Shown here piece after piece: positions 1-61,950 of a DNA stretch of 61,950 bases (positions within the stretch are counted from its first letter, which is position 1; each line of letters opens with the position of its first letter). The notes below the pieces were generated by a model. That model made no database searches, was not told where the DNA came from, and worked only from the letters and a program-made list of their open reading frames with translations. The stretch is from a bacterium. Its GTDB lineage: Bacteria > Bacteroidota > Ignavibacteria > Kapaibacteriales > UBA2268. A program made the position numbers and the translations under genes. Location: positions 1 to 61,950 of the forward strand of contig JANJTB010000038.1 in assembly GCA_024711295.1 (NCBI GenBank), in the 5' to 3' direction.

Positions 1-2
1 GG

Positions 3-250
3 CACTGGGGTGGTTCTTATAAAATTTCAAAATCACTTTTGGTAAATCAAATTGACCATTTCAGGCATTGGGAAAATTGGGGCTTTACTTTTAATGATTT
101 GGATAGCGGTTATAGAATATTTCTGAAACCGGAAGAATACTTCCTAATCCACAATTGCAGATAGATATTTCAAATCTGCCATCAGCAACATATTACCTGC
201 GATTATCCAATGGGAAAGAAATTAAGGTGGAAAAAGTAGTGAAGTGGTGA
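3..250 (+). pseudogene. Broken 3' end of a T9SS cargo gene
   Basis: The window opens inside a gene. Frame 3 is open from base 3 to a TAG at 162-164 and reads like ordinary protein (HWGGSYKISKSLL, then DLDSGYRIF). Frame 2, open from 116 to the TGA at 248-250, encodes a classic T9SS C-terminal tail: ISETGRIL, then IDISNLPSATYYLRLSNGK, then VEKVVKW. The two frames overlap at 116-164, so a single-base shift near there would join body and sorting domain. I see the two frames directly; that they were one gene is inferred. The alternative is that the frame-3 protein simply ends at 164 and the tail is a leftover. The upstream part lies outside the window. Confidence 0.5.
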
Positions 251-420
251 TGGTTTTCCAAAACTCTCAATTCCCCTCTTGAGGGGTGCCTGCCGTAGCA
301 GGCGGGGTGGATGGCTTTCTACACACCGGTAACAATATTTCATCTTCTCACTCCCTTAACTTGTCAGAACCGTGATTTTTACAATCATATTAATCAAATA
401 AATCATGCAAATCATAGTTC
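251..420 (+). repeat. Interspersed double-hairpin repeat, copy 1
   Basis: This copy starts one base after the preceding stop codon. It contains two adjacent perfect hairpins: CCCCTC/GAGGGG (273-278 and 281-286, TT loop) and GCCTGC/GCAGGC (288-293 and 298-303, loop CGTA). These are followed by GGGGTGGATGG, the conserved block TTAACTTGTCAGAACC and an AT-rich tail AATCATATTAATCAAATAAATC. Copy 2 matches it over about 130 bases and the inverted copy 3 also matches the AT-rich tail. There is no open frame inside. The family name is unknown to me. Confidence 0.85.
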
Positions 421-437
421 AGATTTTTTCTTTGGAC

Positions 438-575
438 GAGGTGGATGGATTTTCAACAACTCTCAATTCCCCTCTTGAGGGGTGCCTGCCTTAGCAGGCG
501 GGGTGGATGGTTTTCTACAACACCGGCAATAATATGTCATTTTCATACTATCTTAACTTGTCAGAACCTTGATTT
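438..575 (+). repeat. Interspersed double-hairpin repeat, copy 2
   Basis: This is a direct repeat of copy 1, about 195 bases downstream. It has the same CCCCTC/GAGGGG hairpin (470-475 and 478-483) and the GCCTGC/GCAGGC hairpin with loop CTTA instead of CGTA. It also has the same GGGGTGGATGG and TTAACTTGTCAGAACC blocks. The match fades after the CCTTGATTT block, so the AT-rich tail of copy 1 is missing. It sits just upstream of the toxin-antitoxin pair and may carry part of its promoter region. Confidence 0.85.
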
Positions 576-638
576 ATTGAAATAATTATTTTTATACACG
601 TTATTATGATTATTATTAAACATAAATTGGTATAAATT

Positions 639-866
639 ATGAATTATACAACAATTAAAATACCTACTCAAATTCACAGGAAATTGAAACAACTTTCCAT
701 TGATTCAAAAGTTTCTCAGCAGGAAGTTCTTGAAAAAAGTCTGCAAAAGTTTGAAACAGAATTATTCTGGGAAGCGTGTAATTTGGCTTACTCTAAGGCG
801 GCAAATGAAAAAAATGAAGATGATTTTTCCGGTACTTTAGGAGATGGATTAGATGATGAATATTGA
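639..866 (+). CDS. Ribbon-helix-helix antitoxin of a MazEF-like pair
   Basis: This 75-residue protein is the probable antitoxin and DNA-binding autorepressor of the downstream toxin. The N-terminus (TTIKIPTQIHRKLKQLS) looks like the beta-strand plus first helix of a ribbon-helix-helix protein. The second helix follows the turn at VSQQEVLEKSL. The acidic C-terminus (NEKNEDDFSGTLGDGLDDEY) fits a flexible toxin-wrapping tail. The gene overlaps the toxin start by 14 bases, the usual antitoxin-first order with translational coupling. The antitoxin call leans on this context and on the fold pattern; the sequence alone does not place it in a named subfamily. No inverted-repeat operator was obvious upstream apart from the AT-rich stretch 575-638. 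Confidence 0.75.
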   Translation: MNYTTIKIPTQIHRKLKQLSIDSKVSQQEVLEKSLQKFETELFWEACNLAYSKAANEKNEDDFSGTLGDGLDDEY

Positions 867-1200
867 GCGTGGTCAGATCTGGCTGATAAATTTTAACCCC
901 ACCCAAGGGCATGAGCAATCAGGAATCAGACCTGCTCTGATATTATCAACAAATCAATTTAATAACAGTTTGGCAGACAAGGTGATAGCAATCCCTCTAA
1001 CAAGTAAAAACAAAGGTATCCCACTTGATGTTTCATTATTACCGCCGGAAGGTGGTATAACTAAGGATAGCTACATAAAATGCGAAGATATCAGGTCGCT
1101 ATCGAAATCGAGATTAATCGAACTTTGGGGAAATATTTCAATTGAAAAATTAAATGAAGTTGAAAAGAAGATAAAGCTCTTACTTGGATTTATAAAATGA
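853..1200 (+). CDS. MazF/PemK-family endoribonuclease toxin
   Basis: This 115-residue protein is of normal MazF/PemK length. The family folds as an SH3-like barrel that cleaves mRNA at short motifs. Diagnostic blocks are the start RGQIWLINFNPTQGHEQSGIRPALILS (quoted as RGQIW, then GHEQSGIRPALIL), the central VIAIPLTS and the C-terminal IKCEDIRSLSKSRL. The conserved R of the SGIRPALIL block and the following T of LTSK correspond to the catalytic neighbourhood known in the family. Tandem ATG codons at 853 and 856 follow an AGGAG at 839-843, so either could be used. It overlaps the antitoxin by 14 bases. The pair stands alone between repeat copies and the convergent giant gene, as expected for an accessory module. 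Confidence 0.9.
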   Translation: MMNIERGQIWLINFNPTQGHEQSGIRPALILSTNQFNNSLADKVIAIPLTSKNKGIPLDVSLLPPEGGITKDSYIKCEDIRSLSKSRLIELWGNISIEKLNEVEKKIKLLLGFIK

Positions 1201-1326
1201 TTGAACCTTGTTTAATATTATTTTGCAATTATTTTAATAGTATAAGCAAGTATTTTTAATGAAGTTTAGCAATTCAATCTCTACAAGGTAATAAAAAAGT
1301 CATTTTTCAGATATTTTTATATGGGT

Positions 1327-1341
1327 GGGGTGGATGGATTT
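1327..1341 (+). repeat. Partial copy of the interspersed repeat
   Basis: GGGGTGGATGG followed by ATTT matches the junction downstream of the second hairpin in copies 1 and 2. Neither hairpin is present here, so this is a fragment or a chance match of about 15 bases. The rest of 1201-1493 contains no convincing gene. Confidence 0.4.
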
Positions 1342-1384
1342 CCAAAAAAAGCATATTGAATATCTGAGTTTTATCATCCAATCC

Positions 1385-1414
1385 ATCAACCCTACGGTAA
1401 GCCGTAGGATTGAT
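1385..1414. other. Intergenic hairpin between convergent genes
   Basis: CCTACGG (1391-1397) and CCGTAGG (1402-1408) form a perfect stem with a TAAG loop. It is extended by ATCAA/TTGAT across one mismatch, giving a stem of about 13 pairs. It lies between the toxin stop at 1200 and the giant gene stop at 1494 and could serve as a terminator from either side, but neither side has a clear T-run. It could also be another repeat element. Confidence 0.5.
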
Positions 1415-1493
1415 TTCAGAGATAGTGATTTAATCTCATGCGGTATTAGTTTGACTTCGATTTCAAGCTATAATACAATTCACTATAAAAATA

Positions 1494-4400
1494 TTAATAT
1501 TCTTTAATATTTATGAAAAGCTCCGGAGGATTAATCCTTTTGCCATGTAGCCATATTTCGTCGGGAGTACCACCCCACTTGTTTGCAAAAATATCTCGGT
1601 TTCTCTCCAGGCGTCTGCGATAGGCATCATTTCCATCATCTGCAAAGCTTCTGGACCTGTAATGATGCACGAATACATATTTCAGCACAAGCGCTTTGAA
1701 TCCCGCTACCTGTGCTCTCATACAGTAATCATCATCTTCGTAATTCCCTGGGCTGAATATCTCGTCGAGACCACCAATTCTATCAATAACATCACGCTTG
1801 ATCAATGTGCAGAAAAATGCCAATCGTGGGAATTCAAAAAATTGTCCTGAGTATTGTGAATCTAAATCTGAAGCGAATTTGAGCAATTCATCAAGATTTG
1901 TGTAGTTGCAATCTTTCAGCAGCTGAACACCGCTGATGTTATTCGACATCGGACCAACCATGCCAATCTCATGACTCATTTCGATTGCCTCAATCATTTT
2001 GCCTAACCATCCGGGAGTAACAACTGTGTCATTATTACCAATGAGTATATACTTGCCTTCTGCTGCTCTAAGTCCCTGATTTACACCCTTTGGGAATCCC
2101 AAATTTTCGGGATTGGTGATAACTTTAACATTTTTTCTTTGATTCTGCAAATCTTTGAAATAGTTTGGTATATTATCACGACTGCCGTTATCAACGAGTA
2201 TCAGCTCGAAGTTTTCGGGAGTAAATGCATAAATTGAATCTATACATTCTTTGGTATATTCATATTGATCTTTTGCCAAAATAATGATTGAAGTCAGCGG
2301 AGTATTATTTTGCGATTTGGGGCTGCTAATATGGTAAACCGGATCAGACGGTCTGAACCAATCAATACCCCATAGTTCCATAGGGTGGGGGACATTATTC
2401 TGACCATAATATTTCTTGAGCTTTTCGAACAATGCATCAGTGCTTTGCTGAACCAAATTATCCGTATGCGATTTAGCTTCAGTTCTGAAACTTGCCTGCC
2501 CCACATGATAAACAAATGAATCTAAAGCAACACCGAGTTTGCCTCCATTAGTCCGAATTCTCCAGCTCAATTCCAAATCATCATTTCCCAAGAACAAATC
2601 TTCGTCCAGTCCGCCATACTTTTCAATAAATTCACGTCTAACAGCTAGACAGAAACCAATAAGCAGTTTAGTCTCGACAATCTGCCCTTTGAAATTCTTA
2701 TTAAAATAGTCGGCAACATCAGGTAAATTCCAACCGCTAAGATCGTCTTTGGGATAAAGTTCCATCCTCTGATGCCCCGCTACTCTGTTCGAAACCGGTC
2801 CCACAGCTGTTAATTCATTATCTCTGAAATGTGAAGTGAGATTGTTTAGCCAGTGATAATTGACAATTGTATCAGGGTTAAGCATGATTACAATAGGATT
2901 TTTACTGAGTCTGATACCCACATTTGTACCTGCAGAAAAGCCGATATTTGCAGAATTTCGAATTAATTTGAAAGCGTTATTACCTTCAATAATTTCATTC
3001 GTCAACCGGATGGTATTATCCCGTGAGTTATTGTCAACAATTATTACCTCGTCACCACTACGCAAGCTTTGCTTTACAGAATTAAGACAATTTTCGATTG
3101 TAGCGGCTGAATTATAAGTAAGAATAATAATGGAAGCAGGGTAATAAATGTCTTTGTTTAATTCCTTGTTAATGTTTTTATAAGCTTTAATTTGGTTGTT
3201 ATTTACAAATACTTTTTTATCTTCATTAATAATAAAATCAGGTACAATTTTATTCATCCATTTATTGTGTAGTCTTATGACACTATTTTTTACTCCTGAA
3301 AGTCGTTCCGGACCGCTTTGAGATTCCAAATGATATACAACTGACTTAGGTTGATAAACTAATTTATACCCCTTTTCTCTTAACTTAAAGCAGAAATCAA
3401 CATCCTCATAAGCGTTCCAATATTCTTCATCAAGTCCACCTACTTCAAAATATCTTGACTTACGAATAAGTAAGCATGCACCTGTAAGTGCTTGATACTC
3501 CATCAATATATTTACTTCTGGGGCTGATTTGGAATATCCATAGTATAAATGTCTAGCAACTAAGTGATCACCAAAAGGAATGTCCTTTACAATTGCAACA
3601 CCGGCATGTTGAATTTTTTCGTTTTGAAATAGGAGTTTCGAGCCAACAGCTGCAACACTTTTATCATTATCAATAATATCTGATAAAGGATTTAACCAGT
3701 TATCAGTTACGACTGTATCATTGTTAAGCAATAGAATATATTCATATTTAGCTAATCTGACACCAATATTATTGGCTTTGGCATATCCCAGATTGTGAGT
3801 ATTCCGAATATAGATAATGTTGTTATATTGTTTTGAAAAATTACTGATAATTTGTGCTGTATCATCAGTAGAGCCATTATCAATGATTATTAATTCAAAA
3901 TTTTTAGTGTCGGTATATTTATAAATTGATTCGATACAATTTTTAGTCAATTCCGACTTATTAAATACGGGAATGATGATAGAGACAGGTTCATTCAAAG
4001 TGTAAGTACTCAAATTATTATGATAATGCTCCACTTCTAATAGGTTTTTGTGTTTTATTAGGTTAGCAAAAACATCGTACCATTTTACAAAGTGTTTTTG
4101 AATGGTATAAGAACTAAAAACAGCATTTTTGGCATTACTAGCTATCTGCATCCTTATATTAGAATTATCAATAAGGTAGCAAACGGCTTCGAACCACTCA
4201 TCATAATTATTATTGACAAGAATTCCTGTCTTATAATTTTCTATATTCTGATAGGGTGCAATATTTGAGAAAACTCCTGCTGTACCACATGCGGAGTACT
4301 CCAGCCATTTAATATTCGATTTTGAACAATTAAATGTGTTATCTTCTAATGGAACCAGGGCAATATCAAAGTTTTGGTTAGCCATATCTTTAGCATATTC

Positions 4401-7400
4401 AAAGTAGTTATGGTTGTATGCTTTGTATTCAAAAATGTTGTTATACGAGAGCAATTCACTAATTGCGTTACCCCATAAAAATATTTGCACTTTATCATTA
4501 TATTTAACAGCTATGTTAATTATAACATTTTTAATCATTTCCAAATCCGCGTAATGCGTTGGTGTACCGGCAAATATAATCTTAATGTAAGGTGAATTAG
4601 TTTTGTTTTTCGTGTTATTTTCCCAAATTAATTCATCTAAATAATTAGGAAGCACTTCAATTTTATTATTGAAATTTGAATATAATTCTTTCAAAACTTC
4701 GGTAGAAACTGTTACAAAATCAGCTTCCTTAATAAATTCCTCAATTCCATTGCTCATAGATGAAATTAATTTATATTGTGGATGTGATTCCTCAATGTTT
4801 GTAAGAGCGTCATCTGCTTCATAAATAATTTTTAGATCTGGATTATTTGAAAGATATTTTAATTTTGATGGCTTAATGTAATTAGCCATTTCTCTTTGTA
4901 CAATAATCAAATCAACAATAGAAATTTTTTCTTCAATAAGACTTAGTGTTTTATTCCTCTTCTCAACAATATCAACTACTTCAACTAAGCCCTGGGATAT
5001 CATAATTTTCAATGGACCTTCGATTCTAAGAGAAAAACAAGCATTTTGCTTTTCACTTAAAGTGAGAATACCTATTTTGATAGGATTTTTATGTCCATCA
5101 TCATTTGATATGATCATTTTATGACCTTTTGCGCTATCAAATTTGTTATGATAATGTTCATTATAAATTTTTGACCAGTTTAATGCATCTTCACTGATTG
5201 AGACTATTTTGGTGTTAAATTTCGTTAACCTCTTTATAATGTTAGGGTTATTATCAATTTGCATTATCCAGTATTTTAACTCATCAAAATTATTATTCTC
5301 AAAAATAATAGAATTCTCAAAATGTCTGAGTACTTTGTCGCCACCACTGGTTTTTGAAGCTAGTACAGGAACTTTGGCAGAAAGAGCTTCCCTGATTACA
5401 ATTCCATAAGTTTCAGATTCTGATGGGTGAATCAACAGATTAATTTTTCCTAAAATAAATGGCAAATCTTCAGGTTTGTAAGCGCCATTATATTTTATAT
5501 TTGGGTATTTATTAATCATTAGCATGAGTTGATTAATATCCTTGTCTGACCCACTTCCATAAATCTCAAGATTGGACTTTGAGTTTGCACTGACAAATGT
5601 ATCAATAAGCTTAAAAATATTTTTCTGCGCATTAATGGTTCCCAGGTATCCGTAAACAATATTTTCTTCATTAAGTTTTGAATGTTCTTTGTTGACATGC
5701 TTTATACCCAATGGCACCTCTAAAATTCTGTCTAAAAATCCATGATTAATGAATACTGTACCTACAGAATCAGTTGGTGAAGTCACAAGTTTAGCTTTAT
5801 TAAATGCCTTATAAACAAAATTAAACCGAGCTTCAAAAAAATCAACGTAATTTTTATGAACTTTTTCTGACAATTTGATAGAATCTCTGCTTATTATACA
5901 TTCTGCACATTTTCTTGCTGTTGTAGGACCTGAGCAAACAGAATCAGTAACATGATTCTTCAAGTATATTGTATTGCAAATTGTATAAAAATCGTGTAAA
6001 GTAATAAAAACATTTTTACAGTATTTTTCTGCATAATGGAAAAAGCTCAAAGGTAAATTTACTATGTGTTGAAAATGTATTATGTCAAATTTATTTACAA
6101 GAAGAAACTTTTCAAATAATTGTTCAGCTTCAATATTGTAAATACTATCCTCAAGTACCTTAAAGTCATAATTGCTTCTTAATTGAAATGTATTTAGTCC
6201 GTCGAAATAGGATTGAGTAAGCATATATTTATCAATACTTTTATCATTTAACGGATAGAATATTGACACATCGTTACCTAATTTGGATAATTCTTTAGAA
6301 AATTGATATGTATAAACTTCAACCCCGCCATAATGTAAAGGTAAAAAATTATGAGCAACAATTAATATTTTCTTTGATGAAATAGGTTTGTTTGAGTTGG
6401 TGATAATTTTTTCAAAATGTACAATTTTATCTAGATTTTGTGATATTTTTCTTTCATTAATTTTCCTGATAACCAATGCAAAGCCACTACTCTCTAAATC
6501 ATAGTTATCCTGTACTTCAATTATATCCCATTGAACCCCTAAATTATTTATTATCCATTTGCATATCTCAACAACATCTTCAGTTATCCATGAATGTTTT
6601 AGTTTATTGCCAAAATCACTCTCTGATAAAACATTCCAATGACTGCTAATAACGTTCTGCAAAGTAGTTCTTAGATGGGTTTTAGAAGGCACTCTATCTT
6701 TATGTGAAACAATAATTATAATTACCCCGCCAACTTTGCATATTCTGTCCCATTCTAACAGATTATGTATGGGATTTGGAAGATGTTCTAAAATAAAAGA
6801 ACTTAGGATAAAATCCTGACAGCTATCAGGCAAAAATCTTTCTTTTCCCACAGTAATAGTATCATAATAAGGTTCTTTATTATTAAATTTAAATTCATTT
6901 TTATTAGAAAAATGGGGTAGGAAAGTAGTAGTGTCATCATTTACTGGATCAGCATCAGATGAAAAATCGTCTGATATTTCTATCTCAATGCCCCTTGATC
7001 CGATTAGATATTTTTGTAAAAGTTTACTATATAAGGGTTTGTTGTATGACTTATTTCTTTTGTTGATGTTATTATTAAATTCATTTCTGATACTGCCACT
7101 TAAGTATATTTTATCAATTTCAAACAATAGTAAACTTTTGTCTGAATAAATACCATTATCTTCTGTGCACTGTTCATTAATTATTAATAATGGTTTAATA
7201 AAATTAAAAGGTGATACTTGAAGATTAATTGGTCTCCAATCACCTGTTCGAATATCATTGTTTTCATAACGATTTGTAAATGAAGTTGTCAATAAGTATT
7301 TAGAACCGGACTTTTTTACATTCTCAATTGCTAAAAAAATATCTTCATAAGAAAAATGAACCAAACAATCACGAATAATTACTAAATCAACTTTTGGGAG

Positions 7401-10400
7401 CTTATCAGTTTTCAGGTTATAATTTTTGAATGTCTTGTTTGGGGCAGCATAAATCATTTTATTTCTTTCAATAATCTCATCAACTATATCTGCACCAATA
7501 TAGTTAACAGAGTTTAGATCAACTTCTTTCATCCAGTTAAAATCACCGCACGGAATATCTAAAATTGATTGTACTTTTAGATTTCGTATTAGTTTTGGTA
7601 GAACTTTTCTGATTACTTGAGTTTGCTCTAAAGTTGAGCCTGGACCGGAAACCGACTCTTCACTTCCCCATGCATTATTTTTGAAAATATTTTCAAAAAT
7701 GGGTTTTTCAGTACCATTATTTTTAATAACTTTATTCTGCTTGCCGGACTTGATGCCTACTTCGTATCTGGAAGCTTCATTCAGGCAATACATTCCAAAA
7801 TCGTATTCACAATGTTTTGCTCCCAGCATCCATGGCGGATAATGTTCAAGTGCTTTGTACCCCAAATTCTTAAGTATATTGGCTTTGTTCAAGTCCGATT
7901 CATTGCTTATGCCTTGTATCCTGAATAACTCAAAGATAAATTTTTTTTGTCTATACTTAGTGAAAGTAAAAGAAATCTCTTCATTTAGTCTCTCACTCTG
8001 AAACGAGAGACTGTCAGGATTTAAATAATACAATCCCAATACTTGGTTGATATGATAGGCTTTTAATTTCAGGGCAAATCTTACATTAAAATCGTAATCT
8101 CCGATTATTCTGTAACTATCATCGAAATATCCGATCTGATCGTGGACTTCCTTTCTCCACATGGGATTTATCCCAAACTGGTAATGCAGCAAACAATCAG
8201 GGGCAAAATAATCTGGATATTTATATACTTTCGCTTTGTTATTTTGTTCGAAAGTCTCATTAGGAATTTCAGTCATATAGCAATCGCTGTAAACTAATGA
8301 GATTTCCGGCATATTATCCAAATGATTTGCCATTACTTCCAATGCATCTTTACTATGCCTGTCGTCTGTGTTGGCATTTGTGATATACTTGCCTTTGGCT
8401 AAGCGAATGCCTCTGTTCCAGGCGGCATAAAGTGTTTCTCTTTCCTGTGTTCTATGATAAATAATATTGGGATATTTTGCCTGATACTTTTCGACTATAT
8501 ATTTTTCATTTTCGGGAGAATTGCTGTCAATGACTATAATTTCGAGCATTCCTTTTTTGTATAAGGTTTGCTCAACTAAATCCTTAAGGCATCCATCTAT
8601 AAACTGCTCGGATTTGTATGTTGATACAATTGCTGAAACTATAATATCAGATTGATTAGTTGATGACTTTACATTCAGAATGTTGTAATATAAATTAAGA
8701 TATTTGTTTGCTTGCTGTTGCAAATCAAATTTTTTCTCAGCCGTTGCTCTTGAGTTATGCCTCATTTTCTCCCTGTCCTGATCTAAGCACCACAATATAC
8801 CGATTGCTAAATCATCAGAATTCCTATTTTCGGCTACATAGCCATTAAATTTGTGCTCTACCAAATCGGGTACTCCACCAATGTCGAAGCCGACAACAGG
8901 GGTTCCGCAAGCTAAAGATTCTATTACCACCAATGGAGAGTTATCTTCGAGCGAGGGTATTACAAATACATCTGCTACCGAATAAATATCTGCCAGCAGT
9001 CTAGGGTCATTGATGTTGCCTAAGGTAAATATCTGATTTTTTAAATTCACATTAATTTTCAGATCAATATTACCGAATGCAAGGTATTTAAATCTTAATT
9101 TATTATGTGCGGTTTCTTCAAACCTTTTTAATGCTTTGAGTAAATAATCAAATCCCTTTCTTTTGTTGGAATAAGCAGCACCGAACAAAATTACTTTCTC
9201 ATTACTCTGTTTATTGATTTTATTGATTAAAGCTTCATTTTGTCTGGGGCTAAAAGTATTGATATCGTATGCATAGTGAATTAATGTACCGGGGAATCTT
9301 CCAAACAAACTGCTTTTTCCTGCTTCATCCAGTAACCATTTACTCGGAGCTACAACATTAATATCTGTTTGTTCATAAAAAACTTCTTTAATTTTGAATA
9401 CTTCGAATGATAAATCGTTCAAATTTTCAGAGCCAAGTTGAGGGCACTGCCCACAATTAATATTGTGTTTATTACAGTAATTTGAGTAATGACAACCACC
9501 GGTAAATGGGTTCATATCATGTAATGTCCAAACAACTTTTTTTCCTTTGAATAAATTACCTGCTTTGCTAAAGTCTATCATTCCTACAACCCAGTGCAGA
9601 TTAATTATGTCTGCATTCAGTATTTCTCTTATTTGTGATAAATCAAGACGCGCATCAGTTGTGGTAAATATTTCGTAGTCTTTTGTCTTGTTGGGATAAT
9701 GTTTCAGAGATGCTTCGATATTATTCCAAACACTGCCGAAAATATCAGAATTTGATTTTCCTGATTTAAGTTTCTTAATACTGTAATAATTGTCGGGTAT
9801 AGCAAAAATTCCATCTTCATCTCTTGTTTTGTTGAGCACAACAAGTATCGAGTCAACACCGATTTCTCTCAGCCCCTTGTTCAGCATATATGCAGCTGTA
9901 CCTGCTCCACCATTATCCTGAGTGCATACATGAACTACTTTCATTTTATGAGATTTTCGAGTTTTGTTATCTACATCATAATAGCTCAAAAAATTGTTCA
10001 TTAATTCTTCAGAATAAAGCATATTATCAGGATGTCTGTTAGCTTGGGTATCTGCTATTTTGGTTTCAAACTTCTCGGTAACACCGCAATGAACTCCTGT
10101 GCCATCCATACCTATATTTTTTATGTGGGATTTGGTTGGATAAATATATACGCCTTTGTGCAGGTAAACTGTCAATAACCATGGCAAAGTCCATACATCT
10201 TTCAGTTTGCCGCTCAGCATATTTTGGAGCATTACCTGAACATCGGTGCCGCCCTGATTAATATCTATACCATTTGCTTCAAGCAATTGCTTCAGCAAAC
10301 CCAAATCTTCGATACGCTTCTGCCAACGATCTTTCCAGGTAGCCCAACCCCAACTTCCTATTCTGGGTACGAAGTAAATGTCATAATGGTAATTTTTTAA

Positions 10401-12728
10401 TAATTCTTCGCTTATATCTACGGAGTAACCGCTAATGCCAAAAATCTGTCTGTTATTTTCATACTTATTCAGACAGTCGTGCATGAATTGAAAGAAATAT
10501 TCCTGTGGAACGCAGTCGTCTTCGAGCAGTATCAACCTGTCGAAAGTCTCAAAAACCTTGTTTACTGCCGACACGATTGATTTTGCAAGCCCCTGATTAT
10601 GACTTTGATATACTACAGTTGGTACTGTCCAGTCAATTTTACTTATCAAATTTCTGGTTTGATTTACCCCTTCTACATCTTTTTCGGATTTTGGAGCATC
10701 AGAATATATAAACAAATTTTTGATATTGTGCTTGCGCAACGAGTCCAGAACCTGTGCAGTGTGCTGTGGTCTGTTGTAAGTCATTAATATTACGGGGGAA
10801 TCATCGTAAGAATTATCTATAACTTCATTTTTTAAAAATGAGTATTCAAATCCGGACTCGGATATTGAAAACGTCTGATAACCAAAATCATGAAGTTTTT
10901 TGATATACAGCTTAGATTTATTACTCTCTACACCCTCGAATCTATCGTGAAATTCGACCAGCAGCTGTGAAATTTGAATATTATTCGCTATTATATGGTC
11001 TATCACGGCATACTCTGCACCTTCTATATCCATCTTCAAAATATCAATTTTAGTATGTCCCAATTCTGCCATAATTGTTTTTAGAGACTTTACAGGAACT
11101 TCTATATAGCTACCGGAGGTTGCACTGCGATACAATAGAGTGTGCGAAACGTGATCAGGATTTTCGGGTGGATAAAACTTTACATAACCATCAAAGTCAG
11201 CAAGCCCATAATCATAATATCTGAAATTATGTGGTAAATTCTGCTGTTTCAACCAATTCAAAGACTTTGGAGTAGGGTCGAATGCAAATATATTTACTCC
11301 ATATATATTTATTACCGATAAATCAAACGATATATCCTCGCCAATTCCGAATGAATAGATAATACTTTTTGGATTAATAAATTCAGATGCAATTGTCCAT
11401 CCGCCATATTCGGTCCCGTGATGTTCGGTTTGTGTGTGGATAATTGAATTATTCATATCTTCTTTACTTTCACCTGTCAAGGCATAATGAATTCTATCAG
11501 TATAATCTTTTGAGGATGTTGTATGTTTATTCGACGCTAAATTCATAATTTCATTCCTTTGATTATATCTTGTTGGGTTTAGTATTTGCAATAAATTGTT
11601 AAGCCTGATCTTCTCTGAAAATAAATTCGAAACCCTTTCTAAATTCTCAATTATTTGATTTTTTGTTAATGGTTTAACGAAATCATTATACGATATACTT
11701 TTAATAAGATTTGCATCATAAATATTGATACCATTATCCCTAAACAACTTGTAGATTGTTGATTGGCTTTTTAGGTAAACTTTTTTGCCCATTAATAAAA
11801 ATGCAATGATGTTACCGGCTGCTTGTGTTCTGTTATGAAACATTAAAACAATATCTACATTCGCTAAAGTATTAATGTATTCGTCAAACGGCATGAACTG
11901 CCTTATGCTCTTCCAATTATTATTAAATACTTTAAAACCTATTTTATCAATTTCATCGCCATATTTATTATTGCCATAACTCAATGGGCAAATTACTTCG
12001 ATACCATAATTACTAAACCTGCCCAGAAATTCTATAGCATCCACATGATTATTAGTAAATGTATCTGAATTACCCAGCCAAATAATTGGCTTAGCATTAT
12101 TTTTACTATCTGTTATACTTATTTTGTCTATTTTTGGATTGTAAAAGAATGGCAGGAATTCAGCTTTGCATGAGTAAATAGCTTTAACAATATCGAAATC
12201 TAATTTGTTCCAATGACAAAAATAGTTTAACCTTGAAAGAAATTGATTTCTGACAGAATAATTTTTTTTATACTTTTCTAAATCGGTATGTATACTTTGA
12301 GGATGTTCGTCAGTTTGTAAATTTGTTAATATTTGTATTTTGTTAAAAATACTCTCTTCATCAATATCAGAAACTAATTTTCTTGTAAATAAATCTACAT
12401 TAAAAAAATCTATTTGTGGTAAGTTAGATAAAAAGTCTCCACCCCAAAAAAATAAATATACAGGAATTTTTTTATCTATATTTTCAATTATTTGCATTAC
12501 TAAATCATGAAACCAATGAATATACACTCTATCATTATTATTAATTCTATTAATAATATCTATTAACACTTTACTACCAAAAGGTGCATGAATACCAGCT
12601 GTGGACTTAACATAGCGGGCTGGTTGATTGAATGTAAAAATATACGTATTTTGTTTTGGAGCAACTGTCTCAGCGTCCAAGATAAAATCATCAATAAATT
12701 TATCATCTATCATAAAGTGATAATTCAT
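1494..12728 (-). CDS. Giant multidomain glycosyltransferase/methyltransferase (3,744 aa)
   Basis: This is one uninterrupted frame with about eleven catalytic units. Approximate residues: 1-395 WecF-like transferase (WGGDFL, WLGNSDTFTNNH); 440-640 FkbM-type methyltransferase (MDIEGAEY); 645-900 glycosyltransferase with ILMTYNRPQHTA and LLEDDC; 929-1355 GT4 (DNGGAGTAAYML, SLEDNSPLVVIESLACG); 1363-1640 GT2 (AIVSTYKSEQFI); 1685-1890 methyltransferase (ILDIPCGDFNWM); 1905-2105 methyltransferase-like; 2118-2500 GT4 (PSESETYGIVIREAL); 2549-2885 GT4-like; 2911-3175, 3194-3455 and 3474-3744 three tandem GT2 domains. The last three share NND/NPD metal-site motifs and a GGLDE block followed by an acidic cluster. 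No signal peptide or membrane segment is visible, so it should act in the cytoplasm, perhaps at the membrane face. It probably builds most of a branched, methylated surface glycan. It is last in the sugar operon, 108 bases after the acetyltransferase. Domain types are clear; sugars and linkages are unknown. Confidence 0.88.
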   Translation of the reverse strand: MNYHFMIDDKFIDDFILDAETVAPKQNTYIFTFNQPARYVKSTAGIHAPFGSKVLIDIINRINNNDRVYIHWFHDLVMQIIENIDKKIPVYLFFWGGDFLSNLPQIDFFNVDLFTRKLVSDIDEESIFNKIQILTNLQTDEHPQSIHTDLEKYKKNYSVRNQFLSRLNYFCHWNKLDFDIVKAIYSCKAEFLPFFYNPKIDKISITDSKNNAKPIIWLGNSDTFTNNHVDAIEFLGRFSNYGIEVICPLSYGNNKYGDEIDKIGFKVFNNNWKSIRQFMPFDEYINTLANVDIVLMFHNRTQAAGNIIAFLLMGKKVYLKSQSTIYKLFRDNGINIYDANLIKSISYNDFVKPLTKNQIIENLERVSNLFSEKIRLNNLLQILNPTRYNQRNEIMNLASNKHTTSSKDYTDRIHYALTGESKEDMNNSIIHTQTEHHGTEYGGWTIASEFINPKSIIYSFGIGEDISFDLSVINIYGVNIFAFDPTPKSLNWLKQQNLPHNFRYYDYGLADFDGYVKFYPPENPDHVSHTLLYRSATSGSYIEVPVKSLKTIMAELGHTKIDILKMDIEGAEYAVIDHIIANNIQISQLLVEFHDRFEGVESNKSKLYIKKLHDFGYQTFSISESGFEYSFLKNEVIDNSYDDSPVILMTYNRPQHTAQVLDSLRKHNIKNLFIYSDAPKSEKDVEGVNQTRNLISKIDWTVPTVVYQSHNQGLAKSIVSAVNKVFETFDRLILLEDDCVPQEYFFQFMHDCLNKYENNRQIFGISGYSVDISEELLKNYHYDIYFVPRIGSWGWATWKDRWQKRIEDLGLLKQLLEANGIDINQGGTDVQVMLQNMLSGKLKDVWTLPWLLTVYLHKGVYIYPTKSHIKNIGMDGTGVHCGVTEKFETKIADTQANRHPDNMLYSEELMNNFLSYYDVDNKTRKSHKMKVVHVCTQDNGGAGTAAYMLNKGLREIGVDSILVVLNKTRDEDGIFAIPDNYYSIKKLKSGKSNSDIFGSVWNNIEASLKHYPNKTKDYEIFTTTDARLDLSQIREILNADIINLHWVVGMIDFSKAGNLFKGKKVVWTLHDMNPFTGGCHYSNYCNKHNINCGQCPQLGSENLNDLSFEVFKIKEVFYEQTDINVVAPSKWLLDEAGKSSLFGRFPGTLIHYAYDINTFSPRQNEALINKINKQSNEKVILFGAAYSNKRKGFDYLLKALKRFEETAHNKLRFKYLAFGNIDLKINVNLKNQIFTLGNINDPRLLADIYSVADVFVIPSLEDNSPLVVIESLACGTPVVGFDIGGVPDLVEHKFNGYVAENRNSDDLAIGILWCLDQDREKMRHNSRATAEKKFDLQQQANKYLNLYYNILNVKSSTNQSDIIVSAIVSTYKSEQFIDGCLKDLVEQTLYKKGMLEIIVIDSNSPENEKYIVEKYQAKYPNIIYHRTQERETLYAAWNRGIRLAKGKYITNANTDDRHSKDALEVMANHLDNMPEISLVYSDCYMTEIPNETFEQNNKAKVYKYPDYFAPDCLLHYQFGINPMWRKEVHDQIGYFDDSYRIIGDYDFNVRFALKLKAYHINQVLGLYYLNPDSLSFQSERLNEEISFTFTKYRQKKFIFELFRIQGISNESDLNKANILKNLGYKALEHYPPWMLGAKHCEYDFGMYCLNEASRYEVGIKSGKQNKVIKNNGTEKPIFENIFKNNAWGSEESVSGPGSTLEQTQVIRKVLPKLIRNLKVQSILDIPCGDFNWMKEVDLNSVNYIGADIVDEIIERNKMIYAAPNKTFKNYNLKTDKLPKVDLVIIRDCLVHFSYEDIFLAIENVKKSGSKYLLTTSFTNRYENNDIRTGDWRPINLQVSPFNFIKPLLIINEQCTEDNGIYSDKSLLLFEIDKIYLSGSIRNEFNNNINKRNKSYNKPLYSKLLQKYLIGSRGIEIEISDDFSSDADPVNDDTTTFLPHFSNKNEFKFNNKEPYYDTITVGKERFLPDSCQDFILSSFILEHLPNPIHNLLEWDRICKVGGVIIIIVSHKDRVPSKTHLRTTLQNVISSHWNVLSESDFGNKLKHSWITEDVVEICKWIINNLGVQWDIIEVQDNYDLESSGFALVIRKINERKISQNLDKIVHFEKIITNSNKPISSKKILIVAHNFLPLHYGGVEVYTYQFSKELSKLGNDVSIFYPLNDKSIDKYMLTQSYFDGLNTFQLRSNYDFKVLEDSIYNIEAEQLFEKFLLVNKFDIIHFQHIVNLPLSFFHYAEKYCKNVFITLHDFYTICNTIYLKNHVTDSVCSGPTTARKCAECIISRDSIKLSEKVHKNYVDFFEARFNFVYKAFNKAKLVTSPTDSVGTVFINHGFLDRILEVPLGIKHVNKEHSKLNEENIVYGYLGTINAQKNIFKLIDTFVSANSKSNLEIYGSGSDKDINQLMLMINKYPNIKYNGAYKPEDLPFILGKINLLIHPSESETYGIVIREALSAKVPVLASKTSGGDKVLRHFENSIIFENNNFDELKYWIMQIDNNPNIIKRLTKFNTKIVSISEDALNWSKIYNEHYHNKFDSAKGHKMIISNDDGHKNPIKIGILTLSEKQNACFSLRIEGPLKIMISQGLVEVVDIVEKRNKTLSLIEEKISIVDLIIVQREMANYIKPSKLKYLSNNPDLKIIYEADDALTNIEESHPQYKLISSMSNGIEEFIKEADFVTVSTEVLKELYSNFNNKIEVLPNYLDELIWENNTKNKTNSPYIKIIFAGTPTHYADLEMIKNVIINIAVKYNDKVQIFLWGNAISELLSYNNIFEYKAYNHNYFEYAKDMANQNFDIALVPLEDNTFNCSKSNIKWLEYSACGTAGVFSNIAPYQNIENYKTGILVNNNYDEWFEAVCYLIDNSNIRMQIASNAKNAVFSSYTIQKHFVKWYDVFANLIKHKNLLEVEHYHNNLSTYTLNEPVSIIIPVFNKSELTKNCIESIYKYTDTKNFELIIIDNGSTDDTAQIISNFSKQYNNIIYIRNTHNLGYAKANNIGVRLAKYEYILLLNNDTVVTDNWLNPLSDIIDNDKSVAAVGSKLLFQNEKIQHAGVAIVKDIPFGDHLVARHLYYGYSKSAPEVNILMEYQALTGACLLIRKSRYFEVGGLDEEYWNAYEDVDFCFKLREKGYKLVYQPKSVVYHLESQSGPERLSGVKNSVIRLHNKWMNKIVPDFIINEDKKVFVNNNQIKAYKNINKELNKDIYYPASIIILTYNSAATIENCLNSVKQSLRSGDEVIIVDNNSRDNTIRLTNEIIEGNNAFKLIRNSANIGFSAGTNVGIRLSKNPIVIMLNPDTIVNYHWLNNLTSHFRDNELTAVGPVSNRVAGHQRMELYPKDDLSGWNLPDVADYFNKNFKGQIVETKLLIGFCLAVRREFIEKYGGLDEDLFLGNDDLELSWRIRTNGGKLGVALDSFVYHVGQASFRTEAKSHTDNLVQQSTDALFEKLKKYYGQNNVPHPMELWGIDWFRPSDPVYHISSPKSQNNTPLTSIIILAKDQYEYTKECIDSIYAFTPENFELILVDNGSRDNIPNYFKDLQNQRKNVKVITNPENLGFPKGVNQGLRAAEGKYILIGNNDTVVTPGWLGKMIEAIEMSHEIGMVGPMSNNISGVQLLKDCNYTNLDELLKFASDLDSQYSGQFFEFPRLAFFCTLIKRDVIDRIGGLDEIFSPGNYEDDDYCMRAQVAGFKALVLKYVFVHHYRSRSFADDGNDAYRRRLERNRDIFANKWGGTPDEIWLHGKRINPPELFINIKEY

Positions 12729-12836
12729 ACACTAATTTCCATAATTATGAGCCCATAAAACCATTAGTACCCGATAAGATTCAATCGCCCTTAAATTTAT
12801 TAAAAAAAATATTAATCAAAAAAGCTAACAACCGAT

Positions 12837-13484
12837 TCATAATTGCAAAGGACTAAATTCTTTAACTTTTATCGCAGGGACACCCATAACTAAGCAGTTA
12901 TCCTCTATGTTTTTTGTAACCACTGAACCAGCACCAACAACAACATTGCTGCCTATTGATATTCCCGGCAGAATTGAAGTACCAGTGCCAATAAATGTAA
13001 AATCACCTATTTTGCAATTTCCAGAAACATGTACTCCGGGACATAATTCTGAATATTTCCCTATACTGCTATCATGCCCTATTGTGCAATTTAAGTTTAT
13101 CAATGCACCTGTTGATATATAAATATCATTTGTAATAACAGTACCTGTCATAATATTAACTCCGGATTCAATAATATTTCCAAAGTTACCTATATGAGAA
13201 AAAGGTGATATAAGTGAAGTCAATTTGCCGCCGATTTTATTAAATTTATCACTCAATTTATATCTTAGGGATGGATTTCCGATACCCAAAACAAATTTGT
13301 TACATTCAGCGTTAAACAATGTTTCAGCCCTTGAAATATCCTGTATAATTTCAAACTTGTCGTACATTATTGCTTTAGCGTATGTATTAATATCATCATA
13401 AAAGTAAACAGACTCCAACTGATTTAGTTGATGAAAGATTTCAAGCATTTCTTTAGCAAAACCTTTTGCACCTACAATTAACAT
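12837..13484 (-). CDS. Hexapeptide-repeat sugar N-acetyltransferase (NeuD/PglD/VioB type)
   Basis: This 215-residue protein begins MLIVGAKGFAKEMLEIF, a Rossmann-like nucleotide-sugar-binding start typical of the PglD/NeuD family. From about residue 90 it continues with left-handed beta-helix hexapeptide repeats (INLNCTIGHDSSIGKYSELCPGVHVSGNCKIG in part, then IGSNVVVGAGSVVTKNI). The His in TIGHDSSIG fits the catalytic base position of the family. Known members acetylate the 4-amino group of a UDP- or dTDP-4-amino-6-deoxy sugar using acetyl-CoA. It starts 7 bases after the aminotransferase stop, so the two steps are almost certainly cotranscribed and sequential: the aminotransferase makes the amine, this enzyme acetylates it. 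The nucleotide carrier and sugar stereochemistry cannot be read from sequence; VioB is the best guess from its partner. Confidence 0.85.
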   Translation of the reverse strand: MLIVGAKGFAKEMLEIFHQLNQLESVYFYDDINTYAKAIMYDKFEIIQDISRAETLFNAECNKFVLGIGNPSLRYKLSDKFNKIGGKLTSLISPFSHIGNFGNIIESGVNIMTGTVITNDIYISTGALINLNCTIGHDSSIGKYSELCPGVHVSGNCKIGDFTFIGTGTSILPGISIGSNVVVGAGSVVTKNIEDNCLVMGVPAIKVKEFSPLQL

Positions 13485-13491
13485 AATTTCG

Positions 13492-14607
13492 TCAATTATT
13501 AGTTATTAAATTACAAATCAAATTAATTTCATCTACAGATAAATTTGGATACATTGGCAAGCACAACACTTCTTCAGCAATGCTTGTTGCAACAGGCAAA
13601 TTATCTGGCTTGGATGATTCCAAACCTCTATAAGCAGGAAATTGACTTATCAGAGGATAAAAATATCTTCGTGTAAAGACATTACTTTCCTTTAACTTTT
13701 CAAATAGTTGATTCCTCGATAATCCGAATTTTTCTTTGTTTACCAAAATCGGATAATAGGGATATGTATGTCTTAGTCCAGGTACTTCGGCCGGTAAAGT
13801 GACGCCAACACAGTTTTTGAGTTTTTCATTATATATTTCTGCAACATCCTGACGCATCCTTATGGCTTTATCAATATGGTTTAGCTGAAGCAATCCAAAT
13901 GCAGCTTGAAATTCATTCATCTTAGCATTTATACCAGGCGCTACAACAGTAGTTTCATCAGCAAAACCAAAATTTTTTAAAAAATCAATTCGTTTCTTTG
14001 TTGATTCATCATTACATACAATTGCTCCGCCTTCAAATGTTGTGAATACTTTTGTTGCATGAAATGACAGAATTGACATATTACCAAAATTTAAAATTGA
14101 TTGTCCATTTTTTTCAACTCCAAAGGCATGACATGCATCATATATAACCTTTAGCCCATAAATATCAGCAATTTCCTGTATTTTTTCAGTATTACATGGC
14201 TTACCATATACATGAACAGGTAGTATTGCTGTTGTTTTGGGAGTTATAGCCGCTTCAATTTTATTTGGATCAATATTATAAGATACCGGATCTATATCAA
14301 CAAATACGGGCTTAATACCATTCCACCAAAGTGAATGAGTTGTAGCTACAAAGCTAAAAGGAGTAGTGATGACTTCTCCGGTGATTCTCATTGCCTGCAA
14401 AGCTGTTATAATTGCAAGAGTACCGTTTGCAAAAAGTGAAATATGGTTGACACCAAGATATTCACACAGAGCTTTCTCAAACTCCTTATGATATTCTCCA
14501 TTATTTGTTAGCCACTTATTTCCCCATATCTTTTCTAGGAATGGATAAAACTCGTCAAGCGGTGGTAAATAAGGTTGAGTTACAAAAATATTTTTCTGTT
14601 CATTCAT
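13492..14607 (-). CDS. vioA: VioA-like dTDP-4-amino-4,6-dideoxyglucose transaminase
   Basis: This is a 371-residue DegT/DnrJ/EryC1/StrS-family PLP aminotransferase of normal length. It matches what I recall of VioA: FVTQPYLPPLDEFYPFLEKIW, TNNGEYHKEFEKALCEYLGV, FANGTLAI, ITTPFSFVATTHSLWW and IKPVFVDIDPVSYNIDP. The PLP lysine is in SFHATKVFTTFEGGAIV and the ring-stacking/phosphate region is around YDACHAFG. VioA converts dTDP-4-keto-6-deoxyglucose to dTDP-viosamine (Qui4N); WecE would give the galacto epimer from the same substrate. Its ATG lies inside the end of the 51-residue upstream gene (8-base overlap) and it is followed after 7 bases by the acetyltransferase. The N-terminal domain of the downstream giant protein resembles WecF, which uses a dTDP-4-acetamido-sugar donor, so donor synthesis and use appear to share one operon. 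rmlA/rmlB are not in the window. Confidence 0.8.
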   Translation of the reverse strand: MNEQKNIFVTQPYLPPLDEFYPFLEKIWGNKWLTNNGEYHKEFEKALCEYLGVNHISLFANGTLAIITALQAMRITGEVITTPFSFVATTHSLWWNGIKPVFVDIDPVSYNIDPNKIEAAITPKTTAILPVHVYGKPCNTEKIQEIADIYGLKVIYDACHAFGVEKNGQSILNFGNMSILSFHATKVFTTFEGGAIVCNDESTKKRIDFLKNFGFADETTVVAPGINAKMNEFQAAFGLLQLNHIDKAIRMRQDVAEIYNEKLKNCVGVTLPAEVPGLRHTYPYYPILVNKEKFGLSRNQLFEKLKESNVFTRRYFYPLISQFPAYRGLESSKPDNLPVATSIAEEVLCLPMYPNLSVDEINLICNLITNN

Positions 14608-14755
14608 AGATTTTTATCTTCCTTCTCGCCTCTTCATTATCAGGATCATATTTCAGCACTTCTTCGTATTTTTCACGTGCTATGCCGACCTGGCCTATGG
14701 CACTTAATCTTTTTGCTTCGTTCAGCAAGTAGGATATATATTCTCTTTCATTCAT
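14600..14755 (-). CDS. 51-residue TPR-like protein overlapping vioA
   Basis: This short gene begins with ATG at 14755-14753 and ends with TGA at 14602-14600, overlapping the next start by 8 bases in the ATGAATGA arrangement. The protein begins MNEREYISYLLNEAKRL and then SAIGQVGIAREKYEEVLKY, followed by DPDNEEARRKIKIYE. The A-REKYEEVLKYDPDNEEAR pattern is that of a TPR helix pair. It is hydrophilic, with no signal peptide. The tight overlap with the aminotransferase and the protein-like composition argue that it is real. It may act as a small scaffold or partner for the sugar enzymes, or mainly serve translational coupling; both are inference. It also reads as the first gene of the operon, downstream of a structured leader. 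Confidence 0.65.
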   Translation of the reverse strand: MNEREYISYLLNEAKRLSAIGQVGIAREKYEEVLKYDPDNEEARRKIKIYE

Positions 14756-14818
14756 GTTATGCTCTCGGTAACAAGTGCTCTCTTAGCCGGGGCAAGCGGC
14801 TTTTTTTTTGAGAGCATA
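14756..14818 (-). promoter_or_regulatory. Structured 5' leader with competing hairpin arms
   Basis: Read on the minus strand, TATGCTCTC (14818-14810) can pair with GAGAGCATA (14766-14758, 9 pairs) directly before the ATG at 14755. It can also pair with GAGAGCA (14782-14776, 7 pairs). The second pairing encloses an inner stem AGCCG/CGGCT (14801-14797 with 14789-14785) preceded by nine A residues. The long pairing would bury GAGAG, the only Shine-Dalgarno-like sequence before the start. Two mutually exclusive folds at a start codon look like a translational switch or attenuator. No known riboswitch class was recognised. The inner stem on the plus strand is followed by a T-run and would also read as a terminator in that direction. 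Confidence 0.45.
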
Positions 14819-14892
14819 TTATTTTAGTAATAAATATACTGTTTACAAAGCAAAACAATTTGCAATTTTCATACCAAAAATATGCTCGGGGA

Positions 14893-14914
14893 TTAGCTCT
14901 CGGATAAGCTAATT
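14893..14914 (-). terminator. Weak hairpin after the 143-residue gene
   Basis: ATTAGCT (14893-14899 region) and AGCTAAT form a perfect 7-pair stem 8 bases beyond the stop codon at 14922 on the minus strand. No T-run follows, so termination would be weak or Rho-assisted and some read-through into the sugar operon is possible. Confidence 0.35.
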
Positions 14915-14921
14915 TATTGAA

Positions 14922-15353
14922 TTAGTTTGGGTTTATGTTTACTATTGTGCCTACTTCCTCGATATCTATATTTTCGAGAGATTTTACCGGACAGGCGATT
15001 ATTAGCCCATCGCCATATACCTGGATAAAATGCTTCCATTCCTGCGAGTTAAGTCCTATAGCCAGATTATACTTCTGGCGCGCCACCTTCATTTGTTTTA
15101 TGAAACCTTCGGGCATTATGTAGAGCTTGGATTTCTCGTCAATAGGCAGATGGTCAGCAAGCTTGTATTGACGAATATGGCAAAATTCGTATGCTATCTC
15201 GTCGAGTTTATAATTTACATAGCAGAGGTCTGTTTTTATCCTCACTTCGTAAATCTTGTCATTGAAATAATCTTCGTAATAAAAGTGCAGATAGCCGTTT
15301 TTGAACTCTATCCCTTCTACTCTGGCGTCTGATTTAAGATTTTGCAAAGTCAT
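14922..15353 (-). CDS. Hypothetical protein, 143 aa, paired with uvrD-type helicase
   Basis: I do not recognise this 143-residue protein. It starts MTLQNLKSDARVEGIEFKNG and is mostly soluble beta-plus-alpha in character, rich in Tyr and charged residues (YLHFYYEDYFNDKIYEVRIKT in part). A central helical stretch is IMPEGFIKQMKVARQKYNLA and the C-terminus is SLENIDIEEVGTIVNINPN. There is no signal peptide, membrane helix or metal motif. It starts 17 bases after the helicase stop and is probably translated from the same mRNA. That pairing does not by itself prove a DNA-repair role. Composition and codon use match neighbouring genes, so it is a real gene. Confidence 0.65.
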   Translation of the reverse strand: MTLQNLKSDARVEGIEFKNGYLHFYYEDYFNDKIYEVRIKTDLCYVNYKLDEIAYEFCHIRQYKLADHLPIDEKSKLYIMPEGFIKQMKVARQKYNLAIGLNSQEWKHFIQVYGDGLIIACPVKSLENIDIEEVGTIVNINPN

Positions 15354-15370
15354 TTCTTTCCTCTTTCTTA

Positions 15371-17416
15371 CTAATTTAATGATATATCGCTGCCGCCATC
15401 TGCGACTACGAAGCGTTCTACAATAGTATCGGGGATTTTGCTGATGAATCTTGAGGGCTCGCTGAGCACAAATCCCGATTCTCTGTCGAAAATATTAATT
15501 GGATAGCTGATATACAGATATTCCTTAGCGCGTGTGCATGCCACGTAGAATAGCCGCCGCTCCTCTTCGATCGAGTCTATAGAATGGACTGCTTTCGACG
15601 ACGGAAACCTGCCTTCGAGTGCCCATATTATAAATACTGCCTGCCACTCCAAACCTTTTGCAGAGTGGATAGTTGACAAAGTAAGTATTTCATTGTCGTT
15701 ATTTTCGGCTTCCATATCCGACAGAGATTTTGAAGGTGGGTCGAGAGCCATATCATTCAGAAAATTTTGCAGATTATTGTAACGCTCGGATATGGTGATA
15801 AATGTTTCGATATCCTCCCAACGCTTTTTCCAATCATCATGTTTTTGCTTAAGTAAATGCCTGTAATACTCCGATATTACCGTACATTTGTCGCTTATAC
15901 TCATCTCCGAAAAGTACATTTCGCTAATCATCTTTATCATTTCGCGGATATTTTCAGGTATTCCTTTTTCGCTTAACGAGTCTGCCTTGCTAAGTTTAAT
16001 TGTGCCGTCGCTAATCATCGAAATTACCTGTGCAGCTTTCTTGGGTCCTATCCCCGATAAAAGCAGCAATACTCTTTGCCAGCTGACAGCATCGGCAGGA
16101 TTGGATAGTATTCGCATAAAAGATACCATATCTTTGATATGAGCCGTCTCTATAAACTTCATTCCACCGAATTTTTCGAAAGGTATATTCGCTTTCTCAA
16201 GCTCAATTTCCAAATCGAATGAGTGAAATGCCGACCTGAAAAGTACTGCCATATTATTTAGAGGTACACCGTTCTCACGCAATTCGAGTATCTGCTGAAC
16301 CAAAAATTCCGACTGCTCGCGCTCGCTGCGTGTTGCAACAATATAGGGCAATTCGCCTGTGGGCTTCGACGAAAAAAGATTTTTGTCGTATTTGAATATT
16401 GCCTCTTTGATTAACTGATTCGATAAGTCCAATATTTGATTACTACTTCTGAAATTTTCCTCTATTTTGTAAATCTTGCAATTGCTGAATGATTCCGGAA
16501 AGAACATAATATTTTGGTACGATGCCCCGCGAAAAGAGTAAATGCTTTGAGCATCATCACCCACAGCCATTATATTTGACCTGCTGCCCGAGAGCAACAG
16601 TACAATTTCGTGCTGTAGCTTGTTTGTATCCTGGTATTCGTCCACCATAATGAAATGATACATCTTGTGCAGAGTGTTCAGTACCGAAGTATGCTCCTTC
16701 ATCAGTCTGAGCAGGTTAAGCAGCAAATCATCATAATCCATCAAATTATGCTTTTTCTTATATTCCTCGTAGAATCCCAGCAAGCCGATAATTCTGTCGC
16801 TGTCATCAAGGAAATATGAGTACTCATCTTCGATAATTGCAGCAATATCAGTTTTGGTATTTACCGACATACTGTAAATCCTCTGCAAAGTCGTCTTTGT
16901 AGGGAAACGCCTTTTTGCACCCTTTTCGATGAACTCCGTACGCAGCAAATTAATAGCATCTTCGGAGTCGGACTGGTCTAAAATCGAAAAATTGTTGTCG
17001 TATCCTATCAGTTTGGCATACTGCCTCAGCACCTGCACAGCAAACGAATGAAAAGTACCGCCCGATACATCTTCGCATCGGCCATCGAGCAGAAGTGAAG
17101 CACGTCGCAACATTTCAGATGCAGACTTACGCGTAAATGTCAGAAGCAAAATACTCTGCGGAGCAATTCCATCTTCGATCATTCTTGCCACCCTGTACAC
17201 CAAAGTGCGCGTTTTGCCTGTGCCTGCACCCGCTATCACCAATGCCGGACCCTCGTGATGCATAACTGCCTCGTACTGCCCGGTATTAAGCTCCATTTCG
17301 TAATTTATCTTGTAATTTACGCTGCGTCCCTGTACTTCGCTTGCTTTCTTGAGTATTAACTTTTTCAATTTTAATGCTGTAAAAACTGATATAATTTGTT
17401 TATGGTTTGACACCAA
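15371..17416 (-). CDS. UvrD/Rep/PcrA-family DNA helicase
   Basis: This is a superfamily 1A 3'-5' DNA helicase of up to 681 residues, within the normal range for UvrD/PcrA. In order: Q-motif LNTGQYEAV, Walker A AGAGTGKT (residues 62-69), LLTFTRKSASEML (motif Ia), VDEYQDTN (Walker B, motif II), AVGDDAQSIYSFRGA (motif III), NFRSS (motif IV), TLSTIHSAKGLEWQAVFI (motif V) and EEERRLFYVACTRAKEYL (motif VI). All ATPase motifs look intact, so it should be active. The frame opens at a TTG at 17416; the first ATG is residue 41 (17296), six codons before the glutamine of the Q-motif. That ATG is a credible alternative start giving about 641 residues. It heads a two-gene unit with the 143-residue protein. 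The UvrD, PcrA and Rep roles in repair or replication restart cannot be separated here. Confidence 0.9.
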   Translation of the reverse strand: MVSNHKQIISVFTALKLKKLILKKASEVQGRSVNYKINYEMELNTGQYEAVMHHEGPALVIAGAGTGKTRTLVYRVARMIEDGIAPQSILLLTFTRKSASEMLRRASLLLDGRCEDVSGGTFHSFAVQVLRQYAKLIGYDNNFSILDQSDSEDAINLLRTEFIEKGAKRRFPTKTTLQRIYSMSVNTKTDIAAIIEDEYSYFLDDSDRIIGLLGFYEEYKKKHNLMDYDDLLLNLLRLMKEHTSVLNTLHKMYHFIMVDEYQDTNKLQHEIVLLLSGSRSNIMAVGDDAQSIYSFRGASYQNIMFFPESFSNCKIYKIEENFRSSNQILDLSNQLIKEAIFKYDKNLFSSKPTGELPYIVATRSEREQSEFLVQQILELRENGVPLNNMAVLFRSAFHSFDLEIELEKANIPFEKFGGMKFIETAHIKDMVSFMRILSNPADAVSWQRVLLLLSGIGPKKAAQVISMISDGTIKLSKADSLSEKGIPENIREMIKMISEMYFSEMSISDKCTVISEYYRHLLKQKHDDWKKRWEDIETFITISERYNNLQNFLNDMALDPPSKSLSDMEAENNDNEILTLSTIHSAKGLEWQAVFIIWALEGRFPSSKAVHSIDSIEEERRLFYVACTRAKEYLYISYPINIFDRESGFVLSEPSRFISKIPDTIVERFVVADGGSDISLN

Positions 17417-17575
17417 TTTACAAAAATAATTTTAATTAGTGAGAATATAGGGGATTAATTAATAATAGCCGCAAATAAAAAAGAAAATATCACTTACTCA
17501 AGTAGCAAAAAATTACTAAATTTGTAAAATCAATTATTGAGGTTTTTTAAATAAGTGATTTTTAATTGTAAATGG

Positions 17576-17751
17576 GTGAATATCTGAACAATGATTTATA
17601 TGATTTATTTGATTAATATGATTCTAAAAATGAGGGTAATCACAAAAATCAAGGTTCTGACAAGTTAAGGGAGTGAGAAGATGACATATTGTTGTAGATG
17701 TGTTGAAATCCATCCACCACGCCGGCTAAGGCAGGCACAAATCAGGCGGGG
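17576..17751 (-). repeat. Interspersed repeat, copy 3 (inverted)
   Basis: On the minus strand this reads like copy 1: a GCCTGCCTTAGCCGGC hairpin region, then GGTGGATGG, the block CTCACTCCCTTAACTTGTCAG, AACCTTGATTTT and the AT-rich tail AATCATATTAATCAAATAAATC. The first hairpin (CCCCTC/GAGGGG) is replaced by CCCCGCCTGATTT and is lost. It lies in the 400-base gap 17417-17816, which otherwise contains only AT-rich DNA and the hairpin at 17773-17807. Confidence 0.85.
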
Positions 17752-17772
17752 AATATGAATATTTGTGGGTTC

Positions 17773-17807
17773 AACCTTCCGAAGGTTTTGTTTGCCTTCG
17801 GAAGGTT
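17773..17807 (-). terminator. Strong hairpin after the arylsulfotransferase gene
   Basis: AACCTTCCGAAGG (17773-17785) and CCTTCGGAAGGTT (17795-17807) form a perfect 13-pair stem with a 9-base loop. It starts 10 bases beyond the stop codon at 17817 on the minus strand. There is no T-run after it, so it may be a Rho-assisted terminator or an mRNA-stabilising end. Confidence 0.7.
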
Positions 17808-17816
17808 AATTTGATG

Positions 17817-20330
17817 TTAGAATTTAACAAGTTTTTCGACTATTGAACTAAGTCCATTGTTTGAATCTAAGCTAATATAATAAACACCGGCAGGAAGTTT
17901 AGATATGTCCATTCTGATTACTTTGTCAGTGCTAATACCAGATATCTGAACTATCCCTATACCCAATAAATCGAATATTTTCAGCTTATAATCATTGATA
18001 TTACCATTCTTAGCATCTAAATCTGAGAATGATATTGTAATGAAATCATTAGCAGGATTTGGGTAAATCTGTAATTTTGATAACGAATTATCATCAACAG
18101 AAGTAGGTCCAGTGATAGTGAAATAGCTCTCACTTACAGAGCTCATGTCCCTTTTGTTCTTGATCATAACTTTATAATCGGTACCATTATCAAGTGTTTT
18201 TGGCACTTTCCAGGTTATTGCTCCGAAATAGCTTTCGAAACCATTATTAATTACCGCTACTTCTTCATCACCTTTGTACAATGATACTCTCACAGAATCA
18301 GTAACATTTGTGTTCCAGCGAATAACATAACTTGAATCTTTCTTGAATTCTTCGCCACCATTAGGGAATTGAACTGCAAGATAAGGAGCAGAAAGATTAA
18401 ATGAATAAGCAGAAGACCATTCAGACGAAAGGTCACGATAAAATGATTTGGTTCTCCAAAAATATTCAGTTTCTTTTTGTAAGTTCATTTTATTTAACAC
18501 AGATTTTCTAACATTGGAACTATCAAATACTATATTTTGAAAATCTTTGTCAGTAGCTAACTGAAATTGGAAATAATCATATCGTCCGGTAGCGCTCCAA
18601 ACGAATTTAACATCTTTATTATTCTCAATTTGCCTTTTATTATCAGGAGTCATTAATCTTGGTGACAGTATTTCAGTTGCCTCTCTTTCGTACCCAAGAA
18701 TAAATTCGCCAAAATTCTCAGTCTCTGCAGAAATCTTGTTTTCAGATTCAGAATAAGTGCTGCTAAGCTTAGTGAATCTACCTGTACCGACTTCATTTCG
18801 ATAGTAAAGATTTAACTTGTTTTTGTGCACAACCGATGGAACAGAGTTCAGGTCAATTCTTATCTCGGATTTATGAGAATTTATCATCTGAGGAATCATT
18901 TCATAACGAACTGGAATCACAATAGGCGCTTCACCTTCAAATTCAGGATATAAAGGTGCACATTCTGTTTTGACTACGCTCAGAGCATTGTAAATAAAAC
19001 CTTTTAACTCTTCAAAGTAAATTTCAACATCAGTATTGCCGGACTGATCATTGAATAAATAGGTATTACCCTGCGCCATCTCGTACTTGGTGACATTTGC
19101 TATTGGTTGACAAGCAGGAAGCTGAAGTTTTTGTGCACGATAACTGAAATTTAGTGAAGGCAAAGTCAATCCAAAAGTCATCTCTTTATCAGGTGTAACC
19201 TCTGTAATAGCTCTTTGGAATCCCATAAACATTAATCCCCAGTCAATAAGTGTATTACCATTCTTCAGACGTTGAGCTGATCCCATTGCATAAGCAGATA
19301 TAGGAGGATTATGTTTGTATTCCCAAACTAATTCAGCTTTTTTATTTTCTTCGTCCAATGCATATTCAACTGCTCTTGATGCCCATCCCGATGGTTTCTG
19401 AACGCCATTGTCGTAAAACAAAAGGTTACCATTATCAAGCCTTTTTGCATCATGTTGCATCCTGAAATAATAAGGCTTATCTTTTTCATTTTCACCTGTT
19501 ATTTCGAACTGGTTACCATCACCCCCAAGCCGCCAAATCAGTTTACCGCTGACCATATCAATTTTTACTATCTCAAACGAAGTTGGAAAAGATGAAATAA
19601 TATTTCCATCTTTGTCAAGGTATAATGAATTACCATGTACGTGCTCGAAGATAGCTTTTCTAGGGTCATCCTTTGAAGCAAACAAAGGTATGTGGTCAAG
19701 ACTTCTCCATTGATAAACACAGTTTTTATCTTTATCGAGCTCCTGAATTACAGTTCCAACAACAATAGCATTAGGATTTCCGGTAGGTATTAGCTTGCTC
19801 ATATCAATATGTACATGCTCGTAAGCAATAAGCAGATAGTTACCATTGGGTAGAACTACAAATTCATGCATATCGGCAAGGTAGTCATTGTCAGTTTGTA
19901 TAGAGTCAATTAATTCGTATTTCTCATTCATAATCATGTGCTGAACGTAGATGTTTTGTACCTGCAACGGTCCTGCCTGATACTTATCACCTAATTTAAC
20001 TCTTGTAGCATAAGAAAAAAGACCGTTCGGTTGCACTTTAAAATCAACACCCTGATTCTCCTGCTTCTTGAAATATACAGGATTTCCCTCTTTGTCGAGA
20101 ATCATTATATAATTTGCGTCAGGTGTCTGGACCTGAAAACACTCCATAACTATGCTTCCATCAGCAGGATTGTTTACAGTATCAACCTTAATTGCAGGAA
20201 AATCGTCCGGTAGCTCCGAAAGTTTGCTCATGATCGCGGGTTGCTCGCTGATGAGTTTCATATTTGGATTAATTCCAAATAAGGAAACACTTGTGATTGC
20301 GAGAGTCAATAAATAAGTAAAAAACCTCAT
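17817..20330 (-). CDS. T9SS-exported arylsulfotransferase (ASST)-like protein
   Basis: This 837-residue secreted protein starts with a signal peptide (MRFFTYLLTLAITSVSLFG). Residues of about 65-410 match the arylsulfotransferase beta-propeller: MILDKEGNPVYFKK, DMHEFVVLPNGNYLLIAYEH, EHVHGNSLYLDKDGNIISSF (the His-containing block near residue 230), GKLIWRLGGDGNQF, QHDAKRLDNGNLLFYDNG and SAQRLKNGNTLIDWG. ASSTs move sulfate between phenols using an active-site His without PAPS. After an Ig/FN3-like linker, residues from about 750 form a T9SS type A sorting domain (LQIYPNPANDFITISF, MDISKLPAGVYYISL). Classical ASSTs are periplasmic, so cell-surface or extracellular release is unusual. The catalytic activity is not proven from sequence; it could be a propeller with a binding role. 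It is a single-gene unit ending at a strong hairpin. Confidence 0.82.
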   Translation of the reverse strand: MRFFTYLLTLAITSVSLFGINPNMKLISEQPAIMSKLSELPDDFPAIKVDTVNNPADGSIVMECFQVQTPDANYIMILDKEGNPVYFKKQENQGVDFKVQPNGLFSYATRVKLGDKYQAGPLQVQNIYVQHMIMNEKYELIDSIQTDNDYLADMHEFVVLPNGNYLLIAYEHVHIDMSKLIPTGNPNAIVVGTVIQELDKDKNCVYQWRSLDHIPLFASKDDPRKAIFEHVHGNSLYLDKDGNIISSFPTSFEIVKIDMVSGKLIWRLGGDGNQFEITGENEKDKPYYFRMQHDAKRLDNGNLLFYDNGVQKPSGWASRAVEYALDEENKKAELVWEYKHNPPISAYAMGSAQRLKNGNTLIDWGLMFMGFQRAITEVTPDKEMTFGLTLPSLNFSYRAQKLQLPACQPIANVTKYEMAQGNTYLFNDQSGNTDVEIYFEELKGFIYNALSVVKTECAPLYPEFEGEAPIVIPVRYEMIPQMINSHKSEIRIDLNSVPSVVHKNKLNLYYRNEVGTGRFTKLSSTYSESENKISAETENFGEFILGYEREATEILSPRLMTPDNKRQIENNKDVKFVWSATGRYDYFQFQLATDKDFQNIVFDSSNVRKSVLNKMNLQKETEYFWRTKSFYRDLSSEWSSAYSFNLSAPYLAVQFPNGGEEFKKDSSYVIRWNTNVTDSVRVSLYKGDEEVAVINNGFESYFGAITWKVPKTLDNGTDYKVMIKNKRDMSSVSESYFTITGPTSVDDNSLSKLQIYPNPANDFITISFSDLDAKNGNINDYKLKIFDLLGIGIVQISGISTDKVIRMDISKLPAGVYYISLDSNNGLSSIVEKLVKF

Positions 20331-20592
20331 AAAATACCTCTGATTACAATATTTTCACTATTTATTCAAAAATAATTAATATTATGTTAAAATCCAACTA
20401 ATATTCAATAATTAAAAATAGTTTTTACAATAAATAGAATAAATAATTTAGAGTTGGGAGGTTTGTATCCTGAAGTTAAAAAGTGTGTTTTTTATTACTT
20501 CATAAATATTTTCATTATTTTTTATATTTTCGAAATGCACTGACATATTTGTAGTAATGATCTGCGCTAAAAAAATGTGTATGAATTTAAAT

Positions 20593-20853
20593 TTAGTTTT
20601 TTAAACTAATCAACTTCTCTCTATCCCTTTCTTTCTCAGGTGCTAAGCCACTGGGGTCACTCCATATCAATGGGGAGTTATAAGCATAGTGGTACGGTGT
20701 ATGTGACGGAAATGCAGCCCAGAGAAGGTCAGGGGTGGTAAATCTGCCTGTTTGTGTATCATACATACGGAAGCTGAGCATCTGCAAATCAGATTCAGAA
20801 TCATAAGTGCTACCATCAAAGTTATCTCTGTTCGTAGTGCATGCTGAAGTCAA
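20593..20853 (-). pseudogene. RHS core C-terminal fragment
   Basis: This is an 86-codon fragment beginning at a TTG that directly follows an in-frame TAA. It encodes the hallmark end of an RHS-repeat-associated core: STYDSESDLQMLSFRMYDTQ, then TGRFTTPDLLWAAFPSHTPY and HYAYNSPLIWSDPSGLAP. It then runs about 15 residues to a stop with no toxin domain. It is not a complete gene. Its upstream partner in the same orientation is at 21571-21894, on the other side of VapBC; the part between them in a normal RHS core (the D-H-L-G-S-T region) is missing. Confidence 0.85.
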
Positions 20854-20889
20854 TTAAGTATCACCAAAAAGTTTATAACTTTTATGTCT

Positions 20890-21279
20890 TTACAAATCAA
20901 ATAGTTTTAAATCCTTAATAAAAATAAAATCTTTATAATTAAGTGTAAAAAGTTCAAAATTATGGACTATAGCAGTAGCTGCAATTAAACAATCAGGAAT
21001 TTTCAACTTGTGGCTTAAAGAATAATCTTTCATAAGAGAAAGAAATTTTTTGCTTACTTGCTCACCCAACGGTATTACATTCAAACTTTCAATATCTTTA
21101 CAAATTTTTATTAGTTCACTTTTATTCAAAGAACCGTAAATTAATTCAGCGGCTGTAACAGAGCTTATTGCAATTTTTTCAACTGTAATCTGATGTAATT
21201 TATTTGCAACCAAAGTATTGTCCTTGTAAAACTCGATTATTACATCGGTATCGCACAAAATCATTCCTGAATTTTCCAC
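20890..21279 (-). CDS. vapC: VapC-type PIN-domain ribonuclease toxin
   Basis: This 129-residue PIN-domain protein is of normal VapC length. The acidic metal-binding residues are visible in order: LCDTDVIIEFYK (first Asp, about residue 10), SSVTAAELIYG (Glu, about 45), KIPDCLIAATAI (Asp, about 97) and LNYKDFIFI near the end. The family cleaves tRNA or rRNA until bound by its VapB partner. The start overlaps the antitoxin gene by 19 bases, showing tight coupling. The pair is on the same strand as, and lies between, two halves of a decayed RHS core, flanked by short direct repeats, so it probably arrived as a small mobile module. Confidence 0.88.
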   Translation of the reverse strand: MENSGMILCDTDVIIEFYKDNTLVANKLHQITVEKIAISSVTAAELIYGSLNKSELIKICKDIESLNVIPLGEQVSKKFLSLMKDYSLSHKLKIPDCLIAATAIVHNFELFTLNYKDFIFIKDLKLFDL

Positions 21280-21494
21280 GCCTCATTCCTTAAGTCTCTG
21301 GCATTAAGTTCTCTATTTTTCCAAATACCTTGTGATTTAAGAAAATCATGGTTTGATTTTTTGCTAATAAAATCGAAGCTAAATATTTCTTTAGTAGAGT
21401 CTGGCTTAGAAATTTCAACACCCAATTTTCTTGCTAAGTTTTTAATCAACTCCAAATCAGATATTGAATTACTTTTTAATAGTATCGCTTCCAC
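21261..21494 (-). CDS. Antitoxin partner of VapC
   Basis: This 77-residue protein is directly upstream of the PIN-domain toxin and overlaps it by 19 bases. The N-terminus contains a helical stretch (NSISDLELIKNLARKLGVEI). The C-terminus (FLKSQGIWKNRELNARDLRNEAW) resembles the toxin-binding tail of VapB-type antitoxins, where an IW-x-x-R-x-[IL] pattern plus arginine enters the toxin active site. The DNA-binding class is not clear from sequence. Function rests on gene order and the C-terminal pattern. Confidence 0.75.
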   Translation of the reverse strand: MEAILLKSNSISDLELIKNLARKLGVEISKPDSTKEIFSFDFISKKSNHDFLKSQGIWKNRELNARDLRNEAWKIQE

Positions 21495-21570
21495 AATAAG
21501 TCCTTATAATAATTATGTTTAGTTAATCTAAATTATCAACGCAAAGTTTCAAGTATTATTTTATTATCAA

Positions 21571-21894
21571 CTACTTAAGTAAACAATAATAACCATTGTA
21601 ATTTATTCCTGATATTATCGTCAATATTAGCACATAAACATTCAAAATACATACAACTTCCGCCGTCGTCTGAAAGCCCTTGTACTGCACAACTTCCTCG
21701 CCAAAAGCACCGTTCATATAATATTCCCAGTTATGAGCAAAACTTTGTTGTTCGGTACCGTCATCACCATGCGGACTTATCAATAGTCGCTTTTGTTCTC
21801 GCTGCCCTGCATAGTTGTATTTGTAGCCCCAAATCCATTTGTCAGAAGTGAATGATATATTATTTTGTTTAATTTTTGGGAAAAATTTAAACAT
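21571..21894 (-). pseudogene. RHS core N-terminal fragment
   Basis: This 107-codon fragment contains an RHS-type stretch: WIWGYKYNYAGQREQKRLL, then SPHGDDGTEQQSFAHNWEYY, then MNGAFGEEVVQYKGFQTTAE. After that the frame drifts into a hydrophobic tail (VYVLILTIISG) and stops at the TTAAGTA junction with the VapBC insert. Neither a proper N-terminus nor the remaining core is present. With the fragment at 20593-20853 it accounts for both sides of one RHS core in the same orientation. Confidence 0.8.
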
Positions 21895-21934
21895 TTTTTT
21901 TCATTATTACTAATTGAGTTTTTAAATAAGAAAA

Positions 21935-22507
21935 TCATTCTTTATAAGGAATAAAAGTTCGTTGCAGAATTTCATACTTGTATTCATTAGCTAAAATACT
22001 ACTAATTCTCTTGATTTCACTACTATCACTTAAAATCTCATTACGAAAATAACTTCTCTTATCGCCGAGATTATATTCCTCCTTAAAATAAAATAGAATA
22101 TCAACATCTTCTAAATAATTTGGTATCTCAAAACTTTGGAAAAAACCAATTAATCTCAAGGTATCATTCATATTATAACAATAAATAGATTGCTCCTTTA
22201 TTCTGAAATTTGATTTTAATTCATTAATTGCTTGTAATACACTTTTTCCATTCATTTTTAATTTATCAATAATATTTATTTTTAGATTTTTGGGAGGCCT
22301 ATGAATATTATTATGATCTAAAAAAATTGTGTCATTTGAATCATCCCTGTAAAAGTCTGATTGTGTAAATTTATTCTCTTTCCAAATTGCTACATATATA
22401 TCACCATCTAAACTTTGAAAATTAGTGATAACTATCTCTTTCTTATTACAAGATGTAATTAATAAGAAATTCATTATAATAAGTATTATTCTACCATTTT
22501 TAATCAT
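21935..22507 (-). CDS. Small lipoprotein, possible RHS-locus immunity protein
   Basis: This 190-residue protein has a lipoprotein signal: a basic start, a hydrophobic stretch (IILIIMNFLLI) and a lipobox TSC with Cys at about residue 20. The mature part is polar and I do not recognise a family. Segments such as FQSLDGDIYVAIWKENKF and IPNYLEDVDILFYFKEEYN suggest a compact beta-rich domain. It starts 17 bases after a short orphan C-terminal fragment (22525-22668) and is followed after 40 bases by the RHS fragment. In RHS toxin loci, toxin tips are followed by immunity genes that are often lipoproteins, so an immunity role is plausible. That is inference from position. Confidence 0.6.
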   Translation of the reverse strand: MIKNGRIILIIMNFLLITSCNKKEIVITNFQSLDGDIYVAIWKENKFTQSDFYRDDSNDTIFLDHNNIHRPPKNLKINIIDKLKMNGKSVLQAINELKSNFRIKEQSIYCYNMNDTLRLIGFFQSFEIPNYLEDVDILFYFKEEYNLGDKRSYFRNEILSDSSEIKRISSILANEYKYEILQRTFIPYKE

Positions 22508-22524
22508 AATATCAGGATTATATC

Positions 22525-22668
22525 CTACTTTCCACCCAAATTTTTAATACCAACTGCTTCAAGGATTCTTTCTATTACTCCACCTGAACCGTGAAAAAGA
22601 CAATTGAAATTTGAATTTTTCCCATATTCATCGTAAAGAAAAAGCAAATTATAAAATATATGAATAAT
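22525..22668 (-). pseudogene. Orphan 47-codon C-terminal fragment
   Basis: On the minus strand, between an in-frame TAA at 22671 and a TAG at 22527-22525, the frame reads IIHIFYNLLFLYDEYGKNSN, then FNCLFHGSGGVIERILEAVG, then IKNLGGK. There is no ATG, but the second half looks like real protein. It ends 17 bases before the lipoprotein gene. It may be the tip of a lost polymorphic toxin whose immunity gene is the lipoprotein; I cannot identify it. Confidence 0.4.
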
Positions 22669-22718
22669 TTAATAAGTCAAAAATTTCTAAAATTCTAAAG
22701 ACAACACTTGATTACTTG

Positions 22719-24788
22719 TTACATCACTTTTAAACTAGTGTGCTTTATTGGTAGTTTTCTAACTCTGACTCCACAGGCGTTATAAATTGCATTGCATAAC
22801 GCTGGTGAAACTGCAGGGAAACCAACTTCTCCAATTCCACCAGGGCTTTCATTACTTGGTATAACAAAAAACTCAAGCTTTGGTGCCTCTTTAATAGTCA
22901 GCCATTCGAAATCGTGGAAACCTGATTGCATTATTCTTCCATTTTTGACTGTTATTTCAGATTTAAGTGCTGTAGCCAATGCATCCATAGCCGCTCCCAT
23001 AAATTGAGCTTCAATATTACCGGGATTTATGGCTATACCACAATCAAGCACAGCGACTATTCTGTCAACCTTTAGTTCACCTGCCTTGCTCAAAGTTACT
23101 TCGACCACATGAGCAGAATAAGCACCATAACCCGCAAAACTTGCGATACCCCGACCGGAGTTTTTGGGTAGTTTTCTTGTCCATTCTGATTTTTCGGCAA
23201 CAGTCTCCAGCACTCTTCTTAGTCTTGTATCCTTAGTAATATTCAATCTGAAATCGAATGGATCAACATTCGCCAAAATTGCAAGCTCATCTATTGCAGA
23301 CTCATTTACAAAGTAAACCTGAGTATTATTGACTGCACGCCACGAACCTGTGGGGATTCCATAGTTCTTAGCAACATCTAAATTCTTTATGCCCGGCAAA
23401 TCATATTGCGGGTCAGTAGCTTTTACTGTACCCTGAGAAGCAACTTTGTGAATCCACCCTGTAACAGCACCATTTTTGTCTATACCGGTTTTTACCTTGT
23501 GAACACTCATTGGTCTGTAAAAATCATTTTTTATATCATCTTCTTTGGAATAAGTGAGCTTAACAGGGTAACCGGAGAGTTTGGATATCAATGCAGCCAT
23601 TGCTACAAAGTCGTTTCTGTGCCCTCTGCCAAAACCACCCCCCGAAAGCAATACGTTAACCTTTACATTTTCCTCACCAATACCCAAAGCTTTTGCTGCA
23701 GCACTTCTGGCTGTTTGAGGATTCTGTGTCATAGTAAAAATTTCACATTTACCATCTTTGAAATTTGCAAATGAATTCATCGGCTCCATGGTAGCATGAG
23801 CCAGGAGTGGAACTTCATAAATATGCTCAAACGATTTAACTGTGTTTGCCGGTAAATCAGGCATTTCATCAAGAAGTGATGATAGCTCATTACTGATTAT
23901 ATCACTGCCGACATTCATAATAGGTCCGTCTATCCACTCAGTTTTTATCTTATCTGCACACTTGAAAGCGTTGTATGTGCTATTCGCAACAACTGCAACA
24001 CCTTCGGGTATTGAATATGCACCGATAAATCCGTTAATTTTTCGTGCATCTAAATCATCAAATGATTTAAGTTTTCCTCCAATATGAGGCGATCTGATTA
24101 CAACAGCATATTTCATCCCCTGCAATTTAAAATCTGAACTGTAAACCGCTTTGCCGGTAACAATATCGGGATTATCAATATGCCATTTAGTCTTGCCGAT
24201 TATTTTAAATTCTTCAGGTGATTTCAGTTTGATGCTTTTAATATCAGGAATTGGAATATCTGCAACTTTTTCTATCAATTCGCCATAAGATATTTTCCTG
24301 TTTGATTGTGATTCATAAACATAACTGTTTTCGGTCCTCAACTTATTTGCTGGCACACCCCAATGTTTTGCTGCTGCTGCAACAAGCATCAATCTTACCT
24401 GAGCACCTGCTGTGCGCATCGTTTCCCAAAACACTCTGATAGATGTACTGCCACCTGTTGACTGATTTCCATACTTACTGTCACCTTCGGCATTGACCGG
24501 AAGAATTTTGTCCCAATCTGCATCAAGTTCCTCTGCTGTTATCATTGAGAGTGATGTACGAACACCCTGGCCCAACTCGGAGCGTGGTATTGTAATCAGG
24601 ATAGTATTATCTTTTCGAATCTCCAACCAGATGTTTGGAGCAATAGAAAAGGCGCCTTTCTCTTTGTCAAATTTATCTATACTTGCAAATAAATCACTTA
24701 CACCACTGATACCTGTAACAACAGCGCCTAAACCCAGAGCTGCACCAATCGTGAAATTTCTTCTTTCTAAACTTACTGAATTTTTCAT
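22719..24788 (-). CDS. Isoquinoline 1-oxidoreductase-type Mo-binding beta subunit
   Basis: This 689-residue molybdenum-binding subunit belongs to the xanthine dehydrogenase superfamily, in the periplasmic IorB/aldehyde-oxidase branch. It starts with a Tat-like signal (SLERRNFTIGAALGLGAVV). Family blocks include ITIPRSELGQGVRTSLSMITAEELD, GDSKYGNQSTGGSTSIR, LSGGGFGRGHRNDFVA, PTGSWRAVNNTQVYFVNESA and, near the C-terminus, PGGIGEVGFPAVSPALCNAI. The last contains the Glu expected to be the catalytic base. It should hydroxylate or oxidise an aldehyde or N-heterocycle with the molybdopterin cofactor. It starts 2 bases after the iron-sulfur subunit stops, so the two form an obligate pair. No dedicated cytochrome c subunit or maturation factor is adjacent. 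It is slightly shorter than some IorB proteins. The substrate cannot be predicted. Confidence 0.9.
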   Translation of the reverse strand: MKNSVSLERRNFTIGAALGLGAVVTGISGVSDLFASIDKFDKEKGAFSIAPNIWLEIRKDNTILITIPRSELGQGVRTSLSMITAEELDADWDKILPVNAEGDSKYGNQSTGGSTSIRVFWETMRTAGAQVRLMLVAAAAKHWGVPANKLRTENSYVYESQSNRKISYGELIEKVADIPIPDIKSIKLKSPEEFKIIGKTKWHIDNPDIVTGKAVYSSDFKLQGMKYAVVIRSPHIGGKLKSFDDLDARKINGFIGAYSIPEGVAVVANSTYNAFKCADKIKTEWIDGPIMNVGSDIISNELSSLLDEMPDLPANTVKSFEHIYEVPLLAHATMEPMNSFANFKDGKCEIFTMTQNPQTARSAAAKALGIGEENVKVNVLLSGGGFGRGHRNDFVAMAALISKLSGYPVKLTYSKEDDIKNDFYRPMSVHKVKTGIDKNGAVTGWIHKVASQGTVKATDPQYDLPGIKNLDVAKNYGIPTGSWRAVNNTQVYFVNESAIDELAILANVDPFDFRLNITKDTRLRRVLETVAEKSEWTRKLPKNSGRGIASFAGYGAYSAHVVEVTLSKAGELKVDRIVAVLDCGIAINPGNIEAQFMGAAMDALATALKSEITVKNGRIMQSGFHDFEWLTIKEAPKLEFFVIPSNESPGGIGEVGFPAVSPALCNAIYNACGVRVRKLPIKHTSLKVM

Positions 24789-24790
24789 TT

Positions 24791-25240
24791 TTACTCCTTG
24801 GCAGCTATTTGAATTGCCTGACGAATTTTGTTATAAGTACCACAGCGGCAAATGTTCCCAGACATCTTATCATTTATTTCACTTTCGCTCGGATTAGGAT
24901 TCTCATTCAGCAGTTCTACTGCGGTAATAATCTGACCGGGCTGGCAATAACCACATTGGGATACACCAATTTCTAGCCAGGCTTTCTGTAACTTATGCAA
25001 TCCGTTTTCGGAAAGTCCCTCGATTGTAATAATCATGTTTTTGCCACTCAACTCTCCTATTGGCGTAATACACGAACGTCGTGCCTTACCATCTATCAAT
25101 ACTGCACAAGTACCACAAAAGCCAATACCACAGCCATATTTTGCACCGGTAAGGCCTAATTCATCTCGCAATACCCATAAAAGCGGAGTATCCGATTCAG
25201 AATTGATTTCATAATATTTCGAATTTATATTTAATCTCAT
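24791..25240 (-). CDS. 2Fe-2S subunit of the Mo oxidoreductase (IorA-like)
   Basis: This 149-residue protein contains two [2Fe-2S] domains. The plant-ferredoxin-like N-terminal cluster has GAKYGCGIGFCGTCAVLIDG with a later Cys in ARRSCITP. The C-terminal helical domain has SQCGYCQPGQI and NICRCGTYNKI. All eight cluster cysteines appear present. The length is normal for IorA/CoxS/XdhC-type subunits. It passes electrons from the molybdenum site on the large subunit to an acceptor. It has no signal of its own, so export presumably occurs as a complex with the Tat-tagged large subunit, as known for this branch. It is the first gene of the two-gene unit and starts 70 bases after the sensor kinase stop. 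Confidence 0.92.
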   Translation of the reverse strand: MRLNINSKYYEINSESDTPLLWVLRDELGLTGAKYGCGIGFCGTCAVLIDGKARRSCITPIGELSGKNMIITIEGLSENGLHKLQKAWLEIGVSQCGYCQPGQIITAVELLNENPNPSESEINDKMSGNICRCGTYNKIRQAIQIAAKE

Positions 25241-25310
25241 AGCAGTTCTTATAATATTTCATTTCCAAAAAAAAAGATCAATTTCTCAATTATCGTTGTA
25301 GTCAGGTATG

Positions 25311-28300
25311 TTATCTTGTTAAATCTTTGTATTTGTTGACTAATTTCATCATAGTATCGTAATTTATAGGTTTGGCATAATAATCGTCGCAACCTGCACT
25401 CCTTATATTGTGTTCATCACCTGTTACAGCGTATGCTGTAAGAGCAATTATTGGTAGATCGGGCCTAAATTCCTTAATTTTTTTAGTTGCTTCGATGCCA
25501 TTCATTTTAGGCATTTTTATATCCATCAACACAAATGATATTTCGGGATGCTGTTCAGCTTTTTCTACAGCATCAATACCATTTCGGACATGGATATAAT
25601 CGCAGTCACATTTTTTTAGTATATATTCAAGATAATCAAAATTAATGTCATCGTCCTCGGCAGCAAGGACTAATGGCTTACCGCTTCTCTTATTGATTGT
25701 GCCCCCTGCCACCGGATTACTGTACGGGATTGTAAAAGAAATTTTGGTACCTTCTCCTTTCTCGGTATCCATTTTAATGTTACCGCCAAGAGATTTCACG
25801 AAACCGCTAACAATAGAAAGTCCCAAACCACTACCTTCGTAACCCCTGTTCAGAGCAACATCTTCCTGCATAAATGCCTCGAAAATGAGTTTCTGTTTAT
25901 CCTCGGCAATGCCTTTGCCAGTATCACTAACGAATATTTCGACAGCTCCATCAAGCAATTTCGTACCGATTGTAATCACTCCATTCTCAGTAAATTTGAT
26001 TGCATTATCCGTAAGATGCCACAGAATTTTGTGGAGCAACTCATTATCGGTATTCAGAACTATATCGTAACAATTTTCCGGGATCTGAATCTGCACTTTT
26101 AACTCACTTTTGTGACAACGCCGTTGAGATAATTCCAGAAATTCATCAAGAATCTCTGCCAGGTTTACAAAGTGCTTATGAACTTCCAGTGTTGAAGTCT
26201 GAATCAGTGAAATATCAATAAAATCGGTTATAGTTTGTATCAGTCTGTCGGTGGACTTCCGAAGATGAATAAGCAAATCTCTTCTTTCGAATTCATCCAT
26301 GTCAATATTCAGTATCAAATCACCAAACCCGATAATGCCATTGAGCGGTGTTCGTATTTCGTGCGAAATATTATTGATAAATGCTGTTTTAAGTTTGCTG
26401 CTTTCTTCAGCTTTTGTTTTAGCTACTTCCAGCTCAAAATTAGTAATTCTGAGGACTTCATTTAACTTGTAGTATTCTTCATATTGTCTTTCCATCTCAT
26501 GATTTTTGTCAATTAACTCATTTTCGTAAACTTTACGGTCCGTAACATCAAGAATAATTGCTGCAACGGCATTTATTCCGTCAAAATCAGTCCTTTGCAG
26601 AAGAATATCTGCAACATATTCTGTCAAATCTTTTCTTTGATGTGTAGTTTCAAAATGATAACTGTCAATATCCCCATCAATTAGTGGTTTCAATGTCTGA
26701 CGGAATTCTTCCTCAGCAAACTTTGGCTTAATATCAATAGGTGTCATATTTAGAATTTCACTTTTGGAATATCCAATATTTGCTAAGGCGCCTTTATTAA
26801 CATATAAAAATTTAAGAGTATTTGCATCAAATACATAGACCTCATTTACAGAGTTTTCAATAATTTCAGATAAATTCTGAATTTTGTTCAATACTTTTTT
26901 ACTTTCGGAAATATCATCTTTGATGGCAACAAAATTAGTAATTTTTCCATTTTCATCAAATATAGGAGAAATCAAACATTTAACCCAATAGACTTCGCCA
27001 TTCTTTCTTTTATTCTGCATTTCTCCTTCCCAAGTATTACCGGATAGGATTGTTTCCCATAAGTTCCGGTAAAATTCTTGACTTTGCAACCCGGACTTAA
27101 GAATTCTGGGATTTTTTCCAATTACTTCTTTTGAGGAATATCCTGTAAATTTCTCAAAGTATTTATTCACATATATTATTTCGCCATCAATGTTTGTTAT
27201 CGAAACAGATACTGAACTCATCTCGATAGCTTTGCTCAATAACCTGATTTGAGCTTCAACCTTCTTCTTTTCGGTAATGTCGTGGATAATCGAGTGTAGT
27301 CTCTCTTTGCCATCAAGTAGCACACGACTGCTGAATACCTCAACATCTACGATACTGCCGTCAGCTTTGAGGTGTTTGAACTCGAATCTGATTTTGCCCT
27401 CAATTCTCGTTCTGTTCATTTCCTTAGCAATATCATCAGGGGATAATGTATTAATATCTGTAGCTTTCATTGTTTTCAGCTGTTCGATACTCCAACCATA
27501 AAATCTTGATGCGGCATAGTTTGCATCAATAATTTTTGCATCATTAGGGTCAATAATTAATTTTACTGCAGCATGGTTATAAAACAAGTTTCTAAATTTT
27601 TCCTCACTTGCTTTAAGCTCCTTTTCCGCTTTCACTCTCTCGGTAACATCCCATACAGTTGAAATTATTTTTTTCTGCTCAATCAATGGAATACCAACCG
27701 CATTAATATATCTGGTTTCTTTGCCCTTTCTTGTAATCGGAACTTCATCCCATCGCATCTTGCTTTTATCACCGCTGCTAAGCCCTTCCAGCACCTTTTT
27801 TCTGATTTCTTCCCTGAAAGCTTCATCCTCATAAACCGCCTCCCAAAAAGCATCATCCTTGCTGAGTGCCTCTCTTGTAGTGCAGTAAATTTGTGGAAAT
27901 CTATCATTCATATAGCTGAAATTTACTGTAGGGTCAACAGAATTTACAGCAATACCAATTGGCAAATTGTCCATTACAGTCCGAATGAGTGCTTCACTCT
28001 CCCTTAACGCTCTTTCTACTCTTTTGCTCTCAGTAATAACTTCACTGTATAGAATTATCCCCCCAATACTGCCATCACTTTGATACCAAGGTCTGCATTC
28101 CCATCTTATATAATCAACACTACCATCTTCCCTGTAAAATATATCATCGTCATTGCTCAAAACATCGCCACTCAATGCTCTTTGATGAATTTCTTTCCAT
28201 CTGTCGGGGATTTCCGGGAATACTTCATAATGATTCTTGCCAATCAATTCTGTTTCTTTGAGTCGGTAGTCTGTTATATACTTTTTGCTTACAAAAATAT

Positions 28301-28916
28301 AATTCATTTTAGTATCAAATACTGCAACTCCACTTTTGTTGTGCTGAATAATATAATCCATCAACTTATTGGAATGTTCAATTTCTGCATTTGATTTTCT
28401 GAGTTTTTCATTAATTTCCTTTTTTTCAGATATATCCTGGAAGGCGCCATTTACAGAAAATATTTTACCATTCTCGTCACGAACTGCTTTCCCGATGGTC
28501 CTTACCCAAACAACTCTGCCTGAACTTGTTACTATTTGCATTTCTTCATCATAGGGTATTCCATCCTTTGCACAAGCAGTGAACACATCAGTAATCTTTT
28601 GCTTGTAATCCTGGGTATAGAAGTTAATTCCATCATTTACTTGAGGGCTGTATCCGTGAGGCATCTCATGAATATCTGCAACTTCGTCCGACCAGCTTGA
28701 TATATTCGAATCCAAATCAACACTCCAACCACCAAATTTGGCTATGTCTCCGGCAATTTTAAGCAAGTCAAAATTTCTCTCAAGTTGCTGCTTTGCATTC
28801 TGCAACTCGTTGATATCAATATTATACTTTTCATTCAAATTAATCAGCTCTGTCTCAATTTTTGAGGCATAATCCAGAAGCTCTTCTCTGCTCATTTCAT
28901 CTGTCAGCATACTCAA
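25311..28916 (-). CDS. Six-PAS hybrid sensor histidine kinase with receiver
   Basis: This 1,201-residue protein has no membrane segment, so it is a cytoplasmic sensor. In order: a coiled start (1-50); six PAS domains at roughly 55-170, 180-300, 305-435, 437-555, 560-680 and 685-805, some with PAC tails such as GAFQDISEKK; a coiled linker; HisKA with phosphoacceptor in NISHEIRTPLNG (about residue 851); HATPase with TDNAIKFTENG, DTGKGIAEDK and GSGLGLSIVSG; and a C-terminal receiver with Asp in LMDIKMPKMNG (about residue 1131) and conserved TAYA and K in YYAKPI. The receiver suggests a phosphorelay to a separate HPt protein, not seen nearby. It precedes the Mo oxidoreductase genes on the same strand with 70 bases between, so it may be cotranscribed with them. 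The ligand (redox, small molecule) is unknown. Confidence 0.9.
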   Translation of the reverse strand: MSMLTDEMSREELLDYASKIETELINLNEKYNIDINELQNAKQQLERNFDLLKIAGDIAKFGGWSVDLDSNISSWSDEVADIHEMPHGYSPQVNDGINFYTQDYKQKITDVFTACAKDGIPYDEEMQIVTSSGRVVWVRTIGKAVRDENGKIFSVNGAFQDISEKKEINEKLRKSNAEIEHSNKLMDYIIQHNKSGVAVFDTKMNYIFVSKKYITDYRLKETELIGKNHYEVFPEIPDRWKEIHQRALSGDVLSNDDDIFYREDGSVDYIRWECRPWYQSDGSIGGIILYSEVITESKRVERALRESEALIRTVMDNLPIGIAVNSVDPTVNFSYMNDRFPQIYCTTREALSKDDAFWEAVYEDEAFREEIRKKVLEGLSSGDKSKMRWDEVPITRKGKETRYINAVGIPLIEQKKIISTVWDVTERVKAEKELKASEEKFRNLFYNHAAVKLIIDPNDAKIIDANYAASRFYGWSIEQLKTMKATDINTLSPDDIAKEMNRTRIEGKIRFEFKHLKADGSIVDVEVFSSRVLLDGKERLHSIIHDITEKKKVEAQIRLLSKAIEMSSVSVSITNIDGEIIYVNKYFEKFTGYSSKEVIGKNPRILKSGLQSQEFYRNLWETILSGNTWEGEMQNKRKNGEVYWVKCLISPIFDENGKITNFVAIKDDISESKKVLNKIQNLSEIIENSVNEVYVFDANTLKFLYVNKGALANIGYSKSEILNMTPIDIKPKFAEEEFRQTLKPLIDGDIDSYHFETTHQRKDLTEYVADILLQRTDFDGINAVAAIILDVTDRKVYENELIDKNHEMERQYEEYYKLNEVLRITNFELEVAKTKAEESSKLKTAFINNISHEIRTPLNGIIGFGDLILNIDMDEFERRDLLIHLRKSTDRLIQTITDFIDISLIQTSTLEVHKHFVNLAEILDEFLELSQRRCHKSELKVQIQIPENCYDIVLNTDNELLHKILWHLTDNAIKFTENGVITIGTKLLDGAVEIFVSDTGKGIAEDKQKLIFEAFMQEDVALNRGYEGSGLGLSIVSGFVKSLGGNIKMDTEKGEGTKISFTIPYSNPVAGGTINKRSGKPLVLAAEDDDINFDYLEYILKKCDCDYIHVRNGIDAVEKAEQHPEISFVLMDIKMPKMNGIEATKKIKEFRPDLPIIALTAYAVTGDEHNIRSAGCDDYYAKPINYDTMMKLVNKYKDLTR

Positions 28917-29136
28917 CTCATTTTACTTTTGAGTAAAAATAATAATAAACTACTTTTCAAAGTCCATATTTCAACTTTCCAATATACAAATATAAACAAT
29001 CAATTATCAAGTTAAAAGTGAAAATTATGGATTTAGAGTGGAAATTGAAATTAATTATTCATTAAAATTTTTATTTGTAACAACTAATATTATATATCGT
29101 CTATATTTAAAATAATAAATTATCAAAGGAGATTTC

Positions 29137-29829
29137 ATGTTACGATTTGTTACTTTCATTGCAGTTCTTTTATTTGCAACAATAATCGGTATGTTTGCCG
29201 GAGAAATCAAAGTAAACGGCACTACTTACACCGGTGCAAAGTATAAGGTTTATGCCAATTCCGAAAACCGCTTTCTGATTGAAAATGATGGAGCAACTAT
29301 TGGCTCCGCGACTTTGCAGGGAGATGACTTTACAATAAGTCGGGAAGAGTTCAGAACTTCATCAACTAATTCCTCCGGGCTTCAGTTGTCAGCATCCACC
29401 GGGAATAAAATCTATTTGGTTATTACTCCCAAATCATCGGCAAGAGTTGGTTCAAAAGGCAGAGTTGTTATCAACCAATTCCCTGGAAATACAAAAAATG
29501 AATCTTTCCTTTTTAATTTTGATTTTGTATTAGCAGCAAACCCCGAAGTTAATTCGATAGAACTTGTTAACTCCAACATTAGAACAATTAGGACAGGCGA
29601 AATTTTTAAGATAAAAATTAAAGGAAGCGGTTTAGATAATTTAATTCTGAATCTACCTGCAAATGTAAGTGGTAAAATTATTGAAAACAACGGTAAGGAA
29701 GCAACACTTGAGTTAAAAGCAGGCAAAGGATTTAAAGGACTGGATATAAACCAAAGCATTTTTGGTATTAGCCAAAGTAAAGCGAAGCTAAATTTCAAAG
29801 CAAAACCAATTTCAATAGATGCAAAGTAG
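29137..29829 (+). CDS. Secreted protein of unknown function, 230 aa
   Basis: This gene has a good ribosome site (AAAGGAG, 9 bases before ATG). The N-terminus MLRFVTFIAVLLFATIIGMFAGE is a signal peptide. The mature part is beta-rich: GEIKVNGTTYTGAKYKVYANSE, a middle segment with LVITPKSSARVGSKGRVVINQFPGNTKN resembling the end of an Ig-like or Spy/cohesin-like strand set, and a second domain (IELVNSNIRTIRTGEIFKIKIKGSGLDNLILNLP in part) resembling an IPT/TIG-type fold. There is no C-terminal sorting domain, lipobox or cysteine. It is a single-gene unit with its own terminator. The two-domain Ig-like reading is tentative. Confidence 0.7.
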   Translation: MLRFVTFIAVLLFATIIGMFAGEIKVNGTTYTGAKYKVYANSENRFLIENDGATIGSATLQGDDFTISREEFRTSSTNSSGLQLSASTGNKIYLVITPKSSARVGSKGRVVINQFPGNTKNESFLFNFDFVLAANPEVNSIELVNSNIRTIRTGEIFKIKIKGSGLDNLILNLPANVSGKIIENNGKEATLELKAGKGFKGLDINQSIFGISQSKAKLNFKAKPISIDAK

Positions 29830-29856
29830 ATATTAACTTTTTAAATTTTTTTTATG

Positions 29857-29886
29857 AAGTGCCCGATTTTTTCTGGCACTTTTTTT
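29857..29886 (+). terminator. Rho-independent terminator
   Basis: AAGTGCC (29857-29863) and GGCACTT (29875-29881) form a perfect 7-pair stem with an 11-base loop. The T-run continues to 29886. It lies 28 bases after the stop of the 230-residue secreted protein and isolates it from the sigma-54 promoter downstream. Confidence 0.85.
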
Positions 29887-29911
29887 ATTATTTCATAAAA
29901 GAACCAATTAG

Positions 29912-29958
29912 TCGACAAAAATGTCGAATTACTTTATTAATGCGGTAGAAAATGTCGA
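29912..29958 (+). promoter_or_regulatory. Candidate enhancer sites for the NtrC-type activator
   Basis: A perfect dyad TCGACA-N4-TGTCGA occupies 29912-29927. A further TGTCGA, again preceded by AAAA, lies at 29953-29958, exactly 31 bases on, or three helical turns. They are about 92 to 138 bases upstream of the start predicted from the sigma-54 promoter, the usual zone for activator enhancers. The left arm of the second site is not conserved. Binding by the regulator encoded at 34203-35576 is inferred. Confidence 0.6.
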
Positions 29959-30023
29959 GTTATACAGCACCCTAGATTCTATCATATTTTATATCTACCT
30001 GTTATTATTACTACTTACAACTT

Positions 30024-30039
30024 TGGCACGTGCTTTGTA
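30024..30039 (+). promoter_or_regulatory. Sigma-54 promoter (-24/-12)
   Basis: TGGCACG, four bases, then TTGTA matches the sigma-54 consensus TGGCACG-N4-TTGCA except for C to T in the -12 GC. The GG and GT pairs are separated by exactly 10 bases, the invariant spacing. Transcription would start near 30050, about 66 bases before the ATG at 30116. The same strand carries a sigma-54 activator gene about 4 kb downstream. Confidence 0.8.
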
Positions 30040-30115
30040 ATACATGATTTGTACGCGTGCAAAAATTGTATAAAAAGAAAATTTTTTTTGAAATAATTTG
30101 ACAAAAGGTGAAAAA

Positions 30116-30505
30116 ATGAAAAAGTTCATGTTAGTTCTCGCAGCGGTTGTTCTTACATTATCATTGAGCAACGATCTTATGGCACAAGGTGGCAAAAATC
30201 AGAATAAGAAACAAATTCGTACAAATTTTGTTGACCTCGATGGCGATGGAATTTGCGACAATTCAAATGGAGCAGTCAAAATGAATAAGGGCGCTTCTAT
30301 GCCTGCATTTATTGATGCTGACGGTGATGGTGTTTGTGATAATGCCGGCACATCTCAGGGAAAAGGCAAACGAATTAACTTTATTGATGCAGATGGCGAT
30401 GGCGTATGCGATAATGCAGCTAATCCGGTTAAGCAAAGACTACAAGATGGAACAGGAAGTGGCTCAGGCACTCAAAACGGTCTTCGCAAGCGCGGTTCAA
30501 AATAA
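30116..30505 (+). CDS. Secreted 129-aa protein with three D-x-D-G-D-G-[IV]-C-D loops
   Basis: An in-frame TTG at 30098 lies upstream, but the ATG at 30116, preceded by AAAAGGTG, gives a proper signal peptide (MKKFMLVLAAVVLTLSLSND, cleavage likely after LMA). The mature protein holds three near-identical loops: FVDLDGDGICDN (residues 38-49), FIDADGDGVCDN (65-76) and FIDADGDGVCDN (89-100). Each has one Cys (47, 74, 98). The Asp spacing D-x-D-x-D-G is that of EF-hand, dockerin and thrombospondin type 3 calcium loops, with TSP3 closest because of the CDN ending. The tail is Gly, Ser, Lys and Arg rich and probably disordered. It is the first gene after the sigma-54 promoter. Calcium binding is predicted from the family pattern; the biological role is unknown. 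Confidence 0.82.
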   Translation: MKKFMLVLAAVVLTLSLSNDLMAQGGKNQNKKQIRTNFVDLDGDGICDNSNGAVKMNKGASMPAFIDADGDGVCDNAGTSQGKGKRINFIDADGDGVCDNAANPVKQRLQDGTGSGSGTQNGLRKRGSK

Positions 30506-30518
30506 GTTATATTAACTC

Positions 30519-30551
30519 GGAGTGGCCGAATCACAAGAATTCGGCTGCTCC
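30519..30551 (+). other. Hairpin between the two small secreted-protein genes
   Basis: GGAG-TG-GCCGAAT (30519-30531) pairs with ATTCGGC-TG-CTCC (30539-30551). This gives 11 pairs interrupted by a symmetric TG/TG internal loop, with a 7-base apical loop. No T-run follows, so it is more likely a processing or stability element that sets unequal expression of the two genes than a full terminator. Confidence 0.6.
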
Positions 30552-30578
30552 AATATTTAATTAAAAAGGAGTAGAGCA

Positions 30579-30968
30579 ATGAAAAATGTAATAATTATTG
30601 TTGGAATGTTAATACTGTTGTTTATTATGAGTGACATCTCCTATGCGCAAGCTCCAAAAGGCAATAAAGTTAAAGATACAAAAACAAACTGGATTGACCT
30701 TGATAACGATGGAATTTGCGATACGTACAACAAAAGAGTAAGAAACAAAAAAGGATTGGAGAAATCTCCTGATACAGAAAATGAAACAAATGGGAGCGCT
30801 AATCAGGGCAAAAGTGCAGGAAAAGGGAATTTCGTTGATGCTGATGGTGATGGTGTTTGTGATAATACAGGAAAACCATTTGGAATTAATCGTTCAGGAA
30901 ATGCAAACAGCGGTGCTGAGTCGGGGAAAGGTGCCAAAAGACACATGAACAGACAGGGAAAAAAGTAA
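30579..30968 (+). CDS. Secreted 129-aa paralogue with two D-rich Cys loops
   Basis: Preceded by AAAAAGGAG. The signal peptide is MKNVIIIVGMLILLFIMSDI with probable cleavage after SYA. Two loops are present: WIDLDNDGICDTY (residues 38-50) and FVDADGDGVCDNTG (85-98), each with one Cys (47 and 94). It has the same length (129) as its upstream neighbour, the same position of the first loop and the same basic Gly/Ser/Asn-rich C-terminus. The two are clearly tandem duplicates that diverged in the middle, where the second loop of the first protein is replaced by a charged linker. A hairpin separates the two genes. The single Cys per loop could allow intermolecular disulfides or metal binding, but that is inference. 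Confidence 0.82.
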   Translation: MKNVIIIVGMLILLFIMSDISYAQAPKGNKVKDTKTNWIDLDNDGICDTYNKRVRNKKGLEKSPDTENETNGSANQGKSAGKGNFVDADGDGVCDNTGKPFGINRSGNANSGAESGKGAKRHMNRQGKK

Positions 30969-31007
30969 ATCGTTATCAATGATAATATCAGTTGTTGGAC
31001 ATAAAAA

Positions 31008-32126
31008 ATGAAAACTACAATCATAGCAATTTTAATATCGCTATCCATACCTGCATTTTCACAATTTGACCTGAATTTAAATTCTCAATCAGGTGTAACA
31101 AATGTAAAGAATATGGATTCATCATCATTCAATACACCACTAAGCCAGAATTTTATTAACTTAAGCTATGACACTGACAATAGTATGTCTTACTATGGCG
31201 GGTTGGGCTTGATGCAGTATTTCAACTTGCCTGAACGCAATTTTTTAAGTGCATATTACGGTCTTTCATATAGTACTTACACGAACAAAAATGAAGATGC
31301 ATCTTTTAATATGTACGTAAATGGTCTATTACGTCAGTCGCTTAATGATGAAGACTTATCCAACAGTTCACAATATGCGATAGGTGCCCAATATATCTCA
31401 CAGCTTAGCGAGAACTCAGTAATTTATTTATCCGACGATATTAACTACAAAAGTTATGGAATGATCAAAGAGCTTAATTATCTTGAAAATTCCGCCGGAA
31501 TTACATTTAATACTTCATTTGAAACTAAAACTTCTTTGAAGATTGAGAGTGGTCTATACTCTAAAATATACAGCTCATTATATGATGACCAAGGTAATCT
31601 GATTGTCACTAATTCAGGCAAAATGAACCGAAAATTTAACAGTTTATCAAACCAGTTAAGATACACAGTTACTATTGCTCAAAATGTATTCGAAAATACT
31701 GGGCTTAGCTTTTCGGTTGATGGTGCTTACAGCATTGATAACTACGATACTCCTCTGGACTATATCGGGTTCGATTTTGCAGGTGACAATGAATTTTTTG
31801 ATGACCCTTACAGCTATGATTATAATAATTTCAAATTAATGCTTACTCAAATATTACCATTGGACACAAAACTGAGCCTGAGTGGTAACTATGCCGATAA
31901 ATACTATAATTATTTCGTAGTTATTGATGATGAAAATGATGCACAAAGAATTGATTATCAATCATCATTAGAAATAAATCTAAGCAAAACATTTAACTTC
32001 GAAGATACAAATATCAGTTTCCTCAAAATTCAACTTGAATACCAGGCATATTTAAATAAATCAAATCTTGGATTTATGAATTTTGATGGTAACTTCTTCT
32101 TAGTTGGTTTGCAGTTCGGAATTTGA
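31008..32126 (+). CDS. Outer-membrane beta-barrel protein of the sigma-54 unit
   Basis: This 372-residue protein has a signal peptide (MKTTIIAILISLSIPAFSQ). The rest alternates short amphipathic strands with polar, Tyr/Asn/Ser-rich turns (SYYGGLGLMQYFNLPERNF, AYYGLSYSTYTNKNED, FLKIQLEYQAYLN). It ends GNFFLVGLQFGI, an alternating strand with a near-terminal aromatic residue as in outer-membrane barrels. No known family was recognised. It starts 39 bases after the second small secreted protein with no terminator between, so it belongs to the same transcript. It could be the exporter, anchor or receptor for the two calcium-loop proteins; that is inference from gene order only. Confidence 0.75.
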   Translation: MKTTIIAILISLSIPAFSQFDLNLNSQSGVTNVKNMDSSSFNTPLSQNFINLSYDTDNSMSYYGGLGLMQYFNLPERNFLSAYYGLSYSTYTNKNEDASFNMYVNGLLRQSLNDEDLSNSSQYAIGAQYISQLSENSVIYLSDDINYKSYGMIKELNYLENSAGITFNTSFETKTSLKIESGLYSKIYSSLYDDQGNLIVTNSGKMNRKFNSLSNQLRYTVTIAQNVFENTGLSFSVDGAYSIDNYDTPLDYIGFDFAGDNEFFDDPYSYDYNNFKLMLTQILPLDTKLSLSGNYADKYYNYFVVIDDENDAQRIDYQSSLEINLSKTFNFEDTNISFLKIQLEYQAYLNKSNLGFMNFDGNFFLVGLQFGI

Positions 32127-32212
32127 ATTATTCAATTGTATAAAAATAATTCAACAATTTAAGCTAAAAATACTTATTTTTAATAATGTATATTTTGAAA
32201 TTTTAATTATAG

Positions 32213-34216
32213 TTGAATAAATACAAAAATATCATCATCATCATATTTTTGCTTGCTATTGCAATTGGCTTATATTCATATTATGAACTCACCAAATCCC
32301 GCAATGATCTTCAAAAACTAGCCAAAACCGAATCTGAGAATATCATAAAAGCCCTCAAAATATCAATAGAAAATAACCTTAGGGCAAATGCAGTCATTTA
32401 TGATGAAATAATAAACTACTTGATTGCAACAGCTTCTCTCGCAGAGCATCAACATGAGCATAAATTATTCGATAACGCCACTATCTCAAAGTTCTCTAAA
32501 CTACATAATCTTGATTTAATAATCATCGAACATAAGAATAATATTACGTCAAACATAATAAACTTAAACGGCAAATCTACAAATTCCATCATACCTAATT
32601 CAGAAGAAATAGAACTGATAAAAAATAAGAAAATGTTTTGGCAGGAAATCGGATTAACTTCTATTCAGGATAATGAGTATTATCTTATTGGAGGTTTTTT
32701 TAACAGTAATGAGACAATGATAATTGTCGGAATAAACGAGTTAAGACTACTTGACTTGCGCAAAGATATTGGTATTGGAAAGTTAATTAACAATATAAGC
32801 CTGAACGAAGAAATCAGCTACATAGCACTCCAGGATTCACTAGGCTTGATTGCTGCATCAAGAAATATTAAGCCGCTGTCAACGATACATAGTGATAGTT
32901 TTCTGGTAGCAAATTTTCATATTCAAAGACCCAAAGTACGATTTGCGAACTATCATGGGATAAAAATAATGGAGTCAGTAATCGCAATAAAAGGTGAAGA
33001 GCACGATATGGTTCTTAGGTTGGGGATATCGCTTCAAAAAATCAGAGCTGTTAATCAAAGAAATACATTACGGACAATATTTCTCAGTGTAGTGCTTTTA
33101 GTTATTGCTATTGGCTCTGTAGCTTTTGTTTACCAAACATCACTGCATCGAAAACTCCGTGAAGACCATTTAAATATTCTTGAATATAACAAGTTGCTAC
33201 TTTCTAATATTAATGATGCCGTTGTAGGTATAGATAACAAAAAGAATATTATTTTTTACAATCACAGAGCTGAAGATTTGTTTGGGAGTATAAATACCGG
33301 TAGTTCGTATTTCAATTTATTCCCTAATGACGAAATTAAATTATCTTATACATTGGATAAATCCTTACCTTTGGATTATCTGGAAATACACCACCAGCAA
33401 TATAAAGGTGATCAAGTTATAATGTCTTTAACCTGCTCAATAATTAAAGACACAAACTCAAAACCATTTATTGCACTTGCAGTATTGAGAGATATTACTG
33501 AAATAAAAAAACAGGAAGAAATTGAGAACAGAAACGAGAAGTTATTTGCTACTGCTAAGTTAGCCGCTGGTGTTGCTCACGAAATACGCAATCCTCTGAA
33601 CTCTATCGGAATCATTACGCAGAGACTCGAATTAGAGTTTGAGCCAGGCAGTGATAAAGTTGAATACTATTCGCTAATAAAAACCGTAAGACATGAAATA
33701 TCCAGATTAAATAAGATTGTTACCCAATTCTTAGACTTTTCGAGAATCAAGCCTACATTACTAAAATATCAAAGCTTAAATGAAATCATTGCTAAAGTCG
33801 TACGATTATCAGAGCCGGTGACACACCAAAATAAAGTTGTAATAAATTTTGTAAATGAAAAGGAATATTATCTTGAGCTGGATTCCGACAAAATCGAGCA
33901 ATTACTTATTAACTTAATCAATAATTCAATCGAAGCATCTGATACCGGTGGTAGAATAGATATTGAATTATGTGAAAGTGTAAATTCAATCACTATTGCC
34001 ATTAAAGATACCGGCAAAGGAATGCCTGAAGAAGTTAAGAAAAGAGCGTTCGACATCTATTTCACCACTAAAGAGAAGGGAACCGGTTTGGGCTTAGGTA
34101 TATCAAACAAGATTGTACAGGAACACAACGGTAAAATATGGTTTGAGTCTATGCTTGAGAGCGGAACAACATTTTATATAGAATTACCAAAGTTAAACAA
34201 ACATGAGCAAATTTAG
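32213..34216 (+). CDS. Membrane sensor histidine kinase, partner of the NtrC-type regulator
   Basis: This 667-residue protein starts at TTG (32213); no in-frame ATG upstream avoids a stop and no Shine-Dalgarno is visible. TM1 is at about 5-24 (IIIIIFLLAIAIGLYSYY), with an extracytoplasmic sensing domain to about 283 and TM2 at 284-306 (IFLSVVLLVIAIGSVAFVY). A PAS domain follows at about 325-435 (AVVGIDNKKNIIFYNHRAEDLFG), then HisKA with AAGVAHEIRNPLNS (His about 456), then HATPase with INNSIEASDTGG, DTGKGMPEEV and GTGLGLGISNKIVQEH. Architecture resembles ZraS/HydH/AtoS-type kinases that partner NtrC-family regulators. Its end overlaps the regulator start by 14 bases, so they are a translationally coupled pair. 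The periplasmic domain is not recognised; the signal is unknown. Confidence 0.9.
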   Translation: MNKYKNIIIIIFLLAIAIGLYSYYELTKSRNDLQKLAKTESENIIKALKISIENNLRANAVIYDEIINYLIATASLAEHQHEHKLFDNATISKFSKLHNLDLIIIEHKNNITSNIINLNGKSTNSIIPNSEEIELIKNKKMFWQEIGLTSIQDNEYYLIGGFFNSNETMIIVGINELRLLDLRKDIGIGKLINNISLNEEISYIALQDSLGLIAASRNIKPLSTIHSDSFLVANFHIQRPKVRFANYHGIKIMESVIAIKGEEHDMVLRLGISLQKIRAVNQRNTLRTIFLSVVLLVIAIGSVAFVYQTSLHRKLREDHLNILEYNKLLLSNINDAVVGIDNKKNIIFYNHRAEDLFGSINTGSSYFNLFPNDEIKLSYTLDKSLPLDYLEIHHQQYKGDQVIMSLTCSIIKDTNSKPFIALAVLRDITEIKKQEEIENRNEKLFATAKLAAGVAHEIRNPLNSIGIITQRLELEFEPGSDKVEYYSLIKTVRHEISRLNKIVTQFLDFSRIKPTLLKYQSLNEIIAKVVRLSEPVTHQNKVVINFVNEKEYYLELDSDKIEQLLINLINNSIEASDTGGRIDIELCESVNSITIAIKDTGKGMPEEVKKRAFDIYFTTKEKGTGLGLGISNKIVQEHNGKIWFESMLESGTTFYIELPKLNKHEQI

Positions 34217-35576
34217 CATATTACTAGTAGATGATGAGGAGTCGCAAAGAGTACCAATCAGAGGTTTTCTAGAAAAACGCGGTTTTATAGTAAAAGATGT
34301 CGGGAGCGTTGACTCTGCAGTTGAATATTATAAAAACAACATAGTAAATCTAATAATCACTGATTTAAAAATGCCTGATAAGTCAGGCGCAGATTTGTTG
34401 AATGAAATAAAGAGTATTAATCCTAATGTACCTATAATTGTAATTACTGCATTTGGAGAAATCGACGAAGCTGTTTCTCTTCTAAAAAGTGGAGCGTCAG
34501 ATTTTTTGCAAAAGCCCATAGATTTAATGGATTTAATTAAGCTAATTGAAAAGTTTCAGAACCATTCTAACATTGAAGAAGATAATAAGCTATTGACTAA
34601 AACATTGGAAGAGGATTCTGGAAACAAGGTTTCATTCAGCTCAATAGTGTACAAAAGCGATGCAATGAAATCTATACTGAGTCTTGCTTCCAGAGTTGCA
34701 ATTTCAAAAGCAAGCGTATTGATCCGCGGTGAAAGTGGCACCGGCAAAGAACTAATCGCAAGAGCAATTCATGACTCAAGTGATAGAAAGAATAAACCAT
34801 TTGTAACTGTCAACTGCGCGGCACTACCCGAAACACTTTTCGAAAGTGAATTGTTTGGACATGAAAAAGGTGCATTTACAGGTGCTGTAAAAAGTAGAAT
34901 TGGTAAATTTGAACAAGCAAACGAAGGCACATTGTTTATTGACGAGGTTGGTGATATTCCTCTTCCAATACAAGTAAAACTATTGAGGGCTTTGCAGTTC
35001 GGAGAAATACAGCGCTTGGGAGGTGATTCTGACATAAAAACTGACGTAAGAATTGTCTCTGCAACAAACAGAAACCTAGAGGAAATGATACAGAATAAGG
35101 AGTTCAGAGAAGATTTGGTTTACAGACTAAACGTCGTGACAATACAACTACCACCACTCAGAAGCCGAAAACAAGATATACAGCCATTGCTTGACTTTTT
35201 TGTAAGTAAATACTCTGATCTTTATGGAAAGAAAGTATCAGGAATTACTCCAAATGCTTTAGACTTATTAATGAAATATGATTTCCCCGGTAACATTAGG
35301 GAGCTTGAGAATATTATTCAAAGAGCCATTGTTATAAGCAGGGGAAATTTTATCGATGTTGACTCATTGGAACTTTCTGGCTCTGTTGAAAATAGCATTA
35401 ATGATGACTGCATAACTATTGGTGATTTAAACGAAAAAGTTGAATCGCTTGAAATAGCTTTGATTAATAAGGCATTGATAATGACAAATGGAAATCAAGT
35501 CAAAGCTGCAGCATTACTAAATATTAATGAACGTACCCTCCGATATAAAATATCAAAATATAATATAAAACATTAA
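34203..35576 (+). CDS. Sigma-54-dependent NtrC-family response regulator
   Basis: This 457-residue protein has the full three-domain layout. The receiver (1-120) has LLVDDEE, phospho-Asp 54 in IITDLKMPDK, TAFGE and Lys in LQKPI. The AAA+ domain (about 145-375) has Walker A RGESGTGKE, the sigma-54-contacting GAFTGA loop at 223-228, Walker B GTLFIDEVGD, NLEEMIQNKEFREDLVYRLNV in part, and the arginine fingers region FPGNIRELENIIQRA. The C-terminal Fis-type helix-turn-helix (about 415-457) reads NGNQVKAAALLNINERTLRYK. The intact GAFTGA loop shows it activates sigma-54 RNA polymerase. The only sigma-54-like promoter I found is at 30024-30039, in the same gene cluster, making that operon its likely target. 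The sigma-54 gene itself (rpoN) is not in the window. Confidence 0.95.
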   Translation: MSKFSILLVDDEESQRVPIRGFLEKRGFIVKDVGSVDSAVEYYKNNIVNLIITDLKMPDKSGADLLNEIKSINPNVPIIVITAFGEIDEAVSLLKSGASDFLQKPIDLMDLIKLIEKFQNHSNIEEDNKLLTKTLEEDSGNKVSFSSIVYKSDAMKSILSLASRVAISKASVLIRGESGTGKELIARAIHDSSDRKNKPFVTVNCAALPETLFESELFGHEKGAFTGAVKSRIGKFEQANEGTLFIDEVGDIPLPIQVKLLRALQFGEIQRLGGDSDIKTDVRIVSATNRNLEEMIQNKEFREDLVYRLNVVTIQLPPLRSRKQDIQPLLDFFVSKYSDLYGKKVSGITPNALDLLMKYDFPGNIRELENIIQRAIVISRGNFIDVDSLELSGSVENSINDDCITIGDLNEKVESLEIALINKALIMTNGNQVKAAALLNINERTLRYKISKYNIKH

Positions 35577-35664
35577 AAATTGAATTTTCAACATACTAAG
35601 TCAACATTGAAAATATTTAGCGTACTTCTATGTCATAATTGATTTTACAATTAGCTACAACTTT

Positions 35665-37761
35665 ATGAAATTCTCTATACTGTTCTTATTTCTGTTAGTA
35701 TCAACTAACAAATTATTTTCTGAAGAAATTTTCGAAGACAAATTTGATACCGACAAATCAATCTGGTGGACCGGCAAAGAAACAAACTTCAGTGGTGAAA
35801 TCAAAGATGGAAAGTACACACTTGATTTTACTGCTGAAAATCAATTTAAAGTCGTCTGGAGCACCTTTAATGTTTTTTATGAAAAGGACTTTTCGATAAG
35901 TGCAGACTTCAAACAGATATCTGGAATAGATAATCATGGTTATGGATTAATTTGGGGAACAGGTGATATTAAGAACCTTTACTATTTCATAGTATCAGGT
36001 AATGGTATGGCTTCGATATATAAAAATCATAATAATAATTGGATCAAGGTCAAAGAATGGACATCATTTAGTGCTATCAACAAAATGAATAATACCAATA
36101 AACTTGAAATTTCTCAGATTAATAAACGATTACATTTCAAGATAAATAATGAGCAGTTTCTTGACACAATCGGTCTTGCACCTCTTGGAAACTATATTGG
36201 ATTCACAGTAAATAATACCATGAAGGTTGAAATTGACAATTTTACTCTTAAATACCATAAGAGCAAAATCAAATTGGTTGACAATCCTGTAAAAAACACA
36301 CAAAAAATTAATCTCGGTACTGCTATTAACAGTAAATATAGCGAAATTGCACCGGTAATTTCATACGATGGAAATGAGATTTATTTTACAAGAAAGAATG
36401 ACCCTGACAATTTAGGTAAGGACAAAAAAGATGATATTTTATACTCTCGCAGAGGTAAAGATGGTAAATGGGAGCAAGCAGTCAGATTAGGACCTCCACT
36501 CAATAATGAGGGTTATAATTCAGTTGTGTCAATATCTTCAGATGGCAACTCCTTACTCCTTATGAATCAATATTCAAGTGATGGAAAATCCATCAAGGGT
36601 GGCGGTATTTCGAAAAGCTACAAAACAAGCGATGGCTGGAGTATCCCAGAAGATATCACTATAAATAATTACTATAATAACCAACCGGATAATTATGAGA
36701 ATCAGTTCTTATCTGCTGATAATAAAATTCTTCTGATAGCAGCACAAAGGAATGATTCTTATGGTGACCAAGACTTGTATGTAAGTTTTTTTGATGGAAC
36801 AAAGTATTCTACACCCTTAAATTTAGGACCCGTCGTCAATACTCATTATGGAGATTTTTCACCATATTTGGCAGCTGATGGGAAAACTCTCTATTTCGCA
36901 AGTTCAGGCCATCCCGGTTATGGCAGCAGCGATATATTTATTACTCAAAGACTTGATGACAGTTGGACAAATTGGAGTGAACCCCTTAATTTAGGCGATG
37001 GGATTAATACAGCACAGAACGACGCTTATTTTGTGATTCCTGCATCAGGTGAATTTGCCTATATGATGACCGGTGAAAATACAATCGGATTAGCAGATAT
37101 CATCAGGGTAGAACTGAACGCAGGTTCAAAACCTGAGCCAGTTGTACTTATTTATGGCAAAGTGCTTGATTCCAAATCAAACAAACCATTGAGTGCTTCA
37201 ATTAAGTATGGCAATTTACAAAGCGATAAGGAACTCGGAACAGCTTATTCTGAGCCATCAAAAGGCGAATACAAAATCGTATTGCCCTATGGCCAGATAT
37301 ATAGCTTCTTGGCATCAAAAGATGGTTTTTACTCAATTAGTGAAAATATTGACCTCACAAATCTTTCAGAATACAAAGAAATTGAAAAAAATCTATATTT
37401 AACTCCAATCGAAACCGGAAGTATCTTTAGATTGAATAATGTATTTTTTGATTATAATAAATCAACTTTACGAAACGAGTCTTTTCCTGAGCTTAACAGA
37501 TTGGTTAAGTTCTTAACCGAAAATCCTCAAGTTAACATTGAGATATCTGGTCATACCGATAATCAAGGCGGTGAGGAATATAATATTAAACTTTCAAAAG
37601 ATAGAGCCGGTTCTGTATTTGAATATTTGTCAGGTAAAGGGATAAATAAGTCAAGACTGGTTTATCAGGGATATGGCAAAAACAAACCGATTGCCGACAA
37701 TTCTACAGAAGAGGGAAGACAACTAAACAGACGTGTTGAAGTGAAAATATTGAATAGGTAA
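35665..37761 (+). CDS. OmpA-C-domain protein with PD40 propeller and N-terminal LamG-like domain
   Basis: This 698-residue envelope protein has a signal peptide (MKFSILFLFLLVSTNKLFS). Residues of about 22-205 resemble a LamG/concanavalin-like jelly roll (DKFDTDKSIWWTG, YGLIWGTGDIKNLYYFIVSG). Residues of about 220-490 carry PD40/WD40-like repeats (EIAPVISYDGNEIYFTRKND, YLAADGKTLYFASSGHPGYGSSDIFI). Then comes a CarboxypepD-like beta domain (IYGKVLDSKSNKPLSASIKY). The C-terminal OmpA peptidoglycan-binding domain (about 590-698) has FFDYNKSTLRNES, GHTDNQGGEEYNIKLSKDRA and GRQLNRRVEVKI. It likely tethers the outer membrane to peptidoglycan. This arrangement is common in T9SS-bearing bacteria. It follows the regulator by 88 bases and may be part of the same functional cluster, although it has its own intergenic region. 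Confidence 0.88.
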   Translation: MKFSILFLFLLVSTNKLFSEEIFEDKFDTDKSIWWTGKETNFSGEIKDGKYTLDFTAENQFKVVWSTFNVFYEKDFSISADFKQISGIDNHGYGLIWGTGDIKNLYYFIVSGNGMASIYKNHNNNWIKVKEWTSFSAINKMNNTNKLEISQINKRLHFKINNEQFLDTIGLAPLGNYIGFTVNNTMKVEIDNFTLKYHKSKIKLVDNPVKNTQKINLGTAINSKYSEIAPVISYDGNEIYFTRKNDPDNLGKDKKDDILYSRRGKDGKWEQAVRLGPPLNNEGYNSVVSISSDGNSLLLMNQYSSDGKSIKGGGISKSYKTSDGWSIPEDITINNYYNNQPDNYENQFLSADNKILLIAAQRNDSYGDQDLYVSFFDGTKYSTPLNLGPVVNTHYGDFSPYLAADGKTLYFASSGHPGYGSSDIFITQRLDDSWTNWSEPLNLGDGINTAQNDAYFVIPASGEFAYMMTGENTIGLADIIRVELNAGSKPEPVVLIYGKVLDSKSNKPLSASIKYGNLQSDKELGTAYSEPSKGEYKIVLPYGQIYSFLASKDGFYSISENIDLTNLSEYKEIEKNLYLTPIETGSIFRLNNVFFDYNKSTLRNESFPELNRLVKFLTENPQVNIEISGHTDNQGGEEYNIKLSKDRAGSVFEYLSGKGINKSRLVYQGYGKNKPIADNSTEEGRQLNRRVEVKILNR

Positions 37762-37810
37762 AACTTTAATTCTGAATCATGATTCAACATTTAGTTTACC
37801 GAATAATGAA

Positions 37811-37845
37811 AGAAGCGATAAATCTAATTTAGATTTGTCGCTTCT
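37811..37845. terminator. Long hairpin between convergent genes
   Basis: AGAAGCGA (37811-37818) pairs with TCGCTTCT (37838-37845) and, inside, AAATCTAA pairs with TTAGATTT around a single T. This gives a nearly continuous stem of about 16 pairs. It lies 50 bases after the plus-strand stop at 37761 and 61 bases beyond the minus-strand stop at 37906, so it can serve both genes. T-runs are weak on both sides. Confidence 0.7.
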
Positions 37846-37905
37846 CTATTAATTCGATGTTCCTAGTTTTGATTAACTTCACTAAGAACTTATTTCAGGT
37901 AACTT

Positions 37906-40689
37906 CTATTTAATGATTGTTAATTTTTTGATGTTAAGCCCACTTAGATTTTTGAATAATATTGTGTAGGTTCCGTTCGAAACATTATTTCCATAGCTGT
38001 CTTTACAATCCCAGGTAAATTGACTAACACCTTTTAACATATTTGAATCAACAACTTTTACAATTTCGCCTATACTATTAGTAATAATTAAATCTCCCTC
38101 AATAAATCCTACTTCACTGAACGATATTTGCACCTGATTACTTGCAGGGTTTGGATGAACTGATGCAAAAGAGTTTACATTTTCATTTACGCTTGATAAT
38201 ATTGAATTAGCACTAAATATAACTTCTACAGACATTTCAGTTTCTAAGAATCTGACTACAAAATCGCATGACTGTTGGTACTCGGTTTTTGGCAGAAACT
38301 TAAATGAAATCTCTAATGTCGCATCGGGTTGTAATAAATAAGGTAGCTCAGGCAAATTTAAGAAGCTTACATCATCTTCGTTGTTACAACCTAAGCTGAT
38401 TGAAGAAATAGTCAGGGGTTCATTACCTGTATTTGTAACAACGAATGTACTTATATATTCATTGTCAATTTCGACATTACCTAAATCAATAGTTTCCTTG
38501 TCGGAAACAGCCATGTATTCAATTAATTTAACAAGTAATGGCAATTCCATAGCACCATTTTCAGAGTTTGAGTAAATTTTTGCTAAAGCCTGATAAGTAC
38601 CTGCATTAGAACTATTTAACTTAATTTTTAAATCAGCTGATTCATCCGGATTGATAATGATTTTGGATAATTCCAATTCAAATAAATCTTTATCATTACC
38701 TGTAACTACTAAACTATCAATATTTAGCGGTTCTCCACCTGTGTTAGCAACGAAGTTTCTGAATAAGGAATCCAGATTATTGCCTGCAATAACCTTTACA
38801 TTTAAATTGTCACTTATCAGAGAAATTCTTGGCTTTTCGGACTTATCCTCAACTAAAACATTTGCAGCGACTGAGCTTGTACTACCACATGAATTGCTGA
38901 CAATACAATCATATTTGCCAGCATCACTTTTGCTTACATTAGTAATTTCATAAATTGATTCATTTGCATTAGCAATATTTACATTATCTTTCCTCCACTG
39001 ATAACTCAAGCTACCATTAGAAGCAACTACACTCAAGCTAAGGTTGTTACCGACTGTAAGATTTAGATTTTTGGGATTTGTAGTAATTACAGGCAAAAGA
39101 CTAACGTTAAGCTTAGCAGATTGACTGCGAACCTGCTCTCCACAACTGTTAAATACAATACAATGGTAATCACCCTGATTTGAAATACCAGCATTTTCGA
39201 TAATCAAACTTGATGAATTTGGAACATTTAGCTTAATCTCATTGTGATACCATTCATAAAAATTTCCTGAACCTGACGCTACAATACCAAATGAAGCTGT
39301 TTTGCCATCACATATTGTTGCATTTACCGGATGCTCTGTAATTACAGGTTGATTGTTTACGGTAAGCTCTGCGATATTACTTTTTAAAGTTCCACATGTA
39401 CCTGATATTTCGCAATAATATGCACCTGCATCAGTGTCCCCTGCGCTGGTTATCACCAGCGTTTGCTCTGTAGCATTATTTATTAGCTGGTTATTGTGAT
39501 ACCATTTATAACTGATATTGCTACCCGTAGCTGTAATTGAGAAAGTAGCAGCAGCTCCCAGGCAAACAGCAATATTTTGTGGTTGCGCAGATATTTGGTT
39601 CGGTGGCAATACCGTTATAGCAGCTGTATTTGAGCTAAGGTCTGCCTGGCAATTAGAAGAAACAACAACCTTGTAGTTACCTGATTTTGAAGCATCAGCA
39701 TTAGTTATTGCATATAAAGAGTCTGTAGCACCATTTATAATGTTGTTGTCTTTATACCACTGGAACTTTGTCCCGGTTCCTGATACTGATACTTTTAGTG
39801 TATTTGCCGTTCCACCACATATCTCTTTCGACTCCGGATGGGATAGAATGGAAAAGCCACCAGCTATTGAAAAATTGCTTGCCATTGCCGAGCTTAAAGA
39901 GGAAGATACATCATCTCTTACACGCAATCTAAAATTTGAACCAGTTTGAAAGTTGTTGGGTATTGTCCATGTATAAGTTCCCGAAGCTGGTGCAACACCG
40001 GTAGCAACTGTAGTTTCCCAGGAACTTCCTGAATTTGTTGAAAGTTCTATTGTAACCCCGCTCAATCCGGTTTGAGTCCACTTAATCGTTACTTGATTAC
40101 CGAGACAGTAAGAAAGATTAGATGCTAAAGGCTCGGTAAGCTGGATACCTTTTACTATTATTTCCTGAACAGTCATAAAATTCCATTGGTCACCACTGGT
40201 ACTACCATCGCCATTTACTGCGTTTGCTGCTGCCTTAAGATAGTAAGTACCGGGGGTTGACGGAGCAGTCCATTTAAAAGAAAAATCTGCATTAGAACCC
40301 GATAAATTTTTTGGTGATGAATGGATTAATTCTCCACCTGAACTTGTCAGACCTGAACCTGATTCTGCAGACAAAGTACCTGAATTTGTTTCGCCAGTAC
40401 TGCTCGACTTAACAGCAATGTTAATTCCAGCTTTTGTTTGTGAAGAATTAGAGTTGCTGACTCTGATAGTGTAATCATTTGTACTATTTGGCTCCACTGA
40501 TAAAGAGCCGGATAATACACTAATACCTGTAGCTGAATTTGCTGAGTTTCCATGACATCCGCTTGCCTGACAACCGGCATTTGTCCTGCCGGAAATACCT
40601 GTTGAACGGGCATATACTTCGTATGTAAAATATACGAATAATAAAAGTATAAGCACCAAAGGTACAGTTTTGTAAAATATTCTATTCAT
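37906..40689 (-). CDS. T9SS surface protein: choice-of-anchor-V-like domain plus Ig-like repeats
   Basis: This 927-residue protein has an N-terminal signal (IFYKTVPLVLILLLFVYF). It is followed by SGRTNAGCQASGCHGN and a beta domain to about 180, resembling the choice-of-anchor V/Reeler-like family, which carries a haem-like CxxCH; here it is C40-x4-C45-H46. Next comes a domain with TIKWTQTGLSGVTIELSTNSG and then four Ig-like repeats, each with the pattern G-x-x-x-x-Y-x-C or W-Y-H/K-N (QWYKDNNIINGATDSLYAI, KWYHNNQLINNATEQTLVI). An ASPM/Hydin-like domain (LGNVEIDNEYISTFVVTNTG) and a T9SS sorting tail (VHPNPASNQVQISF, ITNSIGEIVKVVD, NGTYTILFKNLSG) complete it. It is a multi-domain adhesin or surface structural protein. 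Haem binding is uncertain because the Cys spacing is not canonical. Confidence 0.82.
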   Translation of the reverse strand: MNRIFYKTVPLVLILLLFVYFTYEVYARSTGISGRTNAGCQASGCHGNSANSATGISVLSGSLSVEPNSTNDYTIRVSNSNSSQTKAGINIAVKSSSTGETNSGTLSAESGSGLTSSGGELIHSSPKNLSGSNADFSFKWTAPSTPGTYYLKAAANAVNGDGSTSGDQWNFMTVQEIIVKGIQLTEPLASNLSYCLGNQVTIKWTQTGLSGVTIELSTNSGSSWETTVATGVAPASGTYTWTIPNNFQTGSNFRLRVRDDVSSSLSSAMASNFSIAGGFSILSHPESKEICGGTANTLKVSVSGTGTKFQWYKDNNIINGATDSLYAITNADASKSGNYKVVVSSNCQADLSSNTAAITVLPPNQISAQPQNIAVCLGAAATFSITATGSNISYKWYHNNQLINNATEQTLVITSAGDTDAGAYYCEISGTCGTLKSNIAELTVNNQPVITEHPVNATICDGKTASFGIVASGSGNFYEWYHNEIKLNVPNSSSLIIENAGISNQGDYHCIVFNSCGEQVRSQSAKLNVSLLPVITTNPKNLNLTVGNNLSLSVVASNGSLSYQWRKDNVNIANANESIYEITNVSKSDAGKYDCIVSNSCGSTSSVAANVLVEDKSEKPRISLISDNLNVKVIAGNNLDSLFRNFVANTGGEPLNIDSLVVTGNDKDLFELELSKIIINPDESADLKIKLNSSNAGTYQALAKIYSNSENGAMELPLLVKLIEYMAVSDKETIDLGNVEIDNEYISTFVVTNTGNEPLTISSISLGCNNEDDVSFLNLPELPYLLQPDATLEISFKFLPKTEYQQSCDFVVRFLETEMSVEVIFSANSILSSVNENVNSFASVHPNPASNQVQISFSEVGFIEGDLIITNSIGEIVKVVDSNMLKGVSQFTWDCKDSYGNNVSNGTYTILFKNLSGLNIKKLTIIK

Positions 40690-41060
40690 AAATTATCCCG
40701 ATTTAAATTAAAACAATTTTAAATTTTCGTCTATTTAATTTTTTCTAACTAATTTATTTATTTATCTTAATTTTAATATTAATAACTGAGTATTATTTTT
40801 TTTGTTACAATTAATTTATTTTAATATCATTGTAACCAAATAAAAGAAAATTTGAAGATGCTTTCAAGTAGAATTTTATATATCAACACCTTACGTCAAT
40901 GTTTATAAGCAATGAATTTCTTTCCCCGAAAATATAAATGATTAAATTTTTATTCTAATTTTTTAAATTTTGTGCTTTTTTCTAATCTCATTTGTCTTAG
41001 TAATATAAATAAATGAAAATTTTTAAAATTTAAAATATTAATTAATCATTTGGGATTATT
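40690..41060. promoter_or_regulatory. Divergent promoter region with GTTACAAT/ATTGTAAC dyad
   Basis: This is 371 AT-rich bases between two divergently transcribed T9SS cargo genes. It contains a perfect 8-base inverted repeat GTTACAAT (40804-40811) and ATTGTAAC (40829-40836), separated by 17 bases. This is the only strong symmetry in the gap and a candidate site for a shared regulator. No gene longer than 16 codons is convincing here. Confidence 0.4.
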
Positions 41061-43814
41061 ATGAATAAGTTATATTCACTTTTAATTATAATTATTTTAT
41101 TATTTATCTCGGTAGTAACAATTAAATCTCAGGATAATGGCGGCCAAATTTATTACTTTACTTTATTTCCGGGGCAAGTCCAACCAAATGATACCGTCGC
41201 TCTAATCAATATTATTTCCCAAAGTAACACCGAAATAAGCTTGAATAAAAATGGCAGCAATTTAAGAGAAAATTTGAAATTGAATAAGAATGAAGCATCA
41301 AGAATCAAATTAACTGCTTCGGAAGTGCAAGCACTAACTAATTTTAGCCGGACACTTACAGAACAGGTAATTTCGGATGGGGCAGTCAAAATAACCCTAA
41401 ATGGCTCAGTATCAGCTGATTGCAATGTAATAACTAACTACATTAACAATTCTGATGGCTTCAAAGTTTTAGAAAAAAGTAAATTAGGAGTTAATTACCA
41501 AATTACGAATCCTGAGAAATCAATATTCAATGAAAACACAATAACAAACTTTGCTGCTGTAATTGGAATATATGATAATACAAAGCTAACATTCAAGCTC
41601 GGAGGGTGCAAAACATGCAAAGTAATTAAAGAAAATGGGGATTTTCTACTGAATAATCAACTAATCAGGCGAACATTAAACGAGGGTGATGTATGGTTGA
41701 TCCCAGCTTACGGCGAAAATTCTGTTATCACAGGCTCAACCATTCGGGCAAACAAACCTGTAGCAGTTTTTTCAGGTAGTAATAATGCATATAATCTTGA
41801 TACCAGCAAGAAAAATTATGTTATTACTCAAGAACTTCCTGAAGAGCTATGGGGAAAAAGATATCTTTTGCCAAAGTTGAATGAATGGTCTTACATTACC
41901 CCTTTCGTAACCGTGTTTGCTAAAAACCCGTTTACTGATTTGTATATTAATGATTTAAAACATTATACCATTAGCACTCCGGGTGGTATAAATGATGTTG
42001 GGTATAGACAATTTAATGCAACAGAATCACAATATTCAGAGGAAGGCACTTGTGAAATTTCGTCAGATAAAGAAATAAATGTTATAATTTCGGATACAAG
42101 ATTATCAAATTCAAAACCTCTTCAAATGCAGATACTACCAATTGAGCAGTATTCTAAAAGTGCTGCATTTACCATCGAAAATACAAGTGAGGAATTTATA
42201 AATGTAATATTCAAAACTCTCAGAAATGATGAGCTTCCAACGAATATTTTTATTTCTGAACTTGTTGATGATAAGTATGTTAAACAAAACTTATTCAACT
42301 TTTATCCGAGTTTTGGCAAAAGATTTAAAACAGCTAATGAAGACTCCACTTTTTACAGAACTGTTGTCATCAGATTTTCCAATCCGGGCACTTACTTCAT
42401 CGAATCAGAAGAAGATATCGCTGTGTATCAATTCGGCTTTGGATACAACACATCTTATGGATTTGCTGTTAATGGCAAATTGAACAAACCTGATAACCAG
42501 GATACTCTTTCGCCAATTATTGATTACCATGTTTGTTGTCTTTGTTCAACAATTCTGGGCAAAGCAACTGATCAACCAGCAGAGGATCCAGCAATACGAA
42601 GTAATTTAGCAAACATTTACTTAGTTTCTGATGAAAGTTATAATGCGATTTTAACACATTCAGAATTTATTGCTGGGATATCATCTGCACTGGATTGGAC
42701 ACTTAAACCCAAAAATCATAAATTTGATATGAGAGCTCATTTGGTAGTAGTGGATAAAGCCGGAAATAGCACGGACACAATTATTGAATGCCCTGCTTAC
42801 ATTCCGGACATATCACCAACTTTAGTAAACATTGGAACATTTAATATTAATAAAGGAAAAGTAAAAAAAGAAATTGACTTTGAAGTTAAGAGATACAGCG
42901 ATAAAGATTACCCCAGCGATATCGAAATTTATCTGATTCTTGATTCAGACAGTACCGAAATAAAGGATGGTGATATTAATACTAATCAATTTTTTGATTT
43001 AGGAGGTTTAAGAGATGTTAATATTATTCCACTTATTGATAATTTTAAAACATTAAGTGCTTCCATTAATTTTGATTGCAATGAGGTCGGCAAGTATAGG
43101 GACTCCTTGGGTATTGTGATTTTGTCAAGGAATCCTATAGTTACTCACAAAGTTATATATTTTGCTGAGCTTAGTGCATTAGTAGGAGATAATAGTATCT
43201 CTACAGAAGATTATGATTTTGGATCTGTTTCTCTTGAAACATCAGTTACTGAACAAATTAAAATATTCAATTATATGCTAAGCAAATCTGAAACCGCATT
43301 GGATCTGGTCATCGAAAATATTAAATTTAACAATAACCAAGTAGGATTTATCGGCAGTGGATTACCATTCGAGGTAGATTTACCGGTTAATATATCAAAA
43401 GAAAATCCGATTATAATAAAACCTGATGAATTCTTCAAATTTCATGTAGTTTTCAATCCAAAAGGAAATGAGCAGTATAGCAGTGAAATAATATTTGAAG
43501 GTAATGCATCATTACCTGATAACATTGCACGAATTAGCGGGAACGGCTTACCTTCAAGCATAAATTCAGAACAAGATGAGATCTTGAGTGTAGTAATTAG
43601 AGATGATTTCTTTAGAATTAATTCAGAGATGAATCTCATCATCGAAAAAGTGGAAATTTACAACCTACTCGGAGAGCTTATTTACAATGATACTCCATTT
43701 TCAACAGTTTATCAGATACCATTTGCTAACAGTAAATTAAGTAGTGGTACTTATTTTTTAAAAATCAATGTAAATGGTGTTTGGATTCATAAGAAAATTA
43801 TGCTTAATCATTAA
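41061..43814 (+). CDS. T9SS surface protein with IgGFc-binding-like domain
   Basis: This 917-residue protein has a signal peptide (LYSLLIIIILLFISVVTIKS). Residues of about 130-470 resemble the IgGFc-binding-protein N-terminal domain often found in T9SS-secreted proteins: VWLIPAYGENSVITGSTIRANKPVAVFSGS in part, ITQELPEELWGKRYLLPKLN, and TPFVTVFAKNPFTDLYIND. A Cys pair region (YHVCCLCSTILG) follows near residue 490, then Ig-like and ASPM/Hydin-like beta domains (TEDYDFGSVSLETSVTEQIKIFN in part). The C-terminus has a T9SS tail (VEIYNLLGELIYND, LSSGTYFLKINVNG, HKKIMLNH). It faces the other large cargo gene across a shared intergenic region. The binding partner is unknown; immunoglobulin binding should not be assumed from the domain name. 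Confidence 0.8.
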   Translation: MNKLYSLLIIIILLFISVVTIKSQDNGGQIYYFTLFPGQVQPNDTVALINIISQSNTEISLNKNGSNLRENLKLNKNEASRIKLTASEVQALTNFSRTLTEQVISDGAVKITLNGSVSADCNVITNYINNSDGFKVLEKSKLGVNYQITNPEKSIFNENTITNFAAVIGIYDNTKLTFKLGGCKTCKVIKENGDFLLNNQLIRRTLNEGDVWLIPAYGENSVITGSTIRANKPVAVFSGSNNAYNLDTSKKNYVITQELPEELWGKRYLLPKLNEWSYITPFVTVFAKNPFTDLYINDLKHYTISTPGGINDVGYRQFNATESQYSEEGTCEISSDKEINVIISDTRLSNSKPLQMQILPIEQYSKSAAFTIENTSEEFINVIFKTLRNDELPTNIFISELVDDKYVKQNLFNFYPSFGKRFKTANEDSTFYRTVVIRFSNPGTYFIESEEDIAVYQFGFGYNTSYGFAVNGKLNKPDNQDTLSPIIDYHVCCLCSTILGKATDQPAEDPAIRSNLANIYLVSDESYNAILTHSEFIAGISSALDWTLKPKNHKFDMRAHLVVVDKAGNSTDTIIECPAYIPDISPTLVNIGTFNINKGKVKKEIDFEVKRYSDKDYPSDIEIYLILDSDSTEIKDGDINTNQFFDLGGLRDVNIIPLIDNFKTLSASINFDCNEVGKYRDSLGIVILSRNPIVTHKVIYFAELSALVGDNSISTEDYDFGSVSLETSVTEQIKIFNYMLSKSETALDLVIENIKFNNNQVGFIGSGLPFEVDLPVNISKENPIIIKPDEFFKFHVVFNPKGNEQYSSEIIFEGNASLPDNIARISGNGLPSSINSEQDEILSVVIRDDFFRINSEMNLIIEKVEIYNLLGELIYNDTPFSTVYQIPFANSKLSSGTYFLKINVNGVWIHKKIMLNH

Positions 43815-43836
43815 TGCAAATTCTATGATAAAAAAA

Positions 43837-43868
43837 AAGCAGTGTTGCAAATAAATGCCTCACTGCTT
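43837..43868 (-). terminator. Rho-independent terminator of the TonB receptor gene
   Basis: AAGCAGTG (43837-43844) and CACTGCTT (43861-43868) form a perfect 8-pair stem. On the minus strand it is followed by an uninterrupted T-run (A-run at 43830-43838 on the plus strand). It starts 21 bases beyond the receptor stop. In the plus direction it has no T-run but may still help end the convergent gene. Confidence 0.85.
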
Positions 43869-43888
43869 CATAAATATTATAAAGAATT

Positions 43889-46168
43889 TTAAAATTCCCA
43901 ACTCACTCCAATACTTGGCAATACTCCAATCGAGCGGTTAAACTCTGCTTCACCAAGTCTTGGATTCCATCGTATTCCGGACACGTTTTTTTGCCCGTAA
44001 ATATTCTGTATGTCAATATATGTAATAAGCGTAGATCCTGCAAGGTTCCATCTTTTGTCAATCCTGAGGTCTGCAGAGTGGAAGTCAGGCAGTCTCTCAC
44101 CTTCGTTATACCTTGTAAAATCCAACCTGCCATCGTTAGTAAAAGGTGTAGTAGGCACACCTGACGCTGTTCTGAACTTTGTAGATATTTCCCATAACTC
44201 ATCAATTCTCCAGCCTATAGCAAAGTTAAATATAAACCTGCTGTCGAAAGCAGATGGTCTTTCGACACCGTCTAATGATACAAAATTAGTTTGAGCATAA
44301 GTCAAACTCAAAAGACCATAAATAGGAATTTCACTGAACTTTTTCTGAATGAACAACTCAGCACCCCTTGATACTCCGGTACCTTCACTAATCAGTGGTT
44401 CAAGACCAAACGGAATATCAGAACTAATATCATCAAATCCTGAAGGTGCCAACACCGCTTGAGGCCTGAATATTCTTGCAGGATAATTTTTATATTCTTT
44501 ATAAAATACTTCTAACTGAACTTTCACATCTTCCAAAGGGGTATGAGCATAGCCTAGAACAATTTGGTCTGCTTGAATTGGTTTCAAGTTATTTTGTGGA
44601 CTACCTACCAGCCAAATATAACTTGGTGCCTGATAATACCTGCCAATACTACCGATGAAGGTAGAATTTTCGTTAAGTGTATAAGTATATGCTAATCTGG
44701 GAGAGAAAAACACTTCACCATCAGTAAAATTATAATAATCTAACCTGGCGCCTGCTGTAACCCTATGATTACCAAACCCTGTGCTAAGACTTGCATAGGT
44801 AGCATTTTTGAGTGCAGCAAAATTTGTATCAACTGATAATGCCTGTGGAATACCATTCTGGTCACGTCGCGAAAATCCTGGAATCAAAATATCATACTCC
44901 AGCATTCCGCCATACTTTAACTGATTTCCAAAAGTTAACTCTGTCTTCGGACCAAGCTGGTAATCAACGTCTGTTCTTAAAATGAATTCGCCTTCTTTAG
45001 AGTCGTTTCTGAATATTTCAACCAAATTTGAATCATTCTGAAATGTTGTAAATCTAGTGTAAGAGGAGCCTGCAGTCACTGTAAGAAATCCGTTCCCAAA
45101 GAGATGCTTCCATGTAAGTCCTGAAAAATTTTGGTATTGGTCAGGTATTGCTACCTGACTGTTTTTAAACCTGTTATCAAGGTCCTCATTATTTAGTGAA
45201 ACATTATTAATAGCAGAAATAGTCATAAATGTAAGTGTATTATTCTGGTCTAATCTATAATTCACTTTACCTTGAAAATCCCAGTACTGTGGAACAAAAG
45301 CAAAACCTGCTAATTGGAAAAGCAGGTCTAAATAACTCCTGCGGGCACTAAAGAACCAAGAGCCCTTGTCGCCTATAGGTCCTTCGAGATTTGCACCAAA
45401 ACCTATAGCACTCAAAACAACTTTTCCACCAAATTGAGTTTCGTTACCGTTACGTAGCTGAATATTTGTTACGGAAGAGGTTCTGTCACCATACTTTGCT
45501 CCAAAACCACCTGCAGAAAAATCTACATTTCTGATAAAATCAAGATTAATAATTGACAATGGTCCACCTGTCGAGCCTTGCGAACCGAAGTGATTGATGT
45601 TGTTAACCTCAAGCCCGTCAACCATAAACAAGTTTTCGAATGGAGCACCACCTCGAACAACCAAATCGTTACGTCCTGCAGAACTAATATTAACACCGGG
45701 TAACAGCTGAACAGCTCTAATTACATCTTCTTGAACTCCGGGTGCTCTCCTTATGTCTTCGAAGCTGAGGTTTTGGGTGCTGGTCACTGTCTCACTTTTC
45801 TTTATGAAATAGCTTGCTCTTACCTCTGCACCTTCTAACTGTATTACTTTCTCAACAAGTTTGACCTCAATAAATGCAGGCTTGCCACTACCCACCGAAA
45901 CATCCGTCTGCACGTATGTCTCATAACCAATTAAGTTAAACTGTACTTTTTGCAAACCAAGTGGTACATCTTTGACATCGAATGACCCATCTTTTTTTGA
46001 AATTGCACCTTTATCAGTTCCAATTACCCTTACTGTAACACCCGATAATGGACTTTGTGTCATAGAGCTGGTTATCCTGCCTGTTATTCTTCCTGTTCTA
46101 TCTGTTTGTGCATACACCGAACCAAACGTAATCAATAAGCCGAGCAATATTATCGTGAATTTGTTCAT
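43889..46168 (-). CDS. TonB-dependent outer-membrane receptor
   Basis: This 759-residue protein has a signal peptide (FTIILLGLLITFGSVYAQ). An N-terminal carboxypeptidase-regulatory-like extension (about 26-110) has GRITGRITSSMTQSPLSGVTVRV and IGYETYVQTDVSVG. The plug domain (about 125-235) has DVIRAVQLLPGVNISSAGRND, LVVRGGAPFENLFMVDGLEV and FSAGGFGAKYGDRTSSVTNIQLR in part. The remaining residues form the 22-stranded barrel, which ends SIGVSWEF with a terminal aromatic residue. It is too short for a SusC-type glycan importer and no SusD gene is adjacent, so a siderophore, metal or small-molecule ligand is more likely. It is divergent from a MarR-family regulator with paired repeats between, which suggests ligand-dependent control. 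Confidence 0.93.
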   Translation of the reverse strand: MNKFTIILLGLLITFGSVYAQTDRTGRITGRITSSMTQSPLSGVTVRVIGTDKGAISKKDGSFDVKDVPLGLQKVQFNLIGYETYVQTDVSVGSGKPAFIEVKLVEKVIQLEGAEVRASYFIKKSETVTSTQNLSFEDIRRAPGVQEDVIRAVQLLPGVNISSAGRNDLVVRGGAPFENLFMVDGLEVNNINHFGSQGSTGGPLSIINLDFIRNVDFSAGGFGAKYGDRTSSVTNIQLRNGNETQFGGKVVLSAIGFGANLEGPIGDKGSWFFSARRSYLDLLFQLAGFAFVPQYWDFQGKVNYRLDQNNTLTFMTISAINNVSLNNEDLDNRFKNSQVAIPDQYQNFSGLTWKHLFGNGFLTVTAGSSYTRFTTFQNDSNLVEIFRNDSKEGEFILRTDVDYQLGPKTELTFGNQLKYGGMLEYDILIPGFSRRDQNGIPQALSVDTNFAALKNATYASLSTGFGNHRVTAGARLDYYNFTDGEVFFSPRLAYTYTLNENSTFIGSIGRYYQAPSYIWLVGSPQNNLKPIQADQIVLGYAHTPLEDVKVQLEVFYKEYKNYPARIFRPQAVLAPSGFDDISSDIPFGLEPLISEGTGVSRGAELFIQKKFSEIPIYGLLSLTYAQTNFVSLDGVERPSAFDSRFIFNFAIGWRIDELWEISTKFRTASGVPTTPFTNDGRLDFTRYNEGERLPDFHSADLRIDKRWNLAGSTLITYIDIQNIYGQKNVSGIRWNPRLGEAEFNRSIGVLPSIGVSWEF

Positions 46169-46209
46169 ATAGTTTTAAAATTAAAATTAATGAAATATCG
46201 TCAATAAAA

Positions 46210-46264
46210 ACAACGATAACGTTATTATTTATTTATTATTTTATGCCATATACAACGATAACGT
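46210..46264. promoter_or_regulatory. Paired operator repeats between TonB receptor and MarR genes
   Basis: The 13-base sequence ACAACGATAACGT occurs twice as direct repeats, at 46210-46222 and 46252-46264. They are 42 bases apart, four helical turns. The first continues into the perfect palindrome ATAACGTTAT (46216-46225). The second ends 4 bases before the regulator ATG at 46269, so binding there would block its own expression. These are strong candidates for MarR autoregulatory sites that also control the divergent receptor gene. Confidence 0.7.
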
Positions 46265-46268
46265 AACA

Positions 46269-46883
46269 ATGAAAATTGATGAAATTATAGAATTACTAAA
46301 AGAGTGGAAAGAATTTAAGCAATATTCTAATGATGGAAATATTGCTGAATTTGGCTTTTGGTTGACCAATAAGTTAAAGTTTGACAATCATAATTCAACT
46401 CCTACACTCAAGGATGGTGAAAAACTAACAAAGAAATATTCCGGAAATTCACAATTCCTTGCCTCATATTATATAAACAGAATGAATAAATTCATCAAAA
46501 TATATACCAAAGAACTTTTTCACGATTTAGACCTTTACAGCAGTGATGATTTTTCATTTCTAGCATTAGTACACCAAATGAACAGGCCACGCAAAAAAGA
46601 ACTTTGCGAGCTCAATTTAACTGAAATCACTACTGGTCTTGATATTATTAAACGACTGATATCAAAGGGAATGATCTTCGAAGTCAGAGATGAAAATGAT
46701 AAGCGTTCTAAACGGCTTGATATAACTGAATATGGATTAAAAACCGTTCTGGCAGCATATCAAAAGCTTAATGAAATGACAGAAGACGTTTTAGGAGACT
46801 TGAATGAGAATGAGAGAGAAATTGTAATCAATTTTCTTGCAAGACTTAATTCATATCACACCGAACTTACTTCTTCTCGATAA
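46269..46883 (+). CDS. MarR-family winged-helix regulator
   Basis: This 204-residue protein is long for MarR (usually about 140-170), owing to an N-terminal region of about 70 residues (DEIIELLKEWKEFKQYSNDGN, then GFWLTNKL). The winged-helix part has FSFLALVHQMNRPRKKELCELN, LTEITTGLDIIKRLISKGM (recognition helix) and a wing FEVRDENDKRSKRLDITEYGLKTV in part, with the D-x-R-[S]-x-R-L-x-[IL]-T signature of MarR proteins. The C-terminal helix provides dimerisation. No Shine-Dalgarno is visible and an operator-like repeat abuts the start. It is divergent from the TonB receptor gene and very probably represses both, released by a ligand that may be linked to what the receptor imports. Confidence 0.85.
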   Translation: MKIDEIIELLKEWKEFKQYSNDGNIAEFGFWLTNKLKFDNHNSTPTLKDGEKLTKKYSGNSQFLASYYINRMNKFIKIYTKELFHDLDLYSSDDFSFLALVHQMNRPRKKELCELNLTEITTGLDIIKRLISKGMIFEVRDENDKRSKRLDITEYGLKTVLAAYQKLNEMTEDVLGDLNENEREIVINFLARLNSYHTELTSSR

Positions 46884-47090
46884 ATAATCAAAATTAGTTT
46901 TTTTTATGTAATCACTGTAAACATTTTTTTGACTTAAATTGAATTAATAGTTTTTCAATCACGTCTATTTTTTGCTAAATACAGTTTAAAATTTATTATT
47001 ACACAATTGTAACTTTTTATATGTTTAAATTGTATTTATAATAAGTAACTAAACAAAAACTAAAATTATATTTATCTATACTAAGTGCAA

Positions 47091-49052
47091 ATGAAAATTA
47101 AGATCCTATTGTTGCTCTTACTAAGCACATATATAACATATTCCGACCCTTATACAGATTATATACTTAAAGCAGGTGCAAGCCTTAACGGTAATATTTA
47201 CTCTTCTGATTTCAATCAAATCGGTACATTCAGGAATTGTTGCCCCAAGTATGAATCAGCATTTGGCTTAGCACCAAATGTATTTGCCGGAGCAGAATAT
47301 CGAAATCTTTTCAATCTCTTTGGTTATGATATGAGTTATAGTTTTACACTTGGCTATAATGATATTTCTGCCAGATATAATGTTGAGCAATATATTGGCA
47401 ATTTAATAGGTGAAGATAATTATCAAAAAATTCTTGTTGAACATAATCTTGACATTACTCTTCCTTTATTATCAAACGAACACGCAATATGGTTTAATCC
47501 AGTAAGTGAATTACCTTTGGGAATCAAATTTGGAGTAAATCTGGGCATTCCACTTGCTAAATCATTCGATCAAAGAGAGTTGTTAAAAGAGCCAAATGAC
47601 GCTACATTCCCTGATGGCAGCAGAGAATTTAATGCTACAAATAATCAAATTCCTGATGTATCAGCTCTGTTTTTTGCAGTAGGTGTTGGAGCAAGATATC
47701 AGGTAGCAAAGTTTGACGAATTTGATTTATTTGCTAATGTTAATTTTAATTATGGAATAAATAATACTACTTCAAATTTAGACTGGAAAATTCATCAGTT
47801 AAGTCTTGGCGTAACACTTCATTATAATATTCCGAAGAGTGCCCCACCACGCCCACCGGTACCACCTGCACCACCTATAGCTGAACCGGTTGCACCAGTG
47901 CTTGCTATCAAGCCAGAAATTTCCCTGGAGACCGAGTTTGATTATAAGAAAGTGAGTAGTGGAGATACTCTCAAAGTGACCATAAACCGTTACGAATATA
48001 ATACATATCTATCATTATTGCCGGTTATAGTTTTTGAAAGAAATTCTCAGAAAATACTATCATCAAGCTTTCCAATAAATAACGGCAATTCACTGTATAG
48101 CTATAATTTAGAGAGTTATGCCATTAATGACATTGCTGAAAAATATCCTCAATTGGTAAGCAATTATATAAAAAGTAATCCCGGTACCAGACTTCATATT
48201 GTATCCGAATCAATGGACGAAGATAAAAGCATAGTTAATGAACGTCTCGAAAACACTACACAAAAACTGATACAGGCAGGCGTTGATAAATCTATAATTA
48301 CTGCAGAAATCAGAATGTCAGAAAAGAAGAAAGACACAAATCCGGCTTTGCTAGAAGAATCAAGAAGGGTTATTTTTGAATTTTCGAGTGGTGGAAGACT
48401 TATCGAAGCACTTGTCAACACTGAATACAAATTTGACAACTTCAACAAGGTATTCAACGTTAAGCCAATCTTCAAAGCCGAACCAAATGCTCTATTAAGT
48501 GGTAAAACTATTTTTAACAACAGTAATGAAGTTGCTCTCAAAGAAGGTGTAAATCAGGTAGTACTTGCATCTAATATGTTCAAATCACAAAATGACGCAG
48601 ATGCAAATGTTTTTGAAATTTTTGCACAAATAAATGATGGTGAGAATTCAGCTGATGCAAATGCAAAATTCTTCCTAACTTCTGAAGAAAAACTTATCAG
48701 CAGTTATTATAACTTGAACAGAAACTTTACTGAAGGTGATATAGAAGAGTATATTTTAGGATATATGGATTTCGACAAAACCGAGTTCAGCTCAGTAAAC
48801 AATTTCGCACTCGACCGTATAAGAGCCAAAGCTGCAGAAGGAAGAGCTATTGAGTTAATTCCTCTGACTGACAATATTGGAACAACAGAATATAATAAAG
48901 ATTTAGCATCTAAACGTGCCAAAGCTGCAATTAATTTGATAGGAGATAACTTTAAGAAATATTCAACAATTATGCCCGATACACCAATTTTTGATAATGG
49001 CTCACCTTACGGCAGAATGATGAACCGTTCAGTCATAGTTAGAATTAAATAG
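47091..49052 (+). CDS. OmpA-like outer-membrane protein with Pro-rich linker
   Basis: The ATG at 47091 is preferred over a GTG two codons upstream because it gives a clean signal peptide (MKIKILLLLLLSTYITYSD). Residues of about 20-255 form a barrel-like domain (KAGASLNGNIYSSDF, FAGAEYRNLFNLFGYDM, LSLGVTLHYNIPKS) with a vicinal Cys pair in FRNCCPKYES. A proline-rich linker (PPRPPVPPAPPIAEPVAPV, about 257-275) follows, then two OmpA-like alpha/beta domains. The first, around ASSFPINNGNS to IITAEIRMSEKK, is diverged. The second (about 540-653) has MDFDKTEFSSVNNFALDRI, IPLTDNIGTTEYNKDLASKRA and MNRSVIVRIK. The canonical GHTD is replaced by PLTDN, so peptidoglycan binding is uncertain. It is followed after 9 bases by a glycosyltransferase gene. 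Confidence 0.82.
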   Translation: MKIKILLLLLLSTYITYSDPYTDYILKAGASLNGNIYSSDFNQIGTFRNCCPKYESAFGLAPNVFAGAEYRNLFNLFGYDMSYSFTLGYNDISARYNVEQYIGNLIGEDNYQKILVEHNLDITLPLLSNEHAIWFNPVSELPLGIKFGVNLGIPLAKSFDQRELLKEPNDATFPDGSREFNATNNQIPDVSALFFAVGVGARYQVAKFDEFDLFANVNFNYGINNTTSNLDWKIHQLSLGVTLHYNIPKSAPPRPPVPPAPPIAEPVAPVLAIKPEISLETEFDYKKVSSGDTLKVTINRYEYNTYLSLLPVIVFERNSQKILSSSFPINNGNSLYSYNLESYAINDIAEKYPQLVSNYIKSNPGTRLHIVSESMDEDKSIVNERLENTTQKLIQAGVDKSIITAEIRMSEKKKDTNPALLEESRRVIFEFSSGGRLIEALVNTEYKFDNFNKVFNVKPIFKAEPNALLSGKTIFNNSNEVALKEGVNQVVLASNMFKSQNDADANVFEIFAQINDGENSADANAKFFLTSEEKLISSYYNLNRNFTEGDIEEYILGYMDFDKTEFSSVNNFALDRIRAKAAEGRAIELIPLTDNIGTTEYNKDLASKRAKAAINLIGDNFKKYSTIMPDTPIFDNGSPYGRMMNRSVIVRIK

Positions 49053-49061
49053 GTTGCGTTG

Positions 49062-50168
49062 ATGAAAAAAGCGGCATTGCTTTGCACCTCCAAATCCTGG
49101 GGCGGCTTGGAGATGAATGTTGTTAAGCTTGCAAACAACTTATCAGTTTATGGTGTTGATGTTGTTGTTATAACCGAGTCTGATACAATAATTGCCGGCA
49201 AATGTAAAGATGCAGGTATGAAGGTTAAAATAATCCCTCCTCATTTCAAGTATTTCGACTTATTATCTTCAAGAGATATAGCTAGGTATCTCTCAAAAAA
49301 TGATGTAAATAATTTATTTGCATTTCACTCAAGAGATACTGACCTTGCATCATGGGTAAAAGTGTTTTATCCTTCAATTCAATTGATTTATCAGCAGCAC
49401 ATGCACGTAGGGCGAACTAAAAAGGATTATCTGCATAACCTAAGGTATTCAAGATATGATTTGTGGATTTCTCCTCTACATAAATTAGCTCAGGAAGTCA
49501 AGGATTTAACAAACTTCGACTTTTCTAAAGTTAAGATTATTCCAATAGGTGTTAATGTATCAAAAGTCATTAATCAAAACTTAACACCAGATGAAGCCAA
49601 ATCCATGACAGGCTTACCTATGGGAAAGTTTATTTATGGGTTAATCGGTAGAATTGACAGACAAAAAGGTCAGTTGGATGTTTTAATGAGCTTTGCTGAG
49701 TGTCTTAAAACTGACAACAACATTCATCTTTTAATAGCAGGTAGCAAGACTATCGGTGAGAGTGAAAAATACTTCTCTGAAATACAAACATTCATATCTC
49801 AGAATAACTTAGAAAATTCAGTTACATTGCTAACAGGTGAATTTGATGTTTCGACTGTATATAAATCACTTGACTGTTTTATTTTGGCATCTTCATCAGA
49901 AACTTACGGAATGGTCACAATCGAAGCAATGCTAAATTCACTTATAATTATTGCTACAGACAAGGGAGGTACTACCGAAATACTTCAAGATGGCAAACTC
50001 GGTTTTCTTTATAAAAGAGGCAGCATCCAACAACTTTGTAATTTGATGATAGATGTAAAAAACAATTACGAAAGATATAAAACAATCTCTGAGTCAGCTA
50101 AAAATTATGCTTTGGATAATTTTACTGACAGCATCGAAACCAATAATGTTTTCAATTTATTGAAGTAG
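49062..50168 (+). CDS. GT4-family glycosyltransferase
   Basis: This 368-residue GT-B fold glycosyltransferase starts at the ATG at 49062; a TTG one codon upstream is the only other option. The N-terminal Rossmann part has LLCTSKSWGGLEMNVVKLAN, the typical acceptor-side glycine loop. The C-terminal GT4 domain has FIYGLIGRIDRQKGQLDVL and SSSETYGMVTIEAMLNSLIIIATDKGG (quoted in part), with the E-x7-E region at SETYGMVTIEA. It would transfer a sugar from a nucleotide donor, retaining configuration, probably to a lipid or surface glycan. It lies 9 bases after the OmpA-like gene, an odd partner, so the link may be only transcriptional. The convergent sensor gene ends one base away, with no terminator between them. 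Confidence 0.9.
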   Translation: MKKAALLCTSKSWGGLEMNVVKLANNLSVYGVDVVVITESDTIIAGKCKDAGMKVKIIPPHFKYFDLLSSRDIARYLSKNDVNNLFAFHSRDTDLASWVKVFYPSIQLIYQQHMHVGRTKKDYLHNLRYSRYDLWISPLHKLAQEVKDLTNFDFSKVKIIPIGVNVSKVINQNLTPDEAKSMTGLPMGKFIYGLIGRIDRQKGQLDVLMSFAECLKTDNNIHLLIAGSKTIGESEKYFSEIQTFISQNNLENSVTLLTGEFDVSTVYKSLDCFILASSSETYGMVTIEAMLNSLIIIATDKGGTTEILQDGKLGFLYKRGSIQQLCNLMIDVKNNYERYKTISESAKNYALDNFTDSIETNNVFNLLK

Positions 50169-50169
50169 C

Positions 50170-51246
50170 TTAGTCAGTAAATTGCCCAATATTACCCTTA
50201 GAGATTTCATTTGCCATGAATGTTACTTTTCTGATAGGCTTTAGAATCAAAACATCAATAAAGAAAATAATAGCACCGATAAATAAAAACACAAGTACTC
50301 CTATTATCACTACCTCAATGATAATGTTCCCCTTTTGCTTTTCGATGAGCACACTATTATCCTGAATATTTGCGAGGTACCCGATTGGCTTATCATTACA
50401 ATCTATTACAGGTATCAAAGAATAATAGTAATTTTGGTAATTTCCGCTAATTATACCACTTTCGTTTTTTATCTTTTCAATTAGAATATCACTGAAAATT
50501 TCAGCTACAGGAATTTTTGGATTATTATTCAACGACAATAGATAATTACCAAATTCTGTTGAGTACAACTTATTAAGTTCATCTGGTTTAAGAATCGTTT
50601 GAGCAATACTCTTTTCAATTAAATTTAATGATACCCTGTCTGTGATATTGTTTGATATTAGATTTACTGCATCAGTGAGATTAAACAAAAACTCAACAGA
50701 ACCTGCATATACTCCGTCAATAATTATTGGTGCGATACCTCTTAATGCAAATCCACCCACTCCAAACTCGATTGTTTTGATTGCAGATTTGGAATCTGCT
50801 ACCTGAATAATTGATGGACGGAAAGCGGTTAGATCATCAAATCTTTTGTTAGTCCAGGTTCTTAAAAAGCTTTTTGCAGGCGCCTTGTGATAGTGAATCT
50901 GGAAGTCTTTGACAGATTTATCCTTCAGCACTTCATCAATGGTTGATTTAAGTGATGCCATCAAATAATCCGAACCTGCCTTATCATCCGGGTTACTGTA
51001 AGCTTCTTTTACTGCTGAATTATTAGCGAAAACCCTTGCAATAAGAAGTGCTTTAGTTTTGTAATCTTCAATCAAAGAATTTAATATCATGGAATTATCG
51101 GTTTGCTCTTTTCTAAGATTATCCTCTACTGATCCGATGCTGGTAGAATAGAAAAAATACGTCAGTATAACGACATAAACGACAGCTACTACGCTAAGCA
51201 ATGCAAATATCTTTGCTCTAAGTGAATAATTCTGCAATCTTAACAT
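50170..51246 (-). CDS. Chemoreceptor-like sensor lacking an output domain
   Basis: This 358-residue protein has TM1 at about 12-32 (IFALLSVVAVVYVVILTYFF) and an extracytoplasmic dCache-like domain at about 33-300. That domain contains the block FQIHYHKAPAKSFLRTW and a second with GIAPIIIDGVYAGSVEFLF, typical of methyl-accepting chemotaxis receptors with a double-Cache sensor. TM2 is at about 305-330 (VVIIGVLVFLFIGAIIFFI) and a HAMP start reads LKPIRKVTFMANEISKGNIGQ. It then stops at FTD, where a receptor would continue through HAMP helix 2 into the signalling domain, and the convergent glycosyltransferase gene begins one base later. It is either a truncated receptor or a sensor working through partners. 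It is preceded by a 319-base AT-rich gap. Confidence 0.75.
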   Translation of the reverse strand: MLRLQNYSLRAKIFALLSVVAVVYVVILTYFFYSTSIGSVEDNLRKEQTDNSMILNSLIEDYKTKALLIARVFANNSAVKEAYSNPDDKAGSDYLMASLKSTIDEVLKDKSVKDFQIHYHKAPAKSFLRTWTNKRFDDLTAFRPSIIQVADSKSAIKTIEFGVGGFALRGIAPIIIDGVYAGSVEFLFNLTDAVNLISNNITDRVSLNLIEKSIAQTILKPDELNKLYSTEFGNYLLSLNNNPKIPVAEIFSDILIEKIKNESGIISGNYQNYYYSLIPVIDCNDKPIGYLANIQDNSVLIEKQKGNIIIEVVIIGVLVFLFIGAIIFFIDVLILKPIRKVTFMANEISKGNIGQFTD

Positions 51247-51565
51247 GATTTTTACTCTGTTGTTAATTCATATTTATTTTTAATTTATTTACAAAATTAA
51301 TATAATTTAATTATATAATCAAATTAATATATTAGGATAGATAAATAAAATTATCTGATATTAGTTTCATTAGGAATTTTTACTCTATGTTTATATTTAT
51401 CAATTATTTAACACCGACATACTAATTATAATTTTAAATAAATCCATACATTGTAACCTTTTTGACAATTAATGTGTCTATATAAATGTTGACTTTCCTG
51501 AAATTTTGAAATAGTTTTTATTTATATAGATTACAGATTATCAACTATTCTAAAGGAGCACTTCA
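51247..51565. other. AT-rich divergent intergenic region
   Basis: These 319 bases separate the divergent sensor and VIT-domain genes. They are very AT-rich, with an ATTGTAAC at 51450-51457 and a strong ribosome site AAAGGAG just before 51566. I see no open frame of note, no hairpin terminator and no convincing -35/-10 pair. Confidence 0.4.
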
Positions 51566-53713
51566 ATGAAGAGTGCAATAACTTTATTAGTATCTATAAT
51601 GATATTAAATGTAGGAATTCTATTTGGGCAGCAAAAAACAATTCGCCTAATTGATCCACAAGGAATGTCAAGAACAGACAAAGCTACTATGGACAGCCTC
51701 ACTGTTATTCTAAAACCCGAAGGCGCTTATACCCAGGTATCATTTATGATAAACATCTCAACACGGGGTACTCGATTTAATAGTAACAAAGATACCGTCG
51801 AAATCGAAAGTTATTTTCAACTTCCTGAGAACGCAATTGTTAATGACTCGTGGCTCTGGGTTGAGGATACACTTGTATTCGCAGACCTCATTGACAGATG
51901 GTCAGCCAGTAAAATCTATGAAGATATTGTAAGGAGATTTCGTAGAGATCCCTCAATTTTCTTTAAAAACTCCACTGTTGATTATGAATTTAGATTATTT
52001 CCACTAGCTGGTAATAATCACCGTAAATTTTTAATCAGTATGATGATTCCAAATTCAATTGATGGTAATAAGTTTGTAGTAACAATACCCGATCTATGGT
52101 TTGGGCTAGTAAATCAACCCCAAAATGTCAATGTAATATTTCTATACGATAAAAATTACTCAAATATTAAATATCTTAACGGAAATCAGGTTGAATTTTC
52201 GGACAATAGTGATATATTCTTTGGTGAGCACATGAAGGCCGAAATTAAAACAGCTGAGTTTATGACTAATCGCAGTTTCATATTTGAAGCACCGATTAAA
52301 GATGGAGTTCATTTATCCAAGTATAATAACGGGAGTGATAAATACTTCCAGTTAGCATTGAATACAAATATTTTGATTCCCGGGAAAAAGAGCACTCGAC
52401 ATTTGTTTGTATTTGAATATGTAAGTGGAATTGCATTTCAAAATATTGCTCTAACAGTGAATACACTAATTAGTAAAATCAATGAGATATATTCCTCAGG
52501 CGATTTTGTTAATATTATGTATGTCAATAAAATCGGCCAAATCAAAAACCTTAGTCAAGAGTGGATTGAAATGGATAATGAAGGAAAATCTAAGTTGACT
52601 TCCTTATCCAACGAACTTGTCAGTAACTCTGCTGATTTCCCTTTCCTCCCATTATTAATAGAAAATGCATTAGAGCAGTTCAAAAATAATCTTGACAGCT
52701 TATCTGACATTGTGATTTTTGCATCATCGGGCTCTTTCGGTGATTTAAATACTGCAAACACCTTGTTGAATAAAACACTTCAGGAAAACCGATACAACAG
52801 AAAATTTTATATACTCGACCACTCCAATGTTAATGCACTTAAAAATAATAACATCAATAATATAAACTACAAAGGTAACGAATACCTTTACCAAAATTTA
52901 TCAAGACTTACAAAAGGGGAATACCTTAATCTCTGGTCTTTTAAATATTCATGGCCTAACTTTTTTGATACTTTCAAAAATCTTATTTTTTCGTATCCCA
53001 ACAATTTAGATTATTTCATCACAACAAATGATGGATTTGCATACCATTACTTCGAAGTTGCAAACAAAGGCGGTACCATGACGCTTGTAGGTAAGTATGT
53101 TGGTGGTGATGATTTCAGCCTTAGGTTTACTTACATGCTGGATAATGAACCAAAATACAGAGAGTTTGTAATTACAAGTAAAGACATCATAAACAACAAT
53201 AAATCACCACAGATTTGGATAGGTAACCATTTGAAATATCTCGAGTCCCAACCGAATCCCAATAATAAACTTATAAGTGATATTATCAATCTAAGTATGG
53301 GAAACAGAGTATTATCAAGATATACTGCTTTTCTTGCATTAGAGCCATGGATGCGCGATTCACTATTTAGCGACAATGATAATCAGGATAATACCGGCGG
53401 CGGTGCAACAGATGTTGACGAGTTAGTAGATATGGATAAAAATATCAACGCATTTCCAAATCCTGCTAGTGAGTTCACAACGATTAACATATTTACACCT
53501 GTGCCGATAAGAATATCTTCAATCCAAATCTATGATATGAGCGGCAGAATTATACGAAACATTAGTGTACCGGAAATACTTATTTCAGGAGAGTATAATT
53601 TAAACTGGGATTTAACTGATGATTATGGCAATCCAGTTGCTAACGGCTCGTATTATATTATTGTCAGTATTGGCATAAAATCATTAAACACAAAAGTAAT
53701 AATTAACAGATAA
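51566..53713 (+). CDS. T9SS protein with VIT and vWA-like domains
   Basis: This 715-residue protein is preceded by AAAGGAG. It has a signal peptide (MKSAITLLVSIMILNVGILFG). Residues of about 40-165 form a VIT domain: STRGTRFNSNKDTVEIESYF, FQLPENAIVNDSWLWVED and DRWSASKIYEDIVRRFRRDPS, the last close to the VIT hallmark A-x-x-x-Y-E-x-x-x-x-x-x-D-P. Residues of about 275-470 resemble a von Willebrand A fold, but the metal site DxSxS is replaced by FEYVSG (about 280), so metal-dependent adhesion is probably lost. The C-terminus is a T9SS sorting domain (NAFPNPASEFTTINIF, IYDMSGRIIRNI, NGSYYIIVSIG). VIT/vWA proteins in bacteria are usually membrane-anchored; this one is exported to the surface. 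The function is probably adhesion or scaffolding. Confidence 0.82.
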   Translation: MKSAITLLVSIMILNVGILFGQQKTIRLIDPQGMSRTDKATMDSLTVILKPEGAYTQVSFMINISTRGTRFNSNKDTVEIESYFQLPENAIVNDSWLWVEDTLVFADLIDRWSASKIYEDIVRRFRRDPSIFFKNSTVDYEFRLFPLAGNNHRKFLISMMIPNSIDGNKFVVTIPDLWFGLVNQPQNVNVIFLYDKNYSNIKYLNGNQVEFSDNSDIFFGEHMKAEIKTAEFMTNRSFIFEAPIKDGVHLSKYNNGSDKYFQLALNTNILIPGKKSTRHLFVFEYVSGIAFQNIALTVNTLISKINEIYSSGDFVNIMYVNKIGQIKNLSQEWIEMDNEGKSKLTSLSNELVSNSADFPFLPLLIENALEQFKNNLDSLSDIVIFASSGSFGDLNTANTLLNKTLQENRYNRKFYILDHSNVNALKNNNINNINYKGNEYLYQNLSRLTKGEYLNLWSFKYSWPNFFDTFKNLIFSYPNNLDYFITTNDGFAYHYFEVANKGGTMTLVGKYVGGDDFSLRFTYMLDNEPKYREFVITSKDIINNNKSPQIWIGNHLKYLESQPNPNNKLISDIINLSMGNRVLSRYTAFLALEPWMRDSLFSDNDNQDNTGGGATDVDELVDMDKNINAFPNPASEFTTINIFTPVPIRISSIQIYDMSGRIIRNISVPEILISGEYNLNWDLTDDYGNPVANGSYYIIVSIGIKSLNTKVIINR

Positions 53714-53722
53714 ACAAAAAAA

Positions 53723-53754
53723 ATGCTGCCTCTGTTATTAATCAGGGGCAGCAT
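53723..53754 (-). terminator. Rho-independent terminator between convergent genes
   Basis: ATGCTGCCTCTG (53723-53734) pairs with CAGGGGCAGCAT (53743-53754): 12 pairs including one T-G wobble, with an 8-base loop. On the minus strand it is followed by a T-run (A-run 53715-53722), making it the terminator for the carboxyltransferase gene ending at 53790. It may also act for the plus-strand gene ending at 53713. Confidence 0.85.
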
Positions 53755-53789
53755 CATATTCAAGTAGGGTCGAAATAACAATCCTTCAG

Positions 53790-55361
53790 TTAAAGAGGTA
53801 TATTCCCGTGCTTTCTTGGAGGATTTTTATCAACTTTATTCTCAAGCAAATTGAATGCTTCGATTAGTCGCTGACGTGTAAATTTAGGCTCTATAACATC
53901 ATCAATGTATCCATAAGAAGCAGCAATATAAGGATTTGCAAATTTTTCATTATACTCATCAATGAGCTCCTGCTCTCTTACAGCAGGATTTTCGGCAGTA
54001 TCAATTTCTTTTTTGAATATAATTTCAACAGCACCTTTAGCACCCATTACAGCAAGTTCGGCTGTGGGCCAAGCAAGATTAATATCTCCTCGGATATGCT
54101 TGCTGCTCATTACATCATAAGCACCACCATAAGCTTTACGTGTAATTACAGTTACTTTAGGTACAGTTGCCTCGCAATAAGCATACAGCAATTTTGCACC
54201 ATTAGTAATTATTCCTCTCCATTCCTGATCTGAGCCTGGTAAGAAACCGGGTACATCTTCGAAAGTCAGCAATGGGATATTAAAAGCATCACAAAACCTG
54301 ATAAATCTGGCTGCTTTCTTTGATGCCTCGATATCCAATACTCCTGCAAGTACAGCCGGCTGATTTGCAATTACACCTACCGACCTACCGCCAAGTCTGC
54401 AAAAACCAACTATAATATTTGGAGCATATTCCTGATGAACTTCAAAGAATACATTTAGGTCAGCTACTTTAGTAATAATATCCCTCATATCATAAGGTTG
54501 ATTAGGGTTGGCAGGAATAGAATAATTCAGTTCCTCGTCTATCCTGTCAGTAGGATCGTCATTAGGCACAAATGGCGGCTCTTCCGCATTATTCGATGGA
54601 ATATAGCTAAGCAAAGTTCTGACAATTTCAAGAGCTTCCATGTCATTTTTGGCAACAAAATGGGCAACTCCACTTTTTGAGGCATGTGCAAACGCACCAC
54701 CCAATTCTTCAGAGCTTAAATCTTCGTGAGTAACTGTCTTTACAACTTTTGGTCCTGTTACGAACATATATGAAGTATTTTCGACCATAATTATAAAGTC
54801 TGTAATAGCCGGTGAATATACTGCACCACCGGCGCATGGACCCATAATAACAGAAATCTGAGGTACAACACCTGATGCCATTGTATTACGAAGGAATATC
54901 TCAGCATAAGCACCAAGAGAAATAACACCTTCCTGAACTCTCGCTCCACCTGAGTCATTAAGCCCAATAACCGGAGCGCCTGTTTTCATTGCCATATCCA
55001 TGATTTTACATATCTTGCGGCCATGCATCTCTGCAAGTGAGCCACCTAATACAGTAAAATCCTGTGAGAAAACATATACTTTCTTACCTAAAACCTCAGC
55101 AAATCCTGTTACTACACCATCTCCCAACGGTACAGTTTTGTCCAGACCGAGTTGGGTAGAATGATGATGAACCAACGCATCTATTTCTCTGAAAGTCCCC
55201 TTGTCAGTAAGTAAGCTTAATCTTTCACGTGCTGTCAGTTTGCCTTTTACATGCTGTGCATCAACACGTGATGGACCTCCACCCTGTTTGGCTTTCTCTT
55301 TTAGTACTCTAAGCTTCTCGATTTTCGAATCAATAATGTGTTTGTCGCTCATGATTTCCAT
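53790..55361 (-). CDS. Acyl-CoA (propionyl/methylmalonyl-CoA) carboxyltransferase beta subunit
   Basis: This 523-residue protein is of normal length for PccB/MmdA. The N-terminal crotonase-like half has [46 protein letters not shown] in part and [22 protein letters not shown] (first oxyanion hole). The C-terminal half has [40 protein letters not shown] and [21 protein letters not shown] (second oxyanion hole). It moves CO2 from carboxybiotin to propionyl-CoA, or the reverse from methylmalonyl-CoA. The biotin carboxylase or carrier subunits are not adjacent, so whether it serves an ATP-driven carboxylase or a sodium-pumping decarboxylase cannot be decided. ATG codons at residues 1 and 4 are both possible starts. 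It is a cytoplasmic housekeeping gene between two T9SS cargo genes. Confidence 0.93.
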
Positions 55362-55478
55362 TAGATAAAATGTAATAAACTAAAGTCTGTAAAAGTATAG
55401 ACTTAATTTTTATTTTTCATTTTTTCTTTACATAAAAAATTTAGTATCAAACAAGCACTTTTCTTCAATGCAAAAGGA

Positions 55479-58400
55479 CTAAAATAAGATAAGCTTTTCT
55501 GTTAATATGCCTTTTTTAGTTTTTATCGTTACTAAATAAATCCCTGATGGCATTTGTTTATTATTAAAATCTTTACCATCCCAAAAAGTAGAGTAAGACC
55601 CTACATCCATGTAACTCTTTAATACAGTTCTGATATTATTCCCTAATATATCATAAATGTCAACCTCGACATAAGAAGTATAATCCAAATCAAACTTAAT
55701 ATTAGCTGATGTATATGCAGGATTCGGGAAAATATCAATGAAGTTATCAAGAGTAATCTCATTTACGCTAACGGCAGTATTTGATCTGCCGGGCGTTCCG
55801 CCTTTGATGGTCGAAATTCTCCACGACTGAGGTAATGCATTATCATAGGCAGGATCTATCAGTTCCAGTGAAGGACCTCCTCCATCTGCATTTGGATTCC
55901 ATGGTGCTGTATTCATATATTTAACCGAATCCATAATTTTGCCGTTTCTATTGTATATTCTGACCATATCACTTGTACCAAATCCAAATGTAAATTGACC
56001 ATAATAATTGGAAATATCCGGGTGATGTTTGCTAAATTTATTCTCACTCTCTATCAAAACCAGATATTCTCCACTTCTGAGTATAGTACCCTCCGGAATT
56101 GCAAAATTACGTGAATCATTATCATCTTTTAACACCCATGCGCTGATATCGGTATCTTTTGTACCTGCATTATATATTTCTATCCAATCATCTGTATCCT
56201 GATCAGGAGATGATTTATACATTATCTCATTTATGACAACATTATCATCCGGCTCTACCTCAGTGATTTCAAATACAGCCATAATTTCCAAATCAGCATC
56301 AGGAATGATTTCAATAATATTGTCAGATGAATATAATTCATTATTAACAAGCCAATATTTGAAAATATATCCCTTGTTTGGCTCTGCAGATAATGAAATT
56401 GGCACACCGATAAAATAATCTCCAGTCCAATTATTTGGAAGTTTTTTTAAAGTATTTAAGCTGAATGATGCAGCACCTTCGATGTCAGTTTTAAGCATAA
56501 TCTTTGCAATTCCATCCAGTTCAAAATACTGTCGCAAATGCTCCCTGAAATATGCAGGTCGTTCGACAAAGTAAGTTTTAATCATATCAACATGTTGTTG
56601 GAAATTAGGGAGTGATTCCTCCCATCTGTCTTTCTGATAAGGTACTATACTAACAATATTATTCACTAGGCTGTCAAAAATATGCGTTGTAAGTTCGGGA
56701 CCGAGCGTTGTATTCAATAAATCACAATTTCTGTTTAAGAAGCGATTTCGAAAATCCTGACTCTTAAAAGCATTAAATAATATCCTAGGTAAATGAAAAT
56801 GAGATGGATTTGCTTTGGCGCTATCCATTGCCAATTTAAATCTGTCCTCCATATATACGCTTAAATAGTTGTAATTAAGCGACATATCAAAGTCTAGCAA
56901 AAGCCATCTCCATTTATTGTCAAGCTCTGATGACTTCCATAATTTGAAGTTGTGACCAGGCCAGTCGGAATTATTAGCCCAAAATGAAATTGCATTATAA
57001 TCTATAAAATTATTAATATCAATATTCTTATTTAATATTGATATTACTCCCGATGGGCTTACATTTTCCAATTCTGCCAAAAAATCATGGTATGATTTTG
57101 ATGAACCCAGCAAAATCCTGTAAACAGGTTCTATGATGCTGATACTAAATGAATTAATGCCATATTTCAGTTCGAGATACTCTTCATCAAATCGCTCTCT
57201 TAAATTATACATGCCAAGGAACTCACCGTTGAAATAAGTGACCACAGGCCTGTATTGAGTACCAAAAACATTCTCAATATGATTACCGAGAACACTAACG
57301 AATGCATCTCTTAAAAATGAACCATGCCAATCCTGCCCTGAGTTACGTATCACTAATTTATCATAACCCAATAGACCATGATTGCCAAAAAACGGATAAT
57401 TTAGTTCACTCTCACCATATCGGGACTTGGCAATTAATCTCAAAGATGTTTGTTTTTCGAGTGCTGCACCATGTCCGTGAGTTTTTACACCGACTCTGTT
57501 TTTGTAGTATATTTGTTCATCGCGTGAAAAATACTCAAAAGTCATTGGATATTCTTCTGTGGAATGTGGAAATCTGAAAAGTCCGTACTCGTCACTAAAC
57601 AAGTATGCATCATTAGAGGATAAAGCTACAACAGGTACTTTCCAGTCAGGAACAGATATTAAATATGTTGCAGTTTCGATCTCACTTGATATCATGTCTG
57701 GAGCGTATATCCTTGCCTTTATTGATGAACTTTTATCAATATAAATCTCTTCACCTTTGTAAATCTTAGAATTTTCTGTGGGTTCATCGCCGTTAGTTGT
57801 GTACCTTACAGTGCTATTCATTAAACCGGTAATTATTTTTACTCGTACAGGTTGGTCGTAAAACCCTGGTTCTAAAGTAAATCTCGGCTTCTGAATCAAC
57901 CCTTTCTTAGGATTAGCATTTGCTTTTTCGGGTGTAGGAGCTTGCATATAAGTTAAGTTATTGCTACCGTCTGGAAATCTTCCGAACGACATATCTACAT
58001 ACATGTCCGGAAAATCAAGCTTATCAACCAATGTTCCCTTGTCGTCCCAGAGATGGAGATTTTCACCTTGACGTGATAATTTAAAATCAGTATGCATTGC
58101 TTGAGCAAAATATGATTTACCCGGAATATTCAAGTTGAAGTCAATTTTATTTAGAGTTGAAAAATCAACTTGCTTTCCATTAAGTTTTAAATCAGAAAAA
58201 ACTGCTTTGCCGTACATGTCTTGACGAGTTGATGATAGAGCCAATCCCGCATACACCTTTTGCGGATAATCCCACTCTTCCGAAAATTCTTCAAGTAGCT
58301 GGCCCTCAGTATCGTATATTCCACCTGTCAAAGTCTTTCCCTTACGTGAAACTTTGATAACCAAATCAGGATAGTTCATTTCAATACCGGAGTAAACTCT

Positions 58401-58958
58401 CTTTGGTTCGTCACCTCTGTTTAAACGCCTCAAAAATTCATTAAAAATTCTCTGATCACCTTGACCTAAAACGCCAAAAAACAAATTCGACGGATTAAGG
58501 TCTTCTCTTATCACAAGACCTGTACTCCCAAAGACATGAACATTCCATAGAGTATGAATCCTGACGGATAAATCGAAGTCTCCCTGCAGTTCCAAATATT
58601 CATATCTATAACTATCAGGATTTGAGTGTGTATATAATCCTCTTCCTGATGCTTCAATCACATATTTTGAATTATTGAAATAATTCTTACCGCTTGCTTT
58701 TATAATCAGGAAGTCCTTAGCTTGTATTGTTACATCGGGCAAAACCCACGCTCTGTTGAAATTGTCACCATCACGTATTCTCCAATTTCTCAGATTAATA
58801 TCTTCGTCAGAGCTATTGTAGAGTTCAATCCAGTCAGGTCTGTCATTATCTTCGTCAACTAAATAGCTATAATTAGATGCACTTACTTCATTTATCACTA
58901 CTTTTGAATATGAAAACTGAATGCTTATTAACAGAAAAAATATTACTGCCGACTTCAT
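55479..58958 (-). CDS. T9SS protein with CotH kinase and two lamin-tail domains
   Basis: This 1,159-residue protein has a signal peptide (SAVIFFLLISIQFSYS). A first lamin-tail domain starts at once (VVINEVSASNYSYLVDEDND, PDWIELYNSSDEDINLRNW). A beta domain with DLSVRIHTLWNVHVFGSTGL follows, then a chitobiase-C-like domain (VKIITGLMNSTVRYTTNGDE). The CotH kinase core (about 475-800) has VGVKTHGHGAALEKQTSLRL, KLVIRNSGQDWHGSFLRDAF, LGMYNLRERFDEEYL and the metal-binding WRWLLLDFDMSLNYN. A second lamin-tail domain (about 905-1030) has VVINEIMYKSSPDQDTDDWIEI in part. The C-terminus is a T9SS tail (NFIDIFPNPAYTSANIKF, IYDILGNNIRTVL, PSGIYLVTIKTKKG). CotH proteins are protein kinases in Bacillus spores; an extracellular one could phosphorylate other surface proteins, but the ATP source is unclear. 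Confidence 0.87.
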   Translation of the reverse strand: MKSAVIFFLLISIQFSYSKVVINEVSASNYSYLVDEDNDRPDWIELYNSSDEDINLRNWRIRDGDNFNRAWVLPDVTIQAKDFLIIKASGKNYFNNSKYVIEASGRGLYTHSNPDSYRYEYLELQGDFDLSVRIHTLWNVHVFGSTGLVIREDLNPSNLFFGVLGQGDQRIFNEFLRRLNRGDEPKRVYSGIEMNYPDLVIKVSRKGKTLTGGIYDTEGQLLEEFSEEWDYPQKVYAGLALSSTRQDMYGKAVFSDLKLNGKQVDFSTLNKIDFNLNIPGKSYFAQAMHTDFKLSRQGENLHLWDDKGTLVDKLDFPDMYVDMSFGRFPDGSNNLTYMQAPTPEKANANPKKGLIQKPRFTLEPGFYDQPVRVKIITGLMNSTVRYTTNGDEPTENSKIYKGEEIYIDKSSSIKARIYAPDMISSEIETATYLISVPDWKVPVVALSSNDAYLFSDEYGLFRFPHSTEEYPMTFEYFSRDEQIYYKNRVGVKTHGHGAALEKQTSLRLIAKSRYGESELNYPFFGNHGLLGYDKLVIRNSGQDWHGSFLRDAFVSVLGNHIENVFGTQYRPVVTYFNGEFLGMYNLRERFDEEYLELKYGINSFSISIIEPVYRILLGSSKSYHDFLAELENVSPSGVISILNKNIDINNFIDYNAISFWANNSDWPGHNFKLWKSSELDNKWRWLLLDFDMSLNYNYLSVYMEDRFKLAMDSAKANPSHFHLPRILFNAFKSQDFRNRFLNRNCDLLNTTLGPELTTHIFDSLVNNIVSIVPYQKDRWEESLPNFQQHVDMIKTYFVERPAYFREHLRQYFELDGIAKIMLKTDIEGAASFSLNTLKKLPNNWTGDYFIGVPISLSAEPNKGYIFKYWLVNNELYSSDNIIEIIPDADLEIMAVFEITEVEPDDNVVINEIMYKSSPDQDTDDWIEIYNAGTKDTDISAWVLKDDNDSRNFAIPEGTILRSGEYLVLIESENKFSKHHPDISNYYGQFTFGFGTSDMVRIYNRNGKIMDSVKYMNTAPWNPNADGGGPSLELIDPAYDNALPQSWRISTIKGGTPGRSNTAVSVNEITLDNFIDIFPNPAYTSANIKFDLDYTSYVEVDIYDILGNNIRTVLKSYMDVGSYSTFWDGKDFNNKQMPSGIYLVTIKTKKGILTEKLILF

Positions 58959-59180
58959 ATCTGCAATCCTATTTTAAAAAAGTTTTTTGAAAATTGTAAT
59001 TGTATATACTTATAAAGACACATTAAAATGATTTTTGTCCCAATAAAAAAAGAAAATAACACAGAATTTTCATTTATTTAAAAATTCTGTAAATTAATTC
59101 ATTTTGAACAAACAAATGTAAAATGTGTAAATTATAAAACGAATTGCCAATATTTATGTTTGCTGTGCAAAAAGACTATA

Positions 59181-59789
59181 TCACTTTATCATCTTACGTC
59201 TTTTATAACTTTTAGAAAGTGAGTCGGGCTGAGAATCTCTGTTTGGGCGATTTTCGGTATATTTTACACTGAGTTCCTTAATATCCAAAGCATCAGGGAA
59301 TAACTTCAGGAAGTAACGTCTGGCGCTTTCATAATTATTTTTTATTTCTATTGAAGGGTTATCCGTATCTCTTGAGTCATAAGCCAATGCACCGATTAAT
59401 CCAAAGTGCATACCCCAATTATACCCCATTTCGAAACCTAGTGTAATATCACCAATATAATAAATACCACCGTCTTTGGGAATAAACTGCAGAAAATACT
59501 GAGGAATGTTCTGATATTTACCGCCGGAAATACCAACTCTTGATAAGAAATGCGGCTCGTCCGGTACACGGAAATAGATATAACCGAAATCATCGGGCTT
59601 AACAGTTGCGGTTTTACCACTAAGAGCTGTCTCGAATGTAAGCACAGGTTCATCTATAATTCCGTTATTTGTAACACTGATATTTGCGATAATTATGGAC
59701 TCGTTGGGTTGCCTTTTCAATGATTCTATCCTTCCGGTTGCACAGGCAGTAATGAATAAAACCAAAGTGAATATAAATAACTTCCTCAT
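59181..59789 (-). CDS. Lipoprotein of unknown function, 202 aa
   Basis: The lipoprotein signal is clear: MRKLFIFTLVLFITACATG, with lipobox ITAC (Cys 16). The mature protein starts with a short beta domain (ESIIIANISVTNNGIID, TVKPDDFGYIYFRVPDEPHF) that resembles the DUF2846-like periplasmic or outer-membrane lipoproteins, including the block FIPKDGGIYYIGDITLGFEMG. A charged helical tail ends KSYKRRKMIK. Family assignment is tentative. It is a single-gene unit, divergent from the Wzi-like gene across 169 bases. Beyond the stop there is only a small TTTGC/GCAAA hairpin. Confidence 0.72.
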   Translation of the reverse strand: MRKLFIFTLVLFITACATGRIESLKRQPNESIIIANISVTNNGIIDEPVLTFETALSGKTATVKPDDFGYIYFRVPDEPHFLSRVGISGGKYQNIPQYFLQFIPKDGGIYYIGDITLGFEMGYNWGMHFGLIGALAYDSRDTDNPSIEIKNNYESARRYFLKLFPDALDIKELSVKYTENRPNRDSQPDSLSKSYKRRKMIK

Positions 59790-59958
59790 TTCATATCCTA
59801 AAATTGCTAAATTAGATAATTCAAAATTAGTTCATTTTTACTAAAATTCAATAATAAATTTTATTGATTTTACAGAATATAATCAGATTTATATTATTTT
59901 TCACTAAAATATACATTAATACGATAAATTGATTTTAAAAAAGCACTGATACATAATA

Positions 59959-61596
59959 ATGTTAAAAAAAATAATATTAATAAGTTTGCTCACTACTTAT
60001 ATTTCATTTTCGCAGGTCGAAAACCTGCAAATAGCACATCCTGTATATAAATTACTCGAGCGTGCCGAGAGCAAGGGTTACCTTAAAAATATTACGATGA
60101 ATGATTTACCGCTGCAACGCAGCCAGGTAATAGAAGCATTAAATCAAATAGAGTCAAAAAGAAATTCTCTAAGCGATTCAGAAAAGTCCACCCTAGATAA
60201 TTTTATTTTAGAGTTTGGAATCAAAAAGCAAAAATCTTTTACGTTATTCAGTAGTTCAAGCGATACAAACCAGATACTTTTTGACGGACTTTTTTCAGAT
60301 GATGAAAAATTCGTTTACAGATACATAGACTCAAAACATTCAGTAAGTCTTAGCCCATTGGCATCAAGTGATAATATTATAAGATACAATGACGGATCAC
60401 ATAATGCTGTAATAATTGGACACCTCGGTTTCAGATTATTCGGTACACTAGGCAATTCACTTGGATATAACCTTAGGGTTACAAATGGATCAGTACTGTC
60501 AGGTGATAAAGATATTTCTTTTATTGACCAATATTATAGCCAGAATATTAAGTTTGCTATTCTTAACAGTGATGTTGATTATACAGAGTCTCATATTCGT
60601 TACCAAAATGATTGGTTTTATGCCGGTATAGGCAGAGAATACCGGCTTACAGGCAGTGGTTATCGTACCAGACTGGTGATGAGCGATAATTCACCTGCTT
60701 TTGATGCACTAACTTTGGGTGCACGATTCCATGGCTTTGAATACAAATTTATGCACTCATCTCTTCTTGCATTACCACAAACTCATTTTGGCTGGGAAAC
60801 AGGTCCAAATATCGAAATTGTTCCCAAATATATGGTTACACACAGATTTTCTGTTAGGCCATCATGGGGTGAAATTTCGTTTTGGGAAAATATAATTTAT
60901 TCCAACAGATTCTATGATCTTGCGTATCTTAATCCTCTAAGTTTTTTGAAATCTCTTGAGCATTCACTCAGAGATCGCGATAATTCCGGTATGGGAGTTG
61001 ATGCCACTATTAGAATATTTGACAATTTACAGATAAAAGGTACATATTTTTTGGATGATGTAATTTTTTCGAACATTGGTACCGGTTACTGGGGTAATAA
61101 ATCTGCATGGAATGTCGGGTTAATGTACAGCCCTGATTTGCCTGTTGATCTTGGCATAGAATATACAAGAGTGGAGCCATTTACTTTCTCACATTTTAAT
61201 GTTCAGAACAGCATGACTAATGATGGCTTCTTAGTGGGCTCATATTTACAGCCAAATTCTGACAAGCTGTCCTTTTTTGGGAATATTTGGTGGGGTAATA
61301 GATTCCCTATAGAGTTTAATATCTCATATTTGCGTCATGGAAAAAATATTTATGATTCACAAGGTAATTTAGTTCGTAATGTTGGGGGATCTGCTTTACA
61401 AACCAGACGTTCCGAAGATCCATACGATGGTTATTTCTTACTTGATGGTGATGCAGAGTTTATTACAACTGCAGATGTCAAGGCAGGATGGGAGATTATA
61501 CGTGGTTTCAATATCCAAACATCATACAGATTAGTTTCACTCAATAGTGATATCAAACACTATTTCCGGTTAGTATTTAGAATAGATGAATTTTAA
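59959..61596 (+). CDS. Wzi-like capsule assembly outer-membrane protein
   Basis: This 545-residue protein has a signal peptide (MLKKIILISLLTTYISFSQ). After it comes a helical bundle region (HPVYKLLERAESKGYLKNIT, LPLQRSQVIEALNQIESKR) and a long beta-barrel. Features of the Wzi/caps_synth family are visible: DWFYAGIGREYRLTGSGYRTRLVMSDNSP in part, IVPKYMVTHRFSVRPSWGEISFWE in part, and RFYDLAYLNPLSFLKSLEHSLRDRDNSGMGVD in part. It ends YFRLVFRIDEF with the terminal Phe of outer-membrane barrels. Wzi helps attach capsule polysaccharide to the cell surface. The match is to family pattern, so a general glycan-binding barrel is also possible. It fits the glycan theme of the window although it is far from the sugar operon. 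Confidence 0.8.
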   Translation: MLKKIILISLLTTYISFSQVENLQIAHPVYKLLERAESKGYLKNITMNDLPLQRSQVIEALNQIESKRNSLSDSEKSTLDNFILEFGIKKQKSFTLFSSSSDTNQILFDGLFSDDEKFVYRYIDSKHSVSLSPLASSDNIIRYNDGSHNAVIIGHLGFRLFGTLGNSLGYNLRVTNGSVLSGDKDISFIDQYYSQNIKFAILNSDVDYTESHIRYQNDWFYAGIGREYRLTGSGYRTRLVMSDNSPAFDALTLGARFHGFEYKFMHSSLLALPQTHFGWETGPNIEIVPKYMVTHRFSVRPSWGEISFWENIIYSNRFYDLAYLNPLSFLKSLEHSLRDRDNSGMGVDATIRIFDNLQIKGTYFLDDVIFSNIGTGYWGNKSAWNVGLMYSPDLPVDLGIEYTRVEPFTFSHFNVQNSMTNDGFLVGSYLQPNSDKLSFFGNIWWGNRFPIEFNISYLRHGKNIYDSQGNLVRNVGGSALQTRRSEDPYDGYFLLDGDAEFITTADVKAGWEIIRGFNIQTSYRLVSLNSDIKHYFRLVFRIDEF

Positions 61597-61922
61597 TTAA
61601 ATACTGATTGTTCGTCACATTGTTTCATTTTCAGCAAATGCAATCAACCTATCAATTAAGTTGAATAATTATTTATAATCCATAATTAAAAATGGCTAAA
61701 TGCATAGTCTTTTAAGTCAACTCTTTGAATCACCTGACGCTTGAACATTTACATCTTCACAAATATCTCAATCATACTGCCAATTCTCACATAATACACA
61801 TTTCTTTTAAAAAAACTATACTTATACATAGACAAAGCCAAATATTATACTAAAATTAACAAAAAATTACTATTTTATAAATAACACCATTACAAATTTT
61901 AAAATAGTTTTTAGGTGGGATT
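61597..61922. other. AT-rich intergenic region at window end
   Basis: These 326 bases lie between the Wzi-like gene and the next start. I see no open frame, repeat copy, RNA gene or clear terminator hairpin. An AGGTGGG at 61913-61919 serves the next gene. Confidence 0.4.
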
Positions 61923-61950
61923 ATGATCAATCTAAAAAAATGCTTTGTAA
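61923..61950 (+). CDS. Start of a gene cut by the window end
   Basis: ATG at 61923 is preceded by AGGTGGG, and the first codons read MINLKKCFV, like the start of a signal peptide. Only nine codons are inside the window, so neither function nor reality can be judged further. Confidence 0.4.

Follow-up and report, generated by a model that had tools for sequence, protein, structure and literature searches.

A single uninterrupted reading frame encodes a giant protein of twelve units, nine glycosyltransferases and three methyltransferase-type units, and in some related species proteins of this type differ by replacement of whole N-terminal blocks. The giant itself is a known kind of multidomain protein taken to an extreme; the new point is the in-frame exchange of blocks. 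Our preferred reading, held at slightly better than even confidence, is that it is a soluble cytoplasmic assembler of a species-specific, methylated, lipid-linked oligosaccharide, which would include a sugar made by DegT and NeuD and transferred by unit D1, carry a dead unit (D7), originate by gene fusion and evolve by block exchange.

The window, the whole stretch of 61,950 nucleotides that was analysed, is one entire contig of a 3.45 Mb genome in 40 contigs. The giant ORF occupies positions 1494-12728 of the minus strand, opens with ATG and runs for 3,744 codons to its stop, and the contig extends only 1.5 kb beyond the gene. The preliminary description had proposed one unbroken frame without giving its strand; the frame is confirmed and the strand is now fixed. 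In the other five frames no stop-free stretch over this DNA exceeds 99 codons, and the log10 probability of meeting no stop in the giant's frame is about -137 under a single-base-frequency model. No transmembrane segment was found in the protein, the highest 19-residue Kyte-Doolittle mean being 1.54. Third-position GC varies by block along the gene (0.228, 0.334, 0.227 and 0.365; chi-square p ~1e-13), differences that are compatible with a mixed origin and not proof of it. The window also encodes a T9SS sorting tail, pointing to Bacteroidota.

Pfam and NCBIfam scans of the entire protein and of cut segments, with NCBIfam covering D1-D8, resolve twelve units, all on the minus strand. This is one more than the "about eleven" catalytic domains counted earlier, and one of them, D7, is probably inactive. 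The glycosyltransferases comprise one GT56-like, one possibly GT13-like, three GT4-type and four GT2 units. D1 (aa 1-395; 11544-12728) is assigned as a GT56 (WecF-like) glycosyltransferase from PF07429, NF002756, a motif and stand-alone homologs. Its PF07429 match, 46 bits against a gathering cut-off of 25, is confined to aa 202-334, and its motif GNSDTFTNNH retains GNS...N.H in 8/8 aligned sequences. The WecF type named in the preliminary description holds as a resemblance, since GT56 passes in Pfam, but not as an identity, since D1 scores far below the equivalog cut-offs: 44.7 versus 525 bits for the WecF model NF052570, and 166.6 versus 457 bits for NF002756, the best related model. D2 (aa 415-635; 10824-11486) is an FkbM-family methyltransferase, as had been recognised, and passes the cut-offs of both PF05050 (57.6 bits; 22.7) and TIGR01444 (62.6 bits; 37.7).

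The assignment of D3 (aa 638-925; 9954-10817) draws on a profile match and a low-confidence structure model. The unit scores 20.3 bits against the Pfam GT2 family PF00535, below the cut-off of 23.3, and its PDB profile search by sequence returned no glycosyltransferase match. Profile comparison with GT2 modules gave probabilities of 92.8-96.7%, versus 0.7% and 0.4% for methyltransferase and GT4 controls, and an LEDD motif is kept in 8/8 aligned sequences. The best PDB matches of the model (pLDDT 50) in Foldseek were POMGNT1 and GnT-I, with a TM-score of at most 0.40. These data weakly suggest a GT-A unit that is closer to GT13 than to GT2.

The central units D4 (GT4; aa 928-1352; 8673-9947; PF00534, 96.7 bits), D5 (GT2; aa 1362-1640; 7809-8645; PF00535, 92.1 bits) and D8 (GT4; aa 2117-2525; 5154-6380; PF00534, 74.2 bits) are recognised by Pfam, and the first E of the E-x7-E pattern is replaced by D in D4. 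The GT4-type unit D9 (aa 2555-2895; 4044-5066) scores 27.4 bits against PF13692 (cut-off 27) and is 38% identical to a module of the relative L151. Three GT2 units complete the chain: D10 (aa 2912-3175; 3204-3995; PF00535), D11 (aa 3208-3475; 2304-3107; Pfam) and D12 (aa 3490-3744; 1497-2261; Pfam). They are 71%, 69% and 68% identical to their counterparts in one other species of the genus, G001, and D12 is 73% identical in a second, G002. D11 carries NDD where D10 and D12 carry ED.

Two further methyltransferase-like units, D6 and D7, are both weak in Pfam. As a cut segment, D6 (aa 1665-1882; 7083-7736) falls below all Pfam cut-offs; with the loop DIPCGDF, it is assigned as a SAM methyltransferase through stand-alone relatives, the best eight of which are 50-57% identical. 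D7 (aa 1890-2105; 6414-7061) reaches 22.0 bits against PF08241, barely above the cut-off of 21.2, and matches at E<=1e-6 were found in 7/391 class genomes, the window's counted. An atypical glycine loop had been noted in this unit, and alignment with four homologs bears this out: D7 reads GIEIEIS, with about seven residues deleted, where the homologs read GIEIGGPS, GLEIGGPS (twice) and CLEIGGPS. The EIGGPS of these relatives has become EIEIS, and with it D7 lacks the glycine-rich SAM loop of class I SAM methyltransferases. It is therefore probably inactive as a methyltransferase, judging from the alignment, and activity is expected of no more than two of the three methyltransferase-type units. 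A single-sequence structure model of D7 was discarded at a pLDDT of 33.

The inventory agrees with the preliminary description in its four or more GT2-type units (D5 and D10-D12), three GT4-type units (D4, D8 and D9) and two additional methyltransferase-like units. Its statement that motifs outside D7 look intact stands for most units, where they are recognisable, but D4 and D11 deviate from the pattern. The motifs were placed with patterns drawn up after inspection of the sequence, so their positions are a list of places rather than a blind test, and they are read with the meanings we presume these patterns to have. For D1 and D3, alignments of relatives lend the motifs independent support. 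The proposed role in glycan assembly is supported, with the activities themselves predicted.

Immediately upstream, on the same strand, lie two genes that could supply an amino sugar. A NeuD/PglD/VioB-type sugar N-acetyltransferase gene (12837-13484) ends 108 bp before the giant; its product scores 179.3 bits against TIGR03570, above the cut-off of 160.8, and matches perosamine N-acetyltransferase (4ea7) and VioB (7txp) in the PDB. Another 7 bp upstream is a DegT-family sugar aminotransferase gene (13492-14607; PF01041, 365.8 bits). The DesI equivalog TIGR04427 is its best match at 315.9 bits, yet below the cut-off of 650, and its best PDB match is 2po3, annotated "4-dehydrase", which we take to be DesI. 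Nucleotide-linked 4-acetamido-4,6-dideoxyhexose is the kind of donor that WecF uses. The two gene products fit the synthesis of such a donor, judging from their family matches, and D1 might add the corresponding 4-acetamido-4,6-dideoxy sugar; this is a guess at class level because D1 and DegT both miss their equivalog cut-offs. Overlapping the start of the DegT gene by 8 bp is a minus-strand ORF of 51 aa (14600-14755) with a TPR match of 19.3 bits to PF13414, below the cut-off, which may be due to chance.

Homologs of D1 are rare, occurring in 6/391 class genomes at E<=1e-10 with the window's counted. Five of six stand-alone D1 homologs (L082 and L195-L198) lie next to a DegT gene or at a distance of one gene from it; the 5.1-kb contig of the sixth, L194, has no DegT match. 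The Proteiniphilum locus L082 has the order DegT-NeuD-D1 of the window, with identities of 62%, 41% and 33%. Identity to the window's DegT is 41-43% for the proteins of L196 and L197 but only 26-28% for the ones from L195 and L198, and the latter two may make other amino sugars. A D1-like module also occurs in G002, and no DegT match was found in the region retrieved around it. DegT genes lie near giants, or in their retrieved regions, in 6/37 other labelled loci. Among these 37 loci and the window, the DegT cluster recurs in seven and two other clusters, one presumably ABC ATPase-like and the other presumably membrane-protein-like, in four each. Giants of other genera mostly sit in differing surroundings, and conserved neighbourhood was dropped as a clue to the pathway, only the DegT cluster recurring in as many as 7/38 loci.

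Giant glycosyltransferase frames are common in the family. Frames of at least 1,700 aa were counted in no fewer than 25 of the 54 family genomes and frames of at least 2,500 aa in no fewer than 9 of them, the window's included in each case; both counts are lower bounds among the matches listed. In the same class, the L214 giant reaches 4,531 aa with at least five GT2, at least four GT4 and at least one methyltransferase stretch. We thus rejected the uniqueness of the frame, and the exceptional standing first given to the giant is not borne out. Many family giants, among the matches listed, end in a common GT4-type C-terminal module, within which TPR matches lie in 3/3 giants scanned (the end part of L156, L145 and L214). 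At E<=1e-60 this GT4-TPR module occurs in 74/391 class genomes, in frames of about 380 to 4,541 codons. The window's giant has no match to it; its own genome holds the module in a separate frame of 870 codons, and the three genomes of its genus carry it in separate frames of 870-948 codons. The architectures given for relatives are partial, because the local HMM labels are broad (the GT2 and GT4 profiles drifted on iteration) and are listed for ORFs of at least 1,500 aa, and pairwise comparison of giants used a filter of 45% identity over 200 aa, so that its results hold among the matches listed.

Block exchange is indicated within the window's own genus, where three species (the window's, G001 and G002) carry a glycan region beside the same 143-aa gene (14922-15353, minus strand; no Pfam match). 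Across them D12 is 68-73% identical and the interior of the region differs. The G001 giant (L141), 2,623 aa long, shares aa 2885-3740 of the window's giant at 66% identity; ahead of aa 2885, identity between the two peaks at 24%, in a match of about 200 aa. In G002 an 868-aa protein joins a glycerophosphotransferase module at its N-terminus to a last 269 residues that are 73% identical to D12. Four further proteins are encoded upstream of it: a nucleotidyltransferase, a glycerol-3-phosphate dehydrogenase, a 1,179-aa protein that holds GT2-like, GT4-like and second glycerophosphotransferase modules, and a 1,175-aa protein that combines GT56, GT4 and methyltransferase modules. The breakpoints in the genus fall at the D9/D10 and D11/D12 borders. 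Synteny extends to the flank gene and the glycan region only, since the next window gene, of UvrD type, lies on another contig in G001 (71%) and has a best match of only 35% identity in G002, and no alignment was found between the window and its genus relatives downstream of D12. The 143-aa gene was rejected as a glycan gene: its surroundings differ in four genomes from two further genera, three from one and one from the other, making it a flank marker only, and within 6.5-20 kb around it in those four genomes there was no giant-domain, DegT or NeuD match. Synonymous divergence is saturated for the pairs of the window's giant, which leaves no dN/dS value for its C-terminus.

The clearest case of replacement comes from one locus in two species of another genus (G056 and G065). 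The DNA flanking the variable part is 88-95% identical and the C-terminal 1,353 residues of the giants are 96% identical, while no similarity is detectable between their N-terminal parts of 1,108 and 457 residues. The replacement in G065 extends over the greater part of a 323-aa ORF that lies upstream of the giant. The comparison shows an in-frame replacement of an N-terminal block at an orthologous site. In a further pair (G045 and G051), 1,891 C-terminal residues are 90% identical and the N-termini are unrelated, one of the two frames starting at a contig edge. The shared C-terminal parts give dN/dS values of 0.107 (G056/G065) and 0.048 (G045/G051), which indicate purifying selection. Two giants of one genus (L153 and L158) differ in length by about 600 residues and align on both sides of that difference; modules lost or gained could account for this. 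Not every pair shows block exchange: among the matches listed, four congeneric pairs (63%, 73%, 76% and 86% identity) are collinear throughout, as is a fifth (G020/G034, 80%) up to a contig edge.

Relatives also hold some of the same steps in separate genes. In L208 and L209, D3 and D4 homologs are encoded by neighbouring genes that share 4 bp and follow the order of the giant; in L210 the D4 homolog likewise overlaps its upstream neighbour by 4 bp, and that neighbour had no D3 match at the threshold used. Modules like D4 and D5 lie in neighbouring ORFs in L167, L175 and L176, and one genus contains both fused and split states. Fusion is therefore not required for the chemistry. The giant would have arisen through in-frame fusion of neighbouring glycan genes, and this origin forms part of our preferred explanation. 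The same observations suit a plainer account, in which each unit works as an independent enzyme, the order of action is not fixed, more than one glycan may be served, and fusion only fixes the ratio of the units. We regard this as the less likely account, though it overlaps in part with the one we prefer: the frequency of giants in the family and the purifying selection in the two other pairs suggest that fusion brings a benefit, but do not show coupling of the units.

In the preferred reading, the giant would perform up to nine glycosyl transfers, the majority of those required, and two methylations for one species-specific oligosaccharide, which would probably grow on an undecaprenyl-type lipid on the cytoplasmic side of the inner membrane. 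DegT and NeuD would make nucleotide-linked 4-acetamido-4,6-dideoxyhexose, D1 would transfer it, perhaps as an outer or capping sugar, D2 and D6 would methylate the glycan, and D7 might be kept as a spacer or scaffold. The finished chain would be flipped and then attached to a surface lipid or protein. Initiation and flipping would be left to proteins encoded elsewhere in the genome, where four PF02397 and five PF01943 matches all lie on other contigs; no acceptor, flippase or initiating enzyme was recognised on this contig, which ends 1.5 kb past the giant. The C-terminal units would make the inner part of the glycan and the N-terminal units the outer part, so that with D12 retained in all three species of the genus, and D10-D11 in two, replacement of N-terminal blocks would change the outer glycan. 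The order of action cannot be read from the order of domains, and the ordered, non-releasing assembly suggested at the outset is a hypothesis. No carrier domain of the PKS or NRPS kind is present among the 17 Pfam families matched in the giant.

The acceptor might instead be a protein, to which sugars would be added in turn in the cytoplasm without a lipid carrier, as for adhesins or flagellins. Such a cytoplasmic route exists in bacteria, according to one study (PMC12871550), and would suit a giant that has no membrane segment; the TPR matches of the three scanned GT4-TPR giants could hold a protein acceptor, and the 51-aa TPR-like ORF lies in the locus itself. The window's giant, however, has no TPR match, an unsystematic look beside it recognised no acceptor gene, and methyl groups and 4-acetamido sugars suit envelope glycans at least equally well. 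We consider direct protein glycosylation improbable.

A repeat-unit polymerase of lipopolysaccharide or of an S-layer-like glycan, in the style of WbdA, WbbB or WsaE, would use its modules repeatedly until a methyl or other cap ended the chain. WsaE, from the S-layer glycan pathway of Geobacillus stearothermophilus, is a soluble protein that couples an N-terminal methyltransferase to two glycosyltransferases (PMC2943079). The giant resembles it in solubility and in holding a methyltransferase and at least two glycosyltransferase units in one chain, and differs in having twelve units rather than three. WbbB, of the Raoultella/Klebsiella O12 O-antigen, extends its chain with C-terminal glycosyltransferases and terminates it with an N-terminal one (PMC11231755), a layout that recalls the conserved C-terminus and variable N-terminus seen here. 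Like the giant it has several glycosyltransferase modules per chain, but three in number, and the passage describing it mentions no methyltransferase. The WsaE pathway uses a Wzm/Wzt exporter (PMC2943079), whereas the giant's genome has no match to Wzt_C (PF14524), a weak argument given that the control matches only 2/14 genomes. Nine different glycosyltransferase modules also exceed the needs of simple repeats, and a polymerase of this kind seems to us a little less probable still than a protein acceptor. Finally, the 40-contig assembly, the position of the gene near a contig end, the lost loop of D7 and the GC3 mosaic could point to an artefact, either a chimeric assembly or a decaying gene, but this is highly improbable: motifs are present in the units other than D7, the C-terminal order is common to G001, similar frames occur in many genomes, and a chimeric assembly is unlikely because the junctions are in frame throughout and some adjoining units (D10-D12, D3-D4 and DegT-NeuD-D1) recur together in other genomes.

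Further known systems are comparable. The chlorovirus protein A111/114R likewise joins three putative glycosyltransferase domains of about 300 aa each and is proposed to assemble a portion of a glycan core, but it is viral, concerns an N-glycan and has three units (PMC7826918). The Bacteroides LFG outer O-glycan locus places variable glycosyltransferase genes between conserved ends, as the giants place variable blocks, and its glycans are species-specific and often methylated and acetylated (PMC12871550). Unlike the giant, it is a series of genes beginning with metG and wzx, where the window has the 143-aa flank gene; a wzx flippase belongs to the LFG locus, and the five PF01943 matches of the giant's genome all lie off this contig. 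Class giants such as L156, L145 and L214 are likewise chains of GT2, GT4 and methyltransferase units of up to 4,531 aa; unlike the window's giant they carry the conserved GT4-TPR module, and in some close pairs of these proteins the N-termini have been exchanged. Among the listed open-licence PMC papers, titles and abstract openings contained no protein with ten or more glycosyltransferase or methyltransferase units.

Multidomain glycosyltransferases in the literature consulted join two or three units; the giant has twelve, and its relatives run to as many as 4,531 residues. Somewhat short of even confidence, we propose that the giants are a class of proteins that vary the surface glycan by in-frame exchange of module blocks, the conserved C-terminal part making inner sugars and the replaceable N-terminal blocks outer ones. 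Each would be a physically coupled multi-step synthase, a carbohydrate counterpart of modular synthases without carrier domains. Coupling of the units would let one polypeptide dictate most of a complex oligosaccharide's sequence, and a single gene that can be swapped, expressed and assayed could then teach the rules of glycan order. The block exchanges between close relatives are natural experiments: two giants that differ chiefly in their N-terminal halves are predicted to make glycans that differ chiefly in their outer part.

The orthologous giants of two species of another genus (L164 5766-13151 and L173 6075-11507) have C-termini that are 96% identical and N-termini that are unrelated, and the flanks are conserved on both sides. 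The two differ by an in-frame swap of the N-terminal block. One relative (L214 1568-15163, minus strand) carries at least ten glycosyltransferase/methyltransferase stretches plus TPRs in one chain of 4,531 aa, exceeding the giant of the window. Many giants end in a C-terminus that is related to the GT4-TPR module of L156 (4982-6814). This module has matches in 74 of the 391 genomes of the class (E ≤ 1e-60), and some frames, about 600 codons long, consist of little else.

Between the contig end and the giant gene of the window lie two small genes (639-1200, plus strand) encoding 75 and 115 aa, a putative pair of ribbon-helix-helix antitoxin and MazF-type toxin. A 143-aa protein (14922-15353, minus strand) belongs to a family for which a Pfam search returned no match; this family is present in 7 of the 54 family genomes, in differing surroundings. 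An arylsulfotransferase-type protein (17817-20330, minus strand) bears a T9SS sorting tail.

A sister species has its own version of the locus (L142 8210-19593). Its two CDP-glycerol glycerophosphotransferase modules, together with one nucleotidyltransferase and one glycerol-3-phosphate dehydrogenase, suggest that the glycan of this locus would bear glycerol-phosphate.
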